The notes beneath the pieces were generated by a model that did not search any database, had not been told where the DNA came from, and saw only the letters and a list, made by a program, of their open reading frames with translations. Below, piece after piece: positions 1 to 27,503 of a DNA stretch of 27,503 bases. The translations under genes were made by a program, and so were the position numbers. This stretch comes from a virus: the IMG/VR virus record IMGVR_UViG_3300032287_001439, positions 1 through 27,503 of that record; one strand, given 5' to 3'. Within the stretch, counting starts at the first letter, position 1. The number at the start of each line of letters is the position of its first letter.

Positions 1-1397
1 AAATTAGCACCTGATTTTGTGTAAGGAATTGTGTATGTTGATATTCCTGTTGCAGCGCGTGTTGCTGTCACAATAAGGTTGCCGCCAGTTCCATCAGGCG
101 GCGTAATGTCATACGGGCCAGCAATATTGGCTGCTGATGCAGTCAAAAATTCAGCATTTGAAAACGATGCGTAAGTAGCTTGTAAGTCAGGGCCAACTTG
201 AAACGGCAATGTGACAAACGAATTGATGTTTACAACGTTTGACGACGTGGCCGCATTTACAAAATGGTAAGCCTTTGCCATGCCCAATTTGTTGATTACG
301 TTAAATCGGCCGGTAATAAATGCGGCTTGAGCACCAGCAGCCAAAATGCAAGGGACAGTCGTATTTGGTGGCACAAAATAATTGTGCGACACATCAACGT
401 ATGAGCAACTGCCAGTGCCGCCATCACCAAGGACAACGCCACCAATAGAACATCCAACCAATGTGTTTTCACTAATCGTAATGCCACCAGTATCACCAGT
501 AATACGCACCCCATAAGGGCTTGCCGTTACAACGTTGCTAGAAATAATGATGTTGCCAGGCTCTCCGTTGATGCGGTTTACTGTAATTCCAAGATCGCAA
601 ATTGTGACTGTATTTCCTGTCACAACTCCTTGAACAACTGTTTCGCAAAAAATGCCAACCAATCCATCAAAAACGGTGTTTCCCGTAATGGTGAAATTTA
701 AACCATTGCATACTGTCGTTCCTTTTTCGCCATAAATATCAATGCAATTGTCACCAGTTCCATAAACGTAATTGTTAGAAATAATCAATCCGTTAAATTG
801 AGAACATTGAATGCCAATCGTGTTGCAATCGCCAACACTGCAATTGGTTATTTTTATGTTTGCCGCCGCTACTGTTGGTGTGCCGCGAATCAGCATACCG
901 TTGCCATTTGCGTTTATTGACGCAACGCCGTTAACTTCTATGCTTCCTAAAACCTCCAGCAACATATTGTCACATTGAGCGCTTACGACTTGATTTGCTT
1001 TGTTGCCATCCAATTTTAAATTTGAAATTCTTGAATTCTGCAATCTAGTCACATCACGCGATGAAATCATGCGATAAAAAGCGCCACCGCCATATGCGTT
1101 ATCTTTAACTTTTAAAATTGATGATGTGCCATCTCCATAAAGAGATACATTATTGAATAGTTTTAAACTGGTAATTCCATATACAGAACCAGTATCAGTA
1201 ACATAATTTACAACATCAAGCAAAAATGTGCCTGTTGGAATGTAAACAGCGCCACCACCAGCGGCTAAAGCGGCATCAATAGCGGCTTGAATAGCGGCTT
1301 GATTAGTGGCTGGTGATGCCGTGGTTGATGCGCCAAAATCCAAGATGTTATAGGTTGCCCCTTGAATCATGGAGTAAGAAACTTTGGTCAATGCCAT
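1..1397 (-). CDS. Beta-helix tailspike / tail fibre, C-terminus cut by window edge
   Basis: I translated this frame by hand: it opens at ATG 1397 and stays open for 465 codons to position 1, so the gene continues beyond the window. The N-terminus (MALTKVSYSMIQGATYNILDFGA) is the usual entry of pectate-lyase-type right-handed beta-helix phage proteins, followed by AIQAAIDAALAAGGGAVYIPTG. After that come short repeating beta-rungs rich in N, G, V, I and T, such as ISNNYVYGTGDNCIDIYG and ITGNTVFDGLVGIF. These suggest a trimeric receptor-binding or glycan-degrading spike. It has no head-binding domain of its own; that sits in a separate gene at 2476-2967. The gap to the upstream gene is one base, so translation is probably coupled. 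Fold call is firm; substrate and enzymatic activity are unknown. Confidence 0.85.
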   Translation of the reverse strand, partial: MALTKVSYSMIQGATYNILDFGASTTASPATNQAAIQAAIDAALAAGGGAVYIPTGTFLLDVVNYVTDTGSVYGITSLKLFNNVSLYGDGTSSILKVKDNAYGGGAFYRMISSRDVTRLQNSRISNLKLDGNKANQVVSAQCDNMLLEVLGSIEVNGVASINANGNGMLIRGTPTVAAANIKITNCSVGDCNTIGIQCSQFNGLIISNNYVYGTGDNCIDIYGEKGTTVCNGLNFTITGNTVFDGLVGIFCETVVQGVVTGNTVTICDLGITVNRINGEPGNIIISSNVVTASPYGVRITGDTGGITISENTLVGCSIGGVVLGDGGTGSCSYVDVSHNYFVPPNTTVPCILAAGAQAAFITGRFNVINKLGMAKAYHFVNAATSSNVVNINSFVTLPFQVGPDLQATYASFSNAEFLTASAANIAGPYDITPPDGTGGNLIVTATRAATGISTYTIPYTKSGAN

Positions 1398-1398
1398 G

Positions 1399-2466
1399 TT
1401 ATGCCCCCAAAGATGTGTAATAAATTGCGTAGGTAATATAAGTGTTAGCCGCTAATGGTGTCACAGAAATATTCCCAGCAGAAGCTGTAATACTTGCAAT
1501 TGGGTCAGCAGTTAAAATTGCTTTGCTTGCCGTGCCAACCGCAATACTACCGCCTCGCTTTACAAATGGAACTGTTGAAGTAGATGAACCTACACCGCCT
1601 TGTACACCTGTAATCACAACATAGCCACCATTGCCATCTGCAATAGTAAGCGTTTGGACTGTACCTACATTAGGAAATGACCCAGTATTTGTAACTTGAT
1701 AACCTGTTAAAACTGTACCGCCTGAATTAAAAGCTAACGTAACAGCTCCTGTTGAATCAATAATTCCTTTATTCGATGTACCTATCACTAAGTTGTCAGA
1801 CAGTTTTATCTTGCCTACAACATCTAGTTTTTCTGCTGGTGAAAGTGTACCAACACCTACACGACTGTTTGTTGCATCAGTGGTAAACAAATTTGCATCT
1901 GTATCGCCTTCAATCCGCACGTTAAAGACAGCACCGATTTCGTTAATCACGAGATTGTTCGTGCCGATAATCATCTTTTCTGTCAACGCACCAGCAGTTG
2001 CAGTCTCAAAGTGAATTTGACCCTGTTCAGCAGTTGACGTTGGGCTGAGAATTGATGCATGAATTAAACCGTAGGCTTGCTTATTGCCAGCCGAATCTTC
2101 ACCATTAAATTCAATTTCGCCAAGGGTGTCGGATGCCGCTGGGGTTGCTGAGTCACGGTACAGATCAAGTGTTGGTGCGGCTGATGCACCAGCATCGGTT
2201 GATGTCATGGTTACATTGGCAAAATTACCATCAGAACCACCCTCAACCCTTTGCCAGACTGCGCCGTTATAGACTATCCAGTCACCAATGCCAAAGAATA
2301 ATTGAACGCCACCAAAAGTCTGCGTTCCTGACGTGCTGACCACATAGTAATCTCCCTTTGCGCCAGTGCCATCTGCCAAGGTTGGATTGTTTGTCGAGGC
2401 ATTCCATGTGCCTTTGTAGTTCAAAGCACCAAGTGCGTTTGTGATGGTTGAGATTGCTTTTAACAT
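1399..2466 (-). CDS. Tail fibre-like structural protein
   Basis: A 355-residue protein. Residues 1-75 (KGTWNASTNNPTLADGTG, then FFGIGDWIVYNGAVWQRVEGG) resemble a small domain found at the start of many fibre proteins. The middle has text typical of phage fibre shafts (SRVGVGTLSPAEKLDVVGKI), and the C-terminal 100 residues are Gly/Thr/Val-rich beta sequence. It sits between the head-binding adaptor and the beta-helix spike, which supports a role in the host-contact apparatus. No chaperone or peptidase S74 signature is visible at the C-terminus. The start is the ATG at 2466, ten bases after the preceding gene's stop. It could be the central part of a split tailspike or a side fibre. Confidence 0.8.
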   Translation of the reverse strand: MLKAISTITNALGALNYKGTWNASTNNPTLADGTGAKGDYYVVSTSGTQTFGGVQLFFGIGDWIVYNGAVWQRVEGGSDGNFANVTMTSTDAGASAAPTLDLYRDSATPAASDTLGEIEFNGEDSAGNKQAYGLIHASILSPTSTAEQGQIHFETATAGALTEKMIIGTNNLVINEIGAVFNVRIEGDTDANLFTTDATNSRVGVGTLSPAEKLDVVGKIKLSDNLVIGTSNKGIIDSTGAVTLAFNSGGTVLTGYQVTNTGSFPNVGTVQTLTIADGNGGYVVITGVQGGVGSSTSTVPFVKRGGSIAVGTASKAILTADPIASITASAGNISVTPLAANTYITYAIYYTSLGA

Positions 2467-2475
2467 GGTTTTTCC

Positions 2476-2967
2476 TCAGAATACAAATTCAATGATAGAG
2501 GTGAATGGTGGTGCTTGTGTGAATGTTACGTTACCAGCGGAAATGGTATATGTATTTTGATTTTGATACACACCATTGATGTAAATAAGACTTGGCACAA
2601 AGGAAACAGCAAACACAGTCTGTGTGCCAGTTCCAGTTGCATTGCTGAAAAGATTGCCAGTCGAACCAGGGAAAGCATTGCCGTTCAGCGAGGTATAGAC
2701 CACCGTGCCGTTCTTATTTTGAACTTGAATGGAGTAATTGCCATTGGTGTAAATGCGTGATGGTGTGCCTTGGTAGACTGGATAACCCCCACTTGTGCGG
2801 ATGGGTTGGACAGCAGTGATCGTTAGTGCTGAATCCCAATAGGCAACAATTGGGTTGGTGATCGGGTTTAGGTTGACAGTGCCAATCCAGATGTAACCAT
2901 CATCAAGCGGCTGTCCATCAGCATCCGCAAACGCTGGGTATGGTGGTTCTACTGATAGTGCGGACAT
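2476..2967 (-). CDS. P22 tailspike head-binding domain protein (adaptor)
   Basis: A 163-residue protein. Residues 8-95 match the P22 tailspike N-terminal head-binding family: YPAFADADGQPLDDGYIWIG, then NPIVAYWDSALTITAVQPIRT, GGYPVYQGTPSRIYT and YSIQVQNKNGTVVY. In P22 this domain attaches the tailspike to the tail machine. Residues about 105-163 form a second small beta module (PSLIYINGVYQNQNTYTIS, then FTQAPPFTSIIEF) seen in many phage fibre proteins. Unlike P22, the protein ends here without a beta-helix; the beta-helix is encoded two genes downstream. It is probably an adaptor linking the tail to separate fibre and spike subunits. The start ATG 2967 is preceded by AGGAG. Confidence 0.85.
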   Translation of the reverse strand: MSALSVEPPYPAFADADGQPLDDGYIWIGTVNLNPITNPIVAYWDSALTITAVQPIRTSGGYPVYQGTPSRIYTNGNYSIQVQNKNGTVVYTSLNGNAFPGSTGNLFSNATGTGTQTVFAVSFVPSLIYINGVYQNQNTYTISAGNVTFTQAPPFTSIIEFVF

Positions 2968-2986
2968 TTATTTATTCTCCTATATA

Positions 2987-4933
2987 TCAAGGTTGACCTG
3001 CTCTACGCTTGAGTAGTTCTTCCATTGCCTTGACTGCGTTTTCTTTGTTGACGCCACGCAGATTCTCTGCCTTTTGAGCAAGCAAATCAAATGCCCTGCT
3101 TGCAACATTTCCCCTTGCAATATCAACACCAGTCTGCATGGCTTCTGCTACTTGGCCTTTTAAAGAGGTCTGTGCCGCCGCACCAAACATACGATCAAGT
3201 TCATTGACAAAAATCAATTGGTTAATAACATCATCATCAATCTTCATGCCATATTTTGTGGCAGTCTGATTGGCTTTGTCTAGGGCATCAATTAGATTTG
3301 CTCTTGTGCCATAGTTGCTTGTTAGCTTACGCATTGCCACACCCAATGCTTTTTCTGCATTTGGTGAGTCAAAGTTAATCTGTGTACCAGCAGATTTTTG
3401 TAAATCATCTAATGCAGAAATGGTGTCCGAGTACTTGGTATTAGCAGCTTTGTAATCAGGGAAACTTTCACCAAGAGTATCATTCAAATTTTTGCGTAGA
3501 GTTTTGAGTGTTCTTTCGGCTTGTGCCGTGAGTGGATTGGCAAGATTTCTTTTGCCATAGTCAACTTGCGTATCAATGAAACGCTTGGCTGTATGAAGGC
3601 CAAAAGCATCGGGTACATTGGTTGCGCTGAGACGCTCTAAAACCGAGTTTAGGACTCGCTGGGCTTGTCGGTCACCCTGTATATCAGAACCCTGTAAATT
3701 GGCCTTGGCAATGCCGTTTGCGTCCAGTTCAACCTTTACACCCAAAGCACCAAGATCATCAATAAATGAATTTATGGCTGGGTCAAAATCAACTCTTTGC
3801 CCACGTAGTTGAGTGTTGGCGACTTGGTTAATGGCAGTGCCAGCTTCTTTATTTGCGCCTGTTATGTATTTAATTCGTGACTCAACAGTGTCACCAAGAA
3901 TGTCTGCCGCACGATTTGTGGCACGAAACTTCTCACTCTTTTCACCCATCTTGAAGATGTTTAGCATCTTGGTCATGGCTTGACGATCAGTATCAGATGC
4001 GGCCTTGATACTAGCAATAGTGCCATCTTTCCAACCCTGCTTGATGGCATCAGCCGCTTGATTGTCTGGAACTACTTGTGTGCCAGCAACTCTAAAATTT
4101 ACAACATCAACCGAGTCTGGACTTTGTGTTATGACTTTTTTTATGGTCTCTGCTTGTTGTGGTGATATTTTTTCACCAACTGTTGCTGTAATGCTTTGTA
4201 CAGATTCTTTAAAAGTTGGTTCGACTGCTTCTTTAATTTCAGCACCTGCTGGCGCAACTTTCTTGGCAACTTGTTGAGTTACTGATTTAACCATTGACGG
4301 GATTGAGGGTGCAACTGCCCCGCCAATAGTTGCGGCAATCTGACCCACAGGGCCAGCCCCTGCTTCTTTTGCAATAGCACCAGCCGCACCACCTGTTGCA
4401 CCAGTAAGCGTTTGAAACCCTGGTGTGGTTGCCATCATGCGCCCAACTTCACGGGTAACTGGCCCTGCGGCGGCAGATTCCACTGCTTTGCCTAATGCAA
4501 CTCCACCAGCACCACCACTAGCACCAGCGGCTGTGGTTTGCACGATTCTCTCTGCGGCGGTCCGAGGTTGGGCAACACCCACACGTGTCAACAAATCTTC
4601 AAGCGCATCGGTTGGCAAAGTATATTTTGTGCCGAATAAACTATTAATTGACCCAACAACAGGGTCAGCAACCAAACCAGCAAGGGTAGCCGCACCAGCA
4701 CCAGCAATAGCACCTGGAATAGCCCCAATACCAGCAAAAGGCGCACCCATAGCCGCACCAAGCATTGCGCCAGCCGCAGGCAAAGCTACGCCCCTAGTTG
4801 CCGCCCCAGCAAGGCCTGTTGCCGTTGTTGATGGCTCTGGTTTCTGTGTGGCAAGCCATTGTTCTGGCGACATTGAGGCCGCAGAAGGTGCGGCTTGACT
4901 AGTCTGAGATGCCAACCATTCTTCTGGACTCAT
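2987..4933 (-). CDS. Internal virion / DNA ejection protein (gp16-like)
   Basis: 648 residues from ATG 4933, which overlaps the upstream stop as ATGA; a longer start at 4969 would add 12 residues without that coupling. The N-terminus carries the peptide MSPEEWLASQ and repeats it 20 residues later as MSPEQWLATQ. A long Gly/Ala-rich hydrophobic stretch follows (about residues 40-100, e.g. GAMLGAAMGAPFAGIGAIPG), which could insert into membranes. The rest is helical and rich in Q, A, K and D. Length, composition and position as the last of three ejection-type genes match the P22 gp16 class of proteins expelled into the host envelope during DNA entry. I see no lysozyme or transglycosylase motif. 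Confidence 0.7.
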   Translation of the reverse strand: MSPEEWLASQTSQAAPSAASMSPEQWLATQKPEPSTTATGLAGAATRGVALPAAGAMLGAAMGAPFAGIGAIPGAIAGAGAATLAGLVADPVVGSINSLFGTKYTLPTDALEDLLTRVGVAQPRTAAERIVQTTAAGASGGAGGVALGKAVESAAAGPVTREVGRMMATTPGFQTLTGATGGAAGAIAKEAGAGPVGQIAATIGGAVAPSIPSMVKSVTQQVAKKVAPAGAEIKEAVEPTFKESVQSITATVGEKISPQQAETIKKVITQSPDSVDVVNFRVAGTQVVPDNQAADAIKQGWKDGTIASIKAASDTDRQAMTKMLNIFKMGEKSEKFRATNRAADILGDTVESRIKYITGANKEAGTAINQVANTQLRGQRVDFDPAINSFIDDLGALGVKVELDANGIAKANLQGSDIQGDRQAQRVLNSVLERLSATNVPDAFGLHTAKRFIDTQVDYGKRNLANPLTAQAERTLKTLRKNLNDTLGESFPDYKAANTKYSDTISALDDLQKSAGTQINFDSPNAEKALGVAMRKLTSNYGTRANLIDALDKANQTATKYGMKIDDDVINQLIFVNELDRMFGAAAQTSLKGQVAEAMQTGVDIARGNVASRAFDLLAQKAENLRGVNKENAVKAMEELLKRRAGQP

Positions 4934-6375
4934 TGAATAACCCCATTGGCTTTGAGATAATCGCCCCATTGTGCATCAGTAAAATTTGCTGGTCTAGGGT
5001 AATTCACACCCCCAATAGTTGCATTAGTTGGCAATGGAGCCGCTGGTTTTTCTTCAGGACCAAATACGTTCTCTGGGTTTAGTTTGTAGTTCTTGACCAC
5101 CACACCAAGTGCTTTTTTGTCATCACCTGCTTTTTTCTGTGCAGAATCTAAATATTGTTTCGCTAGGTCAACAAATTCTTTACGCTGATTTGGCTGTAAG
5201 AATTGTCCACTTTCTGCCTTTTTCAAACTATTTTCAAGTCTCGTGTATAGACCAGCAGTATCACGTGCTGTTGCAAATTCAGTCTCTCGTACCACTGAAC
5301 CAGGGTCGAGCATCTTCATGAAACTGGTAATCAAAGCAATATCACCTGGGCCAGTTTGGACTTTGGCAGATGATTCAATATTAGAAAATGTAGTGCCTAA
5401 TTCGCCGTATACTTTGGTTCGTGCTTGATATTCCTTGCGGATTTTTTCTTCTTGAATGAACTTCTTTTCAGGGTCTATACCACCTGTGGCTTTAAGTGCC
5501 TCAAGTTCCAGTGCCGCCCTTTTACTTTCAATGCCCAGTTTGCCAGTTTCTACTAGTACTTTATTTGTTTGTGCTTTCGTCAATCCTAAACTTGCGGCAT
5601 CTGCAATTATTTTGTCAACTGCTGTACGCTCGGCATACTTAGCATCAACAGCGGCTTTTTGTGCTTGTGCCGTTGCAAGTTGTGCATCAGCGGCGGCTTT
5701 TTCTGGTGCATTTTTGGCTTGCGCTTGTGCAGTGGTGGCATCTGCTACTGCTTTATCTGCGACTGCTATTGCCTGTGTTAATTTTGATGGTGCTTCCGCT
5801 TCGGCCCTAATTGTGGCAAGTGATTTGTCAGCATTCTCTAAAAAATCTTTACCCCCAGGCAATGTTGCCATCAAAATTCCAATATTGGCCTGTGCGCCAG
5901 TTGGGTTTAGTTTAATCATGTTTGCATAATCATCAAAAGCCGCCGCTTCTTTTTCTCGACCACTATTTCGTAGTCCTTCGGCTTTTTGTATAAGTAGACT
6001 TTGCGCCGCATCTAAGTTTCCTGACTTGATAGCGGCATATGCTCTACCACCGATACTTAAAGTTTCTTGTTGCTGTAGTTTATTTTGCGCCTCAAAACCT
6101 TGAGTGACTATTGCCGCTTGATCTTTTGGCAAAAATGCCGCGACCCTTGCATAGTCTGCACTTGTTGCATTAGGATTTTTATATAAATCTGCAAGTTCAG
6201 TTTGCCGTAGTTGTGCTTGTTGCAATGCTTTAAGTTCAATATCACGCTTTTGCTGTGCCGCTTGAACTTCAGCCATGCCAGCACCAAGTTTGAAACCGCC
6301 TAAAACAGATTCAAATGGACCTTGCACATCAGTTGCGTAATTGATCGGGGGTTGAAATGGATTAATGGTTGCCAT
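4930..6375 (-). CDS. Internal virion / DNA ejection protein (gp20-like)
   Basis: 481 residues, mostly helical with long heptad-like Ala/Gln/Lys segments: about residues 30-60 (EVQAAQQKRDIELKALQQAQ) and 190-270 (DKAVADATTAQAQAKNAPEK and following). The C-terminal part has a compact region (FSNIESSAKVQTGPGDIALI, then MLDPGSVVRETEF) seen in many podophage internal proteins, ending with a short SPOR-unlike tail (ATIGGVNYPRPANFTDAQWG). It lies between the other two ejection-type genes, in the P22 order 7-20-16. No enzymatic motif is visible. The overlap with the next gene is ATGA. The role is inferred from context and composition. Confidence 0.7.
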   Translation of the reverse strand: MATINPFQPPINYATDVQGPFESVLGGFKLGAGMAEVQAAQQKRDIELKALQQAQLRQTELADLYKNPNATSADYARVAAFLPKDQAAIVTQGFEAQNKLQQQETLSIGGRAYAAIKSGNLDAAQSLLIQKAEGLRNSGREKEAAAFDDYANMIKLNPTGAQANIGILMATLPGGKDFLENADKSLATIRAEAEAPSKLTQAIAVADKAVADATTAQAQAKNAPEKAAADAQLATAQAQKAAVDAKYAERTAVDKIIADAASLGLTKAQTNKVLVETGKLGIESKRAALELEALKATGGIDPEKKFIQEEKIRKEYQARTKVYGELGTTFSNIESSAKVQTGPGDIALITSFMKMLDPGSVVRETEFATARDTAGLYTRLENSLKKAESGQFLQPNQRKEFVDLAKQYLDSAQKKAGDDKKALGVVVKNYKLNPENVFGPEEKPAAPLPTNATIGGVNYPRPANFTDAQWGDYLKANGVIQ

Positions 6376-6378
6376 GTT

Positions 6379-7110
6379 TTATCCAAAAAGTGAACCAAAA
6401 CCTGGAGTTTTACTACCTGCGCCCATCTGCATACCAAGGAACTGAGCAGGTAGGTTTAAAAGTTGGCCATAAGCCCTAGCTTCACCGATCTGACCGCCAG
6501 CTATTGCTTGTCCTTGTTGACTTAAAAGATTTGCTACATTAGTCCCTGTTGTAACTCCTTGCGCCCCTACACCAGCGGCAGATGCTTGACCAATTTTTGC
6601 AAGATTTGTTTGTGTTTCACGACCAATATCCGCTAATCCGCCCAACTTTCCATACTGCTGTTCAATCAAACTAGATAACAATGCAGGACGGTACTGAGCC
6701 AATGCGCCTTGAATATTTCCACCCCTTAAACCACCAGTGGCTGATGCTCTTGACAATAAGGCTTCTTCACCCTGCTGGGCCATCTCTTGAAATCTAGCAC
6801 CGCCACTAATGCGCTCAATGGCGGCACGTTCTGCTTCTGGACCACGTAACCCAAGCAACGCCTGTTGCTGTTCAAAAGCTGGTGCACCTGCTTCTGCATA
6901 GGGTTTCAAACCAGTGATTGCTGGTGCTCCAACATCAACATAGGGTTTTAGTAAGGCTTGCAACTTATCAAGGGCACTACGCTGTTCTGTAATTCCAGCT
7001 TGTGCCGCTCCAGCTTGTGTGCCAGCGGCTTGTTTTGCACCTTCAGCTTGTGTATAACTGCTAACAAGTGCAGTTCCACCTACGACTAGGGCTGTGACTG
7101 GATCAGGCAT
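6379..7110 (-). CDS. Internal virion / DNA ejection protein (gp7-like)
   Basis: 243 residues from ATG 7110, which has a GGAG Shine-Dalgarno; the upstream TTG at 7116 is not needed. The N-terminus (MPDPVTALVVGGTALVSSYT) gives a hydrophobic helix, followed by a Gln/Ala-rich helical region and Gly-rich motifs (SRASATGGLRGGNIQGALAQY) common in phage DNA-transfer proteins. It is the first of three consecutive internal-protein genes, like P22 gene 7. It overlaps the preceding gene by 8 bases. It probably forms part of the ejection conduit, but no residue-level functional motif can be named. Confidence 0.65.
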   Translation of the reverse strand: MPDPVTALVVGGTALVSSYTQAEGAKQAAGTQAGAAQAGITEQRSALDKLQALLKPYVDVGAPAITGLKPYAEAGAPAFEQQQALLGLRGPEAERAAIERISGGARFQEMAQQGEEALLSRASATGGLRGGNIQGALAQYRPALLSSLIEQQYGKLGGLADIGRETQTNLAKIGQASAAGVGAQGVTTGTNVANLLSQQGQAIAGGQIGEARAYGQLLNLPAQFLGMQMGAGSKTPGFGSLFG

Positions 7111-7546
7111 CGCCAAACTCCTTCAAGTAATCTTCAAATTTTTCGCCATATAAGGCCATCACATGATGAGCATTTACAGTGGCAAAACCAGCACCATGAA
7201 CCAGCGAGACTGCCATCAAAACCAGATCGTAATATCCAGCACGCCACATAAACGATTTGGCATCTGCCTGTTTATTTTGCTCTACCGTATCTGATGCTTG
7301 CCACTTAAGAATGTTTGTAGCCAGCAAAGGCACTAGATGGTGGCTGTTAGCGATAAAAAATGCGTTCTGAGGCATACCTACTAGGGTGTTCCAAATGGTC
7401 GCATTTAGGTCTTTGCGTTCAACTGTATCGCCATCCGCCACATCATCAAAGACTTGGATTGCGTCATACACCATCATCAACCACTCAACGGCTGATTCAG
7501 GTAGCATAAAAACCTTGGTCAGGTTTTCTCGCAGTCCATCGGTCAT
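7103..7546 (-). CDS. Conserved-looking phage protein, function unknown
   Basis: 147 residues from ATG 7546, chosen because GGAG lies six bases upstream; a TTG at 7552 is also open but lies too close to it. The protein looks all-helical, with aromatic and His-rich segments (AIQVFDDVADGD near residue 31; ANSHHLVPLLATNILKWQAS; VHGAGFATVNAHHVMALYG). I do not recognise a family. It sits between the Cys-rich protein and the ejection proteins, so a role in virion assembly or as an ejected protein is the contextual guess. The hydrophobic stretch DLVLMAVSLVHGAGFA is too short and His-containing to call a membrane segment. Confidence 0.7.
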   Translation of the reverse strand: MTDGLRENLTKVFMLPESAVEWLMMVYDAIQVFDDVADGDTVERKDLNATIWNTLVGMPQNAFFIANSHHLVPLLATNILKWQASDTVEQNKQADAKSFMWRAGYYDLVLMAVSLVHGAGFATVNAHHVMALYGEKFEDYLKEFGDA

Positions 7547-7568
7547 GCACAACTCCTATGTAGGGAAG

Positions 7569-7629
7569 GCCGCTGGATGCCAGATAGACTCAGCGGCTTG
7601 ATTTTCGCACAAATTGACAAAACGTCAAT
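7569..7629. repeat. Two hairpins in the intergenic gap
   Basis: Two inverted repeats lie in the 78-base gap between the Cys-rich gene and the next gene. The first has arms GCCGCTG (7569-7575) and CAGCGGC (7591-7597) with a 15-base loop. The second has arms ATTGAC (7613-7618) and GTCAAT (7624-7629) with a 5-base loop and straddles the stop codon at 7625-7627. Neither is followed by a clear T-run on the minus strand, so they are not textbook terminators; they may protect or process the late mRNA. Confidence 0.4.
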
Positions 7630-8020
7630 CTTCTTCTTCTTCATCTTCCCAAGCCTGACAAACCCGCATATCGTTGCAGATAAAGTCTAGCTTTTCACAA
7701 TGACCCCTGAACCCTGCGCCCTTGTCGTAGGTTGCCAATGGGATTCGCTCAATTCTGACTTGGGTCATAAAGCTGTTGTCGTAATAATCACAGTTTGAAC
7801 AATGCTTGCGCCGTGCGTCTTTTTCATCACACTGCATCGCCTCTGCCAGCCCAACGTAAAACTCTTTATTGGCCCCTGGTTCATTCGTGGGCATTTCTGG
7901 TCCATAGTTCCAGTCAGCTACCGCAATAGCGTAGTTCTTTTTGTTTTCGGCGTTGGTGATGAATTCCTCATCCATCGGCAAGCCCATAAATCCCTTGGGC
8001 ATCATCATAAATTTGTCCAT
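7625..8020 (-). CDS. Cys-rich phage protein, probable metal binder
   Basis: 131 residues with six cysteines at 64, 74, 77, 108, 115 and 121, including a CxxC (HCSNCDYY). The arrangement suggests bound zinc or an iron-sulphur centre, or disulphides in the mature virion. The N-terminus is Met-rich (MDKFMMMPKGFMGLPMDEEF) and the C-terminus is very acidic (WEDEEEED). It starts at ATG 8020 behind a TAAGGAG element that overlaps the stop of the preceding gene. It is embedded in the tail/ejection gene block. I recognise no named family; a structural or assembly role is inferred from position only. Confidence 0.75.
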   Translation of the reverse strand: MDKFMMMPKGFMGLPMDEEFITNAENKKNYAIAVADWNYGPEMPTNEPGANKEFYVGLAEAMQCDEKDARRKHCSNCDYYDNSFMTQVRIERIPLATYDKGAGFRGHCEKLDFICNDMRVCQAWEDEEEED

Positions 8021-8030
8021 GCTGTTCTCC

Positions 8031-8366
8031 TTAAGTGATTTCGCGGCCTGATGCGCGGATGGTCAGTGATGTGGCGGCACTTGCGATTGTTGAGATAAAC
8101 CCGCTTGGTTCAAGTGCTTGACCAACCAATTCAGGGAAAGTGTAGGTTTCGTCAGGGGCAAGACTACGGGCATCTACGATCAAGTTGGTCGTACCTGCTG
8201 TGCCACCACTGGTAACCAAATTCACGCTGATGGTCACATTACCTGCGGTGGTATTTGTAGCCGTGAATTTATCAATGATGGTTTTGCAGTTAACTGCGGT
8301 GTATTGCGTGGTCTGTGTGTTTTCAGCTTGTTTTGCTGGAATCAGAACTTTTACTGTTACTGTCAT
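8031..8366 (-). CDS. Small beta-rich virion protein, copy B of a tandem pair
   Basis: 111 residues, predicted all-beta and rich in Thr, Val and Ala. It is a diverged paralogue of the gene immediately upstream (8376-8711): same length, matching motifs (TATNTTAGNVTISVNLV versus SIANTTAADINVRVFLV; SGGTAGTTNLIV versus SAGSAGTSNAFLY) and the same ending pattern (SLTIRASGREIT versus GLTIIASGAEAT). Both starts follow a good Shine-Dalgarno; here TAAGGAGT overlaps the stop of copy A. It is probably a small structural protein of the tail or capsid surface. No enzymatic motif is present. Confidence 0.75.
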   Translation of the reverse strand: MTVTVKVLIPAKQAENTQTTQYTAVNCKTIIDKFTATNTTAGNVTISVNLVTSGGTAGTTNLIVDARSLAPDETYTFPELVGQALEPSGFISTIASAATSLTIRASGREIT

Positions 8367-8375
8367 GTCTACTCC

Positions 8376-8711
8376 TTAAGTGGCTTCTGCGCCACTGGCA
8401 ATGATAGTCAAACCTGTTGAAACAGCCTGAATTTGAATGGTGTCGCCAGCATTAAGCACCTCAACACCGTTGTATTGCAATGCATTTGCAGTTGGCACAG
8501 GTACATCGTACAGAAAAGCATTTGACGTTCCAGCAGACCCTGCTGATGGCACTAAAAACACACGAACATTTATATCAGCGGCTGTTGTGTTGGCGATACT
8601 GAATTCTTTGAGCAAAGTTCTAGTTGCCGCTGGCACTGTGTAAAGCGTAGTCACTCCAGTGGTGATGGCGGCTTGGCCTAGTTTGGTTGGGGTGATTACA
8701 TCGAAAGCCAT
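8376..8711 (-). CDS. Small beta-rich virion protein, copy A of a tandem pair
   Basis: 111 residues, all-beta in appearance, beginning MAFDVITPTKLGQAAITTGV and containing TLYTVPAATRTLLKEFSIAN, a pattern common in small phage surface proteins. Similarity to the downstream 111-residue gene (8031-8366) runs along the whole length and indicates tandem duplication followed by divergence. The start overlaps the end of the preceding gene by 16 bases. It is likely a structural or decoration-type protein that oligomerises; the partner in the virion is not evident. Confidence 0.75.
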   Translation of the reverse strand: MAFDVITPTKLGQAAITTGVTTLYTVPAATRTLLKEFSIANTTAADINVRVFLVPSAGSAGTSNAFLYDVPVPTANALQYNGVEVLNAGDTIQIQAVSTGLTIIASGAEAT

Positions 8712-9118
8712 GTCAGCACCTGATTTGATCGCACCCTTGGGGTTTGGTTTGCATAGGGCAAGATGCCATTTACATCGTGCGCCAGTTCCACATTATTACG
8801 CACAGGAGCAAGTGCAAGCAACTCTAGTGATTGCGCCAACCTTGTCAAAGCATCTAATGCTTGTTGCACTTTGGCGTTCATCACAGCATCTTCAACCGCA
8901 GTATTTTGCGAGAGTGCAACTATCTGTGCCAGTGCTTCATTTGCAGTAGCCGCGGCGTTATCTGCTTGGTATTCAAAATCAGTTCCTACAATAACTTGCA
9001 AAGTATCAACCGTAGAAAACAATAACTCAAACTGCCTAATCTGCTGTTGGTCTGTCAGGAACTGAGCAAGTTGGTCTCGCGTCAAGTTCAGTCTGCGGGA
9101 AATAGGTGCGGTTGCCAT
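8696..9118 (-). CDS. Helical virion-associated protein, function unknown
   Basis: 140 residues. After a short basic start (MATAPISRRLNLTRDQLAQF) the central 90 residues are helical and Ala/Leu/Gln-rich (ATANEALAQIVALSQ, then KVQQALDALTRLAQSLELLA), consistent with a coiled coil. The C-terminal 25 residues are extended and polar. The start ATG overlaps the stop of the gp10-like gene in a TGATG arrangement, so the two are translationally coupled and may work together at the tail. No known enzymatic family is recognisable. Confidence 0.7.
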   Translation of the reverse strand: MATAPISRRLNLTRDQLAQFLTDQQQIRQFELLFSTVDTLQVIVGTDFEYQADNAAATANEALAQIVALSQNTAVEDAVMNAKVQQALDALTRLAQSLELLALAPVRNNVELAHDVNGILPYANQTPRVRSNQVLTWLSM

Positions 9119-10524
9119 CAGTATGCCAATGCCTCAATCTGTGCTTCAAGGCGAACATAAGACACATGGGCATCACTATCCCCACGGAAACGCTGAATGC
9201 GCCAGTTCCTCATGTGCCCTTGTTGAAACCATGCCAAACGCTTTTTTCGGTTGCCAATCGTGCCGACAGATATAAACTTTTCTTGCGAATAACTTTGTCC
9301 ATCAAGCGAATAACTGGTGCTGATTTGCGGATTCTTGCCAAGTACTACGCTACCTGTCAGGCTGACCAATTCCAATTCGCTGAATAAAGCTCCATTGCTT
9401 TCGTTATAGACGATCAATGTGCCAAACTCCCACCGGACTTGTTGTCCCCAGTGACTGCCAATGTCTTGTACCAGATACCCAATGCTTGTGCTTTGTGGGT
9501 CACCCACCATCCACTTGTCATAGACCCACACCATGTTTCTTGCCCTGTATTGGGCAAATCCTTCTAATGTGGTTGTCAGAGTAAACCAAACTGGTGTTTG
9601 TAAATCTTTGGATGCCGATGCATCAAAGACTATTGTGCGATCAGGCAAATGCACATAAAGATGCTGGTGGTTTTTATCGTTTCTTGCTTCCAACTTGACC
9701 AAGGCCAATTGCGCCTCTGTGTATTGAAGCAATAAATTGTCAATTTCTTGTGTGCTGATTTTCTCAGTCACTGCCGCCGCACCCACATAAATGGCTGGAG
9801 CTTCATTTCTACCGCTACCCAAAAATGCAATACGCTCAATAAAAACACAGCACCCTTGCGTGCCAATCACGCCCTTTTGTATCTGTGCGCCATCAATTCG
9901 AGCAAATGGGAATAACTCACCGCCCACGTTATCGAATACCTCAATCGTGTTTCGGTTCAGCGCATACACCTCGTTTCGCAGTTTCAGCAAAGCAACAACA
10001 GGGTCAGGGTCAACCTCTGATGCACCGTACTTCAACGGATTAACTTGGGTCGGGTCAGTCAACTCTGTGACGATCAAAAACTCGCCATCAGTGGTCATGA
10101 AGTAACCATCAACCCAGCAGAAATCTAGAACCACACCCAAGTCTGGGTCTGTCACTTGTATTAAAGTTGTTTCATTCCAATAATAGAGTCGCCCACCAGA
10201 TGCAATTGCTAGTTGGTCAAAGCTGTAATCAAAGGTCACTAGTTGATCTATTGGACCACCAACATCACCCAATGTTGTCACTGTTCCTGCGCTGTTAATC
10301 TCCACCAGTTTTGTACCCATCACCCGATACAACCTATCTCGCCAATTGATGCCGCCACGGTCAATGCCTGGACCTGTGCCGTTAGACACAATGCCATCAC
10401 CTGGGCGCAAAAAACTGTTACTGATGCCTGATGCTTTTGGCACAGGCACAAGATTGACTGGATACGCTGTACGCAGTTCAGGAGTGCTGTCGGTGTAGAT
10501 ACCGTTCAGAATTGGTATCTGCAT
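9118..10524 (-). CDS. P22 gp10-like packaged DNA stabilization protein
   Basis: 468 residues from ATG 10524, which forms TGATG with the preceding stop; the GTG one codon earlier is less likely. The sequence is beta-propeller-like and matches the P22 gp10 family: MQIPILNGIYTDSTPELRTA, then YPVNLVPVP, WRDRLYRVMGTKLVEI, GGRLYYWN and WVDGYFMTTDGEFLIVTELT. P22 gp10 has 472 residues, close to this length. In P22 it sits below gp4 in the tail machine and helps close the portal after packaging. The gp4-like gene at 12372 supports the assignment, though five genes lie between them here. Confidence 0.85.
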   Translation of the reverse strand: MQIPILNGIYTDSTPELRTAYPVNLVPVPKASGISNSFLRPGDGIVSNGTGPGIDRGGINWRDRLYRVMGTKLVEINSAGTVTTLGDVGGPIDQLVTFDYSFDQLAIASGGRLYYWNETTLIQVTDPDLGVVLDFCWVDGYFMTTDGEFLIVTELTDPTQVNPLKYGASEVDPDPVVALLKLRNEVYALNRNTIEVFDNVGGELFPFARIDGAQIQKGVIGTQGCCVFIERIAFLGSGRNEAPAIYVGAAAVTEKISTQEIDNLLLQYTEAQLALVKLEARNDKNHQHLYVHLPDRTIVFDASASKDLQTPVWFTLTTTLEGFAQYRARNMVWVYDKWMVGDPQSTSIGYLVQDIGSHWGQQVRWEFGTLIVYNESNGALFSELELVSLTGSVVLGKNPQISTSYSLDGQSYSQEKFISVGTIGNRKKRLAWFQQGHMRNWRIQRFRGDSDAHVSYVRLEAQIEALAY

Positions 10525-10817
10525 CACTTGGCCTTGTTGCGTTCAGAGATACGTTTGGCTTTTGCTTTGGCATCAGCCTTTGATGATGCGCCCCATGCCC
10601 TCAAACTCAACAGTAATCGGGTGGGTTCACCATCTTTGTATTCAGGACCAGGATTGCCACTCATGCGAGCCAAGAACGATGCTCTACGTGGATTGTCACC
10701 AGACTTGACTGGAGGTTTTAGGTTCATTCCTTCTGCTTTGGCGGCGGCACGACCCTTGGCGTTTAATCCGCCCTTTGGGTTCTGACCTTCTTTGCGTGCA
10801 TAGACTGGAGTTTTCAT
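10524..10817 (-). CDS. Small basic protein, DUF6321-like
   Basis: 97 residues, strongly basic. The core (QNPKGGLNAKGRAAAKAEGM, NLKPPVKSGDNPRRASFLAR, MSGNPGPEYKDGEPTRLLLS and LRAWGASSKADAKAKAKRIS) is the pattern I associate with DUF6321, found in phages and some bacteria; function is unknown. High Lys/Arg content suggests nucleic-acid contact, perhaps packaged with DNA, but this is inference. Its ATG overlaps the upstream stop (ATGA) and its stop overlaps the gp10-like start (TGATG), so it belongs to the head-completion cluster. Confidence 0.8.
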   Translation of the reverse strand: MKTPVYARKEGQNPKGGLNAKGRAAAKAEGMNLKPPVKSGDNPRRASFLARMSGNPGPEYKDGEPTRLLLSLRAWGASSKADAKAKAKRISERNKAK

Positions 10818-11047
10818 CTAAAGCCCTTGATCTTTTCGGCAATCTTTTTTGGTTGCTTGGCAAATTGCTTTCCAGCTTTTGTTGCCTCACGCTTGGCCCT
10901 TGTGGTTGCCGCATACTCAGCCGCAGTCAAGGCTTTGATGGCCTTTTCAGGCAGATACCTCTCGCCAGTTTCAGACGATGGTTTGCCTGACTTCGTGCGC
11001 CAGTTTTGGCTTGACCAATCTTTGAGGCTTTTCTGCTGAGCTTTCAT
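10814..11047 (-). CDS. Small basic protein (SLKDW-type)
   Basis: 77 residues, Lys-rich, with the recognisable run KSLKDWSSQNWRTKSGKPSS, then ETGERYLPEKAIKALTAAEY and AATTRAKREATKAGKQ. In larger bacterial and viral proteins this segment is, as far as I recall, found next to the type of sequence encoded by the next gene upstream, so the two adjacent genes may be halves of a domain pair. ATGA overlaps join it to both neighbours. The function is unknown; charge and position suggest DNA binding or capsid association. Confidence 0.75.
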   Translation of the reverse strand: MKAQQKSLKDWSSQNWRTKSGKPSSETGERYLPEKAIKALTAAEYAATTRAKREATKAGKQFAKQPKKIAEKIKGFR

Positions 11048-11223
11048 TTATAACCGCCACCCTTTTTCTTGTATTCCACGGCCAACAATTGGGCTTTGCG
11101 AGCAGACCATTCGCCTGGGTCACCGCCCTTCGTCCCTGACTTAATTTTTTCAAACAAGGCTTTTCGCATGGTTGGTTTGGTGTAAACACCAGCCGAATTA
11201 ACAGTAGATTTTTTGGTCGCCAT
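11044..11223 (-). CDS. Small basic protein, DUF5872-like
   Basis: 59 residues from ATG 11223 (MATKKSTVNSAGVYTKPTMR); the ORF can be extended to 11238, but the chosen start gives the usual beginning of this family. The C-terminal half (KGGDPGEWSARKAQLLAVEY, then KKKGGGYK) matches the DUF5872-type pattern seen in phages, bacteria and large DNA viruses. It is Lys/Arg-rich with no catalytic motif. Its stop overlaps the next start as ATGA. I see no strong Shine-Dalgarno, so translation may depend on the local context. Confidence 0.75.
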   Translation of the reverse strand: MATKKSTVNSAGVYTKPTMRKALFEKIKSGTKGGDPGEWSARKAQLLAVEYKKKGGGYK

Positions 11224-11259
11224 TATTTCGCCAAGCATTCAATGGTTGAGGTTTTAATC

Positions 11260-12363
11260 TTAAACGTAACTTGGATACCATTTTGTGGTTGTTGCGTCAT
11301 AGGTCATTGTCAAAGTTCTACTGACCACGGCTGTACCCGCAACGGCAATGTTTCCTGCTGTTGTCCAAGTAAATGCACCAGTTGGAATTAATGAAATTGC
11401 ACCTCCGCCACTAGAGATTGGTGCTGGTGCTGTGATCGTGACAACTGCCGCTGTCCCTGATACAAATGCAATTGGCGTTGTTGGTGCAATCGTTGCCGCA
11501 CTTGCAACAGTTGGTGCGGCGGCACTTACTGCCGTAAAACTGCTTAATACAAGACTTGTACCTGTTGCCGCACCGATCACTGGCGTGACCAATGTTGGAG
11601 TATTGGCAAATACATTTGCACCTGTACCTGTTTCATCAGTTAAAGCTGCCAACAGGTTTGCACTTGATGGGGTTGTCAAAAATGTTGCTATACCTGTACC
11701 TAAATTAGATACGCCAGTTGCAATCGGCAAACCAGTGCAGTTAGTTAATGTGCCAGAGGTTGGTGTGCCAAGAATTGGAGTTACCAATGTTGGGGTGGTG
11801 TTAAACACCAACAGACCAGTCCCTGTTTCATCGGTCATCGCCGCACGCAAATTGGCACTTGATGGCACAGCCAAAAATGCTTGCATATTTGTGCCATAAA
11901 CCGTCTCAGCATTAATCTGATACCACGAGTTTGTGGGCTGATAAAACCGAATGGCTGTTGCAGTACCTGCACCTAAAAACGACACCCCACCATAAAGTGC
12001 AGTTGCACCATTCAGGGCAATCGTTAGTGATGTAATTTCTTGCGTGGTGGTGATCAGCACCGTTGTGCCATCAGGTACACCAGTGTTCAAAGGTAGGGTA
12101 ATCGTGCCCGTTGCCAGCGTTCCAGCGGGTTGCAAAAGCATCCATTGGTCATTGCTCACAGGAGTGGGCACAGTGATATTGAACCCAGACCCAGGCACAT
12201 AAAGATTTACCGACAGCGTTGGAGAGGCAAAACTCTGCTGAAAGAAAGTCAGCAAACTACCAATCGAGGTGCGCCGTGCGTCCCCATTGTTTGGCGAATA
12301 AACTGGAAGTTGATCTCCGCTGGAAATGGTGCTAAGTACTGGCAGTTGATTGATTTGTGGCAT
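11260..12363 (-). CDS. Repeat-containing fibre-like virion protein
   Basis: 367 residues. Residues 1-45 (MPQINQLPVLSTISSGDQLP, then VYSPNNGDARRTSIGSLLTF) form an N-terminal module common in podophage structural proteins near the head-tail genes. Residues 50-160 are beta-rich. Two near-identical repeats follow, at about 163-198 and 227-264, each with SSANL, TDETGTG and TPTLVTP. The C-terminal 100 residues are Ala/Thr/Ile-rich. It is probably a fibre or head-surface protein. AGGA precedes the ATG. It sits between the gp4-like gene and the basic-protein cluster, so it is more likely attached at the neck than part of the distal spike. Confidence 0.7.
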   Translation of the reverse strand: MPQINQLPVLSTISSGDQLPVYSPNNGDARRTSIGSLLTFFQQSFASPTLSVNLYVPGSGFNITVPTPVSNDQWMLLQPAGTLATGTITLPLNTGVPDGTTVLITTTQEITSLTIALNGATALYGGVSFLGAGTATAIRFYQPTNSWYQINAETVYGTNMQAFLAVPSSANLRAAMTDETGTGLLVFNTTPTLVTPILGTPTSGTLTNCTGLPIATGVSNLGTGIATFLTTPSSANLLAALTDETGTGANVFANTPTLVTPVIGAATGTSLVLSSFTAVSAAAPTVASAATIAPTTPIAFVSGTAAVVTITAPAPISSGGGAISLIPTGAFTWTTAGNIAVAGTAVVSRTLTMTYDATTTKWYPSYV

Positions 12364-12371
12364 GACTATCC

Positions 12372-12854
12372 TTAGTAGTATTCGAGAGGTCCATCAGGAC
12401 CAGCAGTGACTGGGTTGGCTGGAGGCCTGACAAATGGATTGTCGTAGACCCTCCACGGCTTGTTGCCAGCACCAGCAGGGGTTGTGGATGGGAGTTGTTT
12501 CTCCAGTGGGAATGTTGCCCGTTGAAGCAAGATGTCGTATCCCTGTTTGGCAGTGGTCTTGGTCTCAATCATCACGATCTTGCCAAAACTTGGGGCCAAC
12601 CTGATACCCAGACTACAAATGATTGCTTCGTAGGCTGAGTCAGGAACTAATGTTTCTTCATCCAAACTGCTGTCTTGTGGGCTGGATGGCAAAGGGTAAC
12701 CTAGACGGATGCCCTTGGCGTTCCAGTCTGCCATCATTGCATCCAAGCGGCGCAAGGCAGACTCAAGTTGCTCGGGCTGTAAATCAAAAACGTAAGACGC
12801 AAGGCCAATTTCTTCAAAGGCCGCGCTTACGAATTGTCGTTTTGTGTAGCCCAT
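12372..12854 (-). CDS. P22 gp4-like tail accessory / head completion protein
   Basis: 160 residues. The sequence GYTKRQFVSAAFEEIGLASY, followed by LQPEQLESALRRLDAMMADW and NAKGIRLGYPLP, matches the P22 tail accessory factor gp4 family (166 residues in P22). In P22 gp4 binds the bottom of the portal and forms the platform for gp10. The C-terminal 35 residues are Pro/Gly-rich and extended. It overlaps the preceding gene by 28 bases. A portal, a gp4-like and a gp10-like protein in one operon make a P22-type tail machine very likely. Confidence 0.85.
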   Translation of the reverse strand: MGYTKRQFVSAAFEEIGLASYVFDLQPEQLESALRRLDAMMADWNAKGIRLGYPLPSSPQDSSLDEETLVPDSAYEAIICSLGIRLAPSFGKIVMIETKTTAKQGYDILLQRATFPLEKQLPSTTPAGAGNKPWRVYDNPFVRPPANPVTAGPDGPLEYY

Positions 12855-13174
12855 GCCAGTTCCTCAATGTGTTTAAGTAGTGTCGCATCTGACCAGCGTT
12901 TGTCAACCTTCAACCCAATCATTTCTGCCTGTTGCAACATTTCTTCACGGGTTGGTGCGCTGTCTTCAATAGGCGTTTCAATCTCAGTAACTTCAATTAC
13001 AGGCAATTCAACAATTTCAGCGTTAACAATCATCCTACCAATTGGCGATGGGCGCACCTGCTTTGTTGCTTTGCGTTCAATTGCTTGCGCTTTTTTCAGT
13101 TTGCGCTTTTGCAGACGAACCTCTTTCCAAGGGGCAAGAGTTTTGACTTTGACGATTGCGGCTGATTTTATCAT
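12827..13174 (-). CDS. Basic/acidic two-part protein with HeH/LEM-like C-terminus
   Basis: 115 residues. The N-terminal third is very basic (KEVRLQKRKLKKAQAIERKA), the centre is acidic and Val/Ile/Glu-rich (VELPVIEVTEIETPIEDSAP), and residues about 73-107 (TREEMLQQAEMIGLKVDKRW, then SDATLLKHIEELA) resemble the short HeH/LEM helix-extension-helix fold used by some phage proteins to bind nucleic acid or partners. The start overlaps the upstream stop as ATGA. The assignment of the C-terminal fold is by eye and tentative; overall function is unknown. Confidence 0.65.
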   Translation of the reverse strand: MIKSAAIVKVKTLAPWKEVRLQKRKLKKAQAIERKATKQVRPSPIGRMIVNAEIVELPVIEVTEIETPIEDSAPTREEMLQQAEMIGLKVDKRWSDATLLKHIEELAWATQNDNS

Positions 13175-13341
13175 TTCATCTTTTTCATTGGTGCTTTGCT
13201 AGGCTTTCCAGCCTCTTTTGCCGACTTACTTGCCATGCCAAGTGCCATTGCAACAGCTTGCTTTTGTGGCTTTCCTGACTTCATTTCCATTGCAATATTT
13301 TTGCCGATAGTTTTTTTGGAATAACCTTGTTTCATTGGCAT
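13171..13341 (-). CDS. Small Lys-rich protein, DUF6496-like
   Basis: 56 residues from ATG 13341 (MPMKQGYSKKTIGKNIAMEM). This start is preferred over ATG 13353 because GGAG lies about seven bases before it. The motif GYSKKTIGKNIAMEMKSGKP followed by QKQAVAMALG is the pattern I associate with DUF6496, widespread in phage virion operons and of unknown role. The C-terminus is a Lys tail (KAPMKKMK). Its stop overlaps the next start (ATGA). With the three basic genes at 10524-11223 it forms a set of small cationic proteins among the head genes. Confidence 0.75.
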   Translation of the reverse strand: MPMKQGYSKKTIGKNIAMEMKSGKPQKQAVAMALGMASKSAKEAGKPSKAPMKKMK

Positions 13342-13358
13342 TTCGATCTCCATGTGAA

Positions 13359-13384
13359 ACAGGCCAACATCTCTGCTGGCCTGT
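13359..13384 (-). terminator. Hairpin downstream of the coat/decoration genes
   Basis: A perfect 8-bp inverted repeat, ACAGGCCA (13359-13366) and TGGCCTGT (13377-13384), with a 10-base loop, lies just after the stop of the gene ending at 13393 and before the DUF6496-like gene. On the minus strand only a short TT follows, so it is a weak or partial terminator. It could lower expression of downstream genes relative to the highly expressed coat protein. Confidence 0.45.
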
Positions 13385-13392
13385 CTGGTTGA

Positions 13393-14004
13393 TTAACCGA
13401 TACGGTAGACGATAAAGGTATCAGCCGCAGTCTTGCGTAAACGGAAGCGTGCAGATGCACCAGACGTTGCCGCAGTTGCCGCAGAACCCACAATGGTCAC
13501 ACCTGTATTAACCGTGATGGTTAAAGCAAATGCAGCCAAAGTAATCACGCTAAAGTCAAATGCCTCACCAATTGCCCACTCAGTTGCCAAATCAAGGTTT
13601 GCACCTGTTGGCAGTTGGATGGAACGAGTTGTCGTAGGCGTTGCAGTAACAATGCCAGTCAGCACATTTGCTGCTGTGGCAATCATCGAACCACCATCAG
13701 TTATGTCAGCAGGCGCACCCTGAAGTTGCCAGTTGCCATCATCAGTGATTGCTGGGGCAACACCAACTGCGTAAAGCGCACCCGATGCGCCAGCTTGAAT
13801 AGTCACGCTGGTGGCATTGGTGAATGCGGCAGAGACATAGGTGGTGTTTTCGACTACGGTCAACAAGTCCTGTGATTCTGGGAAATTGGGATAACCAACT
13901 TCTTGAAACACGCTTGCTGGCGAGTAGGCTTGAACGGCGATTTTCTCGCCTGCTGGCACGGTAACGGTAACCGTACCTTGTGCAAAAACTACGTTGTAAC
14001 TCAT
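13393..14004 (-). CDS. Probable capsid decoration / head fibre protein
   Basis: 203 residues, beta-rich. The N-terminal half (FAQGTVTVTVPAGEKIAVQA, then TSVTIQAGASGALYAVG) has immunoglobulin-like strand spacing. The C-terminal half (TRSIQLPTGANLDLATEWAI and AFALTITVNTGVTIVGSA) resembles a domain found in proteins encoded directly after phage coat genes. ATG 14004 follows an AAGGA overlapping the coat protein stop, so it should be made at high level with the coat. A hairpin lies just downstream. The decoration role is inferred from position and composition; no catalytic residues are visible. Confidence 0.65.
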   Translation of the reverse strand: MSYNVVFAQGTVTVTVPAGEKIAVQAYSPASVFQEVGYPNFPESQDLLTVVENTTYVSAAFTNATSVTIQAGASGALYAVGVAPAITDDGNWQLQGAPADITDGGSMIATAANVLTGIVTATPTTTRSIQLPTGANLDLATEWAIGEAFDFSVITLAAFALTITVNTGVTIVGSAATAATSGASARFRLRKTAADTFIVYRIG

Positions 14005-14013
14005 GATAATTCC

Positions 14014-15303
14014 TTAAGGAGTTTGGTTGAACAACAGGATGCCGGACATCTCTGGCTGTTTATTGACCACGCCGAACAAAGTATCAAGGCGATACTTGGT
14101 TTTCATGGTGTTCACATCGTATTGTTTCTGCATGACTAGTTCGATGCCCTGATCGGTGGAGGCACGCATCACTGCGACACCAGCATCAGACGGGACAGCG
14201 TAACGACCAGGCAGAATCTCCAGCGCATCTTTTTGCCAGAAGCAATTGATAGGCGCGGCATCCACGTTCAAGCGGTTAATGCTACGACCAGCGGCGGCAG
14301 TCACGATGACGTTTTGATATTGCAACTCGGCATCAGTTCCACCTTGTGCGGAAATGATGGGAGGTGTAATAACGCAAGTGGTTGCATTGGTCACGCTCAC
14401 AACACGGAAAGTCTTGGAGAACCCAGTACCTTGTTTGGTGATGTGATGCACAGCCTCAACGCCTTCGATTTCGATGGCAGTACCTGCTGGCAGATCGGTG
14501 GTGCTGGACACGGTAATCGTTTGGAAACGATTGTCCACGTTCTGAGTCTCACCAGTAACGGCAGTAGAGGTAGCAACAGGAACATAGTAGTTACCTGCGG
14601 CGGCCAAAGTGCTCATCGTGGGGTCAGCACCAGTAGCGGCGGCAATGCGGTTTGCGTAGTCCAGTTTGTAGGTCTCAAAACCTGCGACCATACCAACATA
14701 AGAACGCTCAAACGCATTGTTTGACTTGTTACCAGCGAAACTACGTGACACAGATGCGCCACCAGCTCCACCAGCAATGTTGCCAGCAATACCGTTGTAG
14801 TCACGGCTAGACAGTGCCAAGTAACGATCAAAGGCTTGTACGCCCTGCTCGTTCATGATGCTATCGCACAAGGCCACATCGTCATAGTCACCAGCGGCAG
14901 TGCTGACAGTGACCACCAACGAACCCAGATTTGCGGCTGCGTTCATGATGGCAATGTTGATGTCGGATGCAAGTTTCTGCTTAGCGGCATCGCCCAGGCG
15001 ACCCTCTTGTAGTGCATCACGCAATTCCAATGCGTCCAGAATAAACGGGACAGACTTTTGAAAGCCCAATGTCGCAGGAACTGAAAGTTGGGTATATGCG
15101 CCAAAGTTGCCCGTTTGGTCCATGCCATCGTACGACTGTGCAATGTAAGGTTGGGGGCGATAGATGACGTTGTTGGTGCGTTCCATCATTGAACCATCTG
15201 TGTTATAGATGGACACGTTGCGGGACAGCACCAGAGCATCGTTAAAGCCTTCGAGGATGTCCTCGAACGCAACGCGCTCCTCTTTACTGAATGAATTGCT
15301 CAT
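14014..15303 (-). CDS. Major capsid protein, P22 coat-like
   Basis: 429 residues, essentially the length of P22 gp5 (430). The N-terminus (FSKEERVAFEDILEGFNDAL) and the segments VIYRPQPYIAQSYDGMD and FGAYTQLSVPATLGFQKSVP fit the P22 coat family, an HK97-fold protein. Residues 200-330 are beta-rich and include the probable inserted domain (STAVTGETQNVDNRFQTITV and TDLPAGTAIEIEGVEAVHHI). The C-terminal segment returns to the HK97-type core (QGIELVMQKQYDVNTMKTKY). It follows the scaffold gene and has a good AGGAG, as expected for a highly expressed gene. Assembly should be scaffold-dependent. Confidence 0.88.
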   Translation of the reverse strand: MSNSFSKEERVAFEDILEGFNDALVLSRNVSIYNTDGSMMERTNNVIYRPQPYIAQSYDGMDQTGNFGAYTQLSVPATLGFQKSVPFILDALELRDALQEGRLGDAAKQKLASDINIAIMNAAANLGSLVVTVSTAAGDYDDVALCDSIMNEQGVQAFDRYLALSSRDYNGIAGNIAGGAGGASVSRSFAGNKSNNAFERSYVGMVAGFETYKLDYANRIAAATGADPTMSTLAAAGNYYVPVATSTAVTGETQNVDNRFQTITVSSTTDLPAGTAIEIEGVEAVHHITKQGTGFSKTFRVVSVTNATTCVITPPIISAQGGTDAELQYQNVIVTAAAGRSINRLNVDAAPINCFWQKDALEILPGRYAVPSDAGVAVMRASTDQGIELVMQKQYDVNTMKTKYRLDTLFGVVNKQPEMSGILLFNQTP

Positions 15304-15320
15304 GAAAAGCTCCTAGTGAT

Positions 15321-16166
15321 TTATTTGGATGCTGATCGTTTTTGCGCTTTGTAGGCAATGACTTTCGTCATGTTGCCAGTACGTGCCGCATCTTCTCTCA
15401 GCCGTTCAAGGGTTGAATCCACCGCACCTGATGATCGTCCAGTACCTGTAACGATACGCTCTGGTGCGGGTGCTTGCCTACGGTTTGTAACTTTCAAGTC
15501 TTTCTCCAGTTTTGCTACCGCAAAGGCAAACTTTACGGGGTCTTTGATTTCAGCCAACTCTTTCGCCTTTGCAGGGTTCTTTCCAAGTGCGTAGACAACA
15601 AGTGCAGGGTTATCTGCACCTTGAAGCAAAACGCCTTGCTGGGTGATTGAGAAAACTTCTTGAGCCACAGCTTCAGCGTCTTCATAATCCTTGACTCTCA
15701 ACTCAGCTTTCGCTTTGCCGTAGCCATCCAACTTGGCTTGCCATGCTTTCTGCTGATTCATAACTTCAGCTTCTTGCTTGGCGTTGACTTCTTCGGCTTG
15801 ACGCTTGCGCTCAAACCAACTGGTCAATGCTTCCTCGTACTTATCAGCGTCATAGTCGTGATCTTCCAGCTTTGGTTTATTTCCAATCACCACTGGTTTG
15901 GTCTCAGGTGGTGCGGCTTGTAACCTGCCTTGCAATTCACGATTCTGCCGTTGCAGTTCTCTATTTGTCTTACGCAACTCTTTCACCCATTCAGGCGCAG
16001 GAGTGTGCTCTTCGGGAGGTGGCGCTTCCTCACCTATGCTGACAACGACTTCTTCGGTTTCTTCAGAATCTTCGTCATCAACGATTTCGCTGACTTCGGT
16101 TTCTTCTTCTTCTACCTCGACTTCGCTGTCTTCAATTACTGCCTTTTGATTCATCTTTGACCCCAT
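15321..16166 (-). CDS. Scaffold protein
   Basis: 281 residues encoded between portal and coat, the P22 scaffold position. Residues 8-50 are extremely acidic (EDSEVEVEEEETEVSEIVDD), residues 60-85 form a basic coiled coil (KELRKTNRELQRQNRELQGR), and a long charged helical region follows. The C-terminus (RLREDAARTGNMTKVIAYKA, then QKRSASK) is basic, like the coat-binding helix-turn-helix tail of scaffolding proteins. It would direct procapsid assembly and then leave. ATG 16166 is used here; ATG 16154 (MNQKAV) is an alternative. Identification rests on position and composition rather than strong sequence identity. Confidence 0.75.
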   Translation of the reverse strand: MGSKMNQKAVIEDSEVEVEEEETEVSEIVDDEDSEETEEVVVSIGEEAPPPEEHTPAPEWVKELRKTNRELQRQNRELQGRLQAAPPETKPVVIGNKPKLEDHDYDADKYEEALTSWFERKRQAEEVNAKQEAEVMNQQKAWQAKLDGYGKAKAELRVKDYEDAEAVAQEVFSITQQGVLLQGADNPALVVYALGKNPAKAKELAEIKDPVKFAFAVAKLEKDLKVTNRRQAPAPERIVTGTGRSSGAVDSTLERLREDAARTGNMTKVIAYKAQKRSASK

Positions 16167-16225
16167 TCAACTCACCCACTTTGAACGGCTGGGTGGTTGC
16201 CGTTTGTTTGATTGTCGCTTGTTTT

Positions 16226-18289
16226 TTACTGATTCGCAACAGGTTGAACTATCTGCCCCTGCAATATCTCTTGCACCGCCTGGGCATTGGTCATCGCCAT
16301 GTCCTGTGCTGTTTGGTCAACTTTGCCCAAGGTTTCCAGCGTTTGGGCACGTTTCAGTTCTGCACCTGCCACGGTTTCCACAGTATCAGCCCTGGCTTTG
16401 GCGGCTTTGGCGGTGGCTTCTTCAGCGGCGGCTTGCAAATACATGGCGTTCGGGTCTTGCGGTTGACCTTGCATTTCTGCCATCAACTCTTGTGCTTCGT
16501 CATCGGTTGGTTTAACCACACCCATCCGCAGAAGTTTCTTGCGGAAATAAGCATTTGCGTCTCCAACGCCCTCGCCTTCCATGTTCATCATTGCCATTGA
16601 AGTCAGAACTTGGGCGGTTTCTGGGTCGCTGGTGATCTGGAGCATCCCAGTCAAAGCCCTGACCGTTGCCGCACGTTTACTACTGGACGATGGGCCAACT
16701 TCGGCAACCACATCAAATGTGGCACTGGACAAATCATTTGCCATCACAACTCCGCCAGATTGTGTGTCAATCATGGGTTGCATCAATTCCACCATGCCAG
16801 CTTGACCAGTAGGCGAAATGGTCTTCATCTTGCGCTTATCTTCAATGTAGATTTCTTTTGCCATGCCCAGCCAAATCTCACCGCACCGCTTCATTCCCTT
16901 GGCAAAGTTGCTCATGTAGATATAGGTCTGCATATCCACACGGGTTTGTATCATCTCCACCGCTTTGCCAGATACGCCCGAAACCATCTTGTCAGCACCT
17001 TGCGGGTTGCCCAAAATGTCCTGCATATCCTGTTCGGTGATTGCCAGCAAAGCCGCCATTGCTGGTGGAATTTGCGCAGACTTTGTGTACCCAACAGGGC
17101 CAGCGGCTTGGGTGTTGCCATCAGGTCCAGTGATCGGGTTAATGAGTAGATAAGGGTAATCCCGCAGATTGTCTTCTGCCCACATCACTTGATGCCCAGC
17201 CACCTGTTCAGGGGTCATGATGGGCTTTTCAATGCTGGACAATGCGCTGATTTCGCCCAGTTTGGACAGTTGCATATTCTTCAAACGCTGGGCATCCTTG
17301 GCAAGCCTGACCGCACCCATGCAACGCTCGATGTTGTCCACGAACCAGCGTTTGCCGTAGACCACCACAATCGGGATGTTCTTTCCAGCGATATAGCCAG
17401 CATCTTCCAGAACCTTGCCGCCCGACATGATGTATTTGCGAACACGCATTCGCTTGACACGCTTTTGGCGCACCTCACGAGTGCCGACAGCCAAAAGGGT
17501 TTCTTCTAGCGTCTCATCGTTCGCAAAATCTGTTTGTGTGTAGCGTTCCTCAGTCCCGTCAATCGCTTGGAATATGCGGATGACCTCGGTCTTTTCCTCA
17601 ACCTTGTAGTATTCAGCAACAAAGACCACATCAGGAGTTGACCAATCAAATTCGTACTGGTGAATTATTTTAGGCCAATCTGTTGGGTCATCGTTATAGA
17701 TTTCTTTGTAGCTTTCGCGGGTCATACTTGTGACCACAAAGCAAAACTTGGCGTCTGACTTGTCCTGACGTTTGGCGTTCAGATCAAAGAAAACCGAACT
17801 GTCAGCATCAAAGATTGGCTCAAACCGAATCCGCTGGCGTTCATTCTCTGGGTCTTCTTCATCTTCGTAGACTGTCCGCAATCGCCATGCGCCAATGCCA
17901 CCGCCCACGGCTTCTTCAAAAGCGTTGTCGTATGCTTCATCAGCCACCGATGCCTGTTCGTCAGCACGATATAGACCATCACAGACTTCTGCCAACCTGT
18001 CGTTTTCAGTCCCGTCTTTGCTCACATAATCGACTGTAATGCGGTTGTTTCGATATTCGTTGACGATACGTATCACCGCCAACATGATCTTGTTGACTTC
18101 AAACTTGGGTTTGTTTTCGTATTGGTCCCACAATGGGCCTTCCCACTGACTGCCAGCCAGCGAGTAGAAACGTCGATCTTGCAAGCATTGCAGACGCTCA
18201 TCCCTGAGTGCGGTTTGTATATCGTTGAACTGCCGCAGTGCTTCAGAGTGCAGATTCGCTAGGCGTTGGTCATTGGGTATGCGTGCCAT
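16226..18289 (-). CDS. P22-like portal protein
   Basis: 687 residues; P22 gp1 has 725. Recognisable text includes RRFYSLAGSQWEGPLWDQYE near the N-terminus, NKIMLAVIRIVNEYRNNRIT, and the core GNPQGADKMVSGVSGKAVEM, characteristic of P22-type portals. Residues about 610-687 are a long Ala/Gln-rich helix (AAEEATAKAAKARADTVETV and following), matching the C-terminal barrel that extends into the capsid in this family. The dodecameric ring is the DNA entry channel and binds terminase and gp4. It is preceded by AAGGAC and lies 22 bases after the terminase gene. Confidence 0.88.
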   Translation of the reverse strand: MARIPNDQRLANLHSEALRQFNDIQTALRDERLQCLQDRRFYSLAGSQWEGPLWDQYENKPKFEVNKIMLAVIRIVNEYRNNRITVDYVSKDGTENDRLAEVCDGLYRADEQASVADEAYDNAFEEAVGGGIGAWRLRTVYEDEEDPENERQRIRFEPIFDADSSVFFDLNAKRQDKSDAKFCFVVTSMTRESYKEIYNDDPTDWPKIIHQYEFDWSTPDVVFVAEYYKVEEKTEVIRIFQAIDGTEERYTQTDFANDETLEETLLAVGTREVRQKRVKRMRVRKYIMSGGKVLEDAGYIAGKNIPIVVVYGKRWFVDNIERCMGAVRLAKDAQRLKNMQLSKLGEISALSSIEKPIMTPEQVAGHQVMWAEDNLRDYPYLLINPITGPDGNTQAAGPVGYTKSAQIPPAMAALLAITEQDMQDILGNPQGADKMVSGVSGKAVEMIQTRVDMQTYIYMSNFAKGMKRCGEIWLGMAKEIYIEDKRKMKTISPTGQAGMVELMQPMIDTQSGGVVMANDLSSATFDVVAEVGPSSSSKRAATVRALTGMLQITSDPETAQVLTSMAMMNMEGEGVGDANAYFRKKLLRMGVVKPTDDEAQELMAEMQGQPQDPNAMYLQAAAEEATAKAAKARADTVETVAGAELKRAQTLETLGKVDQTAQDMAMTNAQAVQEILQGQIVQPVANQ

Positions 18290-18311
18290 TTGTGTCCTTT
18301 GGGGCGATTAT

Positions 18312-19538
18312 CTACCAGCGTTTGACATTGGGCAATGGCGTGAATATAGCTGATTTCGTGACCGCTGTACGCCTGATGCCCTCACAGGCATATCGCAAGG
18401 CATCAATCACATGGTTCTTTTTGTCTTCAAGCTGGGGCAGGATTCGACCCGTCAATGGGTCTGATTTGTAGCTGTACAGGCTTAATTCGTCAATGGTGTG
18501 TATACAGCGAGGGTGAACCACGATGTCGTAATTCTTCAAAAACTCTACGCCTTCTTCCACTGATTTCGGCCCTTTAACCGCTGTCATGATCTTGGGAAAT
18601 CCATTGCGTTTCATGTGACTGATGGTCTCTGGTCGAGCTGAATCTGCAACGATTGGCCATTTTTCGGCCTCTGGCACTTGCATAAATAGTTCGGGCGTGT
18701 TAACGATCTCGCACCCTACCATATAAGCCTCATGATCGATGTAAAGTGTGCGCCCAATAATGTGGCATCTGACCAACACAGTCGGATCGACTGAGAATCC
18801 CCAGTCCGCACCCAGTCGGTGGATGGCATCTGATGGTGCATCGAATTCGTCAATCTTCCAGTTTCTGAATACCCTGCTGTTGCTGTTTCGCAGATACTGA
18901 CCCATCCAAACGTGCTGGTATTTGTCAGGGTCACGCCTTTTGTCATACTCCATTTCGTCCCGTAAGACATCAGGAAACCAAGGGTTTTCCCCAAAATTGA
19001 CTTTGATAACAGTAGCACTGTCTGGCGGTTCTGGCCCACGCAATAAAAAATCCACTGGGTCTGATTGATGGCGAGGGTTCCACGTGAACCACAGTTCGCT
19101 GTTGGGTTTGCGGATTGTTGGCCTCAACAGGTCAAGGCTGGTCTGGCTTAGTGACTGGGCTTCCTCAACCCAGGCGCAGTCGTAGCCTTCCAGCGACTTA
19201 ATTGAGTCGGCGGTGTGGTTCTGCATACCTTGGAAAATAATCGCCCCATCGCCCTTTTTGGACTTGATGACCGAATCCTGTACTTCAAAGTACGCGCCAG
19301 CATTCATAGCCTCAATCTTGGTCTCCAGCAGACGCTTGACGGATTGATTCAAAGATTTCTGTATCTCACGGACGCAAACGCTTCTGCGCCGTTGGTCGAG
19401 TATGTGCCCCTCAATCATTAACTCTGCCATCATGTGTGATTTTCCAGAACCTCGCCCACCCCACGCACCCTTGTATCGGCACGATTCCAGTAATGGCAAT
19501 GCCCATTCTGGAGTTTGTATTTGTAGGGTTTTATCCAT
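18312..19538 (-). CDS. Terminase large subunit
   Basis: 408 residues with both terminase domains. ATPase: Walker A GAWGGRGSGKS at 24-34, Walker B CAWVEEAQ at 121-128, and a coupling motif SELWFTWNP at 147-155. Nuclease: acidic residues in GADWGF (D245), VADSAR (D299) and HVIDALRY (D379), the RNase H-like triad. The pattern fits the PBSX/Terminase_3-like class. It drives DNA packaging into the procapsid through the portal and cuts the concatemer. The start overlaps the small-subunit stop by 8 bases. All key residues appear intact. Confidence 0.92.
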   Translation of the reverse strand: MDKTLQIQTPEWALPLLESCRYKGAWGGRGSGKSHMMAELMIEGHILDQRRRSVCVREIQKSLNQSVKRLLETKIEAMNAGAYFEVQDSVIKSKKGDGAIIFQGMQNHTADSIKSLEGYDCAWVEEAQSLSQTSLDLLRPTIRKPNSELWFTWNPRHQSDPVDFLLRGPEPPDSATVIKVNFGENPWFPDVLRDEMEYDKRRDPDKYQHVWMGQYLRNSNSRVFRNWKIDEFDAPSDAIHRLGADWGFSVDPTVLVRCHIIGRTLYIDHEAYMVGCEIVNTPELFMQVPEAEKWPIVADSARPETISHMKRNGFPKIMTAVKGPKSVEEGVEFLKNYDIVVHPRCIHTIDELSLYSYKSDPLTGRILPQLEDKKNHVIDALRYACEGIRRTAVTKSAIFTPLPNVKRW

Positions 19539-19944
19539 TTTTGATTACTACACGCTCAATCTTCGTGAATTCCAGCGGAACCCCATCTGCGCCAGTTACT
19601 TCATGCTTTTGTGTTTCTGCCCAACGCATCTGAGTTTTACTCCACCAGATTGCCGCAGTCGTATCGCCAGCCATCACCTTGCTGAAAAGGGTCTTGCCCA
19701 CTTGTGCGTTGGCTTTGGCTTTTCCTGATTGGAGTTCTGCGCTGAAATGCGCCCGTAGCGTGTCGATGTGTATGCCATCACGCACCAGTGCACCTATCTG
19801 GTCAATCGGTAACCCGTAACCAGACAAGGCTTCCACCTGTTTACGCTCGGCAACAGTTGGCTCAAAAGCTGGTCTCCCAGCCCCTGGTCGTGCGCCGCCA
19901 TTTGGACCGCGCTTTTTATATGTTGGTTTTTCAGTTTGCTTCAT
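19531..19944 (-). CDS. Terminase small subunit
   Basis: 137 residues. The basic N-terminus KKRGPNGGARPGAGRPAFEP is typical of small terminases and probably binds DNA. It is followed by a helix-turn-helix-like region (VEALSGYGLPIDQIGALVRD) and an oligomerisation helix (SGKAKANAQVGKTLFSKVMA), then GDTTAAIWWSKTQMRW, common in this family. It recognises the packaging site and recruits the large subunit, with which it overlaps by 8 bases. It starts three bases after the TET-like gene stop, so packaging and DNA modification genes are co-transcribed. Confidence 0.88.
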   Translation of the reverse strand: MKQTEKPTYKKRGPNGGARPGAGRPAFEPTVAERKQVEALSGYGLPIDQIGALVRDGIHIDTLRAHFSAELQSGKAKANAQVGKTLFSKVMAGDTTAAIWWSKTQMRWAETQKHEVTGADGVPLEFTKIERVVIKNG

Positions 19945-19947
19945 ATA

Positions 19948-20721
19948 TCACCAGTATGCGTTGAAAGCTTTGAGTGGATAGAATACCAAACTATTGCGAT
20001 ACCCACCCTCTGCTGTTGGGCGTATGGGCGTAACGCCATGTACATTGCGCCAAGCGGGATATACCAGCATTGAGTTATCCCTGCTGTCTACGGTTGCGCC
20101 GTAATCAGGAACTGTCGTGTTTCCGCCTCTTGCATTTTCCTTTTTTGCAATGATGACATTTACACATCCCTCTAAATTCCCTGCGTCTCTATGGAAAGGC
20201 GCAGGAATGTTGAAGTTGCTAATGCTAGATGTGAATAATTCCCCGAACCTAAACTTTGGAGGCACTTTTTCACTGATGATGCGCTTCTGTGTTGTGTAAA
20301 TTTCTGGTGTTATTTCTTGTATTAGCTTTTCTGATTCTTTGCACAGCATTAGCATCGCTTTGATAAATGTTTGCGCTGATTTAACCTGATGGACGCTTGA
20401 TATTGCAGGGTACGGGCGTTTCATATGTGGTTTTGGTGGGCATCCGCCCAAGATGGTGCTGTACTGTTTCACCTCAAATTCGCTATCCCGCATACCGCTT
20501 GAACGCCGCATCTCGCTTTTTGGAACTCTATCACTTAACAATTCAGAGTTGGCAACATTGGCTATTTGTTTAATTTTGCCTGTCAACTCCTTAATGTAAA
20601 AGCCTACGGGTTTGCCCTCAAACGTAAACAGCGTGTCCTCTGTGATGTTGGGTTCTATGTCGCCACATACGTCACCAATCTTCACGCTGTGCGATATCGG
20701 TTGTAGTTCGATTGTTTTCAT
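19948..20721 (-). CDS. TET/JBP-type 2-oxoglutarate/Fe(II) dioxygenase (5-methylcytosine oxidase)
   Basis: 257 residues. The double-stranded beta-helix signature is in the C-terminal third: FHRDAGN with Fe ligands H177 and D179, distal Fe ligand H228 in VHGVTPI, and R242 in YRNSLVFY for 2-oxoglutarate. N182, three residues after the Asp, and Y248, six after the Arg, occupy the spacing of the cytosine-reading Asn and the base-stacking Tyr in TET2, which points to TET/JBP rather than prolyl-hydroxylase or AlkB families. Family knowledge: these enzymes hydroxylate 5-methylcytosine (or thymine in JBP) in DNA. Context agrees: its start overlaps the TAGT-type glycosyltransferase by ATGA, next to ParB and terminase. 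The N-terminal 150 residues are less typical. The exact substrate is inferred. Confidence 0.85.
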   Translation of the reverse strand: MKTIELQPISHSVKIGDVCGDIEPNITEDTLFTFEGKPVGFYIKELTGKIKQIANVANSELLSDRVPKSEMRRSSGMRDSEFEVKQYSTILGGCPPKPHMKRPYPAISSVHQVKSAQTFIKAMLMLCKESEKLIQEITPEIYTTQKRIISEKVPPKFRFGELFTSSISNFNIPAPFHRDAGNLEGCVNVIIAKKENARGGNTTVPDYGATVDSRDNSMLVYPAWRNVHGVTPIRPTAEGGYRNSLVFYPLKAFNAYW

Positions 20722-21551
20722 ATCAGCCCCATTTTTTTCCTCATGCTGTTAATATTGCCGTCTGAGCCATATAGTCTGATGTGCGTTCCATATTCCCAAT
20801 TTGTTTTATGTGCAATTTTTACCAACGGGTCATATTTATTTGCGAGATAAGCACATTCTTTTTTTCGCTGGGCTAAACGTTCGGTTGTACTGCCAAACCC
20901 ACCCTCTGTATATCTCTCGAAATATGGCACGCACCAGTTTAAAACAAGAACATTTTTGTGACGCACTAAATTTTCTGCTGTCCAGGCTACATCATCAATT
21001 AATTGTGCATTTAGGTCAAATTTGTAACTGGATTTTTTTACAAGCCAAAATCTTCCGTCAGCCAGACCACGGGTTGTAAACTTATTGCACAGATTTTGTG
21101 GATTGTCGTGTAATCCAAATCCAATTAGATGGATGTTATTTTGCTCAGCCAATTCAATCAACTTTGGAAAGAAAGCAAACATTTCTTTTAGATTGATTTG
21201 ATTTTTACGTTTTAGCCTGTAAATCTCTTGATTCTGATATGTGATAGGTATTTTTTTTGTACTGCTAACAATATATTCTTTTGGGTAACTGTATATGCGT
21301 TTAAAATCATCACACATGTATACAGCCCACTCACCTGCATCCATCATATCTAGTGCGGTGTTGCGCTGATAGGCTAGGCCTTTGCCGTTTCCAGTTACAA
21401 CGGGATCGCCGTATATTGTTCCGCCCTTAACAAATTTGTTTAAATCATCGGTGCTGTGTATCAAAATATTGTGACTGATACCGCTCTCATGCAACGCTTT
21501 GGATGTGGTTGCCGTAGCGAATCTATTATAAAAAAATGTAAATACTTTCAC
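20718..21551 (-). CDS. TET-associated glycosyltransferase (TAGT-type)
   Basis: 277 residues, GT-A-like. GLAYQRNTALDMM (58-70) and YMCDDF (78-83) give the nucleotide-sugar site with a DxD-like acidic pair D81-D82. GRFWLVKK (166-173), QLIDDVAWTAENL (183-195) and YTEGGFGS (214-221) complete the pattern I know for TAGT/GREB1-like glycosyltransferases. Family knowledge: TAGT proteins are found next to phage TET enzymes and are proposed to add sugars to hydroxylated bases in DNA. Here it overlaps ParB upstream and TET downstream, each by ATGA. The gene is strikingly AT-rich (two sampled 60-base lines are 25% and 30% GC, against about 55% in terminase and coat lines), suggesting recent acquisition. 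Sugar donor unknown. Confidence 0.8.
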   Translation of the reverse strand: MKVFTFFYNRFATATTSKALHESGISHNILIHSTDDLNKFVKGGTIYGDPVVTGNGKGLAYQRNTALDMMDAGEWAVYMCDDFKRIYSYPKEYIVSSTKKIPITYQNQEIYRLKRKNQINLKEMFAFFPKLIELAEQNNIHLIGFGLHDNPQNLCNKFTTRGLADGRFWLVKKSSYKFDLNAQLIDDVAWTAENLVRHKNVLVLNWCVPYFERYTEGGFGSTTERLAQRKKECAYLANKYDPLVKIAHKTNWEYGTHIRLYGSDGNINSMRKKMGLI

Positions 21552-22153
21552 AGTTTCGCTTTTTCATTACGCAAGTGATTGATCATCATCATGCCAACAT
21601 AGGCTTTTCGCTCACGCCAAAACTTAACAAGTTCTTGGGCTTCTTCGTAATGTTCTGGCTCAAACTCAATTTGTATGGCTTTTCTGACTCCATCTGCCAT
21701 TTCTTCTAGCTGGTCATCAATATCTGCGCCATCCAATACAGAATAATCGACATCAGAATTACCAAATTCAGATGGGTCAAATCCGATTAATTCTAAGTTG
21801 AAACCCATTTCCCCAATCTCACCCAACTCCAAAGCCAGCATCACATTGTCCCAGCCAGCATTCAACGCAAGTTTGTTGTCAGCCAAAACATAAGCACGTT
21901 TCTTCGCTTCGCTCCAGCCCCTAGCCACCATAACAGGCACTTCAGTCATGCCCAGTTTTTGTGCCGCCAAAGTGCGCCCATGCCCTGCAATGATGCCGCC
22001 CTGTTCATCTACCAGCACTGGCGTTGTCCAGCCCCACTCCTTTATGCTTGCGGCAATCTGCCCAACTTGCTCATCGCTGTGGGTGCGTGCGTTTCTTGCA
22101 TACGGAATCAGTTTGCTTAATTTCCACTTTTCAACTTTATCTGCTGGGTTCAT
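21548..22153 (-). CDS. Stand-alone ParB/sulfiredoxin-like domain protein
   Basis: 201 residues. Residues 14-75 hold the ParB N-terminal domain: LIPYARNARTHSDEQVGQIA, then SIKEWGWTTPVLVDE and IIAGHGRTLAAQKLGM, with GHGR at 57-60. In many phages this domain is fused to a DNA methyltransferase; here the protein ends after a helical extension (KRAYVLADNKLALNAGWDNV), an acidic linker and a short tail, and no methylase motif (DPPY or PCQ) is present. ParB-like domains recur beside phage TET and terminase genes. It may bind DNA or nucleotides, or target the modification enzymes; that is inference. It is coupled by ATGA to genes on both sides. Confidence 0.85.
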   Translation of the reverse strand: MNPADKVEKWKLSKLIPYARNARTHSDEQVGQIAASIKEWGWTTPVLVDEQGGIIAGHGRTLAAQKLGMTEVPVMVARGWSEAKKRAYVLADNKLALNAGWDNVMLALELGEIGEMGFNLELIGFDPSEFGNSDVDYSVLDGADIDDQLEEMADGVRKAIQIEFEPEHYEEAQELVKFWRERKAYVGMMMINHLRNEKAKL

Positions 22154-22467
22154 GCTATCTCCGTTGGTTTAGGTACATTTACAGGCCAATCATTTTCCAG
22201 TGCTTTGACTGTGGCTTTATGTGCGTCAGTCCACAATTTCTGTCGTTCTTCTTTGCTTAATGTTTTGCCTTGGTCAATCTCGTAGTGGCATTTCAAGCAC
22301 AAAGCCGCCGTAAGGTTATCGTCAGCTTTTATGCCTCGCCCCTTACCGCCGCCCCAGTTTGTGTGTGCCGCTTGGACCATTTCACCACTTCCACAGGCTT
22401 GGCAATCAAGACTTGCGACCATTTTCAGGAGTTTTTTGCTTCTGACGTATTGATGTTTTTCGATCAA
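22150..22467 (-). CDS. HNH-like zinc protein with TTG start
   Basis: 105 residues from a TTG at 22467, chosen because GGAG lies seven bases upstream; the nearest ATG (22422) lacks a Shine-Dalgarno and would remove the basic KHQYVRSKKLLK segment. Metal ligands are C22 and C25 (DCQACG), H35 (QAAHTNWGGGKGRG) and C57, C60, H61 (LCLKCHYEID), an HNH/DUF968-like layout. Many phages carry such proteins beside RusA; roles in recombination or as nicking nucleases are suspected but not established. The gene overlaps the zinc-ribbon gene by 62 bases in another frame and the ParB gene by ATGA. Confidence 0.75.
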   Translation of the reverse strand: MIEKHQYVRSKKLLKMVASLDCQACGSGEMVQAAHTNWGGGKGRGIKADDNLTAALCLKCHYEIDQGKTLSKEERQKLWTDAHKATVKALENDWPVNVPKPTEIA

Positions 22468-22591
22468 CCATAGTCTCCAAAGTAGAAAATCTGTGCATAT
22501 TGGCGCATTCCAGTCTCCGTCTGCGTGTGTTTCCTGTTGATACTCGGGTCTCTTTGACGATTGTCCATGTGCCACATTCTGGGCATTTCAT
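22406..22591 (-). CDS. Small NrdR-like zinc-ribbon protein
   Basis: 61 residues from ATG 22591, which overlaps the upstream stop as ATGA; a longer open frame to 22639 lacks this coupling. MKCPECGTWTIVKETRVSTG followed by NTRRRRLECANMHRFSTLET resembles the zinc-ribbon half of NrdR, with C3, C6, C29 and H33 as likely ligands (His in place of the usual fourth Cys). The ATP-cone of NrdR is absent. Phages often encode such isolated ribbons; a transcriptional or nucleic-acid binding role is probable but unproven. Confidence 0.75.
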   Translation of the reverse strand: MKCPECGTWTIVKETRVSTGNTRRRRLECANMHRFSTLETMVDRKTSIRQKQKTPENGRKS

Positions 22592-22917
22592 TGGTGCGCC
22601 CTGTCCTGATTCCTGTTGGTTGCTTCCCGTGATCGCCAAATCTCGATGTCCAGTCGTGCCGCCTCAAGTTCCCAACGCAAAGTTTCTTCTTTTTCAATTG
22701 CTTCAGCCAGCCCACGAATAAGCTGTTGATAACTCGGATGGGCATAGGCTTCTCGTTCCTGTGCGTTTGCCGCTTCAATGCCCAATGTTAAGGCATCTTT
22801 CATCAGCAGGGCTTTTTTGGATTTCCTGAATTCTTCAAGGTATACCCTTTGTGCTTTGGCTTCCCCAAAAAGTGGGGCTTTGTCTCGTATTGTTTGTGCC
22901 GCTTGTTCTGGTTTCAT
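22588..22917 (-). CDS. Conserved phage helical protein, function unknown
   Basis: 109 residues, almost entirely helical and charged. The segment VYLEEFRKSKKALLMKDA, then YAHPSYQQLIRGLAEAIEKE and LRWELEAARLDIEIWRSREA, is a pattern I have seen repeatedly in phage genomes close to RusA and single-strand binding genes. There is no catalytic or metal motif. A role in replication/recombination is suggested only by the neighbours. It overlaps RusA by 4 bases and the zinc-ribbon gene by ATGA. Confidence 0.75.
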   Translation of the reverse strand: MKPEQAAQTIRDKAPLFGEAKAQRVYLEEFRKSKKALLMKDALTLGIEAANAQEREAYAHPSYQQLIRGLAEAIEKEETLRWELEAARLDIEIWRSREATNRNQDRAHQ

Positions 22918-23336
22918 TTTGACTCCATGATTGCTACATCTACACCAGCCACCGCTGAATAGACTTTTTTAATGTTCAACTCGACCACTTGGGTATCGTC
23001 AAGGTAAACCGTGCCATTCATTGCATCCAAAAATGCTTTTGCCACGTTGTCAATATCGGGTCTCTTTGCTGGTCGTTCAGAACCATCTAAACACGCTGTT
23101 TTGCGGCTTTTTGAGTACGACTGGGGAATTGATACCCTGATGTACAGATAAACGCTCACAGGCGTTTCTAGCGGTTTCTGTGAACCCATTGCTTTACCAG
23201 CATAGAGTTGGATTGCGGTTTCGTAATCAAGGGTCTGCTGATCGGTGTAAACCTTAGTGAATTTTCCATGTCGGGAAAACCTGGGTCTACCTTTGCCCTT
23301 AGGTTCAAGGGGCACATCAAAGACGATTGACATCAT
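22914..23336 (-). CDS. rusA: RusA-type Holliday junction resolvase
   Basis: 140 residues; E. coli RusA has 120. The active-site block RPDIDNVAKAFLDAMNGTVY (92-111) followed by DD at 113-114 provides the conserved acidic residues D94, D96 and D113 and the lysine K100 of this family. The N-terminus FDVPLEPKGKGRPRFSRHGK is also typical. It resolves branched recombination intermediates, which would prepare phage concatemers for packaging. In this genome recombination is initiated by the plus-strand ERF and YqaJ-type genes. Translation is coupled to both neighbours. Confidence 0.9.
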   Translation of the reverse strand: MMSIVFDVPLEPKGKGRPRFSRHGKFTKVYTDQQTLDYETAIQLYAGKAMGSQKPLETPVSVYLYIRVSIPQSYSKSRKTACLDGSERPAKRPDIDNVAKAFLDAMNGTVYLDDTQVVELNIKKVYSAVAGVDVAIMESK

Positions 23337-23586
23337 GATTCATTCCTGAAGTCAAGGTATCTAGACCAGCCTGACCACGTTTTTTCAGAATGTCCATCTT
23401 CACATACTCCCACCAAATCCGTGCTTTTTGTCGACCAATTTCTTTGACCTTCAAACGATACCTGCGTATCCATTCTTTCGCCTCTGTCTGGCGCAAGGTC
23501 TCCAGCATCTCGCAACGCTCGGTTGATGTCAGCAAGGCTAAATTCTTGGCCTTCCCGTCTTTTGTCCAATAAATATTTGTAGTCAT
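23317..23586 (-). CDS. Small basic helical phage protein (DUF7696-like); alternative frame present
   Basis: 89 residues. The core ERCEMLETLRQTEAKEWIRR, then YRLKVKEIGRQKARIWWEYV, resembles short Cys-Glu/Arg-rich phage proteins (DUF7696-like, tentative). A second frame spans nearly the same DNA (23333-23590, start MYDYKYLLDKRREGQEFSLA). That other frame has the better start (TGATG overlap with the preceding stop, GAGG seven bases upstream) and the better end (ATGA overlap with rusA). The first part of one frame and the last part of the other both look protein-like, so a +1 frameshift or a sequence indel is possible. I keep the frame with the stronger protein character. Confidence 0.55.
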   Translation of the reverse strand: MTTNIYWTKDGKAKNLALLTSTERCEMLETLRQTEAKEWIRRYRLKVKEIGRQKARIWWEYVKMDILKKRGQAGLDTLTSGMNHDVNRL

Positions 23587-23589
23587 ACA

Positions 23590-23814
23590 TCAAAACACCT
23601 CGTCATCTTGCCAGTGCTGGACTGGTGGATTCGTCAATGCAACTGCAATGTCGCGTCTGGTGGCTGGTTTTTTGTCAGACCATTGATGGTTTGAACACAT
23701 AGGTTTTGAACCTTCCATTTGTACCGACCAGCGTTTGTGGCATCCTGGCACAGAACACATCAAGCGATCAAAGCTGTCTTGCGGTTCTTCTTTTTTGAAA
23801 TTAGTGATTGCCAT
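23590..23814 (-). CDS. Small zinc-finger-like phage protein
   Basis: 74 residues. Likely metal ligands are C20, C25, H26, C40 and H43 in LMCSVPGCHKRWSVQMEGSK followed by PMCSNHQW. This resembles single zinc-knuckle proteins encoded beside phage replication genes. It overlaps the DUF1376 gene by 14 bases and its TGA overlaps the next ATG (TGATG). It may assist the replication protein; no more specific function can be claimed. Confidence 0.7.
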   Translation of the reverse strand: MAITNFKKEEPQDSFDRLMCSVPGCHKRWSVQMEGSKPMCSNHQWSDKKPATRRDIAVALTNPPVQHWQDDEVF

Positions 23815-24580
23815 GGTATTTTCCTTCTACGATTTTTGCGAAATTGCTTGGTTTCAAAATCCACTCAAGATCGGCAGTAAATGCACGACCATCTTTGCTG
23901 TTGACTTTGCCAGTCAAAAATTTAGATTTGCCAATGTGTTGGAAAAACTCACCCCACCAGTTCAGTACATGGGCGGTCTCAATTTGTTTGTCCTGTGCAA
24001 GTTCTTCAGCAACTTCACGCCATCTTTGCCTGAGATAACCCTGTCTGGTTGCATTCCAAACCTCAACCTTCCGCAGGGTTGGTAACCATTGGTGATAGAG
24101 TTCAATGACCCCTTGATGCTGACAATCAGGAATTTTCAAACCCGCTGATTGCTCTGGTGCGCCATCAGGCGGACATATATATGTATCTTGTTTATTTGTT
24201 TCTAGTTTATAGTTTATAGTTTGCTTGGCGTTGGGTTGCGAGTCGGTTAGCGTTGGGTTACCCACTGGGTTCTTTTTGCGCCCACCCAAGCGACCATTAA
24301 CCCTGTTTTTCTCAGCCATCGCGTGATACTGCTGTATCAGGTCATCACATTTGGCATGAAACCATCCGTCCTCATGCTCAACAAACATATCTCGTAGGAC
24401 TTCGTTAACCACTTCGACCGCCATTCGCAACCTTTTGGCAACCCACTGGGTATCGATAGGTATTTTTTTTTCTGTGTCGTAATACATATCTAAAAGTCTG
24501 CGATATGCCAAATCCTCCTCATTAGATAGATGCGCTGTAGCGGCTCGATAGTCGCCAATGTTGAACTGGTAGTAATGCAT
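23801..24580 (-). CDS. DUF1376/YdaU-family replication protein
   Basis: 259 residues. Residues 1-90 are a clear DUF1376 (YdaU) domain: MHYYQFNIGDYRAATAHLSN, then EEDLAYRRLLDMYYDTEKKI and VEHEDGWFHAKCDDLIQQYH. A basic linker (NGRLGGRKKNPVG) follows, then a C-terminal domain (YHQWLPTLRKVEVWNATRQG and HVLNWWGEFFQHIGKSKFLT), as in phage primosome or replication-initiation proteins. It heads the replication/recombination part of the minus operon. Its start has no good Shine-Dalgarno and lies 8 bases after the T8 of a terminator-like RNA, suggesting control at this point. No helicase or helicase loader is visible in the window. Confidence 0.85.
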   Translation of the reverse strand: MHYYQFNIGDYRAATAHLSNEEDLAYRRLLDMYYDTEKKIPIDTQWVAKRLRMAVEVVNEVLRDMFVEHEDGWFHAKCDDLIQQYHAMAEKNRVNGRLGGRKKNPVGNPTLTDSQPNAKQTINYKLETNKQDTYICPPDGAPEQSAGLKIPDCQHQGVIELYHQWLPTLRKVEVWNATRQGYLRQRWREVAEELAQDKQIETAHVLNWWGEFFQHIGKSKFLTGKVNSKDGRAFTADLEWILKPSNFAKIVEGKYHGNH

Positions 24581-24588
24581 AAAAGCCC

Positions 24589-24668
24589 AAAAAAAAGGCT
24601 ATTCCTGAGGTCTCACCCTTGCGGATGTTGGCGGACTGGCACAGTACCAGCAGACTTCAGGAATAGCC
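24589..24668 (-). ncRNA. Structured RNA, C4 antisense-like, with intrinsic terminator
   Basis: On the minus strand the RNA starts GGCUAUUCCUGAAGUCU (24668-24652) and ends with AGACCUCAGGAAUAGCC (24613-24597), a 17-bp closing stem with one G-U pair, followed by U8 (24596-24589). Inside is a hairpin CUGGUACUGUGCCAG (24650-24636) and the segment CCGCCAACAUCCGCAAGGGU. This multi-stem layout and these words resemble the phage C4 antisense RNA class that controls antirepressor genes in P1 and P22; I could not run a covariance search. A 34-codon ORF (24599-24703) covers it and is probably a by-product. It lies between cro and the DUF1376 gene, so it may instead act in cis as an attenuator. Confidence 0.6.
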
Positions 24669-24704
24669 CAACTGTGAAACGCCGCCAAGCGTCTTTTATC
24701 CATT

Positions 24705-24863
24705 TTACTCCGTAAACCATTCGGGGCGCAAAACGCGCAATTGCCATAAACGCGCCGCTGGAACATTCTCTTTCCATTGGCTTATGGCTGGCTGGCTTAT
24801 GCCAAGCAACTTCGCCAAAGCCTTACAAGAACCTGCCAGTCGTAACGCATCCTTTTTTTTCAT
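24705..24863 (-). CDS. Cro-like repressor (52 aa)
   Basis: Translated by hand: 52 residues, MKKKDALRLAGSCKALAKLL then GISQPAISQWKENVPAARLW and QLRVLRPEWFTE. The helix-turn-helix (KALAKLLGISQPAISQWKE, residues 14-32) and overall shape match P22 Cro-type proteins (P22 Cro is 61 residues). The -10 TATAAT of its promoter ends only six bases before the ATG and there is no Shine-Dalgarno, so the mRNA is probably leaderless. It is divergent from the plus early operon, with three shared operator-like elements nearby as plausible targets. No larger CI-type repressor is next to it. An A8 run follows the start codon. Confidence 0.85.
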   Translation of the reverse strand: MKKKDALRLAGSCKALAKLLGISQPAISQWKENVPAARLWQLRVLRPEWFTE

Positions 24864-24868
24864 CTGCC

Positions 24869-24892
24869 AATTATAATTTAGCTTAAATAACC
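24869..24892 (-). promoter_or_regulatory. Minus promoter for cro operon with operator-like element
   Basis: Reading the minus strand, GGTTATTTAAGCT is followed by three bases and then TTATAATT. The -10 TATAAT is at 24875-24870. The -35 region is poor (AGTGTA at the 18-bp position), so the promoter may be weak or need activation. The same 24-base element recurs at both plus promoters: 20 of 24 bases match 24906-24929. Predicted transcription begins at or next to the cro ATG (24863). Confidence 0.6.
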
Positions 24893-24918
24893 CTACACTT
24901 TACACGGCTATTTAAGCT
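24880..24918. promoter_or_regulatory. Inverted operator pair in divergent control region
   Basis: AGCTTAAATA (24880-24889) and its exact inverse TATTTAAGCT (24909-24918) are separated by 19 bases, extending to AGCTTAAATARCC in both arms. Each copy sits in the -10/-35 spacer of one of the divergent promoters. A protein bound here would block both directions. The Cro-like protein at 24705-24863 is the natural candidate. Confidence 0.6.
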
Positions 24919-24981
24919 GGCTTATAATTCCGTCATCCCCCAGCGTTTTGCATAGGGTACTTTTTGGAGATACTTTTCATG
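24891..24981 (+). repeat. Promoter-leader module, copy 1 (copy 2 at 25973-26061)
   Basis: From CCCTACACTTTACA to the start codon this region aligns with 25973-26061 (CCCTGCACTTTACA onward): same -35, same operator-containing spacer, same TATAAT, and a leader hairpin of the form CCCNAGC-loop-GC-A-N-GGG in both, followed by a Shine-Dalgarno and ATG. This looks like duplication of a whole expression signal. Confidence 0.65.
24899..24928 (+). promoter_or_regulatory. Plus early promoter 1 (DUF932 operon)
   Basis: -35 TTTACA (24899-24904), an 18-base spacer containing GGCTATTTAAGCT, and a perfect -10 TATAAT (24923-24928). Transcription should start near 24935, giving a leader of about 45 bases with GGAG at 24966 before the DUF932 ATG at 24979. 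Confidence 0.75.
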
Positions 24982-25947
24982 GCTCACCTAATTGAAACAA
25001 ATTCCCTCACCAACAAAGCAGAAATTGCATACGTTGCAAAAAAACCCTGGCATGGTCTTGGTCAACAGTTGACCCCTGATGCGCCCATTGATGTGTGGCG
25101 CAAAGAGGCTGGACTTGATTGGGAGGCCCAAGTTTCTCCTGTGATGTTTTGGCCTGAGGGCATTGCCGCACCTCAGGTGGTGGAAAACAAAAATGTAATT
25201 TTTCGCAATGACACCAAGACCCCGCTGGGTGTTGTTTCTGACCGTTACAAAATTCACCAGCCAGCCGATGTGCTTGACTTCTTCAATACGTTGGTGCAAT
25301 CGGCAGGATTCTCACTTGAAGTTGCTGGCGCAATCAAAGGTGGCAAGCGAATCTGGGCCTTGGCAAATGTAAACAAAGAGGCCGTGGTTTTGCATGACGA
25401 TGCAGTTAAGGGTTACCTTTTACTCAGCACATCTTTTGATGGTTCTGCCGCAACAATTGGGCAATTTACCAGCATCAGGGTTGTATGCAACAACACACTT
25501 TCTGCGGCTGATAGCGAGGAATCTTCAAGTCGCGTTATGTTGACACATGGCACAGATTTTGATTCAAGCCTGATGCGTGAACGACTAGGAATCATCGTTG
25601 GTGGTTTTGATGGAATGATGGACAAATACAGGTCATTTGCCCGACAGGATGTTTCATCAGCATACGCAAAGGAATTCTTCAATAAATTATTTCCTGCAAC
25701 ATTTGACCCAGACACCCAGACATTGAAAGAATCGCGAGGCTTCAAAAGAGTGCTTGATCTGTTTGATGGTGCTGGCATGGGTTCCAACTTTCCTGGTGTC
25801 TACGGAACGCGCTGGGGTTTGCTGAATGCGGTGACTCAATACATTGACCATGAACGTGGTCACAACGTAGACAGCCGCATAACAAATGCTTGGTTTGGCA
25901 ATGGCAATCGGTTGAAATCTGAAGCAGAAACTTTGTTGTTGGCTTAA
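24979..25947 (+). CDS. DUF932-family phage protein
   Basis: 322 residues from ATG 24979, nine bases after GGAG; an in-frame TTG at 24964 is upstream but lies across the Shine-Dalgarno. The sequence (KPWHGLGQQLTPDAPIDVWR, GVVSDRYKIHQPADVLDFFN, TSIRVVCNNTLSAADSEESS and GTRWGLLNAVTQYIDHERGH) fits DUF932, the family of phage/plasmid-like proteins of which the plasmid YfjQ-type proteins are members. Function is unknown; it is commonly an early gene. It is the first gene of the plus operon, under the operator-containing promoter at 24899, and is followed by a stable hairpin. Confidence 0.85.
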   Translation: MAHLIETNSLTNKAEIAYVAKKPWHGLGQQLTPDAPIDVWRKEAGLDWEAQVSPVMFWPEGIAAPQVVENKNVIFRNDTKTPLGVVSDRYKIHQPADVLDFFNTLVQSAGFSLEVAGAIKGGKRIWALANVNKEAVVLHDDAVKGYLLLSTSFDGSAATIGQFTSIRVVCNNTLSAADSEESSSRVMLTHGTDFDSSLMRERLGIIVGGFDGMMDKYRSFARQDVSSAYAKEFFNKLFPATFDPDTQTLKESRGFKRVLDLFDGAGMGSNFPGVYGTRWGLLNAVTQYIDHERGHNVDSRITNAWFGNGNRLKSEAETLLLA

Positions 25948-25951
25948 GGCG

Positions 25952-25969
25952 TAGACCCTTCGGGGTCTA
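25952..25969 (+). terminator. UUCG-capped hairpin after DUF932 gene
   Basis: TAGACCC (25952-25958), loop TTCG, GGGTCTA (25963-25969): a perfect 7-bp stem with an extra-stable cUUCGg tetraloop, four bases after the stop codon. The following bases (TTGCCCTGCAC) are not a T-run, so termination may be partial or the hairpin may protect the 3' end. It insulates the DUF932 gene from the second promoter. Confidence 0.5.
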
Positions 25970-25972
25970 TTG

Positions 25973-26061
25973 CCCTGCACTTTACAGGGTTATTTAATCT
26001 GGCTTATAATTCACTCATGCCCTAGCAATTTCGCAAGGGGTCTTTTAGGAAAATCAAAATG
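25973..26061 (+). repeat. Promoter-leader module, copy 2
   Basis: Copy of 24891-24981, including promoter, operator-like element, leader hairpin (CCCTAGC with loop AATTTC and GCAAGGG) and Shine-Dalgarno, but feeding a different gene. See copy 1. Confidence 0.65.
25981..26010 (+). promoter_or_regulatory. Plus early promoter 2 (recombination operon)
   Basis: -35 TTTACA (25981-25986), an 18-base spacer containing GGTTATTTAATCT, and -10 TATAAT (26005-26010). Over the 24-base element it matches promoter 1 at 22 of 24 positions. It drives the small ORFs, ERF and the exonuclease. The operator half-site differs by the G to T change in TTTAATCT, so repressor affinity may differ. Confidence 0.75.
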
Positions 26062-26259
26062 CGCAAACAAATCAAAATCACTGAAATTTATCTTCAGTCT
26101 GAATATTTCCATCACCACCTCAATAGCACAATCCCTGCCGCTTGGATTGCTGTTTTCAACAATGGTCTTGAGGTTGTTATTTGCAGTGAATGGCAAGCAT
26201 CAAATGCGGAAGATGCTGAAGCTTATTTTCAAATCAATCATGCCGAATGCACAGCATAA
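26059..26259 (+). CDS. Small early protein, unknown
   Basis: 66 residues, first gene behind promoter 2. AGGA lies eight bases before ATG 26059. The sequence (MRKQIKITEIYLQSEYFHHH, then AAWIAVFNNGLEVVICSEWQ and ASNAEDAEAYF) looks like a compact alpha/beta fold. I do not recognise a family. Its place as a leading early gene suggests a host take-over or regulatory role, which is only an inference. Confidence 0.65.
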   Translation: MRKQIKITEIYLQSEYFHHHLNSTIPAAWIAVFNNGLEVVICSEWQASNAEDAEAYFQINHAECTA

Positions 26260-26265
26260 AACGCC

Positions 26266-26388
26266 ATGTATTCAAACGATGACTATGAAGAATGGCGGTG
26301 GGGGCAAATCCTCACCCGAAATAGAAACTACAACCCTGACGATCAACCAACCGAGGACGAAGATGAAACACCCACGAACGATGAATGA
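26266..26388 (+). CDS. Very small acidic early protein
   Basis: 40 residues found by hand translation: MYSNDDYEEWRWGQILTRNR, then NYNPDDQPTEDEDETPTNDE. The C-terminal half is strongly acidic. It starts six bases after the preceding stop and overlaps the next gene by 26 bases. No family is recognised. Its reality rests on tight packing and composition rather than homology; there is no strong Shine-Dalgarno. Confidence 0.45.
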   Translation: MYSNDDYEEWRWGQILTRNRNYNPDDQPTEDEDETPTNDE

Positions 26389-26530
26389 AGCATTCCACAA
26401 AACAATGGAATATGGATGCGCCATAGAAATCCATGCTGTTCGACATTCCACTGGCGACAAAGTTATCAGGGTTCTTGCCTTGGTTGCTTTGGTCGTGCTT
26501 TGCCTTGATATTTTTATTTGGAGACCATGA
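26363..26530 (+). CDS. Small single-span membrane protein
   Basis: 55 residues from ATG 26363, preceded by GAGGA. Residues 1-30 are soluble and charged (MKHPRTMNEAFHKTMEYGCA). Residues about 33-52 (VIRVLALVALVVLCLDIFIW) form one membrane segment, with the chain ending RP just after it, so it would be tail-anchored. Possible roles include superinfection exclusion or host membrane targeting; nothing specific can be assigned. A longer open frame back to 25970 crosses promoter 2 and the two preceding genes and is not used. An ATG at 26381 is an alternative start. Confidence 0.55.
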   Translation: MKHPRTMNEAFHKTMEYGCAIEIHAVRHSTGDKVIRVLALVALVVLCLDIFIWRP

Positions 26531-26531
26531 C

Positions 26532-26729
26532 ATGAACGCTAACGAAATCATTGACAACATCAAATTTGTTGCCGACAAACAATATGCTGGCGAACCCGCA
26601 CAGAACCGCTTGGCCTATCACGTTGGACTTTTGGAATCGCACTTGCGTACGCACATCAACCTTGTGGAAACCGCCCAGGAATACATCAAAGACCTCGAAA
26701 CCCAACTCATCGCAAAGGACTCAGAATGA
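26532..26729 (+). CDS. Small helical early protein
   Basis: 65 residues from ATG 26532, with GGAGA about nine bases upstream. MNANEIIDNIKFVADKQYAG and the C-terminal coiled-coil-like LLESHLRTHINLVETAQEYI, then KDLETQLIAKDSE, indicate an all-helical protein. Its stop overlaps the ERF start as ATGA, so it is coupled to the recombinase and could be an accessory factor. The family is not recognised. Confidence 0.65.
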   Translation: MNANEIIDNIKFVADKQYAGEPAQNRLAYHVGLLESHLRTHINLVETAQEYIKDLETQLIAKDSE

Positions 26730-27316
26730 AAAATATCGCAACCGCACTGGTCAAAGCACAAAAGGCTTTTGGCCCTGCTCTTAAGTCATCCACCAATCCG
26801 CACTTCAAAAGTCGCTATGCCGACCTTTCAGCATGCGTTGAAGCTGTCATTCAAGGGTTGAACGACAACGGTATTGCTTTGATTCAAAAATGCTATGACT
26901 GCAATGATGGGGTCATGGTGGAAACAATGTTTGTGCACGAATCAGGCGAGATGCTCGAATGCGGAATTCTCCATGTTCCAGCATCCAAACAAGACCCTCA
27001 GGGGTATGGGTCTGCTTTGACCTATGCACGGCGGTACAGTTTGATGGCGGCTTGTGGTATTGCACCAGAAGATGATGACGGAAATTCTGCCAGCCGCCGC
27101 ACTGAAGTCAAGTCAGAGGTCAATGAACATCAGATGGTTGATTTGCTTTTGGCAATGGATGAAGTCACCACGATAGTAGACCTCCAGAAAGCTTACAAAA
27201 CAGCGTATACAGCCGCCAAAGGTGAACAGGCATGGGTTACCAAGGTCATCGCCAAAAAGGACGCTAAAAAGACTTTGCTTGAGACTCAATCAGCCAACGA
27301 ACTGAAAGGTAAATGA
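26726..27316 (+). CDS. erf: ERF-family single-strand annealing protein
   Basis: 196 residues; P22 Erf has 204. The N-terminal ERF domain is clear: IATALVKAQKAFGPALKSST, NPHFKSRYADLSACVEAVIQ, then PQGYGSALTYARRYSLMAAC and GIAPEDDDGN. ERF proteins form rings that anneal complementary single strands, circularising the genome or building concatemers by recombination. The C-terminal 75 residues are a divergent helical tail. The next gene is a YqaJ-type exonuclease, giving the usual exonuclease plus annealing protein pair, as in lambda Red. Confidence 0.9.
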   Translation: MKNIATALVKAQKAFGPALKSSTNPHFKSRYADLSACVEAVIQGLNDNGIALIQKCYDCNDGVMVETMFVHESGEMLECGILHVPASKQDPQGYGSALTYARRYSLMAACGIAPEDDDGNSASRRTEVKSEVNEHQMVDLLLAMDEVTTIVDLQKAYKTAYTAAKGEQAWVTKVIAKKDAKKTLLETQSANELKGK

Positions 27317-27503
27317 TGGACCAAGGTACAACAGAATGGTTTGCCGCACGATGTGGCAAAGTCACCGCAAGCAGAGTGGCAGATGTTATTGCCAAAACCA
27401 AGACTGGATATTCGACCAGCAGAGACAATTACATGGCCCAGCTTGTGTGCGAACGCATGACTGGCAAACCTGCTGAATCTTTTAGCAACTCTGCCATGCA
27501 GTG
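27313..27503 (+). CDS. YqaJ-type (lambda exonuclease-like) recombinase, 3' end cut
   Basis: 63 codons to the window edge, from ATG 27313 (a second ATG follows at 27316), overlapping the ERF stop. QGTTEWFAARCGKVTASRVA followed by DVIAKTKTGYSTSRDNYMAQ and LVCERMTGKP is the N-terminal signature of YqaJ/lambda exonuclease proteins. The catalytic core lies beyond the window. It should resect double-stranded ends to load the ERF protein. The assignment is firm from the N-terminus alone, but completeness of the gene cannot be judged. Confidence 0.85.
   Translation, partial: MMDQGTTEWFAARCGKVTASRVADVIAKTKTGYSTSRDNYMAQLVCERMTGKPAESFSNSAMQ

What the first reader, a model, noticed from the sequence alone, without database searches (positions are those of the whole stretch)
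19948..22153. TET dioxygenase, TAGT glycosyltransferase and ParB cassette in a P22-like phage: probable glycosylated-cytosine DNA
Seen: three genes joined by ATGA overlaps between a recombination block and terminase, one with the TET/JBP HxD...H...R signature (H177, D179, H228, R242) and one with TAGT motifs (CDD at 80-82, TEGGFGS at 215-221). Known: phage TET enzymes oxidise 5-methylcytosine in DNA and are accompanied by glycosyltransferases that decorate the product. Inference: this phage makes glycosylated 5-hydroxymethylcytosine after replication, probably to evade restriction, coupled to packaging by co-transcription with terminase.
Basis: partly seen in the sequence, partly recalled or inferred. 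Interest (0 to 1): 0.9.

Follow-up and report, generated by a model that had tools for sequence, protein, structure and literature searches.

The report
Swappable phage thymine-decorating DNA cassette
A P22-like phage carries a small gene cassette, next to its DNA-packaging genes, that probably converts thymines in its own DNA into sugar-coated hydroxymethyluracil (like trypanosome "base J", not the glycosylated cytosine first proposed), and related phages carry the same cassette with the sugar-adding gene swapped for other decorating enzymes.

Summary
Three overlapping genes lie just upstream of terminase: ParB (21548-22153), a glycosyltransferase (20718-21551) and a TET/JBP dioxygenase (19948-20721). 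The TET passes the Pfam Tet_JBP cut-off and its fold matches TET2/NgTET1. The glycosyltransferase is TAGT-like, though by its relatives, its fold and a profile comparison rather than its own Pfam score.

About 95 related contigs share ParB-[slot]-TET, but the slot changes: this TAGT-like enzyme (34), an FkbM methyltransferase (28), kinase + amidotransferase + amino acid:DNA transferase (ADDT; 27), nucleotidyltransferase + HAD/kinase-like + TAGT (6), or an unassigned protein (1). TETs beside different slots are up to 96% identical. The slot type changed at least 11 times on the TET tree (parsimony).

ADDT and its kinase belong to thymidine hypermodification. No tested TET genome has thymidylate synthase (0 of 19), the usual source of 5-hydroxymethyl-dU, whereas 3 of 3 ADDT phages tested from the ViI family have it. 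A cytosine C5-methyltransferase is absent from 36 of 39 relatives, from all nine named TET phages and from the window. The likeliest substrate is therefore thymine, and the likeliest product glycosylated 5-hydroxymethyluracil, a base-J-like nucleoside reported as unseen in phages in 2019.

No chemistry was tested.

The parts
19948..20721 (-). TET/JBP-family 2-oxoglutarate/Fe(II) dioxygenase; predicted thymine hydroxylase acting on DNA (T to 5-hydroxymethyluracil)
   Evidence: Tet_JBP PF12851 36.6 bits > 34.9; fold TET2/NgTET1/CMD1/CcTet Z 10.6-12.6; H177, D179, H228, R242 invariant. Thymine as substrate is inferred.
20718..21551 (-). TAGT-like GT-A glycosyltransferase (slot gene); predicted to glycosylate the hydroxymethyl group
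   Evidence: 12 of 20 relatives match TAGT PF20691, one above cut-off; the window protein itself scores nothing; hhalign with TAGTs E 5.8e-5, probability 66%; AlphaFold pLDDT 90.7, GT-A neighbours Z 12-14; GC 37.8% against 46.6% for the window
21548..22153 (-). ParB_N-domain protein; predicted DNA-targeting or regulatory partner of the TET
   Evidence: ParB_N PF02195 28.3 bits > 26.3; directly upstream of the slot in 93 of 96 loci, the other three being cut; 73% identical over 129 aa to the ParB domain of a ParB-N6/N4-methyltransferase fusion at the same locus of a related phage
22150..22575 (-). HNH-like protein overlapping the ParB gene start; probably not part of the modification module
   Evidence: phrog_131 HNH endonuclease E 5e-25
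19531..19944 (-). terminase small subunit, 3 nt downstream of TET
   Evidence: phrog_309
18312..19538 (-). terminase large subunit
   Evidence: Terminase_3 PF04466, Terminase_3C PF17288

Best explanation
The genes form a post-replicative DNA hypermodification cassette, ParB-[slot]-TET, lying before the terminase. After replication the TET/JBP enzyme hydroxylates the 5-methyl group of selected thymines in phage DNA to 5-hydroxymethyluracil (inferred). The slot enzyme, here a TAGT-like GT-A glycosyltransferase, transfers a sugar from a host nucleotide-sugar to that hydroxyl, giving a base-J-like glycosyl-hydroxymethyluracil (inferred). ParB probably directs or loads the TET on DNA (inferred). 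Related phages exchange the slot for other enzymes that would cap the same hydroxyl: FkbM-type methyl transfer, phosphorylation plus amino-acid transfer, or a different TAGT with its own nucleotidyltransferase (the exchange is shown, the chemistry inferred). The likely benefit is escape from restriction or other DNA-sensing defence, with swapping giving new variants.
For: Family and fold. Conserved ParB-[slot]-TET order in 93 of 96 loci with five kinds of slot content, at least 11 slot changes on the TET tree by parsimony, DNA homology starting only inside TET when slots differ, low GC of the slot gene. Thymine: ADDT PF18724 and a P-loop kinase in the slot and beside the TETs of Tonitrus and CloverMinnie, and ADDT beside the TET of LilMcDreamy, a combination published for Tonitrus as thymidine hypermodification (PMC11955845); TETs with GT and ADDT slots up to 93% identical; no thymidylate synthase in 19 TET records including 10 that carry ADDT, against 3 of 3 in ADDT-bearing Ackermannviridae in which no TET was found; no C5-MTase in 36 of 39 relatives, 9 of 9 named phages and the window.
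Against: No nucleoside data exist. Phage TETs already tested oxidise 5mC (Burke 2021, from memory, not held). Hosts may supply 5mC: 54 of 200 Prochlorococcus-genus genomes have a C5-MTase, and one relative phage encodes one (L011-L013). No residue examined here distinguishes T from C, and the active-site strand of the TET model is poorly modelled. The window's glycosyltransferase alone misses the Pfam TAGT model. The window and most relatives are fragments.
Confidence: 0.68

Rival explanations
1. 5mC route: the TET oxidises 5-methylcytosine supplied by the host, or by an unsequenced phage methyltransferase, and the glycosyltransferase caps 5-hydroxymethylcytosine.
For: Characterised metavirome phage TETs are 5mC dioxygenases with glycosyltransferases (Burke 2021 PNAS, recalled; cited in PMC11404850). 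TAGT-like relatives match phrog_842, beta-glucosyl-HMC-alpha-glucosyltransferase. One relative phage has a C5-MTase. 27% of sampled Prochlorococcus-genus genomes have one.
Against: No C5-MTase in 12 of 13 relatives of 33 kb or more, in nine named TET phages or in the window; near-identical TETs work with ADDT/kinase, known only from thymine chemistry, in genomes without thymidylate synthase.
Confidence: 0.2
2. Dual or relaxed pyrimidine substrate: the TET accepts both T and 5mC and the slot enzyme caps whichever hydroxymethyl is made.
For: Slot swapping implies tolerance downstream; some TET-family enzymes are promiscuous (CcTet is solved with both 6mA and 5mC DNA).
Against: No direct evidence in this clade; 5mC is rarely phage-supplied.
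Confidence: 0.08
3. The glycosyltransferase modifies something other than DNA, such as the host surface (serotype conversion), and is adjacent by chance.
For: GT-A fold with cell-surface enzymes such as TarP among the closest matches.
Against: It lies between ParB and TET in 34 loci, where other phages carry DNA-hydroxymethyl-capping enzymes; relatives match TET-associated GT.
Confidence: 0.04

Closest known systems
Prochlorococcus phages P-HS2 / MED4-184 / MED4-117 cassette (CPAG_00033-35)
   Same: Same order ParB-slot-TET followed by terminase; TET 51.6% and ParB 41% identical
   Different: Slot holds an FkbM-type methyltransferase, not a glycosyltransferase; a phage with a different terminase and tail
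Actinophage TET cassettes (Rhodococcus phage Tonitrus, Gordonia CloverMinnie, Mycobacterium LilMcDreamy)
   Same: ParB then TET near the terminase with ADDT; kinase too in Tonitrus and CloverMinnie; no C5-MTase, no thymidylate synthase
   Different: TET about 26-30% identical; decorating genes lie mostly after the TET and no TAGT was detected
Phage 5mC-TET systems (Burke 2021, recalled)
   Same: TET/JBP domain, glycosyltransferase neighbours
   Different: Those come with a phage C5-MTase; this clade almost never does
Base J pathway (JBP1/2 + JGT) of kinetoplastids
   Same: Predicted logic: TET/JBP oxidises T in DNA, then a glycosyltransferase adds a sugar (description in PMC6449724)
   Different: Phage, ParB partner, swappable slot; sugar and product unproven; glucosylated 5hmdU stated as unreported in phages in 2019
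ViI-like (Ackermannviridae) thymidine hypermodification
   Same: ADDT in the alternative slot is homologous
   Different: They carry thymidylate synthase, the presumed nucleotide-level source of 5-hmdU, and no TET was found

Membership tests
TET/JBP dioxygenases | Tet_JBP domain above curated cut-off | tested here: met
   36.6 > 34.9 bits
TET/JBP dioxygenases | HxD...H Fe triad and 2OG-binding Arg | tested here: met
   H177, D179, H228, R242 invariant in 20 sequences
TET/JBP dioxygenases | double-stranded beta-helix fold closest to TET/NgTET1 | tested here: met
   Z 12.5 against FTO 9.7; model pLDDT 77, active-site strand 166-179 weak
TET/JBP dioxygenases | oxidises 5-methylpyrimidine in DNA | not testable with these tools
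   needs assay
TAGT (TET-associated glycosyltransferase, PF20691) | match to the family model | tested here: inconclusive
   window protein no hit; 12 of 20 relatives hit, L019 above cut-off; hhalign E 5.8e-5, probability 66%
TAGT (TET-associated glycosyltransferase, PF20691) | GT-A fold with acidic metal/nucleotide-sugar motif | tested here: met
   Z 12-14 to GT-A enzymes; D81-D82 invariant
TAGT (TET-associated glycosyltransferase, PF20691) | genomic link to TET | tested here: met
   adjacent to TET in 34 loci
5mC-TET phage system | co-occurring cytosine C5-methyltransferase | tested here: not met
   absent in the window (a fragment) and in 36 of 39 relatives
ADDT/kinase thymidine hypermodification | ADDT and kinase in this phage | tested here: not met
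   no ADDT in the window; present in sister cassettes
Base J pathway | glycosylated hydroxymethyluracil in DNA | not testable with these tools
   needs LC-MS
ParB partition proteins | ParB_N domain with helix-turn-helix DNA-binding part | tested here: inconclusive
   ParB_N met but TIGR00180 31 bits, under the cut-off of 58; closest relatives are ParB-methyltransferase fusions

The most novel reading that the evidence does not exclude
Phages make a base-J-type nucleoside (glycosyl-5-hydroxymethyluracil) post-replicatively with a thymine-specific TET, and they run a plug-in system in which a fixed ParB-TET pair creates a reactive handle on thymine while a single swappable slot decides which chemical group (sugar, methyl, amino acid) is hung on it.
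Probability: 0.5. Interest if true: 0.82.

Novelty: new variant of a known kind. Interest (0 to 1): 0.62.

Why it matters
Base J has been known only from kinetoplastids and their relatives, and a phage origin of TET/JBP enzymes has been a hypothesis. A compact phage cassette that should make the same kind of base gives a direct test. The slot exchange on near-identical TETs is a natural experiment: one oxidase, several caps. It predicts thymine as substrate, offers a genetic handle on how phages diversify DNA chemistry against defences, and would supply thymine-directed TET, glycosyl, methyl and aminoacyl enzymes as tools. It also corrects misleading database labels (queuine tRNA-ribosyltransferase, SNF2 DNA repair protein, DNA methylase).

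Tried and rejected
Glycosyltransferase against named phages by tblastn: no match in 50,697 records, so in the collections searched it is known only from metagenome contigs. PDB sequence search with the glycosyltransferase profile: only chance hits; with the TET profile: TET2 at E 0.015. Host argument (does the Prochlorococcus host of P-HS2 lack any C5-MTase?): MED4 itself could not be singled out and 54 of 200 genomes of the genus had one, so this was left as inconclusive. Looking for a 5mC-type TET clade as control with the S-CBWM1 TET returned only that phage. Key papers (Burke 2021; Iyer 2013; Lee 2018 and 2021) are not held, so statements resting on them are marked as recalled. The queuine tRNA-ribosyltransferase label of phrog_6059 was rejected: the protein is a Tet_JBP by Pfam and fold. 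Partition function for ParB was set aside because its nearest relatives are ParB-methyltransferase fusions. PADLOC and NCBIfam give nothing for TET or GT.

Full report
1. Observation. The three ORFs are at the stated positions and strand and overlap by four bases: HNH/ParB ATGA, ParB/GT GTGA, GT/TET ATGA. The TET gene is followed 3 nt later by the terminase small subunit (phrog_309) and then the large subunit. The phage is P22-like: coat PF11651 282 bits, portal phrog_156, scaffold, tail accessory factor PF11650, stabilisation PF11134, tailspike head-binding, Erf; nearest portal 68% in an environmental 'P22-like' genome. The record is a 27.5 kb linear fragment, open at both ends.

2. TET. Tet_JBP 36.6 bits against a gathering score of 34.9. 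Fe ligands H177, D179, H228 and Arg R242 are invariant in 20 relatives, including a 29%-identical actinophage protein. AlphaFold model pLDDT 77; best structural matches are TET2, NgTET1, CMD1 and CcTet at Z 10.6-12.6, then FTO at 9.7. Membership of the TET/JBP family is established; its base preference is not.

3. Glycosyltransferase. The window protein has no Pfam, PHROG or named-phage match. Twelve of 20 aligned relatives match TAGT PF20691, one above cut-off, and the profile aligns with TAGTs that sit near TETs in S-CBWM1, DLP_6 and the L090/L094 slots over 206 columns, E 5.8e-5, probability 66%. The model (pLDDT 90.7) is a GT-A enzyme, Z 12-14 to family-2-like transferases, with D81-D82 invariant at the end of the expected strand. 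It is a divergent TAGT-like enzyme.

4. The cassette is modular. In about 95 relative contigs (68 distinct TET proteins in the tree) ParB is directly upstream of a slot that precedes TET; the three loci without ParB are cut. Slot contents (annotated): the window's GT type (34 records, counting the window); FkbM methyltransferase PF05050 (28); P-loop kinase + GATase_6 + ADDT PF18724 at 70 bits (27, some with a GNAT-like gene); nucleotidyltransferase-like + HAD/kinase-like + TAGT (6); an unassigned 294-aa protein (1). TET identity across slot types reaches 93% (GT-ADDT) and 96% (FkbM-ADDT). On the TET tree the slot type needs at least 11 changes where 4 is the minimum for five states; well-supported branches alone force four for the GT type. 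Between the window and ADDT-slot phages, DNA similarity (about 81%) begins about 30 nt inside the TET gene and no slot similarity is found. The slot gene has 37.8% GC in a 46.6% window. The exchange is therefore shown; its mechanism is not.

5. Which base? Three tests point to thymine. (a) No C5-MTase (PF00145) in the window, in 36 of 39 relatives (12 of 13 records of 33 kb or more, including one complete genome; the three hits look like copies of one phage), or in nine complete named TET phages. The search works: it finds the enzyme in 10 of 14 control genomes and in that one phage. (b) ADDT with a P-loop kinase is the machinery of thymidine hypermodification; the published annotation of Tonitrus (ParB, TET, ADDT-type protein, kinase) reads it so (PMC11955845), and ADDT lies beside TET in LilMcDreamy and CloverMinnie too. 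(c) The ADDT phages of the ViI family carry a thymidylate-synthase homologue and no TET was found in them (3 of 3; that they incorporate 5-hmdU at replication and modify it afterwards is from PMC6449724). TET phages carry no such homologue (0 of 19, 10 of them with ADDT). TET in place of thymidylate synthase as the source of hydroxymethyluracil is the simplest reading. Since the TETs next to GT slots are up to 93% identical to those next to ADDT slots, the same substrate is expected here.

6. Limits. These are genomic inferences. Host 5mC is not excluded: 54 of 200 Prochlorococcus-genus genomes have a C5-MTase. Biochemically proven phage TETs act on 5mC (recalled; paper not held). ADDT acting on a cytosine derivative has not been ruled out. 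The sugar donor is unknown.

7. ParB. The window's ParB is 73% identical over 129 residues to the N-terminal part of a ParB-N6/N4-methyltransferase fusion that occupies the same place, just before the small terminase gene, in a related P22-like phage. PADLOC likewise matches it to the N-terminus of a type II methyltransferase model. The same ParB module thus accompanies two unrelated DNA-modifying activities, which suggests a targeting or loading role. A ParB-annotated gene beside the TET extends to actinophages with TETs of about 26-30% identity, although those ParB proteins did not match the Pfam ParB model.

8. Verdict. TET plus TAGT in phages is known in outline. The interchangeable slot on a fixed ParB-TET pair, with the thymine inference it permits, makes this a new variant of a known kind. 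I found no prior description of it in the papers held, but the main papers of the field are not held.

Noticed in passing
L002 16431-17132; L049 9312-10004 and 26 further loci: Slot occupied by an FkbM methyltransferase, including in isolated Prochlorococcus phages P-HS2/MED4-184; predicts O-methylated hydroxymethyl bases, testable on an existing isolate.
   Followed up: partly
L090, L093, L094, L096-L098 slots: Three-gene slot: nucleotidyltransferase-like, HAD/kinase-like two-part protein, then a TAGT above the Pfam cut-off; looks like a phage making its own nucleotide-sugar for the DNA.
   Followed up: partly
L099 536-1420: A single 294-aa slot protein with no family match; perhaps a further type of glycosyltransferase.
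   Followed up: no
L035, L036, L039, L040, L089 slots: An extra gene of about 212 aa with weak GNAT acetyltransferase similarity is inserted in the ADDT-type slot; could acetylate the added amino group.
   Followed up: no
L011-L013 (G001 31678-32355): The only relative phage found with a C5-cytosine methyltransferase, about 4 kb from its TET; a useful exception for the substrate question.
   Followed up: no
L035, L036, L038, L040, L042, L058, L080, L083, L084, L088: Many relative contigs end about 430-550 nt after TET, in or just past an HNH gene; probably a physical (cos) genome end between the cassette and terminase.
   Followed up: partly
public annotation: phrog_6059, NC_020847 CPAG_00033/35, KF301602, KU682439, MG450654: Phage TETs are labelled 'queuine tRNA-ribosyltransferase' or 'SNF2 DNA repair protein', and the lone ParB is labelled 'DNA methylase' although no methylase domain was found in it.
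   Followed up: yes
window 3-1397 and 2476-2967 (-): Truncated right-handed beta-helix protein (possible tailspike) and a separate small P22 head-binding-like protein.
   Followed up: no

Follow-up and report, generated by a model that had tools for sequence, protein, structure and literature searches.

The window, which is the whole 27,503-nt stretch of IMG/VR virus record IMGVR_UViG_3300032287_001439, contains one structured RNA of ~106 nt at positions 24694–24589 of the minus strand, between a cro-like gene and a DUF1376 replication gene. The parts of the RNA, together with the neighbouring genes and signals, are as follows (A1 is the alignment of 55 sequences described below).

24705–24863, minus strand: cro-like gene, 52 aa, P22_Cro/YdaS fold (Pfam PF14549, E = 5.1e-13; PF15943, E = 5.8e-8; PHROG transcriptional regulator)
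24702–24731, minus strand: promoter-like site read from the sequence (TTGCGC at 24731–24726, 3/6 matches; 18-nt spacer; TAAAAT at 24707–24702, 5/6 matches)
24678–24693, minus strand: P0 hairpin, with loop L0 (UUGGCG) at 24688–24683; double changes in 4/5 pairs of A1
24671–24676, minus strand: strand S1 (CACAGU), pairing with the P2 loop L2 (pseudoknot 1); double changes in 6/6 pairs
24652–24669, minus strand: 5′ strand of P1, the putative terminator stem, directly adjoining the S1 region (folding, alignment and covariation)
24636–24650, minus strand: P2 hairpin, with loop L2 at 24646–24640; double changes in 4/4 pairs
24628–24633, minus strand: J23 (CGCCAA), pairing with L0 (pseudoknot 2); compensatory in 3/55 sequences of A1, with more cases in L416, L508 and L520
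24614–24627, minus strand: P3 hairpin, with a GCAA tetraloop in the window (folding, alignment and covariation); stem sequence replaced in L528
24596–24613, minus strand: 3′ strand of P1; double changes in 16/18 P1 pairs
24589–24596, minus strand: U8 tract, an intrinsic-terminator-like 3′ end; a run of ≥5 U in all real members but L301
23801–24580, minus strand: DUF1376 replication-type gene (PF07120, E = 1.4e-22), with its ATG 8 nt past U8

The best PHROG matches of the DUF1376 gene include primosomal, replication initiation and DnaD-like helicase loader proteins. The promoter-like site lies 7 nt ahead of P0, and its −10 box is overlapped by the stop codon of cro. It fell below the threshold of a generic promoter scan of the window (its −35 hexamer matching at three of six positions) and is supported by the family-wide enrichment of −10 and TTG (−35) signals described below. 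Between cro and a divergent DUF932 gene, a 24-nt inverted repeat (83%) was found at 24869–24929, overlapping a plus-strand promoter match (11/12); this is likely to be an operator region.

Folding of minus-strand positions 24669–24596 produced a closing stem, two internal hairpins and the CCGCCAACAUCCGCAAGGGU core, with a minimum free energy of −39.3 kcal/mol (z = −5.8; 0/200 shuffles equal). An earlier note on this DNA had described a 17-bp closing stem, one internal hairpin and the core; the fold confirms these, the stem consisting of 13 bp, an A·C mismatch and 4 bp, and adds a second internal hairpin. What that note had seen corresponds to the 3′ two thirds of the RNA, and it had overlooked the 5′ third with the promoter-like site, P0 and S1, although P0 and S1 pair into the core. 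Its observation of U8 followed 8 nt later by an ATG (24580–24578) also holds, as does the lack of a Shine-Dalgarno sequence before this ATG: the anti-SD energy of −2.4 kcal/mol equals the median of 2000 random 18-mers, and many other minus-strand genes of the window have energies of −4 to −9 kcal/mol. The U8 site was not listed by a generic terminator scan because the stem in the window encloses a three-way junction and the scan takes loops of 3–8 nt only.

The element had been labelled C4-like, and it does share with C4 (RF01695) a long closing stem that encloses two hairpins. A C4-type antisense RNA, being a phage-borne three-way junction of this shape, would explain the fold, but the covariance-model search that had been proposed for it, once run, left RF01695 without a match in the window with the threshold relaxed to E ≤ 10; phage P4, searched with that library as a positive control, gave a C4 match of 74.9 bits. 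The model built here for the present element (R1, see below) was in turn negative in P4, the C4 core differs, and the P4 copy of C4 has no U-tract and has other neighbours. Membership of the C4 family is thus excluded, and a C4-type mode of action is extremely improbable. Around the element (24450–24900), Rfam at E ≤ 10 yielded only a chance snoRNA match, elsewhere in the stretch. As had been remarked, the site has no antirepressor-type gene, the downstream gene being of the DUF1376/primosomal type. Of the two functions proposed at that time, processing into an antisense RNA that acts on a target elsewhere received no direct support, the complementary segments (P0 loop and S1) sitting in the same RNA. 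The other, an attenuator of the long minus-strand operon, is supported by the layout, namely an element with its own promoter-like site, a U-tract, a start codon within 16 nt and, in many phages, replication-type genes downstream.

A 19-nt core of the element was found in 69 IMG/VR stretches, ~10 of which were unrelated coding matches. Divergent copies were added by further patterns, resulting in 144 members (a T-run and stem being required), from which 83 distinct sequences were parsed; L031 was left out of the parse owing to too little 5′ sequence. The covariance model R1 was built from 55 aligned sequences including that of the window (A1), and matches the window at 24694–24589 with 105.5 bits. 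When the loci from the pattern scans were searched with R1, every member of a first set of 100 and 49 members of a second set of 65 contained exactly one copy, and 16 of the second set had none, which gives 149 loci with one copy per locus. In loci collected by protein rather than RNA, R1 was present in 54/80 with a KNWxKFQH-type replication gene and in 3/80 with a DUF1376 relative. The only named phage records carrying the element are MW202462 and MW202544. No copy was found in plasmids. R1 was likewise found in 0 of 10 genomes in a host search, a weak one in which 150 of 766–2532 first-look candidates were scored per genome. The L0/J23 pattern matched in 23 of 399 genomes of one order, with the element in none of the matches listed (judged by eye), and among the matches listed in a pattern scan of genome contigs none passed the element filter. 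No Rfam 15 family matches the element. A literature search extending mostly to titles and the beginnings of abstracts, and not to supplementary files, yielded no description of it, and the passages available from a 2025 review of phage sRNAs (PMC12197685) contain nothing of its kind. Judging from these sequence comparisons, R1 appears to be a new family within a known class of RNAs, that of leaders/attenuators or sRNAs.

Covariation supports a predicted R1 structure of four helices (P0, P1, P2 and P3) and two loop pseudoknots. In A1, 95.4% of the cells are paired compared with 77.0% in shuffles, and double-change cells number 445 compared with 139.8; sliding the partners by 1–3 columns lowers the paired cells to 34–45%. 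P1 comprises 18 positions and carries a mismatch at positions 9–10 in most members and at position 14 in the window. In pseudoknot 1, S1, which adjoins P1 without a linker (as seen in A1 and the S1/L2 parse), pairs with L2, and the complementarity is perfect over the whole loop in 28 of 41 distinct combinations (maximum of 13 in 10000 random deals). Most pairs of pseudoknot 2 are invariant in A1, with the compensated combination UUGGCA/UGCCAA occurring in L065, L079 and L314; outside A1, UUGACG/CGUCAA, UUGGUC/GACCAA and UGGGGA/UCCCCA were found in L508, L416 and L520, respectively. Seeming L0/J23 exceptions in a regular-expression tally were traced to the spacer or to unrelated sequence. L520 (751–890) has a second, identical copy of the 14-nt P0 hairpin immediately past the U-tract; the loop of this copy holds a GGGGAG ribosome site, and J23 is complementary to both copies.

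The R1 loci have a constant order of −10-like box, RNA, U-tract and start codon. When the upstream regions are anchored on P0, the TATAAT-like hexamer is mostly found 2–10 nt ahead of it; a −10 score of ≥6 was obtained in 90 of 117 distinct regions (~25 expected from shuffles) and a TTG-type −35 with ≥4 matches in 44 of them (~15 expected), so the RNA should start near P0. The U-run was counted in 142 loci with L0 and J23 motifs, irrespective of T-run or stem; three of these were chance matches, and 138 of the 139 real members have a run of ≥5 U. The exception, L301 (6544–6649), is a lone copy near a contig end with a truncated P1 and no run, the lower P1 half and the U-tract having been replaced, and represents either a natural terminator loss or an assembly chimera. 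A co-directional ORF of ≥40 aa starts ≤30 nt past the U-tract in 114/114 contexts (126 minus 12 with <160 nt downstream) and ≤16 nt past it in 113 of these. Because this leaves no room for a promoter, the downstream gene would hardly be transcribed except through the terminator. A GG lies ≤10 nt past the U-tract in 97/98 distinct ends, and anti-SD pairing across the family does not exceed the random level (median −2.4 kcal/mol).

Neighbouring genes were classified from short motifs, and the following counts are therefore approximate. In 59 of the 126 contexts, a C-terminal motif marks the upstream gene as Cro/YdaS-like; others are Cys-rich lipoprotein-like, RusA-like, HNH-like or of further types. 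Downstream, the 126 contexts comprise 51 KNWxKFQH replication genes, 19 of the DUF1376 type, 19 small genes, 11 endonuclease-like and 6 ParB-like genes, 2 replication initiation genes of the PEFW type and 6 others, with too little sequence in 12. Of 69 loci, 55 contain a replication-type protein cluster, whose start usually comes right after the RNA. The Cys-rich lipoprotein-like gene (49–82 aa), found directly upstream of R1 in at least 13 contexts (L092, L128, L298 and others), ends like ..TCCYGNNCNTNCY and has no Pfam match.

This arrangement bears on two other explanations. Since the element follows cro and ends in U8, it might do no more than terminate or insulate the cro transcript, its structure being kept for stability only; such a role, however, would call for neither two covarying pseudoknots nor an invariant junction and would leave the promoter-like site of the element without purpose, and the element is also located behind genes other than cro, so that we consider this reading very unlikely. 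The nutR and putR sites of lambdoid phages lie between cro and the replication genes, which matches the position of R1. An antitermination RNA of the put (HK022) type, modifying its own polymerase and having the terminal hairpin as the first terminator to be overcome, would also suit the highly conserved core, but put RNAs consist of a pair of simple hairpins and lack a U-tract, and this reading is quite unlikely.

Most DUF1376 phages lacking R1 have another conserved RNA, Rfam int-alpA (RF02996), in the interval from cro to the ATG. It was detected in 9/10 R1-less DUF1376 loci at E ≤ 0.5 (four above the Rfam cut-off) and, in a test covering 50 of the 80 DUF1376 loci, in 42/50 records at E ≤ 0.05 (18 above the cut-off), with none in the two records that carry R1. 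Among the R1 records tested (n = 49 after dropping L110, which is not a member), three contain int-alpA: in two, it precedes the replication gene and R1 is located further upstream with other genes between, and the third has it ahead of an HNH-like gene (judged by eye). Of 26 KNWxKFQH loci without R1, 16 are in records with int-alpA, and L520 combines R1 with a weak int-alpA match. Many copies (among L391–L453, e.g. L404:2410–2478) lie between cro and the replication gene with their own −10-like box. In L468 (reverse strand ~2900–4300; the L049 phage), the order is R1, HNH-like gene, int-alpA and replication gene; an endonuclease gene and a leader RNA may have entered this phage together, in one insertion.

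Like R1, int-alpA forms a three-way junction closed by P1, has a U-rich 3′ flank and a loop paired outside P1, and occupies in sister phages the same site after cro and before the replication gene, with its own −10. It differs in its core sequence, its lack of P0, its weaker U-run and its pseudoknot strand, which is 3′ of P1 rather than 5′; this strand covaries with the loop, forming 5–7 Watson–Crick pairs with it in 31/31 copies, compared with ≥5 in 26% of swapped pairs. The window element has no int-alpA model match (Rfam, 24450–24900, E ≤ 10), and int-alpA is thus the closest functional neighbour of R1, not a relative by model. The family reportedly originates from a 2017 paper, and our literature search retrieved one paper on it, which gives it only as a list entry. 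A third kind of leader precedes the replication gene in L511 (1380–1495; folding z = −7.2), with two hairpins bearing complementary 7-nt loops (GGACAAG/CUUGUCC), the second followed by U6, GGAG and ATG, and a fourth, different folded leader (z = −4.2) lies ahead of the replication gene in L515 (1390–1500); neither has an Rfam match. The exchange of unrelated knotted RNAs at one control point suggests that R1, int-alpA and the other leaders are functionally equivalent at this site.

In the lambda pR′–tR′ leader and in transcriptional riboswitches, a promoter, a short leader and a terminator directly precede the genes. R1 loci share this order at the level of signals (promoter, structured leader, U-tract, ORF), whereas any antiterminator protein or ligand would be hypothetical for R1. 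At about even probability, we favour the reading that the minus-strand operon headed by the replication gene has the element as its 5′ leader, acting in cis as a transcription attenuator. In this proposal, a sigma70-like promoter at the cro end would start the RNA at P0, and the emerging P0, S1, P2 and J23 could fold compactly, with both pseudoknots (S1:L2 and L0:J23) formed. This nascent fold would compete with the terminator stem: once the P1 3′ strand emerges, P1 would close and, together with U8, stop transcription just ahead of the start codon. If the pseudoknotted fold were stabilised, by a ligand, a protein, a ribosome at the cro stop codon or folding kinetics, the polymerase would pass into the replication genes and what follows.

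The competition is suggested by geometry and energy. An 18-bp A-form helix is ~50 Å long; because S1 sits without a linker at the base of the 18-bp P1 and L2 at its top, one molecule should, by this geometric estimate, be unable to form S1:L2 and the lower P1 half at the same time. The median energies of S1:L2, L0:J23 and lower P1 are −6.6, −7.6 and −14.6 kcal/mol, respectively, which suggests that the two pseudoknots and lower P1 are near balance, loop penalties being ignored. Termination, mutual exclusion and regulation are what we infer from the covariation, both pseudoknots, the −10/−35 enrichment, the U-run, the close co-directional ORF and the replication-type cluster. The presence of int-alpA, another pseudoknotted RNA, at the same site in sister phages and the single R1 copy per locus also speak for an attenuator. 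Against it stand the weak −35 of many members (3/6 in the window) and the fact that a promoter of its own and a U8 end would mark a trans-acting sRNA just as well. As the downstream genes vary (endonucleases, ParB-like and small genes), no single regulated function hints at a ligand.

Such an sRNA would have a ~106-nt folded body between its promoter and an Hfq-type U8 terminator and would act on host or phage mRNAs or proteins, with the downstream gene fed by leaky readthrough. The promoter and terminator signals and the very conserved core agree with this, and int-alpA, in the same niche, is typed as an sRNA by Rfam. Moreover, S1 and L0 of one copy can pair with L2 and J23 of another; if S1:L2 formed between two molecules, the RNA would be a multimer or a trans regulator. 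A dual form resembling IsrK (RF01394; Gifsy-1/P4) is included here: as described in parts of PMC4825925, IsrK has a phage promoter and occurs as a short RNA ending at a terminator and also as the 5′ portion of a readthrough mRNA, the latter being activated in trans. The window has no Rfam match to IsrK, and the IsrK operon differs in including an anti-repressor-like gene. A free sRNA gene would not need the ORF that follows the U-tract so closely in every context, and we regard a trans-acting sRNA as possible but somewhat unlikely.

There is also a more speculative reading, which we hold to be unlikely. Phages would use a set of unrelated, interchangeable pseudoknotted leaders (R1, int-alpA and at least one kissing-loop type, that of L511) as switches of replication operons, and R1 would perhaps be a sensor of copy number or multiplicity, its terminated short RNAs using P0/S1 to pair with L2/J23 of transcripts still being made from other phage copies and thereby shifting the terminator balance. 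The P0 repeat at the ribosome site of L520 suggests that J23 may reach the RBS as well.

R1 is thus an RNA family that is matched by no Rfam 15 model, has two covariation-backed pseudoknots and lies at a control point common to many environmental phages, and int-alpA gains from it a genomic context and a testable role. If the attenuator reading is true, entry into phage DNA replication would be gated by RNA folding, through modules that can be swapped.
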